Shown here in pieces: positions 1-57,318 of a stretch of 57,318 bases of DNA. The DNA comes from Tardiphaga sp. (GTDB taxonomy: Bacteria; Pseudomonadota; Alphaproteobacteria; Rhizobiales; Xanthobacteraceae). The translations under genes and the position numbers were made by a program. The stretch covers positions 1 through 57,318 of the forward strand of contig JASBVG010000036.1 in the NCBI GenBank assembly GCA_030147505.1, written 5' to 3'. Numbering within the stretch: position 1 is the stretch's first letter; each line of letters opens with the position of its first letter. Under the pieces are notes generated by a model. It did not search any database. It was not told the origin of the DNA and saw only the letters and a list, made by a program, of their open reading frames with translations.

Positions 1-497
<497 letters not shown>

Positions 498-520
498 CCG
501 TGGAGCGGAGAGTGGTCGCC

Positions 521-817
521 TTAAGCGATCACGCCCATGATGTCCGACTCCTTCATGATGAGGAGTTCTTCGCCGTCGAGCTTGATCTCGGTGCCCGACC
601 ACTTGCCGAACAGGACCTTGTCGCCGACCTTGATGTCGATCGGGATCAGCTTGCCAGCTTCGTCGCGGCCGCCCGGGCCGACGGCGATCACTTCGCCTTC
701 GGAGGGCTTTTCCTTGGCGCTGTCGGGAATGATAATGCCGCCCTTGGTCTTTTCGTCGGCGGTGATGCGCTTGACGACGACGCGGTCGTGCAGCGGACGG
801 AACTTGGTCTTGGCCAT
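521..817 (-). CDS. groES: Co-chaperonin GroES
   Basis: Encodes a 98-residue 10 kDa co-chaperonin, the lid of the GroEL cage, at the usual family length. Seen directly: N-terminal [12 protein letters not shown], the mobile-loop region with [16 protein letters not shown] (residues 24-39), [33 protein letters not shown] and the C-terminal [15 protein letters not shown]. An AGGA sits about 9 bases before the ATG. It is the first gene of the groES-groEL operon. Upstream lie a CIRCE inverted repeat and a promoter with sigma-70 and RpoH features, so HrcA repression and heat-shock induction are expected. Confidence 0.98.
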
Positions 818-922
818 AGGGAAATCCTCTGGTTGGTTGTAGGATCGGTCACCGTGGCCGGCGCAATGACGCGCTGTCCGCCGGATGCCCGGACGCAGGC
901 TCGAATGTTCTCTGCGCAGGCT

Positions 923-949
923 TTGGCAATCCCGCGCCGAGAGTGCTAA
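923..949 (-). promoter_or_regulatory. CIRCE operator (HrcA site) of groESL
   Basis: On the minus strand TTAGCACTC is followed by a 9-base spacer and GATTGCCAA. The first arm is the exact CIRCE consensus, and the second arm matches its partner GAGTGCTAA at 7 of 9 positions. It lies about 105 bases before the groES start and just downstream of the predicted promoter, as expected for HrcA repression. Confidence 0.9.
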
Positions 950-963
950 TCAGGCGGCTCGGG

Positions 964-991
964 GATATGGCCGAACGCCGGGTGAGTCAAG
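964..991 (-). promoter_or_regulatory. Candidate groESL promoter, RpoH-like and sigma-70-like
   Basis: On the minus strand CTTGACT (985-991) is followed by CCATATC (964-970). CTTG with about 17 bases to CCATAT resembles rhizobial RpoH (sigma-32) promoters, and TTGACT also fits a sigma-70 -35 box. The implied transcription start falls just before the CIRCE element. This is pattern matching only. Confidence 0.55.
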
Positions 992-1196
992 CAAGGGCCG
1001 GCATCGGCTCCCGGGCTCAACCCTCTGACAAGCCAAGAGGGTTAAGGCCTTGGTGAGGCCAATATGCAATGGTCTGGAAACCATGTCGGCGTTACGCCGT
1101 AATGACAGTGGCCCTCGGTGAGGCCGTTGCTTTGACAGGTATTTTGGGCTTCGCTGCTTGGGACGGGCAGTTGGGGTCAGTTGCTCAGGGGATGAT

Positions 1197-1727
1197 ATGA
1201 TCAAGTCACGCACCACCCGCCCGGTCGCCAATCTGGCGGTGCTCTCCGCCATGGCCTTGATGCTGGGAGCTTGCAGCTCTACCGGCGGTGGCGGGTTTGG
1301 CGGCATGTTCGGCGGTTCGGAACCGCCGCCGCCGGCAGAGCCGCCGCCGGCGCCCGAAATGCCGGCCTCCATCCGCTCGGAGGAGATCGTCGGCCGCTGG
1401 GGCCTCGCCTCCTACATGAACCCGAACGACCGCGTCCGCACCGAAAACGCCGCCCGCGGCCAGTGCAAGAACCCCTATATCATCGGCGCCGGCCCGACCG
1501 GCGGCGTGATGATGCATCTCGCCGACGAGGCGACCCCGCAGGAACTGCGCCTGAAGGGCTCGCCGAGCGGCAAGAACTATATCGGTCCGCCCGGCCCGGC
1601 CGGAAACCCGCAGGACCGCGAGATCGTCTCCTTCGACGGCCGGATTCTGGTGACCAAGTTCATCGACAAGGATGCCGCCGTTCGTTACGGCAACATGGTC
1701 TATGTCCGCTGCGCGCCCCGCGCGTGA
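1197..1727 (+). CDS. Conserved lipoprotein of unknown function
   Basis: A 176-residue predicted lipoprotein. The start is placed at the ATG at 1197, preceded by GGGGA, because the signal peptide (MIKSRTTRPVANLAVLSAMA) begins there. A lipobox LGAC puts the lipidated Cys near residue 24. A Gly/Pro-rich linker follows (GGGGFGGMFGG, PPPPAEPPPAPEMP to about residue 62). The C-terminal domain contains EEIVGRWGLASYMNPND, GQCKNPYIIGAGPTGGVMMH and ends VYVRCAPRA, with two Cys that could pair. I do not recognise a named domain. It is probably anchored in the envelope. It stands alone, divergent from groES and convergent with cheZ, with which it shares a terminator. Confidence 0.85.
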   Translation: MIKSRTTRPVANLAVLSAMALMLGACSSTGGGGFGGMFGGSEPPPPAEPPPAPEMPASIRSEEIVGRWGLASYMNPNDRVRTENAARGQCKNPYIIGAGPTGGVMMHLADEATPQELRLKGSPSGKNYIGPPGPAGNPQDREIVSFDGRILVTKFIDKDAAVRYGNMVYVRCAPRA

Positions 1728-1750
1728 CTTCGGTTGCATGAAACGCAAAA

Positions 1751-1780
1751 CGCCGGGCCTCGATGCCCGGCGCTCTTGTT
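1751..1780. terminator. Bidirectional intrinsic terminator
   Basis: A perfect GC stem CGCCGGGC / GCCCGGCG (1751-1772) is followed on the plus strand by CTCTTGTTT and on the minus strand by TTTTGCGTTT. It sits between the convergent lipoprotein and cheZ genes and can serve both. Confidence 0.8.
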
Positions 1781-1803
1781 TGTGGTGACGGCCGAGACGC
1801 CCG

Positions 1804-2583
1804 TCAATTGAACAGCGCGTCGATATCGTCCTGCGAGGCATGGCCTTCGTCGCCGGCGAGCTTCGGGCCGTTGAGCAGCTTCTCGTCGTCGCTGCGATCG
1901 TCGGTCTTGGCCGGCGCATGCGCCTTGATCTCGTCGACGCCGCCCCAGATGTCCATCATCGCGGTGATGCGATTTTCGATGAACTTCATGGTGTTCATCA
2001 CCTTGCTGATACGCTGGCCGGTGAGGTCCTGGAAGTTGCAGGCTTCGAAGATCGAAACCACATTGTCGCTGATCTCTTCCAGCAATTGCCGCTGCTGTTC
2101 GGGGGAGCCGACCTTGCCGGCTGCTGCGGCAGCATTGTCGATCGCTTCGGCTGCGGCCAGGATCTGCTGGGTGGCCTCCTCGGTGCCGCCCACGACTGCG
2201 CCGAGCTCGCCATTGACCTTGGCCATCTCGTCGCCGTCAAAGCTCTTGCCGTGCAGCACGGCGATTTCCTGCTTGGTGCGGGTAATCGCGTCGTGGATCA
2301 GGTCGAGTTCGATCTTCAGCTTTTCGCACTGCTCGATCTGCGCGCGATAGGTGGCGAGCAGGGATTGTGCTTCTTCGATCTGCTTCTGCGCGGCAGCGCC
2401 GACTTCGTCCGTCACGATGTTATGTCCCGATGCGGGGGCTGCCATCTGGGCGCGGATGGCGCGCAGCTCCGCCATGATTTCGCGATGCATCGGCATCGGC
2501 TCGCCACCGTCATTCTCAGCAACGGAAGCGGGCGTGCCGAATACTTCTTCAATACGAAATCTTTTGCGACGAACAGACATCAT
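1804..2583 (-). CDS. cheZ: Chemotaxis phosphatase CheZ
   Basis: A 259-residue CheZ, which dephosphorylates CheY-P to reset the flagellar motor. Seen directly: a long predicted helical hairpin (about residues 60-200), the catalytic-region signature FQDLTGQRISKVM with its Gln, followed by FIENRITAMMDIWGG, and at the C-terminus SQDDIDALFN, the typical CheY-binding amphipathic helix after an acidic flexible linker. Start: two adjacent ATGs (2583 and 2580) follow GGGGG. An upstream in-frame TTG at 2592 is less likely because it overlaps the Shine-Dalgarno sequence. It stands alone here; a single-domain CheY lies far away at 44284. Its 3' end uses the shared terminator at 1751. Confidence 0.92.
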   Translation of the reverse strand: MMSVRRKRFRIEEVFGTPASVAENDGGEPMPMHREIMAELRAIRAQMAAPASGHNIVTDEVGAAAQKQIEEAQSLLATYRAQIEQCEKLKIELDLIHDAITRTKQEIAVLHGKSFDGDEMAKVNGELGAVVGGTEEATQQILAAAEAIDNAAAAAGKVGSPEQQRQLLEEISDNVVSIFEACNFQDLTGQRISKVMNTMKFIENRITAMMDIWGGVDEIKAHAPAKTDDRSDDEKLLNGPKLAGDEGHASQDDIDALFN

Positions 2584-2877
2584 GTCCCCCAACTCAACAA
2601 ATATCCGCAGTGTCTTATATCAATGAGTTTTAACGCGGAGTTCACGTGGAACATGTGCTTGTGTAGTTCAGCACACGCAGCGCCAACCACTGATTAACCA
2701 TGGGCGCCCGGTGTTCATGCAAAAGTAACGCTAAGGATGAGAACCGCCGATATCGATGACGTGGTGAATCCAAACGGCGATTCCGTTTACCAAAGCGAGG
2801 CGATTTTAACCTTAACTCGGCGCGTGACAGGCGCCGTTCCCCTGAGGGCGCTCGACGAAACAGTGAAGAGTACGTCG

Positions 2878-3687
2878 ATGTTCAGAAAGCTTACCTGCGC
2901 GTTCCTCGCGAGCGCATCCTTTGTCGTGGTGAATGCGACCCCCGCGGCGGCGATCGATGCCGTCACGCCTTACGCCCAACCTGAAGTCATCTATGCCGCG
3001 CCGACGCAGCGTCCGGCCCCGCAGCGTGTCGCCGCCAATCAGCGCGGCAACATGGGCGGTGGCTTCATCGAATTTCTGTTCAGCGATGGCGCGCATGGCT
3101 CGAGTTACGGGCCGAACTATCAGGCAGCGCCGGAGGCCGGCTATTCCTACGAGCCGCGTCGCCGCATGCTGCCGCCAATGGAGCCAGATCAGCGCGCGAT
3201 GTATCAGCGCGAGGAGCCGATCGATCCCGCCCGTCCGGCAATGGATCCGAAATATCTGCCGCAGACCGTCGCCTATGACGGCAAGGAAGGCGCCGGCACT
3301 ATCGTGGTCGATACGTCGAATAAGTTTCTCTATCTGGTGCAGGCGGGCGGAAAGGCGATGCGCTACGGCATCGGCGTCGGTCGTCCCGGTTTCACCTGGC
3401 AGGGCGTGAAGACGATCACGGCGAAGAAGGAATGGCCGTCGTGGACGCCGCCGAAGGAAATGCTGGCGCGCCGTCCCGACCTGCCGCGCTTCATGGAAGG
3501 CGGCGAGGCCAATCCGCTCGGTGCGCGGGCGATGTATCTGGGATCGTCGCTCTATCGCATCCATGGCTCGAACGAGCCGTGGACCATCGGCACCAATGTG
3601 TCGTCGGGCTGTTTCCGCATGCGAAATGAGGACGTGATCGATCTGTACGGCCGCGTGAATGTCGGCGCGAAGGTCGTGGTGATCTAG
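2878..3687 (+). CDS. L,D-transpeptidase (YkuD/ErfK family), secreted
   Basis: A 269-residue periplasmic enzyme that cross-links peptidoglycan (3-3 links) or attaches proteins to it. The start at 2878 gives a proper signal peptide (MFRKLTCAFLASASFVVVNA..AAA); an upstream in-frame ATG at 2737 would bury it. A Pro/Arg/Tyr-rich linker (residues about 30-130) precedes the YkuD domain (about 138-269), which begins GTIVVDTSNKFLYLV. The catalytic site is visible as YRIHGSNEPW and SSGCFRM, with nucleophile Cys, His and following Arg. The preceding 294 bases hold no gene. It ends just before a family-1 palindrome and is convergent with the DUF2076 gene. Confidence 0.93.
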   Translation: MFRKLTCAFLASASFVVVNATPAAAIDAVTPYAQPEVIYAAPTQRPAPQRVAANQRGNMGGGFIEFLFSDGAHGSSYGPNYQAAPEAGYSYEPRRRMLPPMEPDQRAMYQREEPIDPARPAMDPKYLPQTVAYDGKEGAGTIVVDTSNKFLYLVQAGGKAMRYGIGVGRPGFTWQGVKTITAKKEWPSWTPPKEMLARRPDLPRFMEGGEANPLGARAMYLGSSLYRIHGSNEPWTIGTNVSSGCFRMRNEDVIDLYGRVNVGAKVVVI

Positions 3688-3707
3688 GGCGCGGCGCCGT
3701 TGCTCCG

Positions 3708-3814
3708 CTGTCATCACCCGCGAATGCGGGTGATCCAGTACACACAGGCTTGTCGGACAAAACTCTGCAGTCGTCGTCTACGTGATCGCCCGGTCAGGCC
3801 GGGCGGTCACGTAG
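3708..3814. repeat. Two-armed palindromic repeat (family 1)
   Basis: Arms: TGTCATCACCCGCGAATGCGG paired around its own short hairpin and GATCGCCCGGTCAGGCCGGG closing in CGGTCACGTAG. It fills the gap between the convergent L,D-transpeptidase and DUF2076 genes, 20 bases after the first stop codon. Confidence 0.85.
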
Positions 3815-3825
3815 AGTGAGACCTC

Positions 3826-4698
3826 TCACGCGTAATCACTGTCGTCCGAATCCATATCCATGGAATCGTAGTCGCCATCGTCCTGATCCTGGTCTTGATC
3901 CTGGTCGTAATCGGCCTGTCGCTGGTCGCGATCGTAGGAATCCTGATTGCTCGCCTGATCGAAATTCCCGGCGCCCTGCCGGTTCGGCGAGCCGATGTCG
4001 TTGACGCCCGCCTGATTCGCGAGGCTTCCGCCCGACGCATTGGAGTCGCCACCCCACGGGCTGTTGCCGCCGGCATTGGCTGCATCGGTCAGGCCCTGCT
4101 GATGGCCGCTGCCCATCATGCCCTTGATGCTGTTGAGCAGCAGCGAGCCGCCGACGACGCCGGCCGCGGCCGCCGCAGCGGTGCCGAGGAACGAGCCGCC
4201 GCCGGCCTGGGGGGCCGGTTGCCCCATCGGAGGCTGGCCATAGCCGCCTTGCGCGGGACCCCCCTGGCCGTAACCGCCTTGCTGACCATAAGCACCCTGG
4301 CCATAGCCGCCCTGCGGCTGGCCGCCGAGCACCTGGCCGGTATTCCACGAGGCGCGGGCAGGCTCGGCCGGGCGCACGCTCGGCACCGAGCCGCGCGGTG
4401 CCGCGCCGCCCTGCTGCTGGCTGCCGCCGAACAGCGCGTCGCGCATGGAATCCAGAAAGCCGCCCTGCGACGCCTGCTCCGGCGCACCGCCGCGCTCCAG
4501 TTCCTGGATGCGGTCATGGGCGCGTTTCAGTGCCTCGTCCTGCAGCAGCACTGTCTGGACCAGCGCATAGACTGCGTTCGGAGCCTTGCGCTGGCCCTGC
4601 GCGATGGCGTCCAGCGCATCGGGGTCACGCGGTCCGCCTTCGACCTTGCTGAGCCGGTCAAAGAGATCGTCAACCAGTTGGCGTTCTTGCGGTGTCAT
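3826..4698 (-). CDS. DUF2076 family protein with acidic tail
   Basis: 290 residues. The start is set at the ATG at 4698, which follows GAGGAC; a GTG at 4722 would add eight residues. The N-terminal third (about 1-95) is helical and DUF2076-like: MTPQERQLVDDLFDRLSKVE, LVQTVLLQDEALKRAHDRI. A low-complexity part rich in Gly, Gln, Tyr and Pro follows (GGYGQG repeats, about 110-170). Next is a short hydrophobic GTAAAAAAGVVGGSLLLNSI segment, then an extremely acidic tail (DQDQDQDQDDGDYDS to the end). DUF2076 proteins are often described as periplasmic ligand-binding sensor proteins, but no signal peptide is visible here. The function is unknown. Confidence 0.85.
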   Translation of the reverse strand: MTPQERQLVDDLFDRLSKVEGGPRDPDALDAIAQGQRKAPNAVYALVQTVLLQDEALKRAHDRIQELERGGAPEQASQGGFLDSMRDALFGGSQQQGGAAPRGSVPSVRPAEPARASWNTGQVLGGQPQGGYGQGAYGQQGGYGQGGPAQGGYGQPPMGQPAPQAGGGSFLGTAAAAAAGVVGGSLLLNSIKGMMGSGHQQGLTDAANAGGNSPWGGDSNASGGSLANQAGVNDIGSPNRQGAGNFDQASNQDSYDRDQRQADYDQDQDQDQDDGDYDSMDMDSDDSDYA

Positions 4699-4826
4699 GG
4701 CGTCCTCGCTTGTCTTGGGCACCCTTGGGGTGCACGCAGCATGTAATGACGCTTTGTGTCGTCAATAGTGCCGGGCGGATTAAATTTAGTTATGCGACAT
4801 AGTGGCCGAAGCGGGAATGCCGTCTG

Positions 4827-4914
4827 TAGCCCGGATGGGGTGGAGCGAAATCCGGGGACCGGCGAAATGCTGATGCTCCGAATCCCGGATTACGCTTCGC
4901 TCCATCCGGGCTAA
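4827..4914. repeat. Inverted repeat of family 2 (TAGCCCGGATGG type)
   Basis: TAGCCCGGATGG at the left end pairs with CCATCCGGGCTA at the right end. Inner blocks GGAGCGAAATCCGGG and CCCGGATTACGCTTCGCTCC also pair imperfectly, giving a long hairpin. It ends 3 bases before the stop codon of the minus-strand deacetylase gene. A sister copy lies at 54006. Confidence 0.88.
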
Positions 4915-4917
4915 GAA

Positions 4918-5763
4918 CTACCGGCCCAGCGTCACCTTCTTCTCGTCCAATAACCGCACAAAATCATCGCTGGCCAGATACGCATATTCCCGTTCGCGCT
5001 GGTCGGTGAACGGATCGAGATCCACCAACACATCGTCCACATAACCGGGATGACACATCACCAGTCCGCCGTCCGGCAGGTCGTCGAGAAAACGCGTCAT
5101 CAACTCACCGAAATCCGGCGCCTTCGTGAAATCATAGGCACCGGCAAAGCCCGGATTGAATGCCACGCCGAGCTTTGCCGCACGCTTGCGAAACGTCGCA
5201 CTCAGCGTATCCAGTAGTAGCGCCTTCGGTGAATCCAGACGTTTCGACAGCGGATGGATGCGGCCGGACTGGCGCACCCAGGCCTCCGGCGCTCCGGCCT
5301 TCACCGCGCGCAAAAAGGGATCGCGCACCTGCGGAAACGTCTGCACATGCTGATGACCATCTACATAGGCCGGCGCCTGTCCGAACAGTGCGATGAACTT
5401 GGCGATCTGCGCCGATACTTCCGCTTGGATCATCTCGGCATCGAGCCGGCGCAGCGCGCCCGCCCGCAGCATCTTGCCGAGCGGCAGGAATAGTCCGTCC
5501 AGCAGTGGGCGATAATGCATGGTCAGCGGATGAAACGGCGCCGTCAGCGTGACATGCAGGCCGATGGCGCAGTCGCGATTCATCGCGAGAACGCCCTGTA
5601 GCGCGCTGACGTCATCTCGGGTGATCGCGGAGCCGACCACCATCACCGATGTCGCATTCAGCCGCTTGCGGGCGATCAATTCGCGAATGCCGCGATTGAC
5701 GCCGGGGCTCATGCCGTAGTCGTCGGCGCACAGCGTGATTCTGCGCGGCGCGGCACTGCTCAT
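4918..5763 (-). CDS. YdjC/ChbG/HpnK-family carbohydrate deacetylase
   Basis: 281 residues, the usual length for this TIM-barrel-like metal-dependent deacetylase family, which removes N-acetyl groups from sugars. Seen directly: metal-binding ADDYGMSPGVNRGI (residues about 13-26), GLHVTLTAP near 68, YVDGHQHVQTFPQ near 133 and MCHPGYVDD near 237. It overlaps the upstream glycosyltransferase by 4 bases (ATGA), so the two are translationally coupled. This suggests the deacetylase acts on a sugar that the glycosyltransferase attaches to a lipid or polyprenyl carrier. The closest annotated relatives I know are HpnK (hopanoid glucosamine) and ChbG. No hopanoid genes are visible here, so I give no symbol. 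Confidence 0.88.
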   Translation of the reverse strand: MSSAAPRRITLCADDYGMSPGVNRGIRELIARKRLNATSVMVVGSAITRDDVSALQGVLAMNRDCAIGLHVTLTAPFHPLTMHYRPLLDGLFLPLGKMLRAGALRRLDAEMIQAEVSAQIAKFIALFGQAPAYVDGHQHVQTFPQVRDPFLRAVKAGAPEAWVRQSGRIHPLSKRLDSPKALLLDTLSATFRKRAAKLGVAFNPGFAGAYDFTKAPDFGELMTRFLDDLPDGGLVMCHPGYVDDVLVDLDPFTDQREREYAYLASDDFVRLLDEKKVTLGR

Positions 5764-6830
5764 TCGGCGGCGGTCCGGTCAGGCGACGGCGTAGCCGCAG
5801 TCTCGGGTGTCGCAGCCGCGGCATCGGGCGCTGAATGCTTCACGCTGTGTTCGGCGATGAAATAGACCGGGCGCGCCTTCAGCTCGGACAGGATCTTGCC
5901 GATATATTCGCCGAGCACCCCGATCATGATGAGCTGCACACCGCCGATGGTCATCACGCCGACGATGATCGAGGGATAGCCGGGCACCGATTTGCCGTCG
6001 ACCATGGTCTCCCACAGGATCGAAATGCCGAACAGGAAAGCGGCGCCGGCGAACAGCAGGCCGAACAGGCTGGCGAGGCGCAGCGGTGCCACCGAGAACG
6101 AGGTGAGACCTTCGATCGACAGGCCGATCAGCGCCTTCGGATTGAATGACGATACGCCATGGGCGCGCGGTTGCGGTTCGTAATCGACGCGGAGCTGGCG
6201 GAACCCGATCCAGGTGGCGAGACCCTTGAAGAAACGATTCCGCTCCGGCAACTGCCGCAGCGCCGCTGCCGCGCGGGGCGAGAGCAGGCGGAAATCGCCG
6301 GCGTCTTCCGGGATCTTCTGGCGGGCGCCCCAGTTGATCAGAGAATAAAAGCCGCGCACGGCGAGGCGAAGCAGGACGCTTTCATTGTCGCGATGCGCCT
6401 TGGCGGTGAACACCACGTCATAGCCATCGACGATCCAGTGATGCACCAGCTTCTCGACGAATTCCGGCGGATGCTGGCCATCGCCATCCATGAACAGAAC
6501 CGCGCCCTTGGTGACATGGTCGAGGCCGGCCATCAGTGCGGCCTCCTTGCCGAAATTGCGCGACAGCGAGATCACCTGAACGTCGATGTCATCGGCTGGC
6601 AGCGTCTGCGCGATCTTCAGTGTGTCGTCGCGGCTGCCGTCATCCACATAGACGACCTCGCAGGCAACGCCGTAACGCGCCTTGAGCGTGCGGGCGAGGC
6701 TGATGAGCTTGTCGTGAAGCGCGGCAAGGCCGGGCGCTTCATTGTAGCAGGGCACGACCAGTGAAAGGCCCTGCGCCGCGGCAGTGCGCGAGTCGGTGGT
6801 GAGGTTGGAGACGTCAGTGCCCAGCATCAT
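5760..6830 (-). CDS. GT2 glycosyltransferase, ArnC/DPM1-like, membrane-anchored
   Basis: 356 residues. An N-terminal GT-A domain (about 20-240) contains LVVPCYNEAPGL, VYVDDGSRDDT, LSRNFGKEAALMAGL and MDGDGQHPPE (the metal/nucleotide DxD region). Two predicted membrane helices follow (ASLFGLLFAGAAFLFGIS, IIVGVMTIGGVQLIMIGVLG), then GEYIGKILSELKARPVYF, the standard tail of polyprenyl-phosphate sugar transferases (ArnC, GtrB, DPM1). It probably charges undecaprenyl phosphate with a sugar at the inner face of the membrane. The C-terminal 35 residues are a Pro/Ala-rich tail. It is the first gene of a two-gene operon with the deacetylase. Two ATGs in tandem (6830, 6827) are possible starts. Confidence 0.9.
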   Translation of the reverse strand: MMLGTDVSNLTTDSRTAAAQGLSLVVPCYNEAPGLAALHDKLISLARTLKARYGVACEVVYVDDGSRDDTLKIAQTLPADDIDVQVISLSRNFGKEAALMAGLDHVTKGAVLFMDGDGQHPPEFVEKLVHHWIVDGYDVVFTAKAHRDNESVLLRLAVRGFYSLINWGARQKIPEDAGDFRLLSPRAAAALRQLPERNRFFKGLATWIGFRQLRVDYEPQPRAHGVSSFNPKALIGLSIEGLTSFSVAPLRLASLFGLLFAGAAFLFGISILWETMVDGKSVPGYPSIIVGVMTIGGVQLIMIGVLGEYIGKILSELKARPVYFIAEHSVKHSAPDAAAATPETAATPSPDRTAAE

Positions 6831-6871
6831 CGAGTCGGATTCCCAATATATCCAGTCGCCGTCTACTCTGT

Positions 6872-6971
6872 CTGTTATCCCCGCGAAAGCGGGGATCCAG
6901 TAAACACTGACGGCAGCGATAAGCCGAGAGGCCGGCGTTTACTGGATCGCCGGTCAAGCCGGCCGATGACA
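6872..6971. repeat. Two-armed palindromic repeat (family 1)
   Basis: CTGTTATCCCCGCGAAAGCG with GGGGATCCAGTAAAC forms one arm, and GTTTACTGGATCGCCGGTC with AAGCCGGCCGATGACA the other. It lies between hisG (its stop at 7020) and the glycosyltransferase operon. A short piece reading GCCTCGCTGCGCTCCTCGC follows at 6983. Confidence 0.88.
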
Positions 6972-7019
6972 ATCGAGTGTGCTGCCTCGCTGCGCTCCTC
7001 GCAATGCCGACGAAATATC

Positions 7020-7994
7020 TTACCGCAAAAACGCTTCGAGCTTTGCGAATAGCGGATTTTCGCGATCCAGCACGTAATCGAGCGATGCGACCGAGACGGT
7101 CTCTGCACCGTGGTCGCGCAAAAAACTGCCGAGCGCATAGATCTGCGCCGGGGGGCAATGCAGCGTCACCATGCCGGATGACGTCGGTCCGCCGAAAGGC
7201 GATACCACGCCGAAGCGGTTGTGTGCTTCGTCGAGCAACGCCTGATTGCAGCCGGCGAAGCGCGTGCGCACTTCCTTGTATTTGCTGGCGCGCGCACGTG
7301 CGGCGATGTGATCGAGGATGACGCGCGCCGTCTCGCGTGCGGCCGGCGACCAGTCGGCATGGCGCGAGGCGACGAGATTGGCCTGGCTGCGCAGCATCAC
7401 GCCGTCGTCGAGCACCTTGAGCCCGTTGGCCGCCAGCGTTGCCCCAGTCGTGGTAATGTCGACGATCAACTCCGCCGCACCGGTGGCCGGTGCGCCTTCC
7501 GTGGCGCCGGCACTTTCGACGATGCGATAATCCATCACGCCGTGTGACGCGAAATAGGCGCGGGTGAGGTTGATATATTTCGTTGCCACGCGCATGCGCC
7601 GGTCATGCTTGTCGCGAAAGCCGGTCGCGACATCGTCGAGATCCGCCATGGTGCGCACGTCGATCCACGCCTGCGGTACGGCGACCACGACATCGGCGCG
7701 GCCGAAGCCGAGGCCTTCGATCAGCGCCACGCGCTTGTCGGTGTCGACGATGTTCTCACGCAGGAGGTCTTCGCCGGTGATGCCGAGATGCACGGCACCG
7801 CGCGCGAGGTTCGCTGCGATCTCGCTGGCGGAGAGATAGGCGATCTCCACATTGTCGAGCCCGGTAATGGTGCCGCGATAGTCACGCGCACCGCCGGCCT
7901 TGGTCAGCGTGAGACCGGCGCGGCTGAAGAAGGCTTCGGCATTTTCCTGCAGGCGTCCCTTGGAGGGAACGGCAACGACGAAAGGTGAAGTCAT
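7020..7994 (-). CDS. hisG: ATP phosphoribosyltransferase, catalytic subunit
   Basis: 324 residues. Catalyses the first step of histidine synthesis, ATP plus PRPP to phosphoribosyl-ATP. Seen directly: N-terminal [30 protein letters not shown], and the PRPP-binding loop [17 protein letters not shown] near residue 178. The C-terminal about 90 residues (from [18 protein letters not shown]) look like a regulatory ACT-like domain, which short HisG proteins lack. It overlaps hisZ by 4 bases (7991-7994), so the two are coupled. Its 3' end meets a family-1 palindrome. Confidence 0.95.
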
Positions 7995-9118
7995 GACGCG
8001 TCTCCCGCGCGAATGGAGAACGCGTCGATCCAGATCGAGAAGCCGACGGCAGGAATGGGATTGGGGGCACCGAGCTGTGACAGAAGCCTGTCGTAGCGAC
8101 CGCCTGCGACCAGCGGCGGTTCGATACCACTGCCGACGCCGTGCAATTCGAATTCGAAGCCGGTGTAGTAATCGAGCCCGCGGCCGAAGGCGGTGGCGAA
8201 TTTGATCTTGGCCGTATCGATGCCACCTGCGGCCATGAAGCCGATGCGCTGTTCGAACTCGTCGATCGCCGCAGTGAGATCGAGCTTGGCATCCGCTGCC
8301 AGCTTGCGCAGCTCGGCAACCGCATCATCGGGCGCGCCCGATATGGCGAGGAAGCGCTTGATCAAAGCCAGTGCATCCTTGGGCAGTGCGCCACCCTTGA
8401 GAGTCGACTGCTCGAGAAAACGATCGGCGATTTCCGCGACGGAACGGCCGCCGAGATTGGTTGCCCCGGCAATCGACATCAGGTCGGTGACCAGCGCCAG
8501 CGCGGCCTTGCGATCGGAGCCGGCGAGGGCGGCGAGCACGCCCTCATACTCGTTGCGGACGGGCGACTCGGCGAGGGTGAGGCGGTCGAGGTCCTCGGCG
8601 AGGTTCGCCTGGCGGTTGAAGTCTTTCGTCAGGCGGCGCTTCCAGACCGGATAGAGGTCGAGCGCCTCGATCAGGGCGGCGAACAGCGCGACGTCGCCCG
8701 TCTTGATTTCGACGCTGGGTTGCCCCAGTGCGGCCGCAGCATTCAGCGCCAAAACGAGCATCTCAGCATCCGCAGCGGCGCGATCCTGACGGCCGAACGA
8801 CTCGATCCCCGCCTGCTGAAATTCGCTAGCTTTTCCATGACGATAGCGGAAAACCGGGCCGAGATAGCTGAACCCGGCCGGCTGCCCGGCCTGTTTCGAG
8901 GCGAGATAATCGCGCGCCACCGGGATCGTCAGATCCGGCCGCAGGCACAATTCCTCGCCCGTCAGGTCGGTGGTCAGATACAAGCTCTTGCGGATGTCTT
9001 CGCCGGAGAGGTCCAGAAACGGCTCGGCCGGCTGCAAAATCGCCGGCGACGCATGGACATAGCCCGCCTCGGCAAACGAGGTCAGCAAGGTGTCCGTCCA
9101 GGCGGCGGGTTTTATCAT
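7991..9118 (-). CDS. hisZ: ATP phosphoribosyltransferase regulatory subunit
   Basis: 375 residues from the ATG at 9118. An in-frame TTG at 9139 is an alternative start, and neither has a strong ribosome-binding site. It is a HisRS-like paralogue without aminoacylation activity that forms a complex with HisG. Seen directly: class II motif-2-like [17 protein letters not shown] and [11 protein letters not shown], and motif-3-like [15 protein letters not shown] near the end. Against true HisRS the protein is short and lacks the C-terminal anticodon domain. It overlaps hisG by 4 bases. The complete HisRS gene is at 49265, so the two are clearly separate paralogues. Confidence 0.93.
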
Positions 9119-9209
9119 CTCGAAGTCCAGCAATTCCAATAAGGTGGCCGTGATCGCACGCCCCTTAGCACGCCCCTTGCGACGTTTCGACCACCTTTGG
9201 GGAAGTGGC

Positions 9210-9965
9210 TTAATTGAAAGTGGTCCAGTCGCCCAGAACGGCCTGAATCACCGCCAAGGCCGCCACTGCGGCGGTATCCGCCCGCATGATGCGCGGTCCC
9301 AGGGCAAGGCGGAGAATGGTCGGCTGCTTCAGCAGAAGTGCCCGTTCTTCCTCGGCAAATCCGCCTTCGGGGCCGATCACGACGTCGATTCCGCTCGCCG
9401 CCGTCTCGCGGGCGCCGGCTAAAGCTGTAATGGGATCAGCAACTTCCGCTGCCTCATCGCAAAAAATAAGCAGCCGCTGGCCGTCGCGTTGATCGAGAAA
9501 CTTGTGCAAATTCAACGGCTCAACAACTTCGGCAATGCTCAGGATTCCGCATTGCTCGGCCGCTTCCACCACATTTGCCCGCATCCGCTCGATGTTGACC
9601 CGGCTCGCCTGCGTATAGCGCGTGATCACCGGCTGCAGCTTCGCCGCGCCCATCTCGATGGCCTTCTGCACCATGTAATCCAGCCGCGCATGTTTCAGCG
9701 GCGCGAAGGCATAGGTGAGGTCGGGCAGCCGGTCCTGCGCGCGCATCTGCTTGAGAACCAACAGCTTGTCGGCGCGCTTGCCGGCGGCGATCGCCGCCTG
9801 CCACTCGCCGTCGCGGCCGTTGAAGAGCAGCACGGGATCGCCGGCATTCAGGCGCAGCACATTGCCAAGATAGTTGCTCTGGCTGCGGTCGAGAGCGATG
9901 GCCGCATCCGCCGCAAGACTTGCGTCAACATAGAGGCGGGGGCTGCGGAAATCCGATTGCGGCAT
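9210..9965 (-). CDS. rsmE: 16S rRNA (uracil-1498-N3)-methyltransferase RsmE
   Basis: 251 residues, SPOUT/trefoil-knot methyltransferase that modifies U1498 of 16S rRNA with SAM. Seen directly: N-terminal PUA-like part (SNYLGNVLRLNAGDPVLLFN), KHARLDYMVQKAIEMG, the SAM-binding IGPEGGFAEEE near residue 196 and the knot signature LALGPRIMRADTA near 220. It is on the same strand as hisZ-hisG, with about 90 bases between the reading frames, and may be the first gene of that transcription unit. The opposite-strand gene starting at 10166 is divergent. Confidence 0.95.
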   Translation of the reverse strand: MPQSDFRSPRLYVDASLAADAAIALDRSQSNYLGNVLRLNAGDPVLLFNGRDGEWQAAIAAGKRADKLLVLKQMRAQDRLPDLTYAFAPLKHARLDYMVQKAIEMGAAKLQPVITRYTQASRVNIERMRANVVEAAEQCGILSIAEVVEPLNLHKFLDQRDGQRLLIFCDEAAEVADPITALAGARETAASGIDVVIGPEGGFAEEERALLLKQPTILRLALGPRIMRADTAAVAALAVIQAVLGDWTTFN

Positions 9966-10165
9966 GGTTCATGTTCCATTCAGGCCCGATGCTTTACCGC
10001 AGTTGCGGCGAAATGCCATGCCCGGATCGCGGCACGGCGCCGCGCTGCCGCCTAAATCGGTCGGTTATTGGTGGGTTGTTAAGGCTTGGCAGGAATCGTA
10101 GAAGTGCCTGATTCAGGATGGCTTCTGCCCCGTTTTTCGGGACATGTGCTGCCGGAGGAAAATCT

Positions 10166-10870
10166 GTGATCATCCGCCGTTTCATTGCGCCATTCGCTGT
10201 GGCCGCGTTCGCCATGCAGATTGTCGGTGCTCATGCGCAGGGCGCGTTCCCCGCGCCGCTGCCGGGCCAGAGCGCAGCACCTGCGAGTTCATCGCCGTTT
10301 CCGCCCGTCAATGGCGCGCCCGCGAGTGCCTCTCCGTTCCCGCCGGTGAATGGCGCGCCGGCAGCATCCAGTGCGTTTCCATCCGGCGGTGCCGCGCCGC
10401 TCGGCGGCGGGTTCGCTCCACCGCAGCAACAACAGGCCGGTCCGCCCGGTGGCGACGACTGCATGAAGGGCTTTCTCCCGCTGCGTCAGGAAGCCGAGAA
10501 GCGTGGCGCGGCGATCAAGGCGGCGAGCGAGCGCCGCGCGCCGCCCGAGGAAGCCTGCAAGCTGATCTCGGCCTTCTCGCAGAGCGAGGTCAAGATGCTG
10601 AGCTACATCAAAGCCAATGCGAAGCGGTGCGGCATTCCCGACAACGTCTCCTCGCAGATGCAAGCAGGCCACAAGAACACCGAGGGTATGCGCCAGAAGG
10701 TCTGCTCGGTCGCGCAGCAGCAGCGCAATGGCGGCGGTGGCGGCTCGATGGCCGCGCCGCGCCTCAGCGACGTGCTCGGCTCGTCGGCCTCGCTGCCTGA
10801 TGCATCGGCCGCGCGCAAGAGCGGTGGTACTACCTTCGATACGCTGAACGGCAACGTGCTCACCCGATGA
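10166..10870 (+). CDS. Secreted protein of unknown function upstream of ubiA
   Basis: 234 residues. The start is decided by GGAGG seven bases before a GTG at 10166, which gives a clean signal peptide (MIIRRFIAPFAVAAFAMQIVGAHAQ). An ATG at 10118 lacks a ribosome-binding site. After a Pro/Ser/Ala-rich linker with an almost exact repeat (SPFPPVNGAPA twice, about residues 40-65) comes a helical domain with four Cys (DDCMKGFLPLRQEAEKRG, EEACKLISAFSQSE, ANAKRCGIPDNV, RQKVCSVAQQQ), then a Gly-rich and Ser-rich tail. Probably periplasmic. The stop overlaps the ubiA start by 4 bases. I do not recognise a named domain. Confidence 0.85.
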   Translation: MIIRRFIAPFAVAAFAMQIVGAHAQGAFPAPLPGQSAAPASSSPFPPVNGAPASASPFPPVNGAPAASSAFPSGGAAPLGGGFAPPQQQQAGPPGGDDCMKGFLPLRQEAEKRGAAIKAASERRAPPEEACKLISAFSQSEVKMLSYIKANAKRCGIPDNVSSQMQAGHKNTEGMRQKVCSVAQQQRNGGGGGSMAAPRLSDVLGSSASLPDASAARKSGGTTFDTLNGNVLTR

Positions 10871-11799
10871 GCGACGCGGCCGCCCGCGTTGCCGACGCGA
10901 CCGACAACTGGGTCGATCGCGTTGCCCCGTTGTGGTCGCGTCCCTATCTCAGGCTGTCACGTTTCGATCGTCCGATCGGCTCCTGGCTGCTGTTGATGCC
11001 GTGCTGGTGGTCGGCCGCGCTCGCCTCTGGCATGGCGGTGCGTCTCGATCAGCTTCTCCAGATGATTTTGCTGTTTTTCATCGGCGCTTTCGTCATGCGC
11101 GGCGCCGGCTGCACCTGGAACGACATCACCGACCGCGATCTCGATGCGAAAGTCGAGCGTACGCGCTCGCGGCCGATTCCGGCGGGACAAGTGACGGCGA
11201 AGAAGGCGTTTGCCTGGCTCGTTCTGCAGGCGCTGATCGGTCTTGTCGTGCTGCTGCAGTTCAACAGTTTTGCGATTGCCACGGGCATCGCCTCGCTGGT
11301 CATCGTCGCTGCCTACCCTTTCATGAAGCGCATCACCTATTGGCCGCAGAGCGTGCTTGGTCTCGCCTTCTCGTGGGGCGCGTTGATGGGCTTTGCGGTT
11401 GTGTTTGGCCGTATCGATGCTACAGCGCTGCTGCTCTATGCCGGATCAATCTGCTGGGTGATCGCCTATGACACGATCTACGCCCATCAGGACACCGAGG
11501 ACGACGCGCTGATCGGCATCAAATCGACGGCGCTGCTGTTCGGCGCGCGGACGCAATCTGCGCTCGTTGTGTTCTACGGTCTGGCCGTCGCCTTGATTGG
11601 CGTCGCGCTGCGGCTCGGCGGTGCGGGCTGGCCGGCATGGATTGCTCTCATCGTATTTGCCGGCCATCTTGCCTGGCAGATCACGCGGATAGATATCAGG
11701 GATTCCGCGCTGTGCCTGCGGCTGTTCAAGTCCAATCGCGATGCGGGACTGTTGCTCTTTGCAGGATTGCTCGCGGATGCCATTCTGCGTGCGGGCTAG
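10867..11799 (+). CDS. ubiA: 4-hydroxybenzoate polyprenyltransferase UbiA
   Basis: 310 residues. Integral inner-membrane prenyltransferase that joins the polyprenyl tail to 4-hydroxybenzoate in ubiquinone synthesis. Seen directly: the two Mg-diphosphate Asp motifs CTWNDITDRDLDAKVERT (near residue 85) and YDTIYAHQDTEDDALIGI (near residue 200), together with RPIPAG after the first, and about eight hydrophobic segments. The start ATG overlaps the preceding stop (ATGA), so translation is coupled to the secreted protein. No other ubiquinone genes are visible nearby. Confidence 0.95.
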   Translation: MSDAAARVADATDNWVDRVAPLWSRPYLRLSRFDRPIGSWLLLMPCWWSAALASGMAVRLDQLLQMILLFFIGAFVMRGAGCTWNDITDRDLDAKVERTRSRPIPAGQVTAKKAFAWLVLQALIGLVVLLQFNSFAIATGIASLVIVAAYPFMKRITYWPQSVLGLAFSWGALMGFAVVFGRIDATALLLYAGSICWVIAYDTIYAHQDTEDDALIGIKSTALLFGARTQSALVVFYGLAVALIGVALRLGGAGWPAWIALIVFAGHLAWQITRIDIRDSALCLRLFKSNRDAGLLLFAGLLADAILRAG

Positions 11800-11829
11800 C
11801 CGCCCGATTGTCACGGGTGGATTCACTAA

Positions 11830-12762
11830 ATGGATGTCGCGCAGCTCAAGACGCTGATCCATGTCGCCGAGCTCGGAAGTCTCAGCAAGGCCGCCGATCG
11901 CCTGCATATTGCCCAGCCGGCTCTGAGTCGGCAGATGCGCCTGCTCGAAAAGGAGCTCGGCGCCACCCTGTTCGAGCGTCACGGTCGCGGCATGGTGATT
12001 ACTGCGGTGGGCCGCGAAGTTCTCGACCATGCCGTGCGGGTGATGGCGGAGCTCGAGGCGATCCGCAACGTGTCGTCCAGCGGAGCACTGTCATTCGTCG
12101 GACAAGTTTCGATCGGCACCACGCCCACGGTCGCCGAGATCGTAACAGTGCCCCTGGTGCGCAAAATCCAGCAGGCTCATCCGCAACTATCGGTTCGCTT
12201 GTCGTCGGCGTTCACAGGTCATCTGCTCGATTGGCTGCAGCGGGGAGAGCTGGAGCTGGCGGTCTCCTACGATCCAAATCCCATCCGTTCGCTGCGCATC
12301 GTGCCGGTGATGATGGAGAAACTGTTTCTCGTCGGGGCGCGTGACGGTGGCTTGACGGTGAACACGCCGGTTCGCTTCGCGAGCTTGAAGGATCGGGATC
12401 TCGTGTTGCCGAGTCAGCGACACGGACTGCGGGGCATCATGGAAGAATGTGCCCGGCAGGTCGGCGTTCAGTTGCGCGCGAGTATTGAGGCGGATTCGTT
12501 CGGCGCGATGATCGATCTGGTGCGTAATGGAGTCGGATCCACGGTGCTGCCGCTGGCACCAATCCACGGTTTGGTCGAGAGCGGAGTGTTGTGTGCCGCG
12601 CCCCTGATCGACCCCGCGCCTGAACGCAAGCTGGTGCTCGCTTATCCAGCGGATCGTCCTGTCAGTGCTGCAGCGCAGTTCGTCGCGAGGACCTTCACGG
12701 ACATTGCCGCTGATCTCGTCTCGCGAGATATCTGGGTTGGCCGCATGCTCGCCGTGTCGTGA
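11830..12762 (+). CDS. LysR-family transcriptional regulator
   Basis: 310 residues. The N-terminal winged helix (residues 1-60) reads HVAELGSLSKAADRLHIAQP followed by ALSRQMRLLEKELGATLFER, the standard LysR DNA-binding helix, then a linker helix and a periplasmic-binding-protein-like effector domain (about 90-300). It is followed on the same strand by the split TPP enzyme and a binding protein, and probably controls them in response to a substrate such as a 2-oxo acid. The 144-base gap to the next gene carries a small inverted repeat (GCGA N7 TCGC at 12845-12859) that could be its operator. The ligand is unknown. Confidence 0.93.
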   Translation: MDVAQLKTLIHVAELGSLSKAADRLHIAQPALSRQMRLLEKELGATLFERHGRGMVITAVGREVLDHAVRVMAELEAIRNVSSSGALSFVGQVSIGTTPTVAEIVTVPLVRKIQQAHPQLSVRLSSAFTGHLLDWLQRGELELAVSYDPNPIRSLRIVPVMMEKLFLVGARDGGLTVNTPVRFASLKDRDLVLPSQRHGLRGIMEECARQVGVQLRASIEADSFGAMIDLVRNGVGSTVLPLAPIHGLVESGVLCAAPLIDPAPERKLVLAYPADRPVSAAAQFVARTFTDIAADLVSRDIWVGRMLAVS

Positions 12763-12906
12763 TACGGGCGCGCATCTGCTGCACGGCCCAATGTTGCGGT
12801 GCCAGAGATCAAATTCCGGCATATCTCTTCACATCATTCGCTATGCGATCCATGCTCGCGATTGCGCTAGCCTTTGCATCCATGTGATCGATCAGCGGAG
12901 ATTTGG

Positions 12907-13449
12907 ATGAGCGACGCCGGACATGCGCCTGACGTGCAGGCGGGTTGGCAACGAGACGTCTTCGACATTCTCAAGGCAGCGGACGTCAAACACATCGTCT
13001 ATGTACCCGATGCCGGACATTCGACGGCCATTCGCCTCGCCAACGAAGACAATGCGATCAATTCGGTCGTGCTCACCACCGAAGAGGAAGGGATTGGCTA
13101 TCTCGCCGGTGCCTGGCTTGGCGGTGAGCGCGGTGCGCTGCTGATGCAGTCCAGCGGCGTCGGCAATTGCATCAACACACTTGCGTTGCAGACCTGCACG
13201 CGGTTTCCGCTGCTGATGGTCGTCACCATGCGCGGCGACTGGGCCGAGTTCAACGGCTGGCAGAATCCGATGGGGCAGGCGACCGAGCGCGCCCTCAATC
13301 TGATGGGGGTGCTCACCTGGCGCGCCGATGAGCCGCAAGATGTCGCGCCGCTGCTGCGCGGCGCCGCCTCGATGGCCTTCAATGGGGATGCGGCTTGCGC
13401 CCTGCTGCTCGGACAGCGCCTGATCGGAGAAAAGCAATGGATGAAGTAA
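12907..13449 (+). CDS. TPP-dependent decarboxylase-like enzyme, alpha (pyrimidine-binding) subunit
   Basis: 180 residues. N-terminal half of a thiamine-diphosphate 2-oxoacid decarboxylase, similar in layout to the alpha subunit of sulfopyruvate decarboxylase (ComD) and the N-terminal half of phosphonopyruvate decarboxylase. Seen directly: VYVPDAGHSTAIRLA, the activating Glu in LTTEEEGIGYLAGAWLGGE, LLMQSSGVGNCINTLA and PLLMVVTMRGDW. GGAG lies about 8 bases before the ATG at 12907. It overlaps the beta-subunit gene by 13 bases (13437-13449), so the two should be made together and assemble. The true substrate cannot be read from sequence. Confidence 0.88.
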   Translation: MSDAGHAPDVQAGWQRDVFDILKAADVKHIVYVPDAGHSTAIRLANEDNAINSVVLTTEEEGIGYLAGAWLGGERGALLMQSSGVGNCINTLALQTCTRFPLLMVVTMRGDWAEFNGWQNPMGQATERALNLMGVLTWRADEPQDVAPLLRGAASMAFNGDAACALLLGQRLIGEKQWMK

Positions 13450-14033
13450 ATGCAGGTGGCGTGCTCGATCGCCGCGAGGTCGTGAAGACTCTGCTGGCCG
13501 GGCGCGAGAATCTTCTCGTCGTCACGGGGCTCGGCTCGCCATCCTACGATGTGATGGCGGTCGGGGATCACGACAACAACTACTATCTCTGGGCAGCGAT
13601 GGGCAGCGCTGCGGCGGTCGGCCTCGGTCTTGCGACGGCGAAGCCGGGTCATTCTGTGCTGGTCGTCACCGGCGACGGTGAAATGTTGATGGGTATGGGC
13701 GCGCTGGCGACCATCGCCACGCGCCGGCCAGCCAATCTCACGATTGCGGTGCTCGATAACGGGCATTTCGGAGAAACCGGTATGCAGGTGAGCCATGCCG
13801 GCATGGGCGTCAGCCTGGACAAAGTCGCGCAGTCCTGCGGCTTTGGCTGGACCAGGGAGATCCGCGACATGGCCGGTGTCGAGCATTTGCGTACGCGCCT
13901 GACCCCAGGTGACGGTGTGAAGCTCGCCACCATCAAGGTGAAAGCGGAGAACCCGCCGCGCGTGCTGCCGCCGCGCGATGGCGTCTACGTCAAGAACCGC
14001 TTTCGTGCGGCACTTGGCCACGCACCGATTTGA
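13437..14033 (+). CDS. TPP-dependent decarboxylase-like enzyme, beta (diphosphate-binding) subunit
   Basis: 198 residues. C-terminal half of the split TPP enzyme, comparable to ComE. The ATG at 13437 follows GGAGA and lies inside the end of the alpha-subunit gene. Seen directly: YLWAAMGSAAAVGLGLATAK and the TPP/Mg motif that opens VVTGDGEMLMGMGALATIA and closes in VLDNGHFGETGMQ (GDG about 28 residues before DN), the cofactor diphosphate site. A strong hairpin follows the stop codon. Together with the alpha subunit it makes one complete active site; candidate substrates are sulfopyruvate, phosphonopyruvate or another 3-substituted pyruvate. No partner enzymes of those pathways are seen nearby. 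Confidence 0.88.
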   Translation: MDEVNAGGVLDRREVVKTLLAGRENLLVVTGLGSPSYDVMAVGDHDNNYYLWAAMGSAAAVGLGLATAKPGHSVLVVTGDGEMLMGMGALATIATRRPANLTIAVLDNGHFGETGMQVSHAGMGVSLDKVAQSCGFGWTREIRDMAGVEHLRTRLTPGDGVKLATIKVKAENPPRVLPPRDGVYVKNRFRAALGHAPI

Positions 14034-14041
14034 GTGATTGT

Positions 14042-14066
14042 AACAGGGCGCCGTGGCGCCCTGTTT
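14042..14066 (+). terminator. Hairpin terminator after the TPP-enzyme genes
   Basis: AACAGGGCGCC and GGCGCCCTGTT form a near-perfect 11-base stem with a minimal loop, followed by a short T run (TTT). It lies 9 bases after the beta-subunit stop and 70 bases before the binding-protein gene, so it may terminate or reduce read-through. Confidence 0.65.
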
Positions 14067-14134
14067 GACTGTGAGCGACTGGCGGACATCGGATCAACCG
14101 ATGCCGACCTTCAAGAACATCAGGGATGGAAACA

Positions 14135-15127
14135 ATGACGACAGGCATTTCGCGTCGACATTTTGGCACGGCCGCCATCGCGGCTACCGCGATACTTTCG
14201 TCACGCTGGCGCGCATGGGCGCAGGAGGATCTGCCGAAGGGGCCGATCACGCTGATCGTGCCTTTCGCAGCCGGCGGCGCCACTGATGTGGTGAGCCGAC
14301 ATGTGGCGAAAAAGGTCTCCGAGCAGATCAACCAGACCATCGTCATTGAGAACGTCACTGGCGCTGGCGGCGTGGTAGGCGCGACTCGTACGGCGAAGGC
14401 CAAGCCGGATGGCCAGACGCTGCTGATGGGCACGATTTCGACCCACACCATCAATCCGCTGATGGCGAAGCAGCCGCCCTACGATCCCGTCGCGGATTTC
14501 ACCGCGATTTCGATGATCGTAACCGTGCCGAATGTGCTGCTGGTTTCGTCGCAGACCAAAGCGGCCAATGTCAAAGAGTTGATCGCGATGCTGAAAGCCG
14601 ATCCCGGCAAGTACAGTTATGGCTCGTCCGGCGTCGGCACACCGCCGAATCTGTCAGGCGAACTCTTGAAGACGATGGCCGGCGTGAAGATGGAGCATGT
14701 GCCCTATCGCGGCGGTGCGCCGGCCATGAACGATCTGATCGGCGGACAGATTCCGATTCTTTTCGACGTGCTCAGCGGCGCCGCACCTTTCATCAAGTCC
14801 GGAACGGCAAGGGCACTGGCCGTGACCACCAAGAAGCGTGCAGGATCGTTCCCCGACATTCCGACTGTGGCGGAGTCCGGGCTGCCCGATTATGAGACCT
14901 ATACATGGAATGCGATCTTCGGCCCCCCGGGCATGCCGCCCGCGATGGCTGATCGCCTGAGCGCCGAATTCCGCAAGGCCACGACGGATCCAGAAGTGAA
15001 ACAGCGGCTGATCGAGCTCAGCGGCGAGCCGGTGGGATCGACGCCGGATCAACTCGCCGCGCAGGTCAAAGCCGAAATCGGGAAATGGAGGCCGGTGATC
15101 CAGGCCGCGGGTCTTAAGGCTGAATGA
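14135..15127 (+). CDS. Bug/TctC-family periplasmic solute-binding protein
   Basis: 330 residues, the usual length for the substrate-binding protein of tripartite tricarboxylate transporters. The start at 14135 has GGA upstream; an ATG at 14126 is possible. The signal peptide carries a twin-arginine motif (ISRRHFGTAAIAATA) and ends near WAQ. Seen directly: ITLIVPFAAGGATDVVSRHV, IENVTGAGGVVGATRTAKAK, PPNLSGELLKTMAG, HVPYRGGAPAMNDLIGGQI and FGPPGMPPAMADRL, all classic family blocks. No TctA or TctB membrane genes are in the window, so this is an orphan receptor. It probably delivers the substrate of the adjacent TPP enzyme, as inferred from position. Confidence 0.92.
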   Translation: MTTGISRRHFGTAAIAATAILSSRWRAWAQEDLPKGPITLIVPFAAGGATDVVSRHVAKKVSEQINQTIVIENVTGAGGVVGATRTAKAKPDGQTLLMGTISTHTINPLMAKQPPYDPVADFTAISMIVTVPNVLLVSSQTKAANVKELIAMLKADPGKYSYGSSGVGTPPNLSGELLKTMAGVKMEHVPYRGGAPAMNDLIGGQIPILFDVLSGAAPFIKSGTARALAVTTKKRAGSFPDIPTVAESGLPDYETYTWNAIFGPPGMPPAMADRLSAEFRKATTDPEVKQRLIELSGEPVGSTPDQLAAQVKAEIGKWRPVIQAAGLKAE

Positions 15128-15163
15128 ATCGAAAAGATTTTGCGCGCGCATACGCAAGCGCGC

Positions 15164-15266
15164 TTGTCATCTCCGCAAAAGCGGGGGTCAAGGAAACGAC
15201 GTCGATCGGGATTGATCGCTGACGGTGCTGTCTGCTGGATCGCCCGGTCGCCCGGGGCGATGACAG
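15164..15266. repeat. Two-armed palindromic repeat (family 1)
   Basis: TTGTCATCTCCGCAAAAGCGG begins the left arm, and CTGGATCGCCCGGTCGCCCG with GGGCGATGACAG closes the right arm. It fills the gap between the convergent binding-protein and DUF6101-like genes, 14 bases from the latter's stop. Confidence 0.85.
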
Positions 15267-15279
15267 TATGAGAGGGGTG

Positions 15280-15813
15280 TCAATTCCGCGCGATGATCTC
15301 GCGTTCGCCTTTGTAATTACCCGGCTCGTTCAACAACGCACCGACGCGGCGGCGCATGAGGAAGCGTGGACGGCGTTGGCGAATGGCGTTGCGGCGGCGA
15401 CGGCGTTGTGCCGGCTCGATCGCCTTCTCTTCCGGCAATTGCGGAAGGGCGAAGATTTCGCTCCACATCGGCCACGCCATCTCGATCTCCTCGACGTCCG
15501 AGCTCACGAGCAGCGGGATCGACAATGACGGATCGCGATGCTTGAGCACCAGCATTTTGCCGTCATCGAGCCCGCGCAGCGCGACACCCATGAAATCGCT
15601 GACGCGAACGTTGATCGCCATGCGCATGCCACGGACGGCACGATGCAGAACGACACGCTCGCGATGTAGTTCGACACGCCGGACGCTGCCGTCGGCGCGG
15701 TTGTCATGTGCTTCGAAGCGAAGCGGCAGTGAATGGGGATCGAGCCGCACCGCGCTGCTCGATCCCAGGGTCGATGGTGAGGCCGAAGCCCCGGTTGCTG
15801 TTTGATGCCCCAC
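15280..15813 (-). CDS. DUF6101-like protein
   Basis: 177 residues from a GTG at 15813 that follows GGGGAG. The middle reads FEAHDNRADGSVRRVELHRE, VRGMRMAINVRVSDFMGVAL and KMLVLKHRDPSLSIPLLVSS, a compact mixed alpha/beta domain without a signal peptide or membrane segment. The C-terminal third is very basic (AQRRRRRNAIRQRRPRF, LMRRRVG), which may bind nucleic acid or acidic lipids. I believe this is the family called DUF6101 in bradyrhizobial genomes, but I cannot confirm that here. The function is unknown. It is divergent from the TldD/PmbA-like gene. Confidence 0.7.
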   Translation of the reverse strand: MGHQTATGASASPSTLGSSSAVRLDPHSLPLRFEAHDNRADGSVRRVELHRERVVLHRAVRGMRMAINVRVSDFMGVALRGLDDGKMLVLKHRDPSLSIPLLVSSDVEEIEMAWPMWSEIFALPQLPEEKAIEPAQRRRRRNAIRQRRPRFLMRRRVGALLNEPGNYKGEREIIARN

Positions 15814-16087
15814 GGCTTTTTATCTCCCCGCCGAAATTATGCTTTCGGTCGATGGGGAGAGCTTGCCAGAGCGCGCGCCGAATCTGCTTAAAAAGGCTGG
15901 TTAAAAGAATCCGACCCGGCTCGCATGCTTGACGAAAGCCAAACCGGAATGCTTGACGAGTTCTTGCCGTAGGCGCGAAAATTCGCCCCATTTGGTGTGG
16001 CAAATGCTTGAAATCCCTGCAAAATGGGCACATCTGTAGAGCTTCGCCAGAGCCGCCTCGACCGCTTCAAATTCAGGAATTCTGTTT
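15814..16087. promoter_or_regulatory. Divergent promoter region with an 11-base direct repeat
   Basis: The 274-base spacer between the DUF6101-like and TldD/PmbA-like genes contains ATGCTTGACGA twice (15925-15935 and 15949-15959), start-to-start 24 bases, with a partial third copy (ATGCTTGA near 16002). Each contains a TTGACG that could be a -35 box. No gene is seen here. Confidence 0.4.
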
Positions 16088-17479
16088 GTGATCTCTTCAC
16101 CAAACGCATCGTCCACCCGATCCGACAATTCCGACCTGCTCGATCAATCCACACTGTCCGATCTGGCGCAGCGCCTTGTCGAGGCGGCGAAGCGCGCCGG
16201 TGCGGATGCGGCGGACGCAGTGGCCGTGCGCGGCGTCTCGCATGGCGTCGAGGTGCGCGATGGCAAGGTGGAAGCTTCGGAGCGCTCCGAGGGTGATGAT
16301 GTCGGGCTGCGCGTGTTCGTCGGACAGCGTCAGGCGGTGATCTCTACCAATGACATGTCGGGCGACAATGCCGTGCAGCTTGCCGAGCGTGCGATGGCGA
16401 TGGCGCGGGTGGCGCCGGATGACAAGTATGTCGGTCTCGCCGATCCCGGTTTGCTCGCGAAGAATTTTCCCGATCTCGATGTGCTCGACCGCGTTGTTCC
16501 GTCAGTCAGCGAACTTGAGCGCCGTGCGATCGAGGCGGAAGAGGCGGCGCTGGCGGTCAAGGGCGTCACCAAATCCGGCGGCGCATCGGCGTCGACGGGG
16601 ATCGGCGGCATGGTGCTGGTTACATCGACCGGCTTCCATGGCTCCTATCTGCGCTCCAGCCACGGTGTGTCGATGACCGCCATCGTCGGCGATGGCACCA
16701 ATATGGAGCGCGACTACGATTTTTCCTCGGCGCTGCATGCGTCGGATCTCGCTTCGCCGGCAGCGGTCGGCAAGCTCGCTGGTGAACGCACGGTGGCGCG
16801 CGCGAATCCGCGCAAGGTTGCGACCTGCAAGGTGCCGGTGGTCTATGATCCGCGCGTGTCGAATTCGCTGGTCGGTCACGTCATCGGCGCGGCCAATGGT
16901 GCGTCCGTGGCGCGCAAGACGACCTTCCTGAAGGACAGTCTCGGCAAGCAGCTCTTCAGTAACAATATCCGCATCATCGACGATCCCCTGCGTGTGCGCG
17001 GCCTGCGCTCGCAGAGCTTTGACGCTGAAGGCGTCGCCACAGTGAAGCGCGCCATCATCGACGGCGGCGTTCTGACCACCTGGTTGCTGGATTGTGCCAC
17101 CGCACGCGAACTCGGACTGCAGACGACGGGCCACGCTCATCGCGGCGTATCGTCCTCGCCATCGCCGGGCGCCTACAATCTGCATATGGAGGCAGGGGAC
17201 GTCTCGCCCGAGGATCTCATTGCCGACATCAAGGAAGGTTTTTACATCACCGATCTCATCGGCTCCGGCGTCAATGGCGTCACCGGCGATTACAGCCGCG
17301 GCGCCGGCGGGTTCTGGATCGAGAATGGCAAGCTCACTTATGCGGTGAGCGAGATTACCATCGCCGGTCATCTGTTCGACATGTTCAAGTCGCTGACTCC
17401 GGCCAACGATCTCAGCTTCAAGTACGGCGTCAACGCGCCGACCGTGCGCGTCGAGGGATTGACGATTGCCGGACGCTGA
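16088..17479 (+). CDS. TldD/PmbA family metallopeptidase-related protein
   Basis: 463 residues from a GTG at 16088 with AGGA upstream. TldD/TldE(PmbA) proteins form a heterodimeric zinc protease that processes peptides such as microcins. PmbA-type members lack the zinc site themselves. Seen directly: VEVRDGKVEASERSEGDDVG, GLRVFVGQRQAVISTND, TFLKDSLGKQLFSNNIRI, GEGV-like SFDAEGVATVKRAIIDGGVL, LHMEAGDVSPEDLIADIKEG, YITDLIGSGVNGVTGDYSRG and AVSEITIAGHLFDMF, all typical of the TldE/PmbA side. I see no HExxxH, consistent with PmbA. No tldD is in the window. The stop lies 14 bases inside the following phosphatase gene, so they are coupled. Confidence 0.9.
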   Translation: MISSPNASSTRSDNSDLLDQSTLSDLAQRLVEAAKRAGADAADAVAVRGVSHGVEVRDGKVEASERSEGDDVGLRVFVGQRQAVISTNDMSGDNAVQLAERAMAMARVAPDDKYVGLADPGLLAKNFPDLDVLDRVVPSVSELERRAIEAEEAALAVKGVTKSGGASASTGIGGMVLVTSTGFHGSYLRSSHGVSMTAIVGDGTNMERDYDFSSALHASDLASPAAVGKLAGERTVARANPRKVATCKVPVVYDPRVSNSLVGHVIGAANGASVARKTTFLKDSLGKQLFSNNIRIIDDPLRVRGLRSQSFDAEGVATVKRAIIDGGVLTTWLLDCATARELGLQTTGHAHRGVSSSPSPGAYNLHMEAGDVSPEDLIADIKEGFYITDLIGSGVNGVTGDYSRGAGGFWIENGKLTYAVSEITIAGHLFDMFKSLTPANDLSFKYGVNAPTVRVEGLTIAGR

Positions 17480-18269
17480 ACCCTCCGAAAAACTGGCACG
17501 AGATTTCGCGCTGATGGAGCAGACCGTTCGCGAGGCCGGCGCGCTCGGCCTTGCGATGTTCCGCACTGAGTTGCGCAAGTGGGTCAAGGGCGAATCGTCG
17601 CCGGTCTCCGAAGCGGATATCGCGCTCAACGACCTGATCGAAAAACGTCTGCGCAGCGCCACGCCGGATTATGGCTGGCTGTCCGAGGAAAGCGCGGACG
17701 ATAGTGACCGTCTCGGCAAGCGGCTGACCTGGATTATTGATCCCATCGACGGCACCCGCAGCTATCTCGCCGGCCGTGAGGACTGGTGCGTTTGTGTCGC
17801 ACTGGTGGAGGACCATCGGCCGATCATGGCTGCGGTCTATGCGCCGTCCACAGATGAATTTTTCATGGCCGCGCGCGGGCGGGGCACCACCTGCAATGGC
17901 CGCCCGGTCCGGGCCACATCGGGTACCGCGCTCGATTTCGCTCGCGTCGCCGGCCCCAAACCTCTGGTGGAGCGTCTGACCCATCCGCGGCAGGACCTGG
18001 AGTTGCATCCGCGGATCGGGTCTCTAGCGCTGCGGTTGTGCTGGATCGCCAATGGGCGGTTGGATGCGGCCTTTGCCGGCGGGCAGAGTCGGGATTGGGA
18101 TCTGGCGGCAGCGGATTTGATCGTGCACGAAGCGAATGGTAGAATGAGCGAGCTTTCGGGCGATGCCATTCAGTACAATCGCCGGGAAGTCACGCACGGG
18201 TTGCTGGTAGCAGCGGGGGCCGATCGTCATGCCCATATCGTTGAACAGTTCCGGACCAACCGGGCGTAA
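17466..18269 (+). CDS. Inositol-monophosphatase family phosphatase (CysQ-like)
   Basis: 267 residues. The start is a TTG at 17466, 7 bases after GAGGGA inside the end of the previous gene; the next Met is 48 bases in. Family Mg/Li-dependent phosphatase motifs: SEESADD near residue 75 and the signature WIIDPIDGTRSYLAG near 90 (both metal ligands), and SRDWDLAAADLIVHEA near 205. This family hydrolyses inositol phosphates, 3'-phosphoadenosine 5'-phosphate or fructose 1,6-bisphosphate, and the sequence alone does not decide. Its place before the LPS genes is why I hesitate to call it CysQ outright. Confidence 0.9.
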   Translation: MPDAEPSEKLARDFALMEQTVREAGALGLAMFRTELRKWVKGESSPVSEADIALNDLIEKRLRSATPDYGWLSEESADDSDRLGKRLTWIIDPIDGTRSYLAGREDWCVCVALVEDHRPIMAAVYAPSTDEFFMAARGRGTTCNGRPVRATSGTALDFARVAGPKPLVERLTHPRQDLELHPRIGSLALRLCWIANGRLDAAFAGGQSRDWDLAAADLIVHEANGRMSELSGDAIQYNRREVTHGLLVAAGADRHAHIVEQFRTNRA

Positions 18270-18328
18270 CCAGCCGCACCACCCCATCTCTGGAAACTGA
18301 GCGCAGCCGGCGGCTGCAGGAAGAACCT

Positions 18329-18565
18329 ATGTCGGATACACAACAGCAATTGCTTCATCTCGTCATCGGCGGCGAACTGACCGATCTCGAGGGCGTCACC
18401 TTCAAGGACCTCAACAAGGTCGATATCGTTGGTGTGTATCCGAACTACGCATCGGCGCTGGTGGCCTGGCGCGCAAAGGCGCAGTCCACGGTCGATAGTG
18501 CGCAGACCCGCTACTTCATCGTCCATCTGCATCGGCTGCTCGATCCGGCAAAGCCGACCGCTTGA
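18329..18565 (+). CDS. DUF4170 family protein
   Basis: 78 residues, preceded by AGGAAG. Seen: LLHLVIGGELTDLEGVTFKD, VDIVGVYPNYASALVAWRAK and RYFIVHLHRLLDP, a small alpha/beta protein typical of the alphaproteobacterial DUF4170 family, which is found beside this acyltransferase and waaA. No signal peptide. Its stop overlaps the TTG start of the next gene by 4 bases, so translation is coupled. The function is unknown; position suggests a role tied to lipid A or Kdo assembly. Confidence 0.9.
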   Translation: MSDTQQQLLHLVIGGELTDLEGVTFKDLNKVDIVGVYPNYASALVAWRAKAQSTVDSAQTRYFIVHLHRLLDPAKPTA

Positions 18566-19275
18566 AGCGTCTGCTACGAGACACGCTGCGCAGCAGCTGG
18601 GTGCAACGTGCCGCGGGATTTCTCGCGGCCGAATTTTTGCGCCTTGTGTGGAAGACCAACAGGTTCACGTTCGATCCCGTCGATGTCTACGACATCGTCG
18701 AACCGCAGATGCCGGTCATCCTCGCCTTCTGGCATGGCCAGCATCTGATGACGCCTTTCATCAAGCAGAAGAACTATCGCGGCGCGGTGCTGATCTCGAA
18801 GCATCGCGACGGCGAGTTCAATGCGCTGGCGGCCGAACGGCTGGGAATCTCGACGGTGCGCGGCTCGGGGGATCATGGCAGTGCGTTTCATCGCAAGGGC
18901 GGCGTCGGCGCCTTCAAGGAAATGGTGCGGGTGCTGGAGAGCGGCGTGAACATGGCGCTCACCGCCGATGTGCCGAAGCGCTCGCGTGTCGCCGGTCTCG
19001 GCATCATCATGCTGGCGCGCGAGAGCGGGCGGCCAATCATGCCGTTTGCGATGGCGACGAGCAGGTTCTACCAACTCAACAATTGGGACCACACCACCAT
19101 CAACTTGCCGTTCGGTCGCGGCGTGCTGGTCGGTGGTGAGCCCATCGAGGTGCCGGCCGATGCGGACAGTGCCATGATGGAGGAGCTGCGTCTGCGGCTG
19201 GAGGCGACGCTGAACGACGCCACGCGCCGCGCCTATGAAGCGGTCGGCCGACCGGACGGCAATCGTCATGGCTGA
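18562..19275 (+). CDS. Lysophospholipid acyltransferase family protein (DUF374)
   Basis: 237 residues, starting at a TTG (18562) that overlaps the DUF4170 stop. DUF374 proteins belong to the LPLAT fold, with a variant of the HX4D acyltransferase motif. Visible here are AFWHGQHLMTPFI near residue 57 and ISKHRDGEFNALAAERLG near 80, where His and Asp are four apart (KHRDGE is close to that pattern), then STVRGSGDHGSAFHRKGG and the substrate-loop block MALTADVPKRSRVAGLG. It sits directly before waaA, overlapping it by 8 bases, and is probably an acyltransferase acting on a lipid A precursor or another envelope lipid. The substrate is unproven. Confidence 0.9.
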   Translation: MKRLLRDTLRSSWVQRAAGFLAAEFLRLVWKTNRFTFDPVDVYDIVEPQMPVILAFWHGQHLMTPFIKQKNYRGAVLISKHRDGEFNALAAERLGISTVRGSGDHGSAFHRKGGVGAFKEMVRVLESGVNMALTADVPKRSRVAGLGIIMLARESGRPIMPFAMATSRFYQLNNWDHTTINLPFGRGVLVGGEPIEVPADADSAMMEELRLRLEATLNDATRRAYEAVGRPDGNRHG

Positions 19276-20572
19276 CGCTCTGCCGATTACGCTGCGGGCC
19301 TATCGCAGCCTCTCAGCGTCGTTGACGCCGGTGGTGCCACTGCTGCTCAAGCGGCGTCTGCGAAATGGCAAGGAAGACCCCGAGCGGATCGACGAGCGAC
19401 GCGGCATCTCGGCGATCGAGCGGCCATCGGGGCCACTTGTCTGGGTGCACGGCGCGAGCGTCGGCGAAGTGCTGGCTGCGGCGACGTTGATCGAACGCTT
19501 GCGCGCCTCGAAGATACGTATCCTGCTGACATCGGGAACGGTGACCTCGGCCGCCATCATCGCCAGGCGCTTCCCGCCGGATATCATCCATCAATACATT
19601 CCCTACGACTCGCCGCGTTATGTCGCGCGTTTTCTCGATCACTGGCATCCCAGTCTGGCGCTTTTCATCGAGAGCGATCTCTGGCCGAATCTGATCCTGT
19701 CGGCCGCGAAACGACGCCTGCCAATGGCACTGGTGAATGCGCGGATGTCGCAGCGCTCGTTCCCGCGCTGGCAAAAGATGTCGAAGACCATCGCTGCGTT
19801 GCTTGGCCGTTTCGAGATTTGCCTCGCGCAGTCCGACACCGACGCCGAGCGCTTCGGAGCGTTGGGCGCCCGCAGCGTACTTGTCACCGGGAATCTCAAA
19901 TTCGACGTCCAGGCGCCGCCCGGCGACGCCGCTAAGCTCGATGCGCTGAAAGCGGCGACGCGAGAACGACCGATCGTTGTCGCGTCGTCGACTCATCCCG
20001 GCGAAGAGGAGATCATTCTCGAAACGCACAAGACGTTGAAGAACTTCTTCCCGTCGCTGCTCACCGTGATCGTGCCGCGCCATGCCCATCGCGGCGGATC
20101 CATTGCCGACATGATCAAGACGAGCGGCGGCCGCGTCGCGCTACGCTCGCGCGAGGAGTTGCCGGGCGCGAATACCGATATCTATGTCGCCGACACCATG
20201 GGCGAGCTCGGCGTGTTCTATCGCCTGACGCCCGTCGTCTTCATGGGTGGTTCGCTGGTGCCGCATGGCGGGCAAAATCCGATCGAGCCGGCCAAGCTCG
20301 GCGCATCCATCGTGCATGGGCCGCATGTGTTCAATTTCACCGACGTTTATGGCGCGCTTGATCGCGCCGGCGGCGCGCGGCAGGCGAATTCGTCCGAACA
20401 GCTGGTCAAGCAACTCGGCCAGATGCTGGGCGACGTCGCAGCACGTGATGCTGCGATCGACGCGGCGAGACAGGTTGTCGCGCGCCTTGGTGGCGCGTTG
20501 GATCGCACACTCTATGCGCTCGAGCCCTATCTGATGCAGCTTCGTTTCGAGATGGGTGGCCATCATGCGTGA
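19268..20572 (+). CDS. waaA: Kdo transferase WaaA
   Basis: 434 residues from the ATG at 19268 (an upstream in-frame ATG at 19235 lies deep in the previous gene). Adds Kdo from CMP-Kdo to the lipid A precursor at the inner membrane. Seen directly: N-terminal membrane-associating segment, VWVHGASVGEVLAA near residue 58, FIESDLWPNLIL near 137, ALVNARMSQRS, VTGNLKFDVQAPP near 207, VIVPRHAHRG near 270, and the CMP-Kdo-binding GGSLVPHGGQNPIEPAKLG near 332, all as in the GT30 family. It overlaps both neighbours in a tightly packed LPS operon. Confidence 0.95.
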   Translation: MADALPITLRAYRSLSASLTPVVPLLLKRRLRNGKEDPERIDERRGISAIERPSGPLVWVHGASVGEVLAAATLIERLRASKIRILLTSGTVTSAAIIARRFPPDIIHQYIPYDSPRYVARFLDHWHPSLALFIESDLWPNLILSAAKRRLPMALVNARMSQRSFPRWQKMSKTIAALLGRFEICLAQSDTDAERFGALGARSVLVTGNLKFDVQAPPGDAAKLDALKAATRERPIVVASSTHPGEEEIILETHKTLKNFFPSLLTVIVPRHAHRGGSIADMIKTSGGRVALRSREELPGANTDIYVADTMGELGVFYRLTPVVFMGGSLVPHGGQNPIEPAKLGASIVHGPHVFNFTDVYGALDRAGGARQANSSEQLVKQLGQMLGDVAARDAAIDAARQVVARLGGALDRTLYALEPYLMQLRFEMGGHHA

Positions 20573-21566
20573 ACCGGCGTTCTGGCAGCAGCGGAACAGC
20601 CTGCTGTCGCGCCTGTTGATGCCGCTGGGCGCCGTCTATGGCGAGATTACTGCCTCACGCATGATGCGGCAGGGAGCGGTGGCCGGCATTCCCGTGCTCT
20701 GCGTCGGCAACTATCATACCGGCGGCGCCGGCAAGACGCCGACCACATTGGCGCTGGTGAAATTGCTCCGCGAACTCGGTGAGACGCCTGTAGTGCTCAG
20801 CCGCGGTCATGGCGGCAGGTTGCGCGGACCTGTGAAGGTCGAGCCGGGACGTCACAGCGCTGCCGATGTCGGCGACGAGCCCCTGATGATGGCGCGTGAC
20901 GTCATTGTCGTGATCGCGCGCGATCGCGTGAACGGCGCCGCGCTGGCGCGCTCCACGGGCGCCAGCGCGATCGTGATGGATGACGGTTTTCAGAACCCGG
21001 CGCTGGCGAAGGATTTGTCGCTGATTGTGATCGACGGTAATCGCGGTCTCGGCAACGGCCGCATATTTCCCGCCGGTCCGTTGCGTGCACCACTGGATCG
21101 CCAGATCGTTCGTACCGACGGTCTCATGATCATCGGTGATGGCGTTGCTGCCACCGGCGTTGCTGCGATGGTGCATGGCCGCGGCGGTAAGGTGTTTACG
21201 GCGCGGCTGAAGCCGGATGCTGCGTCGTTGCAGGCTTTGCAAGGCAAGCGCGTGCTGGCTTTTGCCGGCATCGGCGATCCTGGCCGCTTCTTTCGCACGC
21301 TGCGCCATGCCGGTGTGGATGTCGCAGCGGAAAAGGCATTCGCCGATCATCATCCATACGCGCCTGCTGAAATCGAGGCGCTGGTTTTGCAGGCGCGGGG
21401 CGAAGGTCTCGCGCTGGTGACGACGGAAAAGGATCTGGTGAAGCTGCGTGGCATGCCTGCGGCAGCGGAAATCGTCGGCTTCCCTGTTGCACTCGATGTC
21501 GAGGACAAAGAGGGTCTCCGCAGTTTTGTGCGCGAGGGGCTGAACCGGGCGAGGGCGAGGCGCTAG
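20565..21566 (+). CDS. lpxK: Tetraacyldisaccharide 4'-kinase LpxK
   Basis: 333 residues from the ATG at 20565 (a GTG at 20556 is an in-frame alternative). Inner-membrane kinase that phosphorylates the 4' position of the lipid A disaccharide. Seen directly: an N-terminal amphipathic/membrane helix, the P-loop VGNYHTGGAGKTPTTLALV near residue 47, VLSRGHGGRL, VGDEPLMMAR near 105, and the catalytic-region VMDDGFQNPALAKD near 140, followed by GNGRIFPAGPLR and VTTEKDLVKLR. It starts 8 bases before the waaA stop and ends the LPS operon, convergent with the DUF2093 gene 18 bases later. Confidence 0.96.
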   Translation: MREPAFWQQRNSLLSRLLMPLGAVYGEITASRMMRQGAVAGIPVLCVGNYHTGGAGKTPTTLALVKLLRELGETPVVLSRGHGGRLRGPVKVEPGRHSAADVGDEPLMMARDVIVVIARDRVNGAALARSTGASAIVMDDGFQNPALAKDLSLIVIDGNRGLGNGRIFPAGPLRAPLDRQIVRTDGLMIIGDGVAATGVAAMVHGRGGKVFTARLKPDAASLQALQGKRVLAFAGIGDPGRFFRTLRHAGVDVAAEKAFADHHPYAPAEIEALVLQARGEGLALVTTEKDLVKLRGMPAAAEIVGFPVALDVEDKEGLRSFVREGLNRARARR

Positions 21567-21584
21567 TCCGCCCTACGAATGCCC

Positions 21585-21803
21585 TTACTTCACCTGCTCC
21601 GGATAATGTCGTTTCAGCACTGCCGTATGCGTTGCATAGGCCTCCTGCCGATCGACGCTCCAATATTTCAGTTCATCCAGCGGGATGCGTTCGCCCGAAA
21701 CGGCGCAGATTACATAGGTGCCCGGTGCGACGACCCGAAAGTCGCCGTCGAGATATTGCAGCTTGGCTTCGCCGTGGCCGGATGGCCCGAATTTGTTGAG
21801 CAC
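21585..21803 (-). CDS. DUF2093 family protein
   Basis: 72 residues. The start is decided by AGGAGA seven bases upstream of a GTG at 21803, giving MLNKFGPSGHGEAKLQYLDG, the usual DUF2093 start; longer readings begin without a ribosome-binding site. It continues FRVVAPGTYVICAVSGERIP and ELKYWSVDRQEAYATHTAVL. A soluble small beta-rich protein of unknown function that sits near lpxK in many alphaproteobacteria. It is convergent with lpxK. Confidence 0.9.
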   Translation of the reverse strand: MLNKFGPSGHGEAKLQYLDGDFRVVAPGTYVICAVSGERIPLDELKYWSVDRQEAYATHTAVLKRHYPEQVK

Positions 21804-21968
21804 GGCTGGTCTCCTGGAACGCTTGGCCCGAATGCCGCAGGCGGATTGAATATGCTTCGCCATAGATAGGGCCTTCACGGCGCGAATGAAAGCGCTCGGA
21901 AGCCGACCTTGGATCGGCGGTCTGGCGCCGGCGGTGGAGCCAGATACCCGCCGGCTGCAGATCAGGCT

Positions 21969-23294
21969 TTAGCGGCTAATCCGTGCGTCTGCGACGGCCC
22001 TCTGGAACAGCGCCGTCATGGCCTCGGAAATGCCCTGGGTGGGACTGACTTCGAAATAGAACCCCGGCGATGCGCATGATTGCATGTTGGTCGCGATTTC
22101 GCTGTTCGTGGACGGTCCGTAGGGGCCTTTGTTGAACGGGGCGATCCACGTATTGTACCAGGCGTTAGTCGGCAGATCGAGATAGGTCGTGTAAAGGACC
22201 GCGATCTTGACGCCGCGATTCTTGATCGCGGTGCAAAGTGATGGATTCAGCGGGGACTGGCATCGGCCGCCCGTTGTCTTCTTCAGGCATCCGGATGGAT
22301 TGTACTCGTCAGCCACGCCGTCCGAGACGAAGAACAGATACTTTGCAGGTGCGCTCGCTGTTCCATTTCCGGTGTTTGCGATGATCTTGTCGATCGCGGG
22401 AATGACCGACGAGAATTGAGTGTCCTGATCGTTGTTGTCGTTCTGGCCGTTGACTGACATCAGGTCGATCGCACCTGCCGCCGTCTTCGCGCTCGACAAG
22501 CTTGAGGACAGGCTGAACAGCGGCCGAAGGCTCGCGGTTGAAGCGCTGCCGCCAAAATCGTAGATCGCGACCCTGAATTGGTTGGGATAGGTCTGGGTCG
22601 AGGCCGCGGTGTCCATCAGACTTTGTGTAGCAGACCGTAGCACATCAATGCGCGTGGTGACGCCAAGCTTCTTGGCGAGATTGTAGTAGTTCGACTTGTT
22701 CGCGGTGTCATGGCAGGCGAATGCGCATTTGTCGGGCGTGTTGTTGACCATGACAGCGACATCGGCGGGCGTTGCTCCGACGCCCATCGACGGCGAATTG
22801 TCGAGCAGAAGATAAAAATCGATAAATTGCGGCATCGTGGCTGTCGCGGTCGCGACACCGGTGACGGTGAGTTTCGGAAATCCCATGATGGAGCTGAACG
22901 TCGTCGGAACGTCAGCCGAGAACTGCATGCTGGACGTCACGACACCATTGGTTCTCGATACCTTGGCCGTCACGCTGTTGATCGTGTAGCCGCTCATGTT
23001 CGAGGTGTTGGCATAGAAATAGTTAACTGCCGTGGTCGAGCCGCCGGGGACGTCGCCATCCGCAGACATGGAGCCGGCCGCGGCAAAAGCCGTCGATTTC
23101 TGGACGATCGCCCCGATGGAGGCAGAATCAAGCGCCCCCTGAAGCTTGGAGCGGATCATTGCCGCGCGACCGTGATCGATGGCTCCGCCGACAAAGGATA
23201 TCAGCGGCACGCTGGCCAGCGCGAAGATGACGGCGACGTTGCCCTGGCGATCCCTGAAATAGGAACTGAAGCTAGATGAAAAATTCCTAAACAT
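21969..23294 (-). CDS. TadG-like pilus-associated protein with VWA domain
   Basis: 441 residues from the ATG at 23294. An N-terminal prepilin-like or anchor segment opens with RDRQGNVAVIFALASVPLIS (about 15-40), then HGRAAMIRSKLQGALDSASI, the TadE/TadG signature. The VWA domain starts at FYLLLDNSPSMGVGA (DxSxS metal site, near residue 165) and includes FFVSDGVADEYNP near 335. Four or more Cys (CAFACHD, GCLKKTTGGRC, SLCTAI, SCASPG) suggest disulphides outside the cytoplasm. No other tad genes are in view. Two sampled 60-base lines (22681, 22801) contain 33 and 32 G+C, lower than neighbouring genes. A GC hairpin without a T run lies after the stop (21927-21955). Confidence 0.85.
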   Translation of the reverse strand: MFRNFSSSFSSYFRDRQGNVAVIFALASVPLISFVGGAIDHGRAAMIRSKLQGALDSASIGAIVQKSTAFAAAGSMSADGDVPGGSTTAVNYFYANTSNMSGYTINSVTAKVSRTNGVVTSSMQFSADVPTTFSSIMGFPKLTVTGVATATATMPQFIDFYLLLDNSPSMGVGATPADVAVMVNNTPDKCAFACHDTANKSNYYNLAKKLGVTTRIDVLRSATQSLMDTAASTQTYPNQFRVAIYDFGGSASTASLRPLFSLSSSLSSAKTAAGAIDLMSVNGQNDNNDQDTQFSSVIPAIDKIIANTGNGTASAPAKYLFFVSDGVADEYNPSGCLKKTTGGRCQSPLNPSLCTAIKNRGVKIAVLYTTYLDLPTNAWYNTWIAPFNKGPYGPSTNSEIATNMQSCASPGFYFEVSPTQGISEAMTALFQRAVADARISR

Positions 23295-23562
23295 GAAAAT
23301 GCGAACTCGTTCTGAGTACCAAAGCGCAGATGAATACCTATGGAAAATCAACCAATGGTTACAAGCGTCGGTACGAATCGAAACAATCGCATTCCGCGTG
23401 ATTTCGCCGGCGTCCGATCAAGTGAAACGGACAGGGCATTTGGAGGGAGCACGCGCCCGGGAGGTGGACGCCGAAACGTCCTCCTGAAAAGGGGCACCTG
23501 CTTTCGTGCGAGACTGTGCTTCTTGAAGAGGGGCTGGGTAGCTTCTTCGAAGATCGCGGATG

Positions 23563-25170
23563 TTAGAACAGGTCGCCCTGGCCAACCTTGGCGGGGCGCT
23601 TCGATGCTTTGGGTCTGACGGCGGTTGATTTATCCGCTCGCGGCGATGCCGGTCCTGCACCATCGGCGGTGACGTCGATGCGGCCATCGGCAAATTCAAT
23701 GTTTAATCGTGCGCCGGCATCGATGCCTGCCAGTTCGTGCACAGCCGTTCCGTTCTCATCGCGCACCAGCGCAAAGCCGCGGGCGAGGACACTCCGATAG
23801 GATAGGGCCGCGAGCAGCTTGCTCGATGCCTCGACGCGCGACGTGTGGCGCTGCAGCAGCGTCGTCAGTGCGCGGTGCGCGCGTTCGGTGAGGCGCAAAG
23901 CACGTTCGCGATCCCGTGCGATTGCGTTACGCTGCGCTTGCGCATTGGCGGATTTCGAGGCCTTGAGGCGTAGTTCGAGATTTGCGAAACGATCGCGGCG
24001 CTGGCGCAGCAAAGCGCGCGCCGAGAGTTTCAGGCGTTCGCCGCAAACCTTCTGCCGCTGCGTCGCATGGGCGATCTGTGCGCGCAGCACGCGCAGCGTC
24101 AGGCCGGAACTGGCTTCGACGAAACGACGGTGATGCGCATGGGTATTCGCCTTCAAGGCGCGCGGCAGCGAAGCGCCGGCGCCGTCAAGACGCTGGCGCG
24201 GTATCGCGAGCAGATCGGCTGCATTGGGCAGAGCGCGTGCTGCGGCGCGCAGCTCGTTGCGGCGGGATTCCTGGGCGCGCTGCCAGCACAGCATCATGCG
24301 GCGCTCGAAGGTGCCGATCTCCACCAGCAGTTCCGCACGCACCGGTACCGCCATTTCGGCTGCCGCCGTCGGTGTCGGCGCGCGCTTGTCCGAGGCGAAA
24401 TCGATCAGCGTGACGTCGGTCTCGTGGCCGACGGCCGATATCAGCGGAATCATGCTCTCCGCCGCGGCGCGCACCACGATCTCTTCGTTGAACGACCACA
24501 GGTCTTCCAGTGAACCGCCGCCGCGGGCGACGATCAGGAGATCCGGCCGCGGAATCTTGCCGCCGGCTTCCAGCGCGTTGAAGCCGTGGATCGCTGCGGC
24601 GACCTGTTCGGCAGAGCCCTCACCCTGGACGCGCACCGGCCACACCAGCACATGGCGGGGGAAGCGATCATTGAGCCGATGCAGGATGTCGCGGATCACG
24701 GCACCGGTCGGCGAGGTGACGACGCCGATGACTTCGGGCAGCCATGGCAAAAGCTGTTTGCGCGCTTCGTCGAACAGGCCTTCGGCGCCGAGCTTGCGCT
24801 TGCGCTCTTCCATCAGCGCCATCAGCGCGCCGACGCCGGCAGGCTCCAACGCCTCGATGACGATCTGATACTTCGACGAACCAGGAAAGGTGGTCAGCTT
24901 GCCGGTGGCGATGACCTCGAGGCCTTCCTGCGGGCGGAACCGCATCCGGCCATGGACGCCCTTCCAGATCACGGCCTCGATCTTGGCGCTCTCGTCCTTG
25001 AGCGAAAAATAGCAGTGGCCGGACGAATGCGGCCCGCGAAACCCTGTGATTTCGCCGCGCACGCGCACATTTCCATAGGCGTCCTCCACCGTCCGCTTCA
25101 GCGCCTGCGAGAGCTCGGAGACGGTGAATTCGGTGGAATTCGTCAGCGGGGCAGCGGCTGCTTTGGGCAT
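23563..25170 (-). CDS. xseA: Exodeoxyribonuclease VII large subunit
   Basis: 535 residues, slightly longer than the typical 450 because of extra coiled-coil and C-terminal sequence. With XseB it degrades single-stranded DNA to oligonucleotides. Seen directly: N-terminal OB fold ([40 protein letters not shown]), catalytic-domain blocks [38 protein letters not shown] near residue 212 and [20 protein letters not shown] near 242, then a long arginine-rich coiled coil (about 280-440). The C-terminus ends KVGQGDLF. No xseB is visible nearby. It is divergent from purD with an 83-base gap. Confidence 0.96.
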
Positions 25171-25253
25171 TGGGGACTCAGGCTGTTGCGGCAGCGGATT
25201 AGCATGCTAAACGCTGGCAAAACCACCCAAAACCCCGGCTAGGCAGTCTTTCC

Positions 25254-26537
25254 ATGAACATTCTCCTCATCGGTTCCGGTGGCCGCGAGCACGCGCTGGC
25301 ATGGAAGCTGGCGGCGTCGCCGCTGCTGACCAAATTGTGGTGCGCACCCGGCAATGCCGGCATCGCGCGGGAGGCTGAATGCGTCGCGCTGGATGTTGCC
25401 GACCATGCCGCGGTGATCAGGTTCTGCCACGACAACAAGGTCGATTTCGTCGTGGTCGGCCCGGAGGCGCCGCTCGCCGCCGGCATCGTGGATGATCTTG
25501 CCGCCGCCGGCATCAAGGCGTTCGGACCGAGCAAGGCCGCCGCCCGCCTCGAAGGCTCGAAAGGTTTTACCAAGGACATCTGCAAGGCCAACAATATTCC
25601 CACCGCCGCCTATGAACGCTTCGGCGATGCGGACAAGGCGAAGGCGTACATCCGCGCCCAAGGCGCGCCGATCGTCATCAAGGCCGATGGCCTTGCCGCC
25701 GGCAAAGGCGTCGTCGTGGCCATGACGCTGCAGGAGGCCGAGGAGGCCATCGACATGATGCTCGGCGGCGGCTTTGGCGCAGCCGGTGCGGAAGCGGTGG
25801 TCGAGGAATTCCTGACGGGTGAAGAAGCATCCTTCTTCGTGCTGTGCGATGGTGAGAACGCGCTGCCACTGGTCGCCGCGCAGGACCATAAGCGCGCTTT
25901 TGACGGCGACAAGGGGCCGAATACCGGCGGTATGGGTGCTTATTCGCCTGCACCGGTGTTCACCGACGCGGTCCAGACGCGCACCATGAACGAGATCATC
26001 CTGCCGACGCTGAAGGCCATGAAGGCGATGGGCTGCCCGTACAAGGGCGTGCTGTTCGCCGGCCTGATGATATCAAACGAAGGCCCGAAGCTGATCGAAT
26101 ACAACGCCCGTTTCGGCGATCCGGAGACCCAGGTGCTCATGGTTCGCCTGATGTCGGATCTGCTGCCGGCGCTGATTGCGTCGGCGGACGGCCAGCTCAA
26201 GAATTTTGACCTGCGCTGGTTCCCGGACCCGGCGTTGACCGTCGTCATGGCCGCCAGGGGATATCCCGGCGATTATGACAAGGGCACCCGGATTGCGGGC
26301 ATCGACCGCGCGGAACAGATCGAGGGGGTCGAGGTGTTCCATGCTGGAACCAAGTCCTCCGGTGACTGGATTCTGGCCAACGGCGGGCGCGTGCTCAACG
26401 TAACAGCTTCGGCGAAAACCGTCGGGGAGGCCCAGCGCCGGGCTTATGAGGCCATCGGGCTGATCAACTGGCCCGAGGGCTTTTGCCGCCGCGATATCGG
26501 CTGGCAGGCTGTGGCGCGGGAACGCCAGGGGAAGTGA
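25254..26537 (+). CDS. purD: Phosphoribosylamine-glycine ligase PurD
   Basis: 427 residues, standard length. ATP-grasp enzyme of purine synthesis that makes glycinamide ribonucleotide. Seen directly: [75 protein letters not shown] (ATP-grasp), [31 protein letters not shown] and [20 protein letters not shown]. It is divergent from xseA, and the DUF6894 gene follows 72 bases later. The ribosome-binding site is weak. Confidence 0.97.
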
Positions 26538-26609
26538 CGGTATCGGGAGGTTTCTTTATCCAAGGAACCTGAGGTTGTGTTGTGCGTTTTGGAATCAAGA
26601 GGGTTCCAT

Positions 26610-26828
26610 ATGGCGCATTATTATTTCGACCTCAAAAACGGAACGACCGAACGCGATCACGCCGGTCTCGATCTCGAAAGCGATGCCGAAGCAATCGCGC
26701 AGGCTTATGCGATTGCTGATGAAATTGGTACGCGACCGCCGGCTAATCGTGAATACGAGCGACATATCTGCGTCATCCACGAGAACGGCCATGAGGTGAC
26801 ACGCGTTCCTGTGGTCACCCGTGCCTAG
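26610..26828 (+). CDS. DUF6894-family small protein
   Basis: 72 residues from the ATG at 26610 with AAGAGGG upstream. MAHYYFDLKNGTTERDHAGL is the typical opening of this rhizobial family (aromatic-rich strand, then Asp-rich turn), followed by DLESDAEAIAQAYAIADEIG and HICVIHENGHEVTRVPV. No signal peptide or membrane segment. Members are numerous paralogues in bradyrhizobia and have no known function. Its last 4 bases overlap the tail of the convergent tadA gene. Confidence 0.85.
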   Translation: MAHYYFDLKNGTTERDHAGLDLESDAEAIAQAYAIADEIGTRPPANREYERHICVIHENGHEVTRVPVVTRA

Positions 26829-27271
26829 CGCCGCTTCTGAAAGAAGTCGCGGAGCAGCGTGGCCGCTTCCGTCTCCCCTACCGCTGAATAGATCTCCGGC
26901 GCATGGTGGCAGGTCGGTGAGGCGAAGAATCTGACTCCGGACTCCACGCCGCCGCCCTTCGGATCGGCCGCTCCGTAATAGAGCCGGCGGATGCGCGCGA
27001 AGGAGATAGCCCCGGCACACATGGTACAGGGCTCCAGCGTGACATAGAGATCGCAATCCACCAGCCGCTCCGAACCGAGTGTTTCAGCGGCCTGACGGAT
27101 GGCCAGCACCTCGGCATGGGCGGTGGGGTCCTTGTCAGTCAAAGTGCGGTTGCCGGCGCTGGCGACCACCTCGCCATTCCGCACGATTACGCAGCCAATC
27201 GGCACTTCCCCCGCGTCACCGGCGGTTTTGGCGGCTTTGAGGGCCAAATCCATGAAAGAAGGGGCGGTCAA
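26825..27271 (-). CDS. tadA: tRNA adenosine(34) deaminase TadA
   Basis: 148 residues. Zinc enzyme that converts A34 to inosine in tRNA-Arg(ACG). Seen directly: EVPIGCVIVRNGEVVASAGN, the zinc/proton-shuttle motif PTAHAEVLAIRQA near residue 52, and LEPCTMCAGAISFARI (PCxxC) near 83, all conserved. The start is a TTG at 27271 with AGGAA nine bases upstream; the ATG at 27253 is the other option and would remove six residues. It is divergent from the pseudouridine synthase. Confidence 0.95.
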   Translation of the reverse strand: MTAPSFMDLALKAAKTAGDAGEVPIGCVIVRNGEVVASAGNRTLTDKDPTAHAEVLAIRQAAETLGSERLVDCDLYVTLEPCTMCAGAISFARIRRLYYGAADPKGGGVESGVRFFASPTCHHAPEIYSAVGETEAATLLRDFFQKRR

Positions 27272-27431
27272 AAAGTTCGTTTCCTGCGCAAAACTCTGCT
27301 ACGGAGTGGCATTCAGCAAAGAGGATACCGGTTTCGCGTGACGTTTGCGCCCGATGAGCGCGCAATGTCGATCCGCAACCCCCATCCGCACCGCTCAACC
27401 CAATTCAGCTTCCGCTGCAGCGAGACCTTTC

Positions 27432-29564
27432 ATGCCCCGCGATAACGATAAAAACAACGGCCCCTCGCGCGGCCGGCCTTCCGGCGGCAGAGGCCCGGGC
27501 AAGGGTCCGAGCAAAGGCGGCCGTTCCGGCGCCGCTCGCGGCCCGGAGAAGAAGTTCGCCAAGCGCGACGGTAGCTACACGCCGCGCCCCCCGCGTGACG
27601 GCGACGGCGAGAAACGCTCCTTCGCCGGCAAGCGTGACGGTGATCGCGCGCCGCGCCGCGACTATGGCGATGCGCCGCGCCCGCGTTTCAATCGCGAGGA
27701 TCGCCCAGCGCGCAGCGAGGGCGATCGTCCGTCGCGCGGTCCGCGCAAGGAGTTCGGGGATCGTCCGCCGCGTCGTGATCGCGACGATGCGCGTCCGGCG
27801 GGGCGCTTCTCGGAGAAGAAATTTGGCGAGCGCAAGCCGCGTGATGGCGACCGTCCTTTCGGTTCGCGCCCGTCGCGCGACGGTGATCGTCCGCGTGGTG
27901 ATCGCCCGTTCGGCGACCGCAAGTCGCGTGATGGCGATCGTCCTTTCGGTTCGCGCCCATCGCGCGACGGTGATCGTCCGCGCGGTGACCGCCCGTTCGG
28001 TGACCGTAAGCCGCGCGACGGCGGCGGTGAAAAGCGGGCTTATGCGCCGCGCGGTGATCGTCCGCAGGGTGACCGGCCATTTGGCGAGAAGAAGTTTTCG
28101 CGCGGTGCGCCGGATCGCGGGGGGCCGCGCAAGAGCTTCGGTGGTCGTGGTGATCGTGACTTTGAACGTGGCCCCGACCGCAGCGATGAGAAGCCGTGGC
28201 AGAACCGCAAACGCGGCGATGATCGTGGCAGCCGTCCGGCGCGTGCCCCGCGCGATGGCGAGCGCAAGTTTGATAGACCGAAATTCGACAAGCCGCGTTT
28301 CGAGCGCTCGCGTGATGATCGTCCCGAGCGCGGCGATGGCGAACGTCCGCGCTTTGAACGCTCGCGTGAGGACCGTCCGCAATTCGAGCGGTCACGCGAA
28401 CCCCGCGGTCGCGCGGACTGGCAGGAGCAGCCGCGCCGTGGGCGCGAAAGCGATCGTGATGAGCGTCCGCGCCGCGACAATGAGGACGATAGCCAGATCT
28501 TCCGCCAGCGTCCGGCCTTCGGTGGCCGCGGCGAATATCGTCCGCGTGATCCCGATGCGAAGAAGGCACCGCGCAAGCCTGTCGAGAAGAAGGGTGCAGA
28601 GCGCATCGCCAAGGTTGTCGCCCGCGCCGGCCTGTGCTCGCGCCGCGACGCGGAGGAGTGGGTGACCCAAGGCCGCGTCTCGGTGAATGGCCGCAAGATC
28701 AATTCGCCTGCGCTCGACGTCACCGCCAATGACGTGATCACCGTAGACGGCAAGCCGTTGCCGGAGCGGGAGCGCACGCGGCTGTTCATGTATCACAAGC
28801 CGCGCGGCTTGATGACGACCCATGCCGATCCGGAAGGCCGGCCGACGGTGTTCGAACATCTGCCGGAAGACCTGCCGCGTCTGATCTCCATCGGCCGTCT
28901 CGACTTCAACACCGAAGGTCTGTTGCTGCTCACCAATGATGGCGGCCTCGCGCGTACACTCGAGTTGCCAGACACCGGCTGGCTGCGCCGCTACCGCGTC
29001 CGCGCCCATGGCAATGTCACCCAGGCGCAGCTCGACGAGCTGAAGAACGGGGTCGAGGTCGACGGCGTGAAGTATGGTGCCATCGATGCAACACTGGAAC
29101 GCGACCAGGGCGCCAATGTCTGGCTGGTGTTTGCGATCCGCGAAGGCAAGAACCGCGAAGTGCGTAACGTCTGCGCCCATCTCGGCCTTGAGGTGAACCG
29201 CCTGATCCGTATCTCCTACGGCCCGTTCCAGCTCGGCGAGCTGGCGGAAGGCGAGGTGGACGAGGTGAAAACGCGCGTGCTGCGCGAGCAGCTCGGCGAA
29301 AAGATCGCTGAAGCCGCCGGTGCCGATTTCGGTCGCCAGCTGCCGAGCAAGGGCGACGTTTCGCTTGATCCGGTGGTTGTCAAGAAGCCGGTGATGAAGC
29401 GCTCCTCGGTGGAGGACCGCAAGGGGCGCCGCGTCGTCGTGCAGCGTACCGGCTCGGAGAAATCCCGCGCGCGCAACGAGGCCGAGGCCCTGTTCGACGG
29501 TCCGAAGAAGCCACCGAAGCGGGGCTACAAGGGCAAGCGCGATATCAAGCCGCGGGACGAGTGA
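27432..29564 (+). CDS. RsuA/RluB-family pseudouridine synthase with very long disordered N-terminal arm
   Basis: 710 residues, against about 250-300 for the family core. Residues 1-385 are low-complexity and Arg/Gly/Asp/Pro-rich (units such as GDRPFGDRK and RDGDRP), probably disordered and RNA-binding. The S4 domain starts near 386: RIAKVVARAGLCSRRDAEEW, VTQGRVSVNGRKI. The catalytic domain follows with MYHKPRGLMTTHADPEGRP, the active-site Asp in GRLDFNTEGLLLLTNDG near 500, RRYRVRAHG and REGKNREVRNVCAHLGLEVN. A basic Lys/Arg tail (about 640-710) closes it. It most resembles RluB, which modifies 23S rRNA position 2605, but assigning RluB rather than RsuA/RluE/RluF needs comparison. The start is at the ATG at 27432. 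Confidence 0.92.
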   Translation: MPRDNDKNNGPSRGRPSGGRGPGKGPSKGGRSGAARGPEKKFAKRDGSYTPRPPRDGDGEKRSFAGKRDGDRAPRRDYGDAPRPRFNREDRPARSEGDRPSRGPRKEFGDRPPRRDRDDARPAGRFSEKKFGERKPRDGDRPFGSRPSRDGDRPRGDRPFGDRKSRDGDRPFGSRPSRDGDRPRGDRPFGDRKPRDGGGEKRAYAPRGDRPQGDRPFGEKKFSRGAPDRGGPRKSFGGRGDRDFERGPDRSDEKPWQNRKRGDDRGSRPARAPRDGERKFDRPKFDKPRFERSRDDRPERGDGERPRFERSREDRPQFERSREPRGRADWQEQPRRGRESDRDERPRRDNEDDSQIFRQRPAFGGRGEYRPRDPDAKKAPRKPVEKKGAERIAKVVARAGLCSRRDAEEWVTQGRVSVNGRKINSPALDVTANDVITVDGKPLPERERTRLFMYHKPRGLMTTHADPEGRPTVFEHLPEDLPRLISIGRLDFNTEGLLLLTNDGGLARTLELPDTGWLRRYRVRAHGNVTQAQLDELKNGVEVDGVKYGAIDATLERDQGANVWLVFAIREGKNREVRNVCAHLGLEVNRLIRISYGPFQLGELAEGEVDEVKTRVLREQLGEKIAEAAGADFGRQLPSKGDVSLDPVVVKKPVMKRSSVEDRKGRRVVVQRTGSEKSRARNEAEALFDGPKKPPKRGYKGKRDIKPRDE
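27841..28014 (+). repeat. 87-base tandem repeat, two copies, inside the pseudouridine synthase gene
   Basis: The second copy starts at 27928, exactly 87 bases (29 codons) after the first, and the copies differ at scattered, mostly third-position bases. The encoded unit contains GDRPFGSRPSRDGDRPRGDR followed by PFGDRK. Further, more degenerate GDRP units surround it, suggesting the arm grew by in-frame duplication. Confidence 0.9.
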
Positions 29565-29567
29565 TCC

Positions 29568-30125
29568 ATGCGTGTGATTGGTGGCCGGCTGAGGGGCCGC
29601 AACATTGCGGGCCCCTCGACGCAAGCGATCCGTCCGACGCAGGACCGCCTGCGCGAGTCACTCTTCAACATCCTGATGCATGCCTATGAGAACCCGATGC
29701 TGGATGCGCGGGTACTGGATCTCTATGCGGGCACCGGCGCGCTCGGCATCGAGGCGGTGTCGCGCGGCGCGAAGTTCACGCTGTTCGTCGATAACGGCTC
29801 GGAAGCGCGCGCTCTCCTGCGCGACAATGTGGAGAGCCTCGGCCTCGGCGGCGTGACGAAGGTCTATCGCCGGGATGCCAGCGATCCCGGCCCGGCGCAT
29901 CCTGTCGAGCCGTTCTCGCTGGTGTTCATCGATCCGCCCTATCGCATGAAGCTCGCGGAAAAATCGCTGGCCGCACTGCGCGATGGCGGCTGGCTGGTGC
30001 CGCAGGCGCTTCTGGTGGTGGAAGAGGCGAAGGATGCGGGCTTCGTGGCGCCTGAAGGTTATGAAGAACTTGAACGCCGCGCTTATGACGAGACCGAATT
30101 CACGTTTCTGAAATACGTAAAATAA
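29568..30125 (+). CDS. rsmD: 16S rRNA (guanine-966-N2)-methyltransferase RsmD
   Basis: 185 residues, standard length. Class I SAM methyltransferase for G966 of 16S rRNA. Seen directly: MRVIGGRLRGRNI, RPTQDRLRESLFNIL near residue 25, the SAM-binding LDLYAGTGALGIEAVSRGAK near 47 and the catalytic motif IV in LVFIDPPYRMKLA near 122. Three bases separate it from the pseudouridine synthase stop, so the two rRNA modification enzymes are probably co-transcribed. Confidence 0.96.
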   Translation: MRVIGGRLRGRNIAGPSTQAIRPTQDRLRESLFNILMHAYENPMLDARVLDLYAGTGALGIEAVSRGAKFTLFVDNGSEARALLRDNVESLGLGGVTKVYRRDASDPGPAHPVEPFSLVFIDPPYRMKLAEKSLAALRDGGWLVPQALLVVEEAKDAGFVAPEGYEELERRAYDETEFTFLKYVK

Positions 30126-30138
30126 ACGGGAGAAACCG

Positions 30139-30525
30139 ATGACGCTCGCCTGCACCTGGGATCACGTCCATATCCGCACGCCGGATGTCGAAGCGACCGC
30201 GCAATGGTTCGCCGACAAGCTCGGCGCCGAGATTCTGCGTGCGCCCGGCCGTGTCGATATCGTACTCGGCGGCGGAAAGATCTTCCTCGCGCCTGTTACA
30301 CCCGACATGGGCGTCAATCCGCCACCGGTGACACCCTATCAGGGCCTCGATCATTTTGGCCTCGCAGTGAAGGACATCGATGCAGTCGCCGCCGATCTCA
30401 AGGCCAAGGGCGTCGAATTCACCAAGGAGCCGCATACGCTGAAGCCCGGCTTGCGCATCTGCTTCATCCGCGCACCGCAGGGCGTATCGATCGAGTTGCT
30501 CGAACGCGATCCTAAATACACCTAA
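30139..30525 (+). CDS. VOC-superfamily protein (glyoxalase-like)
   Basis: 128 residues in the vicinal-oxygen-chelate fold. Seen: N-terminal metal-side strand WDHVHIRTPDVEATAQWFAD, then GLDHFGLAVKDIDAVAADLK and the closing RICFIRAPQGVSIELLERD, which give two beta-alpha-beta-beta-beta modules with candidate metal ligands His8, His in DHFG and Glu near 122. The substrate is unknown; it could be a glyoxalase, dioxygenase or epimerase relative. It is 13 bases after rsmD, same strand, and convergent with mutL. Confidence 0.85.
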   Translation: MTLACTWDHVHIRTPDVEATAQWFADKLGAEILRAPGRVDIVLGGGKIFLAPVTPDMGVNPPPVTPYQGLDHFGLAVKDIDAVAADLKAKGVEFTKEPHTLKPGLRICFIRAPQGVSIELLERDPKYT

Positions 30526-30531
30526 GCCGTA

Positions 30532-32352
30532 TCAGCGCCGCCCGAACAGCTTTTCGATGTCGTTGAGCTTCAGCTCGACATAAGTCGGGCGGCCGTGATT
30601 GCACTGGCCGGAATTCGGCGTTTCTTCCATCTCGCGTAGCAGCGCATTCATCTCTTCCGGCCGCAGCCTGCGGCCGGAGCGGATCGAGCCATGGCAGGCC
30701 ATGGTGGCGGCCACATGCATCAGTCGCCGCTCCAGCGGTAGCGCTTCGTCCCATTCGGCCATGTGTTCGGCGAGGTCGCGCAGCAGTGAGGCCGCATTAG
30801 TCTTGCCGAGTAGCGACGGCGTCTCGCGCACCGCGATGGCGCCGGGGCCGAAACTGTCGATGGCGAGGCCATAGCTCGCCAGCTCCTCGGCGCGCTCTAC
30901 CAGTTTCTCGACGGTGGCTTCGTCCATCTCGACGATATCGGGGATCAGCAGGATCTGCCGCTGCACGCCGTTTTTCGCCAGCGACGCCTTCAGCTTCTCA
31001 TAGACGATGCGCTCATGGGCGGCGTGCTGATCGACAACGATCATGCCGTCGCGCGTCTGCGCAATGATGTAGTTCTCATGCACCTGCGCGCGGGCTGCGC
31101 CGAGCGGACGGTCGAGCAGATCGACCTGCGGCGCTTCCTCGACACGCACATCGGCGGTCGGTGTGCCGACATCGAACGCGGCTTGCGGTGCCTCGGCGAA
31201 AGCCGCAGCGCTGCCGAAAGCCGGTGCCGGCGACACCGGATAAGAAGGTGAACGCTGCCAGTCCCAATTCGCGTTGCGTGGCGCGAAGCCCGGCGCGCTG
31301 TTGGGCCGGAACGAGGACAGCACCGCGCCGGCATCATTGTTCGCCGCCGTGCGCTTGCCTTCGCGTGCGAGGCCCTCCTTCAGCGCGTGCACGATCAGCG
31401 CTCGGACGAGACCCGCATTGCGGAAGCGCACTTCGGTCTTGGCGGGATGCACGTTCGCATCGACCTCCTGCGGGTCGAGGGTCACGAACAGCGCAAGCAC
31501 CGGATGGCGGTCGCGCGGCAGATAGTCGGAATAGGCCGCGCGCACGGCGCCGACGATCAGCTTGTCACGCACCGGCCTGCCATTCACGAACAGATACTGC
31601 CCGAGCGCATTAGCCTTGGTAAGTGACGGCGAGGCCGCGAAGCCCTCGATCACCACGCCTTCGCGCTCGCTGCGGACGGCAATCGCGCTGGCGCGGAAAT
31701 CCGCACCAAGAATATCGCCAAGCCGCGTGAGCTGGCCCGGCGGGCCAGGCAATGCAGCCGCCCAGGTGATCGGCGCGCGTTCTTCGCCGGCGAGTGTGAA
31801 AGCGACATCCGGCCGTGCCATCGCGAGACGACGCACCACTTCGCGAATGGCTTCGGCTTCCGTGCGATCGGTCTTGAGAAATTTCAGCCGTGCCGGCGTG
31901 GCATAGAAGAGATCGGCGACCTCGATGCGCGTGCCATGGCCGAGCGCCGCCGGCATGATCGGTTCTTTCGCGCCGGCATCCACGGTGAGCGACCAGGCAT
32001 GCGGCTCGCTGGCATGGCGCGTGGTGATGCCAAGGCGCGCCACCGAGCCAATCGAGGGGAGCGCCTCTCCGCGAAAGCCGAGGGTGCGGATCTGCAGCAG
32101 ATCCTCGTCGTCGAGCTTGGAGGTCGCGTGGCGTTCGACCGCGAGACCGAGATCGGCGTGCGTCATGCCATGGCCGTCATCGGTGATGGCGATCTTCCGC
32201 CGACCGCCGCCATCGGTGAATATCTCGATCCGGCTTGCGCCAGCATCGATGGCATTCTCTACCAGCTCTTTCACCACGCTCGCCGGGCGCTCGACCACTT
32301 CGCCGGCGGCGATGCGGTTGACGATGGTTTCTGGCAGCTGGCGAACGGGCAT
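30532..32352 (-). CDS. mutL: DNA mismatch repair protein MutL (endonuclease type)
   Basis: 606 residues. GHKL ATPase that couples MutS to strand removal. Seen directly: ATP-lid motifs VVERPASVVKELVENAIDAG near residue 22, ITDDGHGM, RTLGFRGEALPSIGSVARLG near 90 and GTRIEVADLFYATPARLKFL. A Pro/Ala-rich linker (about 335-400) follows. The C-terminal domain carries the latent endonuclease motif DQHAAHERIVYE (DQHA-X2-E-X4-E), ACHGSIR and QCNHGRPTYV, so this MutL should nick DNA itself, matching the lack of MutH in alphaproteobacteria. It is convergent with the VOC gene, with a 6-base gap. Confidence 0.97.
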   Translation of the reverse strand: MPVRQLPETIVNRIAAGEVVERPASVVKELVENAIDAGASRIEIFTDGGGRRKIAITDDGHGMTHADLGLAVERHATSKLDDEDLLQIRTLGFRGEALPSIGSVARLGITTRHASEPHAWSLTVDAGAKEPIMPAALGHGTRIEVADLFYATPARLKFLKTDRTEAEAIREVVRRLAMARPDVAFTLAGEERAPITWAAALPGPPGQLTRLGDILGADFRASAIAVRSEREGVVIEGFAASPSLTKANALGQYLFVNGRPVRDKLIVGAVRAAYSDYLPRDRHPVLALFVTLDPQEVDANVHPAKTEVRFRNAGLVRALIVHALKEGLAREGKRTAANNDAGAVLSSFRPNSAPGFAPRNANWDWQRSPSYPVSPAPAFGSAAAFAEAPQAAFDVGTPTADVRVEEAPQVDLLDRPLGAARAQVHENYIIAQTRDGMIVVDQHAAHERIVYEKLKASLAKNGVQRQILLIPDIVEMDEATVEKLVERAEELASYGLAIDSFGPGAIAVRETPSLLGKTNAASLLRDLAEHMAEWDEALPLERRLMHVAATMACHGSIRSGRRLRPEEMNALLREMEETPNSGQCNHGRPTYVELKLNDIEKLFGRR

Positions 32353-32466
32353 GGGTCTCGGCGCGCGGTGAAATGGATTGGGCTTATGTAGGGAACTTGA
32401 GCCGCTATTCTATGGCCTCAAGCGCCCCATGTCCCCGGCCCGCTCCGAGCTGTCCCCGGTTCGATT

Positions 32467-32482
32467 CGTAGGGCGGATTACG
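32467..32482. repeat. Half copy of the CGTAGGGCGGATTA repeat (family 3)
   Basis: CGTAGGGCGGATTACG matches one end of the full inverted repeat at 50873. The opposite arm is missing, and the sequence runs into the stop region of the lactoylglutathione lyase-like gene. Confidence 0.6.
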
Positions 32483-32489
32483 GCAACGT

Positions 32490-32885
32490 TCAGGCGAATC
32501 GGCCGCCCTTCTCGATCACCTCGATCTTGTAGCCATCCGGGTCCGTCGCGAAGAAGAAGCGGGCCAGCGGCTTGCCGTCATGTTTCAGCTCGCGCAGCGG
32601 GCCGGGCGCCAGCCTCTCCTCCGTGAAACGGGCATGTTCCGCCGCGAGGTCGTCCACCACCACGGCGAGATGGCCGTAGCCGTCACCCAGCGCATAAGGC
32701 TCGGTGCGGCCTTTATTCACCGTCAGCTCCAGTTCGAAGGGGGACGAAGGATGACGCAGATAGACCAGCGTGAAATCATCGAAGGCCAGCCGCTCGGCAA
32801 TCTCCAGGCTGAAGGCGCGCTTGTGGAAATCGAGCGAGCGGGCCTCGTCGAGCACGCGGATCATCGAATGAACGGGTTTGGCCAT
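32490..32885 (-). CDS. Lactoylglutathione lyase-like VOC protein
   Basis: 131 residues, VOC fold, closest in layout to glyoxalase I (GloA), which converts the hemithioacetal of methylglyoxal and glutathione. Seen: HSMIRVLDEARSLDFHKRAF (His near residue 6), FELELTVNKGRTEPYALGDG (Glu), YGHLAVVVDDLAAEHARF (His) and ATDPDGYKIEVIEKGGRF (Glu), giving the expected His/Glu/His/Glu metal set. It is 30 bases downstream of the ArfB gene on the same strand. I am fairly sure of the fold, less of the substrate, so no symbol is given. Confidence 0.88.
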   Translation of the reverse strand: MAKPVHSMIRVLDEARSLDFHKRAFSLEIAERLAFDDFTLVYLRHPSSPFELELTVNKGRTEPYALGDGYGHLAVVVDDLAAEHARFTEERLAPGPLRELKHDGKPLARFFFATDPDGYKIEVIEKGGRFA

Positions 32886-32915
32886 GGGGCGGTCCTTGTA
32901 GTCGTGGTCGTGAAA

Positions 32916-33332
32916 TCAGTCCGTGAAGCGCCCGCTGCGGCCCGCCTTGACGTCGCTGCGGCGCTTCTTGCCTTCGAGACGACGCTTCTTGGAGCCGAGT
33001 GTGGGCTTGGTTGGCCGGCGCGGCGGCTCGCGATAGGCGGCTTCCTTGATCAGCTCGACCAGTCGCTCGATGGCATCGGCCTTGTTGCGCTCCTGGGTGC
33101 GGAAGCGCTGGGCGTGCATGACAATGACGCCCTCCTTGGTGATCCGCTGGCCGGCGAGGGTGCGCAGGCGAATTTCCATGTCTTCGGGGATCGCCAGCTT
33201 CTTGCTGTCGAAGCGCAATTGTGCGGCGGTGGAGACCTTGTTGACATTCTGCCCGCCGGGCCCGGACGCGCGGACATAGACGATCTCGATATCGTCTTCC
33301 TCGATGGCGATGGAGCGGGTGATCCGGAGCAT
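32916..33332 (-). CDS. arfB: Alternative ribosome-rescue factor / peptidyl-tRNA hydrolase ArfB
   Basis: 138 residues from the ATG at 33332, preceded by GGAGA (a longer frame from 33413 has no ribosome-binding site). Frees stalled ribosomes by hydrolysing peptidyl-tRNA. Seen directly: RASGPGGQNVNKVSTAAQLR with the catalytic GGQ near residue 27, QRFRTQERNKADAIERL, and a C-terminal tail that is highly basic (GSKKRRLEGKKRR), needed to enter the mRNA channel. It lacks the release-factor decoding domains. Confidence 0.95.
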   Translation of the reverse strand: MLRITRSIAIEEDDIEIVYVRASGPGGQNVNKVSTAAQLRFDSKKLAIPEDMEIRLRTLAGQRITKEGVIVMHAQRFRTQERNKADAIERLVELIKEAAYREPPRRPTKPTLGSKKRRLEGKKRRSDVKAGRSGRFTD

Positions 33333-33480
33333 GGCGTCTCCGTAGCACAGGATATCGCGTTTGCTTAGTGCTGCATGCTTGCTGGCGCTGATCTCGGAGA
33401 TTTGCCGCAACATGGCGTCATGGGGGAACCGACGCTTCGCTGGCGCTTATTCTTGCACGATCAGCCAGCCCGGAAGACCG

Positions 33481-34164
33481 ATGAGCAAAACTCCCCGCAA
33501 CATTCTGACGATCGATATCGGCGGTACCCACGTGAAGGTGATGACCTCGCGCGAACGCATCAAGCGCGAATTCGCGTCCAGCCCGGATCTCTCCGCCAAG
33601 GAGATGGTGCGTCAGGTCAAGGCGCTCACCAAGGACTGGCGTTTCGATGTGGTGTCTGCCGGCTATCCCGGTCCGGTTGTTGGTAATCGGCCGCTCAGGG
33701 AGCCGCATAATCTCGGCACCGGCTGGAAGGGATTCGATTTCGAGCGTGCCTTCCGTCGTCCGGCCAAAGTCGTCAACGATGCCCTGATGCAGGCCCTCGG
33801 CAGCTATGACGGCGGCCGGATGCTGTTTCTCGGGCTCGGCACCGGGCTTGGATCGGCGATGATTCTGGATGGCGTGCTGGAGCCGATGGAGCTTGGCCAT
33901 CTGCCCTATCGCAAGAAGACGTTTGAGGCCTATGTCGGCGCCGCCGGATTGAAGCAGCTCGGTCGCAAGAAGTGGCGCCGTCGCGTCGATGAGGTGATCG
34001 CCGATCTCACGGCGGCGCTCCAACCCGACTACACAGTGCTCGGCGGTGGCAACGTCGACAAGCTCGATAAGCTGCCGCGCAAGACGCGCCGCGGCGACAA
34101 TGAAAATGCCTTTACCGGCGGATTTCGTTTGTGGGATACGCCGAAGCCAGCGAAGCGACGTTAG
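33481..34164 (+). CDS. ROK-family kinase (polyphosphate-glucokinase-like)
   Basis: 227 residues, short for ROK proteins (about 300) but like polyphosphate glucokinases (about 250). Start at 33481 with GGAAG upstream. Seen: phosphate-1 loop ILTIDIGGTHVKVMTS, catalytic Asp in VVNDALMQALGSYDGG near residue 98, FLGLGTGLGSAMILDG, PMELGHLPYRK near 140 and the adenosine-side loop YTVLGGGNVDKLDKLP near 185. The zinc-binding CxCGxxGC of repressor-type ROK proteins is absent, so this is a kinase-like, cytoplasmic protein. The phosphoryl donor and the sugar are inferred only from resemblance. Confidence 0.85.
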   Translation: MSKTPRNILTIDIGGTHVKVMTSRERIKREFASSPDLSAKEMVRQVKALTKDWRFDVVSAGYPGPVVGNRPLREPHNLGTGWKGFDFERAFRRPAKVVNDALMQALGSYDGGRMLFLGLGTGLGSAMILDGVLEPMELGHLPYRKKTFEAYVGAAGLKQLGRKKWRRRVDEVIADLTAALQPDYTVLGGGNVDKLDKLPRKTRRGDNENAFTGGFRLWDTPKPAKRR

Positions 34165-34174
34165 GTTCTATTTT

Positions 34175-34223
34175 GAGCATGATCTTGTCCGAAAACCGGA
34201 AACCGATTTTCGGGATCAAGCTC
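34175..34223. repeat. Palindromic repeat GAGCATGATC type (family 4)
   Basis: GAGCATGATCTTGTCCGAAA pairs with TTTTCGGGATCAAGCTC around a short ACCGG spacer, forming a hairpin in the gap between the ROK kinase stop and the panE stop. This sequence type recurs in many Hyphomicrobiales genomes as I remember it; only one copy is in this window. Confidence 0.75.
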
Positions 34224-35125
34224 TAGCCGCGACGCGAGCCCGAGCGCTCCACCAGCTTCACCATCACCTGCAGTGCATGATTGGTCGGCGTCGGGATGCC
34301 GTGCTCGATGCCCTTGCGGACGATGAAGCCATTGAGGAAGTCGATCTCCGATGGTTTGCCGCGGCCGAGATCCTGCGAGGTCGAGGACTGCTGCAGAGGC
34401 ATGCTCGCCGGGAGGCCGAGAGTCTTGTCGAGCAGGTCGCCCGGCAGCGAGACACCGCAGGCTTTGGCTACTGCGAGGCATTCTGTGACGGCATTGGTGA
34501 CGATGGCGGTGGCGCCCTCGACCTTGACCATTTCGCCATAGGCGATGCCGGCGACTGCTGACAGCGCGTTGTACGCGCAGTTGTTGATCAGCTTCGACCA
34601 CTGCACGGCATCGATATCGTCGGCCACCGTGGTTGGCACACTGGCATCGGACAGCAGCTTCGCCAGCGATATGCTTTGCGGCCCGGCGCCGATGATGAGT
34701 TCGCCGCGGCCATTGTGTTTGACATGGCCGGGCCCCGGCATCTCGGTAGCCACATAGACGGCGGCTGCGATCACCGGCTGGCTGAGGATCTTTCGCAGCC
34801 GCTCGGGATTTTCGACGCCGTTCTGCAGGCTGAGCACGATCGAGTCGGGCTTGAGCACCGGTTTGAGTGTTCTTGCCGTCTCGTCTGTGTCGCCTGACTT
34901 CACGGCGAACAGCACGAGGTCGGGGGGTGTCAGTGCGGCGATGTCTGTCACTGCCTTCGCGGGGATGAAGCCGGTGAAGAACGCGCTTTCGAAACGGAGG
35001 CCATGCGCATTGATGGCCTCCACATGCGCGGGACGTCCGACCAGCGTAACGTCATGGCCCGCGCGCAGTAGCATGGCGCCGTAATAGCAGCCGACCGCGC
35101 CGGCACCGATGACGGCGACTTGCAT
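34223..35125 (-). CDS. panE: 2-dehydropantoate 2-reductase
   Basis: 300 residues. NADPH-dependent enzyme of pantothenate (vitamin B5) synthesis, reducing ketopantoate to pantoate. Seen directly: N-terminal Rossmann VAVIGAGAVGCYYGAMLLRA, FAVKSGDTDETARTLKP, LSLQNGVENPERLRKIL near residue 100, KLINNCAYNALSAVAGIAYG (catalytic Lys near 175) and GRGKPSEIDFLNGFIVRKGI near 245. The ATG overlaps the stop of the upstream M16 protein (TGATG). Some ketopantoate-reductase family members act on other 2-oxoacids, so the function is likely rather than certain. Confidence 0.9.
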   Translation of the reverse strand: MQVAVIGAGAVGCYYGAMLLRAGHDVTLVGRPAHVEAINAHGLRFESAFFTGFIPAKAVTDIAALTPPDLVLFAVKSGDTDETARTLKPVLKPDSIVLSLQNGVENPERLRKILSQPVIAAAVYVATEMPGPGHVKHNGRGELIIGAGPQSISLAKLLSDASVPTTVADDIDAVQWSKLINNCAYNALSAVAGIAYGEMVKVEGATAIVTNAVTECLAVAKACGVSLPGDLLDKTLGLPASMPLQQSSTSQDLGRGKPSEIDFLNGFIVRKGIEHGIPTPTNHALQVMVKLVERSGSRRG

Positions 35126-36486
35126 CAGTTTGCCTTCGGCGCAGGTGCCACCGGGGTTGCGGCCGCCTGCGGCGCACGGCCGACCACGACACTCAGCAGG
35201 CCATCCGCCCACAGCCGCTTGGCTGCCGCCTTGGCCTGATCCAGCGTCACGGCATTGACCACAGCACTGCGCTTCTCGATGTAGTCGATCGGCAGCTTGT
35301 CGAGTTGATATTGCAGCAGGGCGCCAGCCAGTTTTGACGAGGTGTCGAGCGCCAGCATCTGCGAGCCGTTGAGATAGGACTTGGCTTCGTCCAGTTCCTT
35401 CTGGCTCGGTCCTTCGTCCGCAAGCCGCTTCACTTCGCGGGTGATCGTATCGATGGTCTCGGTAGCGCGGTCGGAGCGTGTCGCCGTATTGCCGATCCAC
35501 AGGCCGGAGCGCTGCATCCAGATCATTTGGCTCGATACACCATAAGCGAGGCCGCGCTTTTCGCGGACTTCGTGATAGAGCCGCGACGACAGCGTGCCGC
35601 CGCCGAGGATGTGGTTGACGATATAGGCTGCCATGAAGTTCGGATCGTCACGCTTGAGACCGGGCGTACCGAAGGTGATGACGGTCTGCGGTACATCGAG
35701 CGTCACAAAGGCTTTCTGCGGCGGCTTGGTTACTGCGACTTCAGGTACAGGCACGAGATCGGCCTTGGCGGGCAGCGCGCCAAAGGTTTTGTCGAGTAGT
35801 TTGACAAGCGAGTCCGGGTCGATGTCGCCGACCACGGCGATCTTCAGCGCGTCCTTGGCGACGATGCGCCGCTTGTAGGCCTTGATATCATCCACCGTGA
35901 TCTTCGGCACATCAACCAGGCTGCCATTGGACGGCCGGCTATAGGGATGATCGCCAAAGGCAACTTCAAGGAATTTGCGCGTCGCCAGCGAGTTCGGATT
36001 GGTGCTTTCGCGGCGTAGGCCGGACATGATCTGCGCACGGATGCGCTCGACATCAGGCGCATCGAAGCGCGGCGAGGTCACCGCGAGGCGGGCGAGCTCG
36101 AAGGCCTCGTCGCGGTTTTCCTTCAACATGCGCAGTGAACCGCGCAGATAGTCGCGCTGCGCAGTGAAGCTCAGCTCGATGGCGCGGCGCTCCATGCGTT
36201 CGCGGAAGGCTGCCGAGTCGAGATCACCGGCGCCTTCATCCATCAGGCTGGCGACCATATTCGCCGTACCCGACTTATCTTTCGGGTCCTGCGCCGCACC
36301 GCCGCCAAAGGCATATTCCATCGCGATGATGGGGACGGTGGCGTCCTGCACGAATTGGGCTTCGATGCCGCCCGGCGTCACCAGACGCTGGACCTTGGCT
36401 GCTGCGAAAGAGGGGGTGGTCGTCAGTGCCGCCAGCGAAAACGCGGTGGCGACGGCGAAGCCGAAATGACGTGCGTTGAAGATCAT
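35125..36486 (-). CDS. M16-family peptidase-like protein, zinc motif absent
   Basis: 453 residues from the ATG at 36486. Signal peptide MIFNARHFGFAVATAFSLAA..FAAA. Two M16 domains in the usual order. At the place where active members carry HxxEH the sequence reads TANMVASLMDEGAGDLDSAA, so the zinc site is missing; family blocks such as GVSSQMIWMQRSGLWIG, LGGGTLSSRLYHEVREKRGL and IAVVGDIDPDSLVKLLDKTF are present. This is typical of the non-catalytic partner of heterodimeric M16 proteases (compare the two subunits of mitochondrial processing peptidase). It starts 2 bases after the stop of the active-type M16 gene, so they are almost certainly co-expressed. Periplasmic by signal peptide. Confidence 0.92.
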   Translation of the reverse strand: MIFNARHFGFAVATAFSLAALTTTPSFAAAKVQRLVTPGGIEAQFVQDATVPIIAMEYAFGGGAAQDPKDKSGTANMVASLMDEGAGDLDSAAFRERMERRAIELSFTAQRDYLRGSLRMLKENRDEAFELARLAVTSPRFDAPDVERIRAQIMSGLRRESTNPNSLATRKFLEVAFGDHPYSRPSNGSLVDVPKITVDDIKAYKRRIVAKDALKIAVVGDIDPDSLVKLLDKTFGALPAKADLVPVPEVAVTKPPQKAFVTLDVPQTVITFGTPGLKRDDPNFMAAYIVNHILGGGTLSSRLYHEVREKRGLAYGVSSQMIWMQRSGLWIGNTATRSDRATETIDTITREVKRLADEGPSQKELDEAKSYLNGSQMLALDTSSKLAGALLQYQLDKLPIDYIEKRSAVVNAVTLDQAKAAAKRLWADGLLSVVVGRAPQAAATPVAPAPKAN

Positions 36487-36488
36487 GC

Positions 36489-37874
36489 TCACGACCGCTT
36501 CTCCTCGCGCTTTGCCGATGTGTCCTTGATGAGATAGCCGGTGACCGACCGCTTCTTGTCGAGCCAGGTCTGCGCAGCGGCGCGCACCTGCTCGGTCGTC
36601 ACCGCCTTGATGCGATCGGGCCAGCTGCGGATATCTTCGACGCTCAGGCCGGTAGTCAGCGCGGCGCCATACCAGCGCGCCAGCGAGGCCTGGCTGTCCT
36701 GCGCATAGGTCGCCTCGGCAACGAGCTGCGTCTTGACGCGTTCGAGATCGGCAGCGGGCACCGGATTGGTCGCAATGTCGGTGATGACGGCGTCGATCGT
36801 CTTCTCTATATCGGCGAATTCCGTGCCGGGCTTGGGCGACGCCGAGATGATGAACTGCGCGCTGTCGAGGGCTGTGCCCTGATATCCGGCGCCGGCATTC
36901 ACCGCGAGCTGCTTGTCGATGACGAGTGCACGATAGAGATAAGAGTTCGGACCGCCGCCGATCAATTGTGCGAGCACATCGAGCGCCTGGCTTTCGCCTG
37001 CTGCTGCTGTGGTGGCGGAGGGCACGAAGTAATACCGGCGCAGATTGCTCTGCTCGACGCGCGGATCGGCGAGCGTCACCGTGCGCGCTGCGGCTGGCGT
37101 CGGCTCCTGCGGGCGAATGCGGCGTTCGGGAATCGCCGGCTGCGCCGGGATCGCTCCATAAGCCCGCTCCACCATCGGGCGGATTTCCGTTGGGTCGACG
37201 TCGCCGGCGATGATGAGCGTGGCGTTGTTGGGGGCGTAGAAGCGCTTGTAGAAGGCGAGGGCGTCTTCGCGGTCGAGCTTCTCGATTTCCTGGTGCCATC
37301 CGATGATCGGACGGCCATAGGGATGGTTGAGATACAGCGCCGCCATGATCTGCTCGGTCAGCCGCGCTTCCGGGCTGTTGGCGACGCGCATATTGTATTC
37401 CTCGAGCACGACATCGCGCTCGGGCAGCACATTCTCGTCCTTGAGCACGAGGCCGGTCATGCGATCGGCCTCGAAGTCCATCATCTGGCCAAGCTTGTCC
37501 TTGGTCACGCGCTGATAGTAGCCGGTGTAGTCGGTCGAGGTGAAAGCGTTCTCCTCCCCGCCGATGCGCTGCACCGTCTGCGAGAACTCACCGACCGGAT
37601 GTTTCGCCGTGCCCTTGAACATCAGGTGCTCGAGGAAATGCGCGAGGCCGGATTTGCCCGGGGTCTCGTCGGCGGAGCCCACCTTGTACCAGATCATCTG
37701 CGTGACCACTGGCGTGCGGTGATCCTCGATCACAACGACCTGCATGCCGTTGTTGAGCTTGAACGTGGTCGGCGGCTTCGGGCTGTCGGTCTGCGCTTTC
37801 GCGGCGAAAGTGCCAGTGAGCAGCAATGTGGCGATGGCGGCGGAGCGCGCGGCACGGGCGAGTGATGTTCTCAT
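36489..37874 (-). CDS. M16-family zinc peptidase, active-type subunit
   Basis: 461 residues from the ATG at 37874, with signal peptide (MRTSLARAARSAAIATLLLT..AKA). The inverted zinc motif is intact: KSGLAHFLEHLMFKGTAKHP (HxxEH near residue 78), with the distal Glu supplied by VVLEEYNMRV about 75 residues on. Further blocks FYKRFYAPNNATLIIAGDVD and LIGGGPNSYLYRALV are standard. The substrate is unknown; M16 proteins of this kind degrade or process peptides in the periplasm. Immediately followed by the inactive-looking partner gene (2-base gap). Confidence 0.94.
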   Translation of the reverse strand: MRTSLARAARSAAIATLLLTGTFAAKAQTDSPKPPTTFKLNNGMQVVVIEDHRTPVVTQMIWYKVGSADETPGKSGLAHFLEHLMFKGTAKHPVGEFSQTVQRIGGEENAFTSTDYTGYYQRVTKDKLGQMMDFEADRMTGLVLKDENVLPERDVVLEEYNMRVANSPEARLTEQIMAALYLNHPYGRPIIGWHQEIEKLDREDALAFYKRFYAPNNATLIIAGDVDPTEIRPMVERAYGAIPAQPAIPERRIRPQEPTPAAARTVTLADPRVEQSNLRRYYFVPSATTAAAGESQALDVLAQLIGGGPNSYLYRALVIDKQLAVNAGAGYQGTALDSAQFIISASPKPGTEFADIEKTIDAVITDIATNPVPAADLERVKTQLVAEATYAQDSQASLARWYGAALTTGLSVEDIRSWPDRIKAVTTEQVRAAAQTWLDKKRSVTGYLIKDTSAKREEKRS

Positions 37875-38031
37875 AGCTGGGCTGGCGCTCCTTGGCACAG
37901 GCAAACGATCACGCCGGCTGCAGATGCCGCCGGCGTGATGCAATGAAATGCTCTCTGAAAAATGACGAAGCGCGATGCGCGCTGCAAGTTAAGTCGCGGT
38001 AACGTGGATCGTGGCAACAGCAGCGTCGCGA

Positions 38032-38757
38032 TCAATATTTACCCGTCATCGGGTTGATATTAAATTCGTTACGCATGACTTCCTTCGGGCCGGTGCCATA
38101 GGCATAGCCTTGGGCTGGCGTCTGATAGCCGGCCGGTGGCTGCGTGAGCGAATCGCGGGTCGGCTCGCCCTTGAACTCGGCGGTCTCGCCCTTGTTGCCG
38201 CCGAACATGTTCTTGAACATGCCGGGTTCCACGCCGAGCTGCGACGGGCTCATCACGATGTTCTTGCTGGGGTCGCCCGGATGCGAGTGGTCGACATTCG
38301 AGGACGAGACCTTCGCGCGCTTGGGTGCCATTTCCGACGGGGTGAGCGGGCGGGAGGCTTCGAGCACTTCTTCCGGACGGCCGGTCTTGGCCGCTGCGGC
38401 TGCTTCGCGCGCACGCTTGACGTCCGGATCCTTCGGCCAGTTGGCGACGGCCGCGGGATTGGTGCCAGCAGCCGGGGGCGGCAGATCGAGGCGTGGGGGG
38501 ACCACCAGCGGCGAGCGCTCGCGATAGTCGATACCGGAATTATCCATATTGGTGCCGCCGAGGCCGGTCATCAACGACTTGATGGCGCGTTCCTCGAAAG
38601 TCAGGCCGTCATCATCGTCATCTGCGGCATGGGCTGCGGTCACCGACATCGCAAGGCCGAGGCTGAGTGCGACCGTGGCCAGTCGCAGGGAGCGCTTCAA
38701 GGCGCCCGATGAAAGGTGCAGAGGCCAACCGGTCTCGGTCTCGCGCATCGTGTTCAT
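38032..38757 (-). CDS. Secreted protein of unknown function
   Basis: 241 residues from the ATG at 38757 (38748 is an alternative with a better-spaced AGG). A hydrophobic segment at about residues 22-45 (LRLATVALSLGLAMSVTAAHA) looks like a signal peptide. The mature part begins ADDDDDGLTFEERAIKSLMT and is rich in Pro, Ala and Asn: GTNMDNSGIDYRERSPLVVP, MSPSQLGVEPGMFKNMFGGN and the C-terminus NEFNINPMTGKY. No known domain recognised; conserved-looking in its ends. Same strand as lspA upstream and the M16 pair downstream. Confidence 0.8.
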   Translation of the reverse strand: MNTMRETETGWPLHLSSGALKRSLRLATVALSLGLAMSVTAAHAADDDDDGLTFEERAIKSLMTGLGGTNMDNSGIDYRERSPLVVPPRLDLPPPAAGTNPAAVANWPKDPDVKRAREAAAAAKTGRPEEVLEASRPLTPSEMAPKRAKVSSSNVDHSHPGDPSKNIVMSPSQLGVEPGMFKNMFGGNKGETAEFKGEPTRDSLTQPPAGYQTPAQGYAYGTGPKEVMRNEFNINPMTGKY

Positions 38758-38836
38758 CCTGTTCAAATCTCTGGTGGATCGCCCAAATCGGCGCAGTTCC
38801 ACCCGCATCGCCCGTGACCTCGCATATCGGCTGGGA

Positions 38837-39334
38837 TCAGGGCGCTTTTACGGCGGGTGCGCCGAAGAAGGAGTCATACAGCAGAGCCGCCACACCGGCA
38901 ACGATGGCGACATCCGCAAGGTTAAACACGTACCAGTTGTAGGTTTTTCCAGCGATTTCGGCGTGCAGCAGCGCAAAATCCACCACGGCGCCATAGGCGA
39001 AGCGGTCGATGGCATTGCCGATCGCGCCGCCGATGATCAGACCGAGTGCAATTGTCGCAAGGCGCGTTTCGGCGCGGACCATCCAGACGGTGAGGGCGAT
39101 CACCGCCACGATTTTGAAGGCGACCAGCAGAACCTGGCCGGTCGGTCCGGAATCCGAGAACATGCCGTAGCTGATGCCGGTGTTCCAGGCGAGGATCAGG
39201 TCGAAGAAGGGCAGCACCTTCACCACCCCGCGCCGGCCGAGATCGAAGCCGTGAAGTAGCCACAGCTTGGTGGCCTGATCCAGGATCAGGGTCGTCACGG
39301 CGACGATCAGGCCGGTGCGGGCGGCTGGGCTCAC
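38837..39334 (-). CDS. lspA: Lipoprotein signal peptidase LspA
   Basis: 165 residues. Aspartic protease that removes signal peptides of prolipoproteins in the inner membrane. The start is the GTG at 39334, overlapping the ileS stop by 4 bases (GTGTGA); longer frames run into ileS. Seen directly: four hydrophobic segments ([76 protein letters not shown]) and the catalytic pair in [15 protein letters not shown] and FNLADVAI. Substrates in this window include the lipoprotein at 1197. Confidence 0.96.
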
Positions 39335-42318
39335 ACGGTCACTCCCAGCGCCTTCCATTCGCGCAGCGCCTGCGCGTCGCGCGGGGTGACGTCCGGATAC
39401 TCCTTGTCCTCGCCCACTGTCGGCAGGATCTTCCAGGATCGTGCGCATTTGGCGCCGACGGCCTTCTCGACGACAACGCCGACGCCGGGCACGTCATGCA
39501 GCTTGAATGCATCGGACGGAGCTTCGCCTTCGCGCACTTCATAGCTCGAGGTGATGCAGACCTCAGCCAGATCGATGTCGAACAGCGTCGCGATCAGCGC
39601 GCGGTCCGCCACATAGATCACCGGTGAGGCTTCCAGCGACGAGCCGATCTTCTTGGCCGCACGTTCCAGCTCCAGCGCGCCGGTGACGACACGGCGCACA
39701 TCGCGGATCGTTTCCCACTTCGCAGCGAGTTCGTCATTGCGCCAGGCTGCGAGCACGTTCTGGAATGGCTGCAGATGGACCGAGGTCTCCGCGGCGCCAT
39801 AACGCGACAGCCACGCCTCTTCCGCAGTGAAGCTGAGGATCGGCGCGAGCCATGTCACGATGGAGCGGAACAGATAATCGATCACCGTGAGCGACGATTT
39901 ACGCGCCACAGAGGAAGGCGGATCGCAATACAGCATGTCCTTGCGGATATCGAAGTAGAATGCCGACAGTTCGGTGTTCATGAAGGCCGCCAGTGTCGCC
40001 ACCACGGTCTTGTAGTCGAACTCCGCATAAGCGCGCCGCACGATCGCATCGACCTCGACCAGCCGGTGCAGCATCAGCCGCTCCAGTTCGGGCATGTCGT
40101 CGGCCTTGACGCGGTCTTCGTCGCGGAAATGCGCGAGGCTGCCCAGCATCCAGCGCACGCTGTTGCGCAGCTTGCGATAGGTCTCGATGGTGTTCTTGAG
40201 GATTTCCGGGCCGATGCGCTGGTCGTCGGCATAATCGGTGGCGCAGACCCACAGGCGCAGGATGTCGGCGCCGGAATCCTTGATCACCTTCTGAGGTTCG
40301 ATGGTGTTGCCGAGCGACTTCGACATCTTGCGGCCGTTCTCGTCCAGCGTGAAGCCGTGGGTCAGCACGACGTCATACGGCGCGCGGCCGCGCGTGCCGC
40401 AGCTTTCCAGCAGCGACGAATGGAACCAGCCGCGATGCTGGTCCGAGCCTTCGAGATACATGACGGTATCGGTGCCGCCGTCGACCTTGCGCTTGATGCC
40501 GGCAAGGCCGGGGAAGTGCACGGGGTCTTCGAGCACGAAGGCATGGGTCGAGCCCGAGTCGAACCAGACGTCGCAGATGTCGTCGACTTTCTGCCATGCC
40601 TCATTGGACAGCGAGCCGAGGAAACGCTCGCGCGCACCTTCCGCATACCAGGCATCGGCGCCTTCCTTCTCGAAGGCATCGGCGATGCGCGCGTTCACCG
40701 CGTCGTCCTGCAGGATCTCGGCGGAGCCGTCGCCATTCTCGCGCACGAACACGGCAATCGGTACGCCCCAGGCACGCTGGCGCGAGATCACCCAGTCCGG
40801 GCGGCCGGCGATCATGCCGGTGATGCGGTTCTGGCCGGCCGCCGGCACCCACTGGGTGACGGAGATCGCCTGCAGCGACCGCGCACGCAGCGTGTCGCCG
40901 GACTTCGCAACGCCGTTGTCCGCGATATCCTTGTCCATCGCGATGAACCATTGCGGCGTGTTGCGATAGATCACCGGCTTCTTCGAGCGCCACGAATGCG
41001 GATACTGGTGCTTGAGGCGCGCACGCGCCACCAGCATGCCGCGCGCGACCAGTTCCTTGATCACGGCCTCGTTGGCATCGCCCTTCTCGCCCTTGTCGTT
41101 GAGCACACGTGTGCCTGTGAAGCCCGGCGCCGCTTCGGTCAGCGTGCCGTTCTCGTCGACGGTGTAGGGGATGGTGGTGGCGATGCCGCGTTCGGTGAGC
41201 TGGCGGCCGTTCGACGTCCAGATGTCGAAGTCGTCGCGGCCGTGGCTGGGTGCGGTATGCACGAAGCCGGTGCCGGCGTCGTCGGTGACATGATCGCCGT
41301 CGAGCAGCGGCACGATGAAGTCATAGCCGCCGGCCAGGCCCTTGAGCGGATGGCGGCATTCGAGATCCTCGAGGATGTCGGACGACAGCTCGCTGCTCTT
41401 CTTGAACGACGTCACGCGCGCCTGCTTGAACACGCTCTCGGCGAGCGCATCGGCGAGGATCAGCAGGTCGCCGGTCTTCAGCCAGTTGTCCTCCGGCGCC
41501 TCGGTGACCTCATAAAGGCCATAGGCGATCTTTGAGGAGAACGAGATGGCACGGTTGGCAGGCAGCGTCCATGGCGTGGTGGTCCAGATGACGACCGATG
41601 CCTTGGCGAGGCGGCCGAACTCGGCCGCAACCGGGAATTTCACCCACACCGCGTCCGACGTGTAGTCCTCGTATTCCACTTCGGCCTCGGCCAGCGCGGT
41701 CTTCTCGACCACGCTCCACATCACCGGCTTGGAGCCGCGATACAGCGTGCCATTGGCGGCGAACTTCATCAGCTCGCGCGCGATCTGCGCTTCGGCGAAA
41801 TAGTCCATGGTGGCATAGCGGCCGGCCCAGTCGCCGATGATGCCGAGGCGCTTGAATTCCTCGCGCTGGATGTCGAGCCACTTGTTGGCATAGGCGCGGC
41901 ATTCCTGGCGGAACGCGATCATCGCCGCGCCGTCCTTGAAGTTCGGCTTGGTCTTGCCCTTGGAGCGGTAGTTCTCTTCCTCGATCTTCCACTCGATCGG
42001 CAGGCCGTGGCAGTCCCAGCCCGGCACATAGTTGCTGTCGAAGCCCAGCATCTGCTGGCTCTTGGTCACCACGTCCTTGAGGATCTTGTTGAGGGCATGG
42101 CCGATATGGATCTGGCCGTTGGCATAGGGCGGGCCGTCATGCAGCACGAATTTCGGCTTGCCCTTGGCGCTCGCGCGCAGCTTGCCGTAGAGGTCGATCT
42201 CGTTCCAGCGCGCCAGCATCTTGGGCTCGCTGGCGGGCAGGCCGGCCCGCATCGGGAACTCGGTCTGTGGCAGGTAAAGGGTCTTGGAATAGTCGTGAGC
42301 GTCGGTCTTGTCGGACAT
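39331..42318 (-). CDS. ileS: Isoleucyl-tRNA synthetase IleS
   Basis: 995 residues, full length. Charges tRNA-Ile. Seen directly: HIGH motif [20 protein letters not shown] near residue 67, [14 protein letters not shown], editing-domain blocks [15 protein letters not shown] and [17 protein letters not shown] near 355, and KMSKS in [16 protein letters not shown] near 665. The usual C-terminal zinc-binding Cys cluster of bacterial IleRS is not evident: only one Cys is seen near the end (KCARSW). Overlaps lspA by 4 bases at its 3' end. Confidence 0.97.
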
Positions 42319-42517
42319 GGGGGCTCTGGCTGGCTCGAATGGCGCGGAAACGCGTCGAAAACGCGATGAAACAGGTCGGTCCCGGTCTTGCGCCGAGCAA
42401 AGCTCAGGCGGAAGCCGGGCCGATAATGCTTATGATGGGGCGCCGTGCAGACATCGGGCATTCCATAGCAGCCGGAACAGGGATCGCAAAGCGTCCGATT
42501 GCCGGGAAATCGGCGGG

Positions 42518-43057
42518 TCAGACCCGCGGAATGACCGGGCGGGCCGGATTTCCGACCACCGTGACACCATCCGGCACGTTGCGGGTCACTACGGCCCCGG
42601 CGCCGATCAGGGCGCCGTCGCCGATGGTTACCCCCGGCAGGATAATGGCCCCGCCGCCGATCCAGACATCGGACCCGATGGTCACTGGCCGGCCGAATTC
42701 CAGCATCTTGCGCCGCGTGGCGGCATCGCGGGGATGGTCCGCCGCCAGGATCTGGACGCCCGGTCCGATCTGGGTGCGGTCGCCAATGGTCACGCTCATG
42801 ATATCAAGGATGACGCAGTTGAAATTCATGAACACGCCGTCGCCGACGGTGATGTTGTAGCCGTAATCGATGAAGAACGGCGGACGGATCACCACGTCCT
42901 TGCCGACCTGCCTGAGCTGCTCGACCAGCAGGGCATGGCGCTCGGCATTCGTGCCGTTCATGGTCGCATTGTAACGTGCCATCCACGCCTTGGCGGCGGA
43001 CTCGTCCGCCGCGAGTTCGGCATTGCCGGCGGGATTGTAGAGCTCGCCGGCGATCAT
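42518..43057 (-). CDS. Sugar O-acetyltransferase (maltose acetyltransferase / NodL-type)
   Basis: 179 residues. Left-handed beta-helix (hexapeptide repeat) acetyl-CoA transferase. Seen: N-terminal MIAGELYNPAGNAELAADE, FFIDYGYNITVGDGVFMNFN, VILDIMSVTIGDRTQIGPGV, AADHPRDAATRR (catalytic His) and TIGSDVWIGGGAIILPGVTI, GAGAVVTRNVPDG. The annotated ATG is at 43057, but in-frame CTGACCAAGACCGAAAAGCA just upstream would restore a typical MTKTEKQK opening from a CTG start; this is only a possibility. It lies between ribF and ileS on the same strand. The acceptor sugar is unknown. Confidence 0.92.
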   Translation of the reverse strand: MIAGELYNPAGNAELAADESAAKAWMARYNATMNGTNAERHALLVEQLRQVGKDVVIRPPFFIDYGYNITVGDGVFMNFNCVILDIMSVTIGDRTQIGPGVQILAADHPRDAATRRKMLEFGRPVTIGSDVWIGGGAIILPGVTIGDGALIGAGAVVTRNVPDGVTVVGNPARPVIPRV

Positions 43058-43077
43058 CTTCTGCTTTTCGGTCTTGG

Positions 43078-44049
43078 TCAGGTGACGTCTCCAAGTTTCG
43101 GAAACGCATCGGGCGCGGCTGCCAAAGCGGCGCGTGCCTTCGCGCTGTCATTGTTCATTTGACCAATCAACGCGTCGACTCCGTCGAATTTAAGTTCGTC
43201 GCGGATATAGGCGATGAAGGCGACATCCAGCGTCTGCCCGTAGAGGTCACCCCTGAAGTCGAACAGGAACACTTCCAGCAGCGGTGCGCCGTTGTCGAAG
43301 GTCGGGCGGCGGCCGAAGGACGCCACACCGTCGAAACGCTCGCTGCCACGGCCAATGCGCACCGCATAGATGCCGTGGCGCAGCCCGCAACTCGCGGGCA
43401 GGCGGATGTTGGCGGTGGGAAAGCCGAGGTCGCGGCCGAGCTTCCTGCCATGGATCACCTCCCCGGTGATGAACCATGGCCCCTGCAGCATCTCCGTCGC
43501 TTCGGCAATCTGGCCTTCGGCCAGCGCCATGCGGATGGCGGTGGAGGAGACCGGCCGTTCGTCAATGTCCACATGGGGTTGGATGTCGACCTCGATTCCA
43601 AGTCGCGGCGCCTCGGTCGCAAGCAGGCTGGGCGAGCCGGTCCGGCCCTTGCCAAAATGGAAGTCGTAGCCGACGGCGATGCCGCTGATGCCGAGGCGTC
43701 CGACAAGATCGTGGTGAATGAAATCATGCGCGGTGGTGCCGGCGCGGCCCTTGTCGAAGGTCATCACCACTGCGCCGGCCAGTCCGGTTCCGGCCAGTAG
43801 CCGCAGCTTGGCAGGCTCATCGGAAAGCCGAAACTGCGGTGTGTTCGGGCTGAAGAAGAGCCGCGGATGCGGCTCGAAGGTCACCGCCAAGGCACGGGTC
43901 TTGTGCAATTCCGCCATGCGGAGCGCGGCGCCGATGACAGCGCGATGGCCGAGATGCACACCGTCGAAATTCCCCATTGCCACGACACATCCTCTCGGGA
44001 TGTCGCTCGCGGGGGTAGTGTCGCGGATCACGCTAAAGGCAGACGTCAT
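43078..44049 (-). CDS. ribF: Bifunctional riboflavin kinase / FAD synthetase RibF
   Basis: 323 residues from the ATG at 44049; longer in-frame readings upstream cover intergenic DNA. Makes FMN then FAD. Seen directly: the nucleotidyl-transferase opening VVAMGNFDGVHLGHRAVIGA near residue 25, FEPHPRLFFSPNTPQFRL, GYDFHFGKGRTGSP near 125, SSTAIRMALAEG, then the riboflavin-kinase domain with GEVIHGRKLGRDLGFPTANI near 190, YAVRIG and EVFLFDFRGDLYGQTLDVAF near 265. The acetyltransferase gene begins about 20 bases after its stop. Divergent from cheY. Confidence 0.96.
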   Translation of the reverse strand: MTSAFSVIRDTTPASDIPRGCVVAMGNFDGVHLGHRAVIGAALRMAELHKTRALAVTFEPHPRLFFSPNTPQFRLSDEPAKLRLLAGTGLAGAVVMTFDKGRAGTTAHDFIHHDLVGRLGISGIAVGYDFHFGKGRTGSPSLLATEAPRLGIEVDIQPHVDIDERPVSSTAIRMALAEGQIAEATEMLQGPWFITGEVIHGRKLGRDLGFPTANIRLPASCGLRHGIYAVRIGRGSERFDGVASFGRRPTFDNGAPLLEVFLFDFRGDLYGQTLDVAFIAYIRDELKFDGVDALIGQMNNDSAKARAALAAAPDAFPKLGDVT

Positions 44050-44224
44050 GATTGGATTCGTTGGTGGTTTTCGATCTGCGCGACCGTGGCGCGGGGGCGG
44101 CATCCAGTCAAGCCAAGCGCAAGCCTGTCCCAATATGATCATTCCACTCAAGTTTGACGGATTTGCCGCCGGCTCCCGGTTAACGGGAAATTTAACCGAC
44201 GCTGCTAAATCTCGACCCGGATCG

Positions 44225-44242
44225 GTTTGCCGCCCGGCAAAC
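44225..44242. promoter_or_regulatory. Perfect inverted repeat upstream of cheY
   Basis: GTTTGCCG, CC, CGGCAAAC: an 8-base perfect palindrome 42 bases before the cheY start in the 234-base ribF-cheY divergent gap. It could be an operator or a leader hairpin. No regulator is known for it from the sequence. Confidence 0.4.
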
Positions 44243-44283
44243 ATCATTTGCGATGCGCGTATCGTGCCTGAGGGGGACTGAAG

Positions 44284-44679
44284 ATGGCGGTTGATTTGTC
44301 GATGTCGGTGCTGGTGGTGGACGACTACAACACCATGATCCGCATCATTCGCAATCTTCTGAAGCAGCTCGGCTTCGAACATATCGACGATGCCAGCGAC
44401 GGTTCGATGGCGCTCGAGAAGATGCGCACCAAGAAGTATGGCCTCGTGATCTCCGACTGGAACATGGAGCCGATGACCGGCTACGATCTGCTCAAGGAAG
44501 TCCGCGCCGATCCCAACCTGTCGCAGACCCCGTTCATCATGATCACGGCGGAATCCAAGACCGAGAACGTGATCGCTGCCAAGAAGGCGGGCGTGAACAA
44601 CTACATCGTCAAGCCGTTCAATGCGGCGACGCTGAAGACCAAGATCGAAGCCGTGTTCCCGGACGCCGTGCCGGCATAA
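44284..44679 (+). CDS. cheY: CheY-like single-domain response regulator
   Basis: 131 residues, receiver domain only. Seen directly: acidic pair in SVLVVDDYNTMIRIIRNLLK near residue 14, phospho-acceptor Asp in YGLVISDWNMEPMTGYDLL near 58, IMITAESKTENVIAAKKAGV with the conserved Thr/Ala region and NYIVKPFNAATLKTKI with the conserved Lys. The SDWNMEPMTG and KAGVNNYIVKPF blocks are close to flagellar CheY proteins. It stands alone, far from cheZ (1804) and without a chemotaxis operon in view. A hairpin terminator follows. Confidence 0.92.
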   Translation: MAVDLSMSVLVVDDYNTMIRIIRNLLKQLGFEHIDDASDGSMALEKMRTKKYGLVISDWNMEPMTGYDLLKEVRADPNLSQTPFIMITAESKTENVIAAKKAGVNNYIVKPFNAATLKTKIEAVFPDAVPA

Positions 44680-44708
44680 GGACTGGTTTCAGTCGGAAGA
44701 AATTTGCG

Positions 44709-44742
44709 ATGCCCGGCCGCTGTGTCGGGCATTTTGCGTTTT
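44709..44742 (+). terminator. Intrinsic terminator of cheY
   Basis: ATGCCCG and CGGGCAT pair around a 10-base loop and are followed by TTTGCGTTTT. It is 30 bases after the cheY stop and 15 bases before a family-1 palindrome. Confidence 0.8.
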
Positions 44743-44756
44743 GAACTGTGCTGCAA

Positions 44757-44859
44757 CTGTCATCCCCGCGAAAGCGGGGATCCAGTAAACTCAAGCGCCC
44801 CGATAGAAACGCTGATATCGGGGTTTACTGGATCGCCCGGTCAAGCCGGGCGATGACAG
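44757..44859. repeat. Two-armed palindromic repeat (family 1, best-preserved copy)
   Basis: CTGTCAT / ATGACAG at the ends and ATCCAGTAAAC / GTTTACTGGAT inside both pair, and each arm holds a hairpin (CCCCGCGAAAGCGGGG and CGCCCGGTCAAGCCGGGCG). Located between the convergent cheY and HAD genes. Confidence 0.9.
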
Positions 44860-44887
44860 AGGAGCGGAGTGGCGACCAGAGCTAGGC

Positions 44888-45742
44888 TCACCACTGCAGT
44901 TCGCGCATCAGTGCCTTCGGCGGGTGCCCGAACAGCTCCTTCACCTCGGCGGCGTTCATTTGCTCGACCCCGTCAAAATCCCCGGCATGGATGCCGCGCG
45001 TGACGAACAGCAGATCAATGCCATAGCCGTGCGCGCCGGCGAGGTCCGTGCGCACGCTGTCGCCGATCGCCAGCACGCGCTCCAATGGCGTGTCCTTGCC
45101 GCGCTTGGCGTTGGCCAAGGCCATCGCCCGGTCGTAGATCGGCCTGTGCGGCTTGCCATAGAAAATCACCTCGCCGCCCATCTCGCGATAGAGCTCAGCC
45201 ACGGCGCCCGCGCAATAGATCAGGCGGTCGCCGCGCTCGACGATGATGTCCGGATTGGCGCAGACCATGGTGAGTTTTCGCGATAGCGCTTGGCTCATCA
45301 TGTCGCGATAGTCTTCGGCGGTCTCGGTCTCGTCGTCGAACAGGCCGCTGCAGACGATGTAGTCGCTCTCCATCAGCGGGACGAGCTTCACGTCCAGCCC
45401 GCGATGGATCGATGAGTCGCGGTCGGGGCCGATCAGATGCATGGCCTGGCCGGGCCGCTCGGCAACGAAATGGCGGGTCAAGTCGCCGGACGACACGATG
45501 GCGTCATAGCAATCATCTGGCACGTTCAGCTTGCGGAGCTGCCGCTGCACCGAATCCGCCGGGCGGGGGGCATTGGTGATCAGCACCACGGTGCCGCCAT
45601 TCGCGCGGAACGTATGCAGCGCCGCGCAGGCATCCGGAAAGGACTCGAGCCCGTTGTGTACGACGCCCCAGATGTCGCTGAGGACGACATCGACATTATC
45701 GGTGAGGTCGCGCAGACGCTCGGCGAAACGCAGTGTGGTCAT
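44888..45742 (-). CDS. HAD-superfamily class IIA protein (TIGR01459 family)
   Basis: 284 residues. NagD-like HAD hydrolase fold of a mostly alphaproteobacterial family. Seen: motif I VVLSDIWGVVHNGLESFPDA, where the usual DxD is D-I-W, so the second Asp is Trp; motif II VLITNAPRPADSVQRQL; motif III FYGKPHRPIYDRAMALA (Lys) and motif IV LAIGDSVRTDLAGAHGYGID. A Cap domain of the C2 type lies between. The substrate is unknown. The changed motif I appears to be a family trait as I remember it, not damage. Same strand as the EAL-like gene just upstream (15-base gap). Confidence 0.88.
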   Translation of the reverse strand: MTTLRFAERLRDLTDNVDVVLSDIWGVVHNGLESFPDACAALHTFRANGGTVVLITNAPRPADSVQRQLRKLNVPDDCYDAIVSSGDLTRHFVAERPGQAMHLIGPDRDSSIHRGLDVKLVPLMESDYIVCSGLFDDETETAEDYRDMMSQALSRKLTMVCANPDIIVERGDRLIYCAGAVAELYREMGGEVIFYGKPHRPIYDRAMALANAKRGKDTPLERVLAIGDSVRTDLAGAHGYGIDLLFVTRGIHAGDFDGVEQMNAAEVKELFGHPPKALMRELQW

Positions 45743-45757
45743 GAAGTCAGATGCCGA

Positions 45758-47227
45758 TCAGTTCGGACCGGTGGCGCGGCGGGCCAGGGCAGCGAGGCCG
45801 CCATTGCGGGGCGGTTCGCCCCGCGGGGCGGCGCTGGCTGAGCGTGCCGGGCTCACGGTACCGGTTGGAGCGTTGTTGGATGACGTGCTGGCTGAAGCTG
45901 CCGCGGTTCCGTTAGCAGCCGGGGTTTCCGGGCGCAACGGCCGCGGCGCGGCGAACAGGAAGCCCTGGCCGAAACGGACGTCGAAATCCAGCAGATCGAC
46001 CACCGAGCGCTCGCCCTCGATGCGATCGGCGATCAGGTCGATGCCGAAGCGGCCAAGCAGGTCCGACAGGTCACCGGCATGGATGTCGGAGAGCGAGGCC
46101 TGTTTCGGATCGAGCAGCAGCGCCGCCGGCACCTTGATGTAGCGCACGCCGCGGTCCGCGAGTTCGCGCGCATCGATGCGCAGATCGGTCACGTGATCGA
46201 TGGAGAAGCGATAGCCGCGCTGGGCAAGGGCGGCGAGATGCTCGCTCTCCACCGGGCCGAGATGGCGGAAGGTGCTGTGCTTGAATTCGAGCACGAAGGA
46301 GGGCGCCAGCGCGCGATTGGCGTCGAGGAAATCGATGAATTGCGCAAAGGCGGTTTTGTCCGACAGCGTGGACTTGGCCACATTGCAGAACACGCCGACA
46401 TCCTTGTTGCGCACCATCAGGCGGCGCAGCACCTGCATGCTGCGCAGGAGCACGCTGTGGTCGATCTCCTGCATGAAACCCGCGTCCTCCGCGGGACCGA
46501 TGAAGTCGTCGGCGACGATGATCTGGTCCGTGTCGTCGCGCAGGCGCGAGATCGCCTCATAGAAACGCACCTTGCGCTGCGGCAGCGTCACCACCGGCTG
46601 CAGATAGATATCGATGCGGCTCTCGTTGATGGCGCGGCGGATCGTGTTGACGAATTGCATGTCGTTCTTCGGCGGCACGATCACCGCCGGTGCGGCCGCA
46701 GGCGTCAGGGTGTCCTCGGCGATGTCGACCGCAAGCGGCATCTCCGGCATTGCGCTCAAGACCCTGACGGAAGGGGCGGGCGGCGCGATGGCTGTCGGCA
46801 CGTGCGCCGGAGCGGGCGGGATGGCAGCCAGCATGTCGTCATGGGCGGCCACGGAGCTGGCGAGCTGCCGCATCATCGCGCCGAGTTCGCCGATCTCGCC
46901 CATCACGCCCTGGATGCGATCCTGATGGGCCGTGTTCGACGCATTCAGCTTGGCCTCGAGCGCGGCGAGACGGCGGCCATATTCGGCGACCTGGCGGGCG
47001 AGGTCGGTGGTGCCGCGGGAGAGATCGGAAATCTGGCCCGAGGCCTCGGCGCGGTCTTTGATGCGCATCGACACCGCATTGTAGAGGATCATGATCGTCA
47101 GCGCGGCGAGGCTGACAATGGCCGCTTCCTGGCCGGGGATTTTCGCCACCAGATGAAGAACCGCGCCGAGCGAGGCCGCGATCAACGTCATGCAGATGCC
47201 GACGAATATCGTAGAGATGCGAATCAT
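45758..47227 (-). CDS. Membrane EAL-domain protein, degenerate active site
   Basis: 489 residues from the ATG at 47227 (TTG at 47251 possible). Two N-terminal membrane helices (IFVGICMTLIAASLGAVLHL, EAAIVSLAALTIMILY) are followed by a coiled coil (about residues 70-125), a Pro/Ala linker, then an EAL-like domain (about 205-435). Motif comparison: EAL reads YEAISRL, the Asn of NVAKSTL is kept, LEFKHS keeps Glu, DDFG-T is replaced by IDHVTDL (second Asp lost), IKVPAALL keeps Lys, and FGQGFLFAAP is kept. Loss of the DD pair suggests reduced or absent c-di-GMP phosphodiesterase activity, so it may be a c-di-GMP sensor. The last 65 residues are Ala/Ser/Pro-rich. Confidence 0.88.
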   Translation of the reverse strand: MIRISTIFVGICMTLIAASLGAVLHLVAKIPGQEAAIVSLAALTIMILYNAVSMRIKDRAEASGQISDLSRGTTDLARQVAEYGRRLAALEAKLNASNTAHQDRIQGVMGEIGELGAMMRQLASSVAAHDDMLAAIPPAPAHVPTAIAPPAPSVRVLSAMPEMPLAVDIAEDTLTPAAAPAVIVPPKNDMQFVNTIRRAINESRIDIYLQPVVTLPQRKVRFYEAISRLRDDTDQIIVADDFIGPAEDAGFMQEIDHSVLLRSMQVLRRLMVRNKDVGVFCNVAKSTLSDKTAFAQFIDFLDANRALAPSFVLEFKHSTFRHLGPVESEHLAALAQRGYRFSIDHVTDLRIDARELADRGVRYIKVPAALLLDPKQASLSDIHAGDLSDLLGRFGIDLIADRIEGERSVVDLLDFDVRFGQGFLFAAPRPLRPETPAANGTAAASASTSSNNAPTGTVSPARSASAAPRGEPPRNGGLAALARRATGPN

Positions 47228-47368
47228 GACGCGCGCGGCACCCTGGTCCAAAGGTTCTTATGCGGCGGGCGGGCTTGGACGGCCGCCGCTAAATATAGCG
47301 CCAGCTTACCATTATTGCTGATTCGGAAACGAGGTCTCGCCGCGATGCAGCAGGTGCTTTTGCACCGC

Positions 47369-48463
47369 TTAAGTGCCGGCCCGGCCCAGCGTATCCGCCA
47401 TGGTGGCGCCGCCGGTCGCCATCGGGCGCCCGGAGCCGACGGTGGTGTCCGTGGCGGTCTGATGCTCGATCTCGGCGTTCAGTTCCGCCCCGCACAGGAC
47501 GATGATGGCCGACATCCACATCCACGTCATCAGGCCGATGGCGGCGCCGAGCGAGCCATAGGTGGCGTCGTAATTGCCGAAATTGGACAGATACCAGGAC
47601 AGCAGCAGCGAGCCGGCGAGCCAGAGCGCGGCGGCGGCGATGGTGCCGATGCTCAGCAATTCCCAGCGCGCGCCGGGGCGGCTCGGGCCGAACCGATAGA
47701 GCAGGCCAAGCGCGAACATCACCACCAGCAGCACCAGCGGCCAGCGTGCAAAACTCACCAGCAGCTTGCTGTCTTGCGCGAGGCCGATCCGGTCCATCGC
47801 CAGCGGAAACGCCACGACGGCACTGACCATCAGCAGCAGCGCTGCAATGCCTCCGCAGGTGAAGGCAAGGGAGAGCGCATTGAGCCTGATAAAACTGCGC
47901 TTCTCGCGCTCGTCATAGACGACATTGAGCGCGTCGATGACAGCCTTCACGCCGGCATTGGCGCTCCATAGGGCCAAAGCGATGCCGAACAGGAAGGTCA
48001 AGCCGAGGCTCGCCGACCCCTTGGCGAGCACGCGGGCGATCTGGTCCTGAACGATCTGATAGGAGCCGGCCGGCAGCACCATGGCCAGCGTCTTCAGATT
48101 GTCAGAGATGGTCGAGGCATCGGCGAACAGGCCGTAGCAGGAGACCAGCGCGGTGATCGCCGGAAACACGGCGAGCAGGCCGTAAAACACCACGCCGGCG
48201 GCTATGGCCAGCAGGCGGTCGTCATTGATCTGCTCATAGGTGCGCCAGAGGATGTCCTTCCAGCCGACGCGCGGGATGTCGAGCGGCGTGGTGGAATCCC
48301 GGCCACGATCGGGCTGCGCATGTCCGATGACAGAGGGCCGCAGCTTCCTTTGGTCGTGATCCTGGCGTTCGGTTGAAGTGGCCAGGCTCTGCACGGCGAG
48401 CACGGTGGCCGTCGTGGCGGCAACGAGCCACAGGCTTTCTACATCGATCCGGCGACGGCGCAT
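47369..48463 (-). CDS. YihY/BrkB-family integral membrane protein
   Basis: 364 residues. The family was misnamed ribonuclease BN. Start at the ATG 48463, overlapping the stop of the upstream gene (TGATG). An N-terminal segment (RRRRIDVESLWLVAATTATV) is followed by the core: GWKDILWRTYEQINDDRLLA, IAAGVVFYGLLAVFPAITAL, SCYGLFADASTISDNL, LGLTFLFGIALALWSANAGV and MTWMWMSAIIVLCGAELNAE, about six membrane helices. It probably moves or transports a small molecule or ion; the substrate is unknown. Encoded with a DUF1469/holin-like protein. Confidence 0.9.
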   Translation of the reverse strand: MRRRRIDVESLWLVAATTATVLAVQSLATSTERQDHDQRKLRPSVIGHAQPDRGRDSTTPLDIPRVGWKDILWRTYEQINDDRLLAIAAGVVFYGLLAVFPAITALVSCYGLFADASTISDNLKTLAMVLPAGSYQIVQDQIARVLAKGSASLGLTFLFGIALALWSANAGVKAVIDALNVVYDEREKRSFIRLNALSLAFTCGGIAALLLMVSAVVAFPLAMDRIGLAQDSKLLVSFARWPLVLLVVMFALGLLYRFGPSRPGARWELLSIGTIAAAALWLAGSLLLSWYLSNFGNYDATYGSLGAAIGLMTWMWMSAIIVLCGAELNAEIEHQTATDTTVGSGRPMATGGATMADTLGRAGT

Positions 48464-49056
48464 CAGCTGTCTGCTTTGGCCTGCTTGCGCGGTGGGATGA
48501 TATCCTTGGCCAGCTGGTGACGGCGCGTCAGCGCCCAACCGGCCAGCGTTGCTGCTAAAAGCAATCCGGCCTTCAGCGGCCCATTGTCGCCGCTTGCCGG
48601 CTTGCGTGGACGTGACGCCGTGCTCGGCTTGAATTCGGCACGCTGGGTTGTCCGCGGTGCGGGTGATGTCGGTTGCCGGGCGGGCGTCGCGTTTACAGCG
48701 ACCCGCAACCGGCTGCTCAATGTTGGAAACTGTCGCGATGGCTTCTTCAGCCGGGCGGCCGCAAGTCCGGCGAAGATCACCGCGAGCAGCAGCAACAGGC
48801 CGCCGGTCACGCCGAAAGCCGGAAACAACCCATATTTGATTTCGACCCAGCGAAACAGGGCGGCAGCACCGACCAGCAGCGTCGCGATCAGGAAAATGCC
48901 CGCGGCGGCATAGAGGCCCGCGGCGGTGGCGTAGGAGACGGCGATGCCTGCACCCTGCTCGCCGCGGTCGCGCATATAGGACGATGCGGCGCGTTTGACC
49001 TGATCGAATTTGAGCGCCAGACCGGTGCGGGCGAGTGCGCTGACGAGCGGTGGCAT
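48463..49056 (-). CDS. DUF1469/holin-superfamily-III-like membrane protein
   Basis: 197 residues. N-terminal half has an amphipathic region (LALKFDQVKRAASSYMRDRG) and two hydrophobic helices (GLYAAAGIFLIATLLVGAAA, AFGVTGGLLLLLAVIFAGLA), the layout of the small Phage_holin_3_6 family, then a disordered Pro/Thr/Arg-rich part and a last hydrophobic segment (LLLAATLAGWALTRR). Despite the name, such proteins are chromosomal and not lysis proteins. It is translated just before the YihY protein with stop/start overlap, which suggests a shared membrane task. Confidence 0.85.
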   Translation of the reverse strand: MPPLVSALARTGLALKFDQVKRAASSYMRDRGEQGAGIAVSYATAAGLYAAAGIFLIATLLVGAAALFRWVEIKYGLFPAFGVTGGLLLLLAVIFAGLAAARLKKPSRQFPTLSSRLRVAVNATPARQPTSPAPRTTQRAEFKPSTASRPRKPASGDNGPLKAGLLLAATLAGWALTRRHQLAKDIIPPRKQAKADS

Positions 49057-49264
49057 GAGGAAGCCTCGTTCTTGTCCCGGCGAGGTGCGCCGGTGTCGAA
49101 AAAGGAACGAGCACCAAAAGGGTTGGTTCCGCCGCTCGCCGGAGGCCCATCACGGCTCCCTTTCAGCTTGCTTTGGCGAGATGGGGATCGCCACGCGCGC
49201 ATAGCTGCCAGCGCGGTCCATGCCGGTTCTTGCCGGTTCCTGCCGGCGCTGGTACCACCCCGGC

Positions 49265-50872
49265 ATGACCGACAAACCCAAAAAACCGCAAAAACTCCGT
49301 GCGCGCCTGCCGCGCGGCCTCGGCGACCGTGGACCGGCGGATATCGCCGCGACCCGGCGCATGACCGATACCATTCGCGAGGTCTATGAGCGCTACGGCT
49401 TCGAGCCGGTCGAGACCCCGACCATGGAATTCACCGATGCGCTCGGCAAATTCCTGCCCGATCAGGACCGGCCGAACGAGGGCGTGTTCTCGTTCCAGGA
49501 CGATGACGAGCAGTGGATCTCGCTGCGCTACGACCTGACCGCGCCGCTCGCCCGCTATGTGGCGGAGCACTGGGACGCGCTACCAAAACCTTATCGCAGC
49601 TACCGCGCCGGTTACGTTTATCGCAACGAGAAGCCCGGTCCCGGCCGTTTCCGCCAGTTCATGCAGTTCGACGCCGACACGGTGGGCTCCGGCTCGCCCG
49701 CGGCCGATGCCGAGATGTGCATGATGGCGGCTGACACGATGGAAGCCCTCGGGATCCCGCGCGGCAGCTACGTGGTGCGCGTCAATAATCGCAAGGTGCT
49801 CGACGGCGTGATGGAGAGCATCGGCCTCGGCGGCGAAGACAATGCCGGCAAGCGCCTCACGGTGCTGCGCGCGATCGACAAGATGGACAAGTTTCCGGAA
49901 GCCGAAATCAAGAAGTTGCTCGGTTCCGGCCGCTGGGATGGCGGCGAGGAGGGCAAGGGCGACTTCACCAAGGGCGCCGGGCTCTCGGAAGATCAAATTT
50001 CTGAGTTGATGGTATTTCTCTCTGCGACAGCCGATGTGTCGGTTGACGAGCGGTCGCTTAGTGAATGGAGCGCTCTCGACTGTGTCTCATTGGAGACAAC
50101 GGCAGGCCGAGGCTTGGGCGTGACTAACGAGGCGACGATCGAGAAATTTCGTAGTTGGTTTGACAACTCGGGGACCTATCGACAAGGGCTTGATGAACTG
50201 TTGGAGATTTCTCGTTTAGCTACCTCTGCCGGATATGGCACTCGTCGTATCAGCATCGCTCCTTCGGTCATTCGCGGTCTCGAATACTACACCGGTCCCG
50301 TCTACGAGGTAGAACTCCTCCTCGAAGCCAAGGACGAAAAAGGACGCCCGGTCCGCTTCGGTTCGGTCGGCGGCGGCGGTCGTTACGATGGCCTCGTGTC
50401 GCGCTTCCGTGGCGAGCCGGTGCCAGCCACCGGCTTCTCCATTGGCGTGTCGCGCCTGCAGGCGGCGCTGACGTTGCTCGGCAAGATCGATACGAAGCAG
50501 CAGGCTGGTCCCGTCGTTGTCACCGTGTTCGGCGGCGAGATCGCGGATTATCAGGCGATGGTCGCCAAACTGCGCTCAAGCGGCATCCGCGCCGAGCTTT
50601 ATCTCGGCAATCCCAAGCATGCGCTCGGTCAGCAGATGAAATATGCCGACAAGCGCAACTCGCCGCTCGCCATCATCCAGGGTTCGGATGAGAAGGCCGG
50701 CGGCAAGCTCCTGATCAAGGATCTGATCGCGGGGGCCGGTCTCACCGAGATCAAGGACCGCGAGGAATATCTGAAGAAGCAGGCCGAGGCGCAGATCGAG
50801 ATCGCGGAGAGCGATCTGGTGAGCGCCGTGAAGACGCTGCTGGTCAAGCACGGCGTGAGCTGGAGCGCTTGA
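49265..50872 (+). CDS. hisS: Histidyl-tRNA synthetase HisS
   Basis: 535 residues from the ATG at 49265 (an earlier ATG at 49220 is less typical). Charges tRNA-His. Seen directly: [20 protein letters not shown], class II motif 1-2 region [20 protein letters not shown] and [20 protein letters not shown] near residue 120, the HisRS signature [14 protein letters not shown] near 337 and [16 protein letters not shown] near 370, and a C-terminal anticodon-binding domain ([16 protein letters not shown] onward). The middle part (residues about 240-358, bases 49981-50340) is strikingly low in GC and uses rare codons, unlike its flanks; the reading frame is intact. See findings. The protein is of the alphaproteobacterial type. 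Confidence 0.95.
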
Positions 50873-50962
50873 CCGTAGGGCGGATTAGGCGAAGCCGTAA
50901 TCCGCCGGCCGAGCTTGTGAGACGAAGAACGGCGGATTACGCTTCGCTAATCCGCCCTACGG
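50873..50962. repeat. Inverted repeat CGTAGGGCGGATTA type (family 3)
   Basis: CCGTAGGGCGGATTA at the left end pairs with TAATCCGCCCTACGG at the right, with internal partly paired GGCGAAGCCGTAATCCGCC and GGCGGATTACGCTTCGC. It begins directly at the hisS stop codon and separates it from the tautomerase gene by about 36 bases. Confidence 0.9.
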
Positions 50963-50997
50963 CAGAGTCCATTTGAAGAAGAAACGAGGAGACACCA

Positions 50998-51213
50998 ATG
51001 CCTGAGATCACCGTGAGCATGGCTGCCGGCCGCACCGACGAGCAGAAGAGGGGCATGATGCTCGACATCACCCAGGCGCTGGTGAAAAATCTCGGCGTCG
51101 CGGCCGATGCTGTCGTCATCCAGATCAACGAAGCGCCGCTCGCCCACAAGATGAAGGGCGGCAAGACATTTGTTGAGCGCGCAGCGGAAGCCGCGGCCGC
51201 GGCCAAGAAGTAG
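50998..51213 (+). CDS. 4-oxalocrotonate tautomerase family protein
   Basis: 71 residues, with a GAGGAG seven bases before the ATG. Pro1 (the catalytic base after Met removal) is in place: MPEITVSMAAGRTDEQKRGM, then VVIQINEAPLAHKMKGGKTF. Small hexameric tautomerase-fold enzymes of this kind act on 2-hydroxymuconate or unknown enols. No aromatic meta-cleavage genes are next to it, so the physiological substrate is not evident. Confidence 0.92.
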   Translation: MPEITVSMAAGRTDEQKRGMMLDITQALVKNLGVAADAVVIQINEAPLAHKMKGGKTFVERAAEAAAAAKK

Positions 51214-51309
51214 TTTCAGGTCCGAGCGCAGCGATGCTGCGCTCGTCCTTGCTTCGGCCTCGTTTCGCTTCGCACTCCCTCCCGCAAGCGGGAGAGGAGA
51301 TGAAAGCCA

Positions 51310-52101
51310 TCACCCGAACACAGCCACATTCTGCCGGCTCGCCATTATCGGCGTGCCCTTGCGATTCCACAGCGTCATCGCCTGGCTCGAATAGCCGACG
51401 GCGATCTGCTCGGCCCTGTTGTGGATCAGCCACCAGCCGTCATCGGTCGTGACTTCATCCGTCAGCATGTCGATCGACCACGTCATCGTTGAGAGCGGCG
51501 ATGGCGCCTTCGAGCGCGCCGACGCAGCCGGCGGCGGCGCATCGGCGAGCGCCAGCAAAGCGACCAGTGATGGCGCGATGCCGGGCTCGCGGTGACGCAG
51601 CCACAACGACATCTGCGGATCCTCGCTGCCGCTGAAGGGCGGCGAGCCCGAGACGAAACGCCCGTCGATATGCTGCACGAAACTCAGCGTCGCCGGCGCA
51701 TTGGCGAAGAAGTTCGGGCAGCTCTCCGGATCCTTCAGCTCCGGCGTGCCGATCGCCACATGGCTGAACGCTGACTCGCGCGCCGCGCCGAAGCAGAACA
51801 TCGCGCGCGTGGCGAGCCCTGCCTCGCCGACGAGATCCACATTGGCGAACAATGTCGACTTGCCCTTGCGCAGCACGGTGGCCGTGAGCTGCAACGGCCC
51901 CGCGGCCGGCCCGATGAAGGCGATCTGCGCGGAGCGGAGCGGGGGCACGCTGCCAAATTCATTTAGCGCCGCCTGCATGCACAGCGCGGAGCCGAGCCCT
52001 CCATAGACGGTGCGCCCCTGCAGCCAGTCGTCGCTGACGCTGACGGACCAGCTGTCGCCGGACCGGATCATGCCGGCCATCAATGCGGTGAATTCAGTCA
52101 T
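51310..52101 (-). CDS. Acyl-CoA thioesterase family protein (double hotdog)
   Basis: 263 residues. Two hotdog domains in tandem as in TesB-like thioesterases: N-terminal block SWSVSVSDDWLQGRTVYGGL, GSALCMQAALNEFG and AQIAFIGPAAGPLQLTATVL; C-terminal block MSLWLRHREPGIAPSLVALL, LADAPPPAASA and WSIDMLTDEVTTDDGWWLIH, where the Asp and the helix end are typical of the family's active region. It probably releases free acid from acyl-CoA; chain length cannot be read. It starts divergently towards the DUF3617 gene, with a palindrome between. Confidence 0.88.
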   Translation of the reverse strand: MTEFTALMAGMIRSGDSWSVSVSDDWLQGRTVYGGLGSALCMQAALNEFGSVPPLRSAQIAFIGPAAGPLQLTATVLRKGKSTLFANVDLVGEAGLATRAMFCFGAARESAFSHVAIGTPELKDPESCPNFFANAPATLSFVQHIDGRFVSGSPPFSGSEDPQMSLWLRHREPGIAPSLVALLALADAPPPAASARSKAPSPLSTMTWSIDMLTDEVTTDDGWWLIHNRAEQIAVGYSSQAMTLWNRKGTPIMASRQNVAVFG

Positions 52102-52193
52102 GCGTCGTTTCCCCGAACGTTCCTTGTTGAATGATTATCGTCATCTATAGCGGGGAAAGCGGGGAGGGGGAATATGCGGGGGCGCCTACACTT

Positions 52194-52281
52194 CGTCGTT
52201 ATCCGCGGGCTTGGCCCGCGGATCCATCTTTGACCGCGAAAACGGCAAGATGGATGGCCGGGTCAAGCCAGGCCATGACGG
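52194..52281. repeat. Palindromic repeat related to family 1 (diverged copy)
   Basis: CGTCGTTATCCGCGGGCTTGG carries its own hairpin (CCGCGGGC..GCCCGCGG), the block GATCCATCTT pairs with AAGATGGAT, and the right arm GGCCGGGTCAAGCCAGGCCA with TGACG closes it. It lies in the gap between the thioesterase start and the DUF3617 stop. Confidence 0.7.
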
Positions 52282-52306
52282 AGCCCTCTGCGCGTATGAC
52301 AGCCGC

Positions 52307-52831
52307 TTACTTTGGCTGTCCCGCTCTCATCTTCTTCATGTCGGTGATGTTCATCTTCATGCCGCCGGGCATGAGGATGTCACCGGGCTTCTGGTCCGCC
52401 TTGCAGGCGCTGATCCATTTGGCCTGGATCGTCGTCACCATTTCCGGTGGCAGGTTGCCGCCGCTCGATTTCGCGGTGGTTTTCACCGAATAGGCGGAAT
52501 TGAAATCCCCGGTGGCTTCGAAATGGCTGGTCACGGTGGAGTCGCCGATGGTGCAGACGCTGTCGCCGACATAGCCGCCGCCGGACTTCGTCATGTCCTG
52601 CTTCGAGCACTTCATCGCATCCGACGACGTCTTGTTCATCTGGCGGTCGACGCTCTCGTCGGTGCATTGCTGCATCACCATCGGCGGCGTCGCAGTCTTC
52701 GACACGCCCGTGATCTGTGTGGTCAATTCCCACAGGCCCGCTTTGCGGATCGGCATTTGAACAGGTTCGGCGAGCGCCGGCGCAGCGCTGCACAAGAGTG
52801 CGAGAGCAATCAAACTTGCGCGCTGATTCAT
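52307..52831 (-). CDS. DUF3617 family periplasmic protein
   Basis: 174 residues from the ATG at 52831, with GGAGG upstream. Signal peptide MNQRASLIALALLCSAAPALA, then the DUF3617 body KAGLWELTTQITGVSKTATP, MQQCTDESVDRQMNKTSSD, MKCSKQDMTKSGGGYVGDSV and SHFEATGDFNSAYSVKTTAK, with Cys residues that may pair. The family is periplasmic and uncharacterised. It stands alone between two diverged intergenic repeats. Confidence 0.88.
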   Translation of the reverse strand: MNQRASLIALALLCSAAPALAEPVQMPIRKAGLWELTTQITGVSKTATPPMVMQQCTDESVDRQMNKTSSDAMKCSKQDMTKSGGGYVGDSVCTIGDSTVTSHFEATGDFNSAYSVKTTAKSSGGNLPPEMVTTIQAKWISACKADQKPGDILMPGGMKMNITDMKKMRAGQPK

Positions 52832-53013
52832 GTGGAGGCCTCCGATGTCGTGTCTGGAATGACGCGTGGGATGGTCGAGCACTGGCGCTCGCTCCCCCTA
52901 GGACACCGGATTATGTCTTTTGTGTTATCGCGCGTTTGTCGATGACGATCGACGCAGCGATGGCGCGGAGGATAAGTTGAGCGAAGCGTTACCCATCACG
53001 TCGGGCGCAACAA

Positions 53014-53045
53014 AGGATGGGTATCGCTGATACTCAACCCATCCT
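53014..53045. terminator. Hairpin of the ATGGGTATCGCT type, also a candidate terminator for the minus-strand gene at 53061
   Basis: AGGATGGGT and ACCCATCCT form a perfect 9-base stem around TATCGCTGATACTCA. On the minus strand it is followed by TTTGTTG and lies 15 bases after the stop at 53061. A related hairpin lies at 56404. Confidence 0.6.
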
Positions 53046-53060
53046 GAGGCTCGGAGATGT

Positions 53061-53351
53061 TTAGTAACGAACGCTCAGCGGGCGCTCGTTTGCGCCATAG
53101 GGCACCCAGCGGCAGGCGAACGAGACGTAACCGCCATATTCGTTCTGCGTGCCGAGGAATTTGACGACCTTGCCGTAGCGCGCGCAGTGATCGATGGCGA
53201 GGGCGCGGATGTCGGTCTGGCTGATCAGCGATGTGGAGATGATGCCGCCGGTGTCGTTGCCCTTGAAGGGGGGCACCCAGTCAGCCTTGGCTGTGCCGTT
53301 CATCGCTGCGCTGACGCCAGCAGCCAAAATCGCCAATCGAATCATCCGCAT
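53061..53351 (-). CDS. Small secreted protein of unknown function
   Basis: 96 residues. The start is placed at the ATG at 53351 because AGGAG stands seven bases upstream of it; the ATG at 53357 is closer to the same site. Signal peptide MRMIRLAILAAGVSAAMNGTA, then ADWVPPFKGNDTGGIISTSL, IDHCARYGKVVKFLGTQNEY, GGYVSFACRWVPYG, with two Cys that could form a disulphide. No known domain. Probably periplasmic. Confidence 0.8.
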   Translation of the reverse strand: MRMIRLAILAAGVSAAMNGTAKADWVPPFKGNDTGGIISTSLISQTDIRALAIDHCARYGKVVKFLGTQNEYGGYVSFACRWVPYGANERPLSVRY

Positions 53352-53519
53352 CGCCATCTCCTATCCTGAAGCGGCACCTTAGAGGGCATCGATGTCGCTG
53401 AAAAGAACGTCACGCGCGCGCTGACGGAGTTGTGCGCAGGGTGTTGCCGCGGTGCACTTGACCCCGCACGGCCTTCGCGGCACGGTCCCGGAACCTTTTT
53501 TCCAGCCGGCGGATACCCC

Positions 53520-53984
53520 ATGCGCACCCTCGTTTCATTCCTGAAGAAAGCCGCTTTCGCCGCCGTCGCCGGCATGGCGCTGTTCAGCGCCGCGCCGAGC
53601 GCACAGGCTGCCAACCTGCTCGAGCTGAATTTCGGCCTGTTCGGCCCGAATTACGAAGGCCGGGTCGGCTCCTGCGAATCCGCGCTCTGGAAGATCACCT
53701 ACCAGTTCAAGGACAAGGAAGCAGATTTCTGGAACTCGTCGCTGCAGTTCACGGGCTTCAGCCATGTGCGCGAGACGGCCTTCCGTCCCTGGACCTCGGA
53801 CAACATTCCGCGTCGCTTCTGCAGCGCCGATGCGATGTTCACCGATGGTAAGCAGCGCCAGGTGCATTATTCGATTATCGAGGATGGCGGCTTCGCCGGT
53901 TATGGCGACGGCGTCGAATGGTGCGTCACCGGCCTCGACCGCGACTGGGCCTACAATCCGAAGTGCCGCGCCGCGAAGTTCTGA
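53520..53984 (+). CDS. Secreted protein of unknown function
   Basis: 154 residues from the ATG at 53520, with GGCGGA upstream. A clear signal peptide (MRTLVSFLKKAAFAAVAGMA..AQA) is followed by a Trp/Phe/Tyr-rich domain: LLELNFGLFGPNYEGRVGSC, ALWKITYQFKDKEADFWNSS, FTGFSHVRETAFRPWTSDNI, PRRFCSADAMFTDGKQRQVH and DGVEWCVTGLDRDWAYNPKC, with four Cys likely paired. It resembles small periplasmic proteins common in bradyrhizobia; I do not recognise a name. Confidence 0.82.
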   Translation: MRTLVSFLKKAAFAAVAGMALFSAAPSAQAANLLELNFGLFGPNYEGRVGSCESALWKITYQFKDKEADFWNSSLQFTGFSHVRETAFRPWTSDNIPRRFCSADAMFTDGKQRQVHYSIIEDGGFAGYGDGVEWCVTGLDRDWAYNPKCRAAKF

Positions 53985-54005
53985 GGCTTCGTCTCAGTAG
54001 CCTCG

Positions 54006-54093
54006 CACCCCGGATGGAGCGTAGCGAAATCCGGGGACCGGCCATTTGATGACACTCTGAAACTCGGATGACGCCGCGCTCTATCCGGGCTAC
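54006..54093. repeat. Inverted repeat of family 2
   Basis: ACCCCGGATGGAGCGTAGCG at the left pairs with GCGCTCTATCCGGGCTAC at the right, with the inner AAATCCGGGGACC. A diverged sister of the element at 4827. It lies between the secreted-protein stop and the RNase T2 gene. Confidence 0.85.
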
Positions 54094-54167
54094 ATACTTC
54101 AATGTCGTTCTTGAATTGTTCTTGATGCCCGGCTAGGCTTCCGCCAGTCAGGGGGGCGGGGTGTGTC

Positions 54168-54851
54168 ATGCGGGCAATTCTGAAGGTTCTTCCGTTCGGG
54201 CTGCTTTTGGCATCTGCGCTGATGGCCGGCCAGGCCGCGGCACAGGATCGTCGGCAGAACGCGCCGGGCGAGTTCGATTTTTACGTGCTGTCGCTTTCAT
54301 GGTCGCCATCCTTCTGCGAGGCGGCACAGGAGCGCGGGAATTCTTCGCGCAATCAGCAGATGCAATGCGGCGGACGTCCGTACGCTTTCGTGGTGCATGG
54401 TCTGTGGCCGCAATATGATCGCGGCTTCCCGAATTATTGCGAGCGCCCTGCGCCGCGATTGCCGCGCAATATCATGACTTCGATGCTGGATCTGATGCCG
54501 GCGCCGGGCCTGATCTTCAACGAATGGGACAAGCACGGCACTTGTTCGGGTCTCGGTCCGCGCGCCTATTTCGAAACCACGCGCAAGGCGCGCGCCGGTG
54601 TGAAAATTCCGGATGAGTTCATCGATCTCCAGCAATACACGACCGTATCGCCGGCAGCCGTGGAAGACGCCTTTATCCGGGTCAATCCGGGCCTCAGCAA
54701 CTCCGCCATCGCGGTAACCTGCGATCACAATCGCCTCAGCGAAGTACGGGTCTGCCTGAGCAAGGATCTGCAATTCCGTGCCTGTGAAGAAATCGACCGC
54801 CGCGCCTGCCGCCGCGACAAGGTGGTGATGCCGCCGGTGCGGGGCGGGTAG
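54168..54851 (+). CDS. RNase T2 family ribonuclease, secreted
   Basis: 227 residues with signal peptide MRAILKVLPFGLLLASALMA..AAA. Cleaves RNA via 2',3'-cyclic phosphate intermediates, normally in the periplasm. Seen directly: FDFYVLSLSWSPSFC, conserved active-site segment 1 FVVHGLWPQYDRGFP (His) near residue 74, and segment 2 FNEWDKHGTCSGLG (Glu, Lys, His) near 117. Six or more Cys match the family's disulphides. A GGGGCGGGG stretch upstream of the ATG probably serves as ribosome-binding site. Confidence 0.94.
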   Translation: MRAILKVLPFGLLLASALMAGQAAAQDRRQNAPGEFDFYVLSLSWSPSFCEAAQERGNSSRNQQMQCGGRPYAFVVHGLWPQYDRGFPNYCERPAPRLPRNIMTSMLDLMPAPGLIFNEWDKHGTCSGLGPRAYFETTRKARAGVKIPDEFIDLQQYTTVSPAAVEDAFIRVNPGLSNSAIAVTCDHNRLSEVRVCLSKDLQFRACEEIDRRACRRDKVVMPPVRGG

Positions 54852-54874
54852 TTTATTTTACGCCACGTACTCAA

Positions 54875-54979
54875 TTGTCATCGCCCGGCTTGACCGGGCG
54901 ATCCAGTAGACACCGTCGCCTCTGCTTGAGCCGCGATGCCAGTGTCTACTGGATCCCCCGCTTTCGCGGGGGATGACAT
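54875..54979. repeat. Two-armed palindromic repeat (family 1)
   Basis: ATTGTCATCGCCCGGCTTGAC with the inner hairpin CGCCCGG..CCGGGCG, ATCCAGTAGACAC pairing with GTGTCTACTGGAT, and CCCCCGCTTTCGCGGGGG before ATGACA. Located between the RNase T2 and rlmJ genes. Confidence 0.88.
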
Positions 54980-55034
54980 TCGAAGCTGACCGGCGGCTTT
55001 GCGCCTTACGCCCGTTTGGCGTACTCCATCTCCC

Positions 55035-55895
55035 ATGAACTATCGCCATGCCTTCCATGCCGGCAATTTTGCCGATGTCATCAAGCACCTCGTGCTGGTC
55101 CGCATCCTGACGCATCTGCACGAGAAGCCGACGCCGTTTCGCATCATCGACACGCATGCCGGCGCCGGCCGCTACGATCTCACGGGCGACGAGGCAACAC
55201 GCTCGGCCGAATGGAGCACGGGCATTGCGCGCATGATGCAGGCGCGCTTCACCGAAGCGATCGAGCCCTTGGTCAGGCCCTATCTGGACATCGTGCGCTC
55301 GTTCAATCCCGGCCGCGATCTCGTTGCCTATCCGGGCTCGCCGCTGATCGCGCGCGCATTGATGCGGCCGCAGGATCGCATGGTGTGCTGCGAACTGGAG
55401 CCGACCGCGCGCAAGCAACTGATCTCGGCGCTGCGCAATGACGAGCAGGCACGGGTGGTCGATATCGACGGCTGGGTCGGCCTGCCCGCCTATGTGCCGC
55501 CGAAGGAGCGCCGCGGCCTGGTGCTGATCGATCCGCCCTTCGAGGCGAAGGATGAATTTACCCGGCTGGCGGCGGCATTTGCGCAGGCTTATGCGAAATG
55601 GCCGACCGGCATCTACATGCTGTGGTACCCGGTGAAGAGCCGCCGCGCGACCGATGACCTTGCGCGCAGCGTCGTCGGCGTGGCCGCGTCGTCGGCGACG
55701 CCGGGCAAATGCCTGCGTCTCGAATTCAGCATTGCACCGCCAAGTGCGGACGGTCCGCTGACGTCCACCGGGCTGCTGATCGTCAATCCGCCGTGGAAAT
55801 TGCAGGACGAGCTGCGCCAGATCTTGCCGCAACTGGAAACGCCGCTTGGCGTCGGCGGTGTGGCACGCTTCCGGCTGGAAAACGCCAAAGCATAA
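55035..55895 (+). CDS. rlmJ: 23S rRNA (adenine-2030-N6)-methyltransferase RlmJ
   Basis: 286 residues from the ATG at 55035 (the frame is open further upstream). Methylates A2030 of 23S rRNA. Seen directly: MNYRHAFHAGNFADVIKHLV, the typical family opening, IIDTHAGAGRYDLTGDEA (SAM site) near residue 38, AYPGSPLIARALMRPQDRM, the catalytic motif IV LVLIDPPFEAKDEFTRL near 165, and YMLWYPVKSRRA. Preceded by a family-1 palindrome and lacking an obvious strong ribosome-binding site. Confidence 0.94.
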   Translation: MNYRHAFHAGNFADVIKHLVLVRILTHLHEKPTPFRIIDTHAGAGRYDLTGDEATRSAEWSTGIARMMQARFTEAIEPLVRPYLDIVRSFNPGRDLVAYPGSPLIARALMRPQDRMVCCELEPTARKQLISALRNDEQARVVDIDGWVGLPAYVPPKERRGLVLIDPPFEAKDEFTRLAAAFAQAYAKWPTGIYMLWYPVKSRRATDDLARSVVGVAASSATPGKCLRLEFSIAPPSADGPLTSTGLLIVNPPWKLQDELRQILPQLETPLGVGGVARFRLENAKA

Positions 55896-56170
55896 CTGCA
55901 GACTCAACTACCGAGTCGGCAACTATCCGAACGTGTTCCCAAAAACGGTAGTCACCTCAATGGAACCGTACTAAGCTGGGCACCGTGACTGGCTTTACGT
56001 TCCGCTTCCGCGAATGGTTGCGGCGGAGTGACGAGGCCCGAACGACGACAAGAAGACTACACGATAAGAAGACTATACGAAGAAACGGCCAAGCCTTCTG
56101 AGGAGTGAATGTCCGGTCGGTCGCGGTGCAAGTGCGCCGTGGCGGAGCATTGCGGGGAGGGAGTTTCCCG
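55896..56170 (+). promoter_or_regulatory. Leader/promoter region of the cold-shock gene
   Basis: This 275-base stretch has no gene I trust. It contains AGAAGACTACACGA (56051-56064) and AGAAGACTATACGA (56067-56080), a near-exact direct repeat, then CCAAGCCTTCTGAGGAG. Just before the start codon, GGGGAGGGAGTTTCCC folds weakly over the ribosome-binding site (GGGA with TCCC). It is probably a long 5' untranslated leader, as in known cspA messages. Confidence 0.4.
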
Positions 56171-56386
56171 ATGGGCATGAGTGGTACGGTCAAGTTCTTC
56201 AACGGTGAGCGCGGCTACGGCTTCATCAAGCCGGACGATGGCGGGCGGGACGTGTTCGTTCACATCACGGCGGTCGAGCGCGCGGGATTGAAAGATCTGA
56301 CCGAAGGACAGCGGATCACGTTCGAGGTCGAGCCCGACAAGAAGGGCAAGGGCCCCAAGGCGGTCAATCTGGTGATTACAGGATAG
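56171..56386 (+). CDS. Cold-shock-domain protein (CspA family)
   Basis: 71 residues, a single cold-shock domain that binds single-stranded RNA/DNA and melts structure. Start at 56171 (GGGAGGGAG upstream; a second ATG two codons later is possible). RNP1 KFFNGERGYGFIKPDDGG and RNP2 DVFVHITAVERAGL are both visible, then LTEGQRITFEVEPDKKGKGP and KAVNLVI. Which Csp paralogue it is cannot be read. Confidence 0.96.
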   Translation: MGMSGTVKFFNGERGYGFIKPDDGGRDVFVHITAVERAGLKDLTEGQRITFEVEPDKKGKGPKAVNLVITG

Positions 56387-56403
56387 CGGCGCGCGGTGCG
56401 GCA

Positions 56404-56430
56404 GGATGGGTATCGCTGCGCATCACCCAT
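56404..56430. repeat. Hairpin of the ATGGGTATCGCT type (shorter copy)
   Basis: GGATGGGTATCGCTGCGCAT followed by CACCCAT: GATGGGT pairs imperfectly with ACCCAT(T). It shares ATGGGTATCGCT with the hairpin at 53014. It lies 18 bases after the cold-shock stop and may end that transcript. Confidence 0.5.
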
Positions 56431-56451
56431 TCGACGTCTGCCTGGGTCTGC

Positions 56452-56483
56452 GCAAAGAAAATCCCGGCCGCAGGGCGGCCGGG
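56452..56483 (-). terminator. Intrinsic terminator of the outer-membrane protein gene
   Basis: On the minus strand CCCGGCCGC and GCGGCCGGG form a perfect 9-base stem with a 3-base loop, followed by ATTTTCTTTGC. It is about 53 bases after the stop of the gene at 56536. Confidence 0.88.
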
Positions 56484-56535
56484 AGTGGGTGGTCTCGGTT
56501 TCTTCTGACTTGGAGCTGGCTCTGACCCGATCGGA

Positions 56536-57156
56536 TCAGAAATGGTAGTTCACGCCGATGCGGACGGTGCCGAAGGACAGCGCGCTGTCGGTACCCGTGA
56601 GCGTGTAGGTGTTCCGGGACAGATCGACATAGAGATACTCGATCTTGGCGGTCCAGTTCTGGTAGATGCCGACTTCGGCGCCGACGCCGGCGGTCCAGCC
56701 GAGCGAGGTCTGAGACTGCTGCAAACCGTTGGCTTCCGCCTGCAGGCTGCCGAAGGCGAGACCGGCGGTGCCGTAGAGCAGCACGTTGTTGAAGGCATAA
56801 CCGAGGCGGCCGCGCGCGGTGCCGAACCACGGATTCGAGAACTTGTAATTCGCGAAGCGGTCGTCGGCGCCGGTGGCCGAAATGTCGCCTTCGACGCCGA
56901 ACACGATCGGGCCGCTCTGCCAGTTGTAACCCACGGTGGCGCCGCCCAGGATGCCCGAGGGCTTGACCGGTGTGTTGGAGACGCTGCCCCATTCGTAGCC
57001 GAGGGTGGCACCCAGATACGGGCCGGCCCAGCTATAGGCGTTCAGCGGCTGGTTCACGGTATACGGCGCGCGCGACCGATAGGGCAGATCCGCCGCCTGG
57101 GCCGCCGTCGCGCCAGCCACCATGACAGCGACCGCCGCGAACGCAAACTTGCTCAT
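56536..57156 (-). CDS. Outer-membrane beta-barrel protein (Omp25/31-like)
   Basis: 206 residues from the ATG at 57156, with GGAGA upstream. Signal peptide MSKFAFAAVAVMVAGATAAQ..AA. The mature protein opens ADLPYRSRAPYTVNQPLNAY followed by SWAGPYLGATLGYEWGS, the standard start of the rhizobial Omp25/31-type family. Alternating beta strands follow (FGVEGDISATGADDRF, GRLGYAFNNVLLYGTAGLAF, WTAGVGAEVGIYQNWTAKIE) and it ends VRIGVNYHF, with the C-terminal Phe used for barrel insertion. A terminator follows, and a CtrA-like site lies upstream. Confidence 0.94.
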   Translation of the reverse strand: MSKFAFAAVAVMVAGATAAQAADLPYRSRAPYTVNQPLNAYSWAGPYLGATLGYEWGSVSNTPVKPSGILGGATVGYNWQSGPIVFGVEGDISATGADDRFANYKFSNPWFGTARGRLGYAFNNVLLYGTAGLAFGSLQAEANGLQQSQTSLGWTAGVGAEVGIYQNWTAKIEYLYVDLSRNTYTLTGTDSALSFGTVRIGVNYHF

Positions 57157-57264
57157 CTCAACTCTCCACCACGCGTGACTGCCGCTTCCCTGCGATGCGC
57201 TGCACAAAGGCTTAGGGTTACGGAATTCCATCATTAATCGTGAGGATTTATCGAGAGTTTTAGA

Positions 57265-57280
57265 TTAAGCGGCTCTTAAC
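57265..57280. promoter_or_regulatory. Candidate CtrA binding site upstream of the outer-membrane protein gene
   Basis: TTAA, GCGGCTC, TTAAC: exact match to the CtrA consensus TTAA-N7-TTAAC, about 109 bases upstream of the start at 57156. A GAGTC (CcrM-type GANTC) lies at 57312. This is a motif match only; the downstream orientation is towards the Omp gene. Confidence 0.45.
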
Positions 57281-57318
57281 GCGCGGGATCGGCGCGGTAT
57301 TGGCGTTAAAAGAGTCTT

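Follow-up and report, generated by a model that had tools for sequence, protein, structure and literature searches.

The hisS locus

The window, i.e. the whole stretch of 57,318 nucleotides of Tardiphaga sp. that was analysed, contains a hisS gene whose reading frame is open from an ATG at either 49220 or 49265 through the stop codon ending at 50872 (the alternative in-frame ATG at 49220 would add 15 aa to the protein). The product was identified as a histidine--tRNA ligase by its match to TIGR00442 (355.9 bits, above the cut-off of 286.75), and it contains the Pfam domains tRNA-synt_His and HGTP_anticodon. A Foldseek comparison with the PDB supported the class II core fold of histidyl-tRNA synthetase (HisRS): 49 of the 50 listed hits were HisRS chains and the remaining one was the HisRS-like domain of GCN2, with TM-scores by query length of only 0.40-0.52 and a poor N-terminal part of the model. 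This HisRS, which bears a variable cassette (V) in its insertion domain, is encoded in one copy in the query genome. The features discussed below are as follows.

49265..50872, + strand: hisS, alphaproteobacterial-type histidyl-tRNA synthetase, 535 aa (TIGR00442, Pfam, ORF list)
49265..49978, + strand: conserved N-terminal flank, comprising the catalytic core and the first half of the insertion domain (91-99% identity to eight Tardiphaga sequences)
49979..50272, + strand: variable cassette V, spanning aa 239-336, with AT-rich silent sites and replaced relative to sister species (GC3, boundaries, incongruent trees, classes)
50021..50170, + strand: cassette core, aa 253-302, predicted to form three strands and a short helix (AlphaFold2 models of long and short alleles)
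50171..50227, + strand: constant helix closing the cassette, aa 303-321, AT-rich at silent sites (AlphaFold2 models; GC3)
50273..50869, + strand: conserved C-terminal flank with catalytic motifs and the anticodon-binding domain (Pfam, nucleotide identity)
39334..42318, - strand: control gene, a class I aminoacyl-tRNA synthetase (I/L/M/V group) whose least conserved 50-aa window has an identity of 0.42-0.70 to three sisters

Inspection of the alignment by eye revealed two types of anticodon-binding domain within the genus (window positions 50513-50725), reading GGE-IADYQ...KHALGQQ and DRDRVADYQ...K-SMGNQ. A long inverted repeat, also read by eye, lies directly after the hisS stop codon, at 50873-50965 (GTAGGGCGGATTA...TAATCCGCCCTA), and is possibly an intergenic palindromic element or a terminator.

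Composition and boundaries of the AT-rich segment

The initial annotation had described a sharply bounded, low-GC and codon-shifted segment of hisS at 49981-50340. Its G+C counts per 60-base line proved exact (45 for the line at 49921, then 28, 33, 34, 29, 34 and 32, and 43 for the line at 50341), and the reading frame does run unbroken through the segment. The codon shift was likewise recovered: among 98 segment codons vs 437 flank codons, TTG occurs 4 vs 2 times, TTA 1 vs 0, TCT 4 vs 0, AGT 2 vs 0 and CGT 4 vs 5, all five being commoner per codon in the segment. The GC3 of the 98 codons between the motifs GDFTKGA and RGLEYYTG is 0.53, compared with 0.83 before and 0.80 after them (52/98 vs 358/437 for the flanks; Fisher p = 1e-8), and the lowest value among 242 flank windows of 98 codons was 0.77. 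This low silent GC extends alike over the first 12 codons, the core and the last 38 codons of the segment (GC3 of 0.45 in this tail, with G or C at 10 of 22 fourfold sites), and is thus not caused by odd amino acids in the core. Since the constant helix (aa 303-321) is also AT-rich at silent sites, it probably moved together with the core. Low GC3 alone is nothing special, because three other ORFs among 35 in the window have a lower 80-codon minimum (0.44, 0.47 and 0.51 vs 0.53 in hisS).

The edges of the segment are indeed sharp, but they enclose about 49988-50272 and not the full length that had been proposed. The codons of the query and five sisters agree through 49987 and diverge from 49988. 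In windows of 15 codons, nucleotide identity to three sisters is 0.87-0.93 in the last window ahead of the change, has dropped to 0 by 50033 (a gap in the sisters accounts for part of this) and stands at 0.89 again at 50273, beyond which a weaker, minor patch of differences reaches to about 50345. When 53 long alleles were averaged, GC3 rose stepwise near RGLEYYTG, whereas on the left side it was already falling about 30 codons before the end of GDFTKGA, which indicates that in some species the exchange extends further to the left. The “foreign-like” composition assigned to the query is present, but it is shared: among the 177 distinct relatives, 163 have a GC3 in V below that of either flank (by at least 0.15 in 87 of the 177), and longer cassettes are more AT-rich (rho -0.56 over the 177).

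Different histories of the segment and its flanks

All 18 searched genomes of the genus contained a match to hisS (that in G015 was weak and partial), and the named close relatives of the query gene belong to Tardiphaga. Over the N flank (aa 1-237, compared in two parts) the query shares 91-99% identity with eight genus relatives, whose middle part barely aligns. Six sisters with N flanks 94-99% identical show 33-42% identity in the segment over only 24-26 alignable residues, and in five of the sisters the segment is short (56-61 aa vs 98 in the query) with a GC3 of 0.66-0.82. A search with aa 236-340 retrieved 20 proteins at E 0.001, including the query's own entry. Among these, 13 close proteins, one of them named Pseudorhodoplanes sp., were 66-72% identical over the whole region. 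Over aa 238-300, V is 62-70% identical to these 13 HisRS proteins (P0002-P0014, P0003 being that of Pseudorhodoplanes sp.), and the N flanks are 75-88% identical.

In trees of 35 rows, the query flanks were placed beside the sister L018 and the segment beside the relatives from other genera, for the 12 usable proteins of the 13 (P0004, which lacked a motif match, was left out of the flank and segment trees); several branches of the segment tree are long and were flagged by the tree tool. Congruence fails in both directions: a single clade of the query and its V class is rejected on the flank data (at a cost of 84 log-likelihood units, p-AU 3.7e-5), and a grouping of the query with Tardiphaga on the V data (77 units, p-AU 4.9e-5). 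The suggestion of a domain replacement is therefore borne out by the grouping of residues 239-336 with other genera and of the flanks with the genus, as both AU tests reject congruence. The opposite case, in which close relatives would share the patch and the topology of the flanks, does not hold, since sisters whose N flanks are 97-98% identical have a short segment of higher GC that is unrelated to the one in the query.

Exchange of the cassette is thus well supported. The query V branches beside the donor class and not inside it. This points either to an immediate donor outside the sample or to a polymorphism of long standing; the latter, if sorted within the genus, is just as possible as import in recent times. 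Some classes common to high-GC hosts (L004, L005, L106) retain a low GC3, and simple recent import does not explain this. With hisS of the query as probe, a silent store of cassettes was not seen in the query genome (G000), where the sole second match at E 0.001 was weak and covered aa 308-396 (at 8024-8269).

Cassette diversity among relatives

hisS genes were collected from the family and the order, one genome being sampled per species. Of 139 family genomes searched, nine lacked a match at 1e-60; of the 130 that had one, all but about 35 were included. After identical proteins had been collapsed and three loci dropped (L029, truncated; L033, a fragment; L206, with a motif missing), 177 distinct sequences were available. 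V is 56-139 aa long among them (54-139 aa when hisS genes from elsewhere in the class are added), and at 50% identity its core falls into 85 classes, 67 of which are singletons. The nearest neighbour by flank belongs to the same V class in 77 of the 177 cases. Closely related flanks tend to retain their V class: at N-flank identities of at least 0.97 (186 pairs), V-core identity is at least 0.6 in 91% of the pairs. At N-flank identities of 0.91-0.94 (415 pairs), V-core identity lies below 0.35 in 65%, and at 0.88-0.91 (984 pairs) it does so in 90%, with a median of 0.17; shuffled V cores give a mean of 0.15.

The genus-coded subset comprises 94 sequences from 35 genera. At least two classes were found in 18 of the 23 genera with at least two distinct hisS genes, and eight V classes occur in at least two genera. 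Cut-offs of 40, 50 and 60% yielded 43, 53 and 63 classes in this subset and 16, 18 and 18 mixed genera of 23; the class counts vary with the cut-off and the overall picture does not. With the 18 recurring classes (110 rows) mapped onto the flank tree, 32 changes are required vs 17 if each had a single origin. The same pattern is seen in the complete one-contig genomes G006, G010, G011, G013 and G017. The idea of a single transfer into the query thus gives way to that of a cassette polymorphic across the family. Among species representatives that share a species name, two pairs differ in V (L083/L116 and L064/L076, with N identities of 0.89-0.90 and V-core identities of 0.12-0.14) and two pairs do not (L071/L090 and L098/L100). 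Genome G014, which is flagged as 6% contaminated, contains two N-terminal copies of hisS (G014:C101 and G014:C173).

Comparison with other genes, lineages and mobile elements

Across 11 Tardiphaga genomes thrS keeps a mean pairwise identity of at least 0.80 in every 40-aa window, compared with a minimum of 0.02 for hisS. A codon-usage dip common to synthetases was considered and rejected, as it is absent from thrS of these 11 genomes and from the I/L/M/V-group synthetase of the window. In G001, G009 and G016 we noted an extra hit of the thrS family that covers model positions of about 164-169 to 563 only.

Each of the 46 window ORFs compared was matched in one or more of three sister genomes, and in each of these sisters hisS has the lowest scored 50-aa window identity of the 46 (0.10-0.12). 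The next lowest value (0.16-0.18 in two sisters) belongs to the frame 45896-47968, which lies opposite the ORF 45758-47251 and is probably spurious. A pseudouridine synthase (27342-29561) also has a variable N-terminal part (lowest 50-aa identity to the sisters of 0.20-0.28); its S4 and PseudoU_synth_2 domains occupy aa 416-609, behind a long N-terminal part. The neighbours of hisS are ordinarily conserved in the sisters, with mean identities of 0.72-0.80 (48466-49149) and 0.88-0.91 (51313-52134).

For comparison with other lineages, 114 genomes of the class were searched, and of 46 matches at 1e-20, 16 besides the query were close enough to be kept (15 of them belong to other orders within the class, and the remaining one, L302, to a different family within the order). 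In 11 of these 16 genes V is 69 aa long, with alignable sequence. The GC3 offset of V is -0.02 in the 16 controls vs -0.18 in the focal group, and at N identities of 0.7-0.8 V-core identity is 0.39 in the controls (15 pairs) vs 0.17 in the focal group (5472 pairs). A conserved V almost without a GC dip in these genes indicates that the phenomenon is a property of the focal lineage and not of the enzyme.

Mobile elements were examined as well. Among phage records, 18 gave a match, all below 60% identity and, as counted by the search tool, none with more than 80% of the query covered. At E 1e-60, a relative covering 80% or more of the query was present in 18 plasmid records, in 17 of them below 60% identity and in one at 60-80%. 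The 10 of these 18 records that were listed (H19-H28) include several plasmids of Sinorhizobium, Shinella, Methylobacterium and Rhodobacteraceae with alphaproteobacterial-type hisS, mostly larger than 0.8 Mb. A search of IMG/VR with two peptide patterns found one contig encoding an alphaproteobacterial-type HisRS (L217, IMGVR_UViG_3300025759_000462). This contig is phage-like and low in GC (36-46% in 600-base windows), with PhoH and endolysin genes; at 4917-7992 its hisS and tyrS are neighbours at 51-59% GC, as if the two had been captured together.

Predicted structure and constraint of the cassette

The AlphaFold2 model of the query gave mean pLDDT values for ten-residue blocks of 88-97 over aa 241-330 and 81 for aa 331-340. 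Within V it contains a helix (242-252), three strands, a helix (288-296) and a final helix (303-321). The model of the sister-type short allele passes from the first helix (242-252) through a short loop directly to the last helix (261-279), without the core strands and the short helix. The N-terminal catalytic part was poor in both models (several segments below 50), which makes the arrangement of the whole protein unreliable. In the HisRS of Nostoc (3net), the closest one with a solved structure, about 10 residues separate the two blocks that align locally. The predicted picture is that of a V core grafted between two constant insertion-domain helices (aa 242-252 and 303-321), with the cassette folding as a compact mini-domain.

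Within 16 classes, median pN/pS was 0.31 for the V core (range 0.07-0.61) vs 0.14 for the N flank; the V-core value was below 1 in all 16 classes and reached 0.57-0.61 in two of them. These are simple counts, with silent sites near saturation and with pN capped by the definition of classes by similarity. The pooled value for V was 0.22 over 410 pairs, 311 of which come from one class of 29. Within classes V is subject to purifying selection, though less strongly than the flanks, with a pN/pS about twice that of the flank. A disordered, drifting loop is disfavoured by the confident predicted fold together with pN/pS values below 1.

Cassette classes and tRNA-His

A second proposal of the initial annotation was that the patch could affect recognition of tRNA-His. 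The tRNA-His (GTG) of the query genome, as detected by ARAGORN, has G1 opposite U72 and ends in A73-CCA, and its A73 is that of the alphaproteobacterial (RRCH) HisRS/tRNA-His pair. The 77-base tRNA-His is identical in 10 of 61 genomes searched, the query included, and these ten genomes carry eight V classes, with V identities between classes of 0.05-0.35. Conversely, the V class of seven sequences around L018 occurs both with the identical tRNA-His (G010, G012, G013) and with a 96% identical one (G002, G009, G016). In other listed members of the genus the tRNA-His is 94-96% identical (the match in G007 is weak), and in other listed members of the family 91-96%. Since one and the same tRNA-His is found with eight classes, and one class with two versions of the tRNA-His, tRNA recognition is unlikely to be the driver.

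Discussion

We showed that hisS of this Tardiphaga strain carries a discrete segment whose history differs from that of its flanks, and that the same segment is polymorphic throughout the family. The explanation that we consider best, with a probability of about 0.47, is that the insertion-domain cassette (aa 239-336) was swapped in by recombination from another genus and is kept diverse by a putative phage protein or toxin. The cassette would have entered by homologous recombination between conserved flanks, from a donor of another genus, and its conserved ends may have acted as recombination handles. A putative phage protein or toxin would then bind the cassette surface, and new cassettes would gain an advantage by evading an antagonist that has adapted to the prevalent types (negative frequency dependence). 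We favour an antagonist because discrete, constrained, exchangeable and widely shared classes mark loci under rare-type advantage; both balancing selection and an antagonist of HisRS are inferred from this pattern.

Negative frequency dependence is known to favour new variants of restriction-enzyme specificity domains and of surface antigens. The target-recognition domains of HsdS likewise exist as discrete, unrelated alleles between conserved ends, which are exchanged between species and change the DNA specificity of a dispensable system. As in HsdS and other recombining polymorphic loci, hisS has unrelated alleles between conserved ends that are swapped between species, it yields conflicting trees for the segment and the flanks, and its alleles are common to several species and genera. 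Unlike HsdS, the host protein is a cytosolic tRNA synthetase, single in the query genome.

The nearest published idea that we found is that of segmentally variable genes, described in PMC387263 as combining well-conserved regions with a long variable segment. Aminoacyl-tRNA synthetases are discussed there (the example being the insertion domain of ProRS), and their variability is ascribed to tRNA recognition or editing (PMC387263). With a long variable segment between regions conserved across relatives, hisS belongs to this category. It differs from the synthetases discussed there in that it varies between sister species with 98% identical flanks, and in that its classes are discrete, common to several genera and uncoupled from the sequence of tRNA-His. 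According to PMC3937112, alphaproteobacterial (RRCH-clade) HisRS is of transferred origin and is associated with an unusual tRNA-His (A73, no templated G-1). The enzyme studied here is of the same type by kinship and has a tRNA-His with A73; the transfer described there concerned the gene in the ancestor of the clade (PMC3937112), whereas ours is a later, repeated replacement of one cassette. A precedent for an essential host protein as a phage target, and as part of immune sensing, is FtsZ, which is bound by T7 Gp0.4 and sensed by CapRel (PMC13423816); the abstract of that paper does not describe diversification of the host protein, and the partner of HisRS proposed here is putative.

Several other explanations were weighed. 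The site between the two insertion-domain helices might be a neutral one that tolerates any small segment, with recombination and drift acting in the absence of an antagonist. The peripheral position of V (about 10 residues in the Nostoc HisRS and 54-139 aa here) and its faster evolution than the flanks within classes (pN/pS up to 0.61) agree with this, but the same position holds 69 alignable residues in 11 of 16 hisS genes elsewhere in the class, pN/pS is below 1 in 16 of 16 classes, V is predicted to fold with high confidence, and drift alone does not account for near-random identity between sisters with 98% identical N flanks; we regard it as rather unlikely. Alternatively, each cassette might be a docking site for a lineage-specific cellular partner of a moonlighting HisRS, with the two travelling together. 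Constraint within classes, divergence between them and the predicted folding of V are what such a role would produce, yet the ORFs flanking hisS are ordinarily conserved in the sisters, and we judge this reading improbable.

Cassettes that follow changes in tRNA-His or its modification, and alter recognition, are less probable still. The identity of tRNA-His is unusual in this clade (A73, no templated G-1; PMC3937112), the query has A73, and the molecule is not constant everywhere (91-96% identity in the other family members listed); but eight classes share an identical tRNA-His, one class occurs with this and with a 96% identical version, the clade-wide change is old (PMC3937112), and hisS of the same type elsewhere in the class keeps V conserved. 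An old, intrinsically AT-rich domain, or a chimera of the assembly, is the least credible possibility. The dip in V relative to both flanks in 163 of 177 relatives would fit the former, which we reject because the sisters carry higher-GC short cassettes and the 16 hisS genes from elsewhere in the class are almost without a dip; moreover, it is the longer cassettes that are the more AT-rich ones. As regards a chimera, the query genome is indeed flagged as 7.64% contaminated, but complete genomes show the same pattern, the two junctions keep the reading frame of a gene that is Tardiphaga-like at either end, and the identical protein is present in the protein database on a contig of 803,646 bases, compared with the 57,318-base contig analysed here.

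Keyword searches of an open-licence PMC library listed no paper that describes a HisRS cassette as hypervariable or exchanged. Aminoacyl-tRNA synthetases are usually counted among the most stable genes. The wholesale swap of a folded segment beside an N-terminal catalytic part that is 98% identical between sister species implies a pressure on the translation machinery, with the cassette marking the surface on which it may be sought. More tentatively, and with some doubt, the insertion domain of HisRS might be a hidden arms-race surface, attacked by phages or injected toxins, from which the bacteria would escape by trading whole cassettes between genera. A housekeeping translation enzyme would then possess allele diversity like that of restriction specificity domains or surface antigens. 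Where hisS of these bacteria is used as a phylogenetic marker, the V segment should be cut out first.
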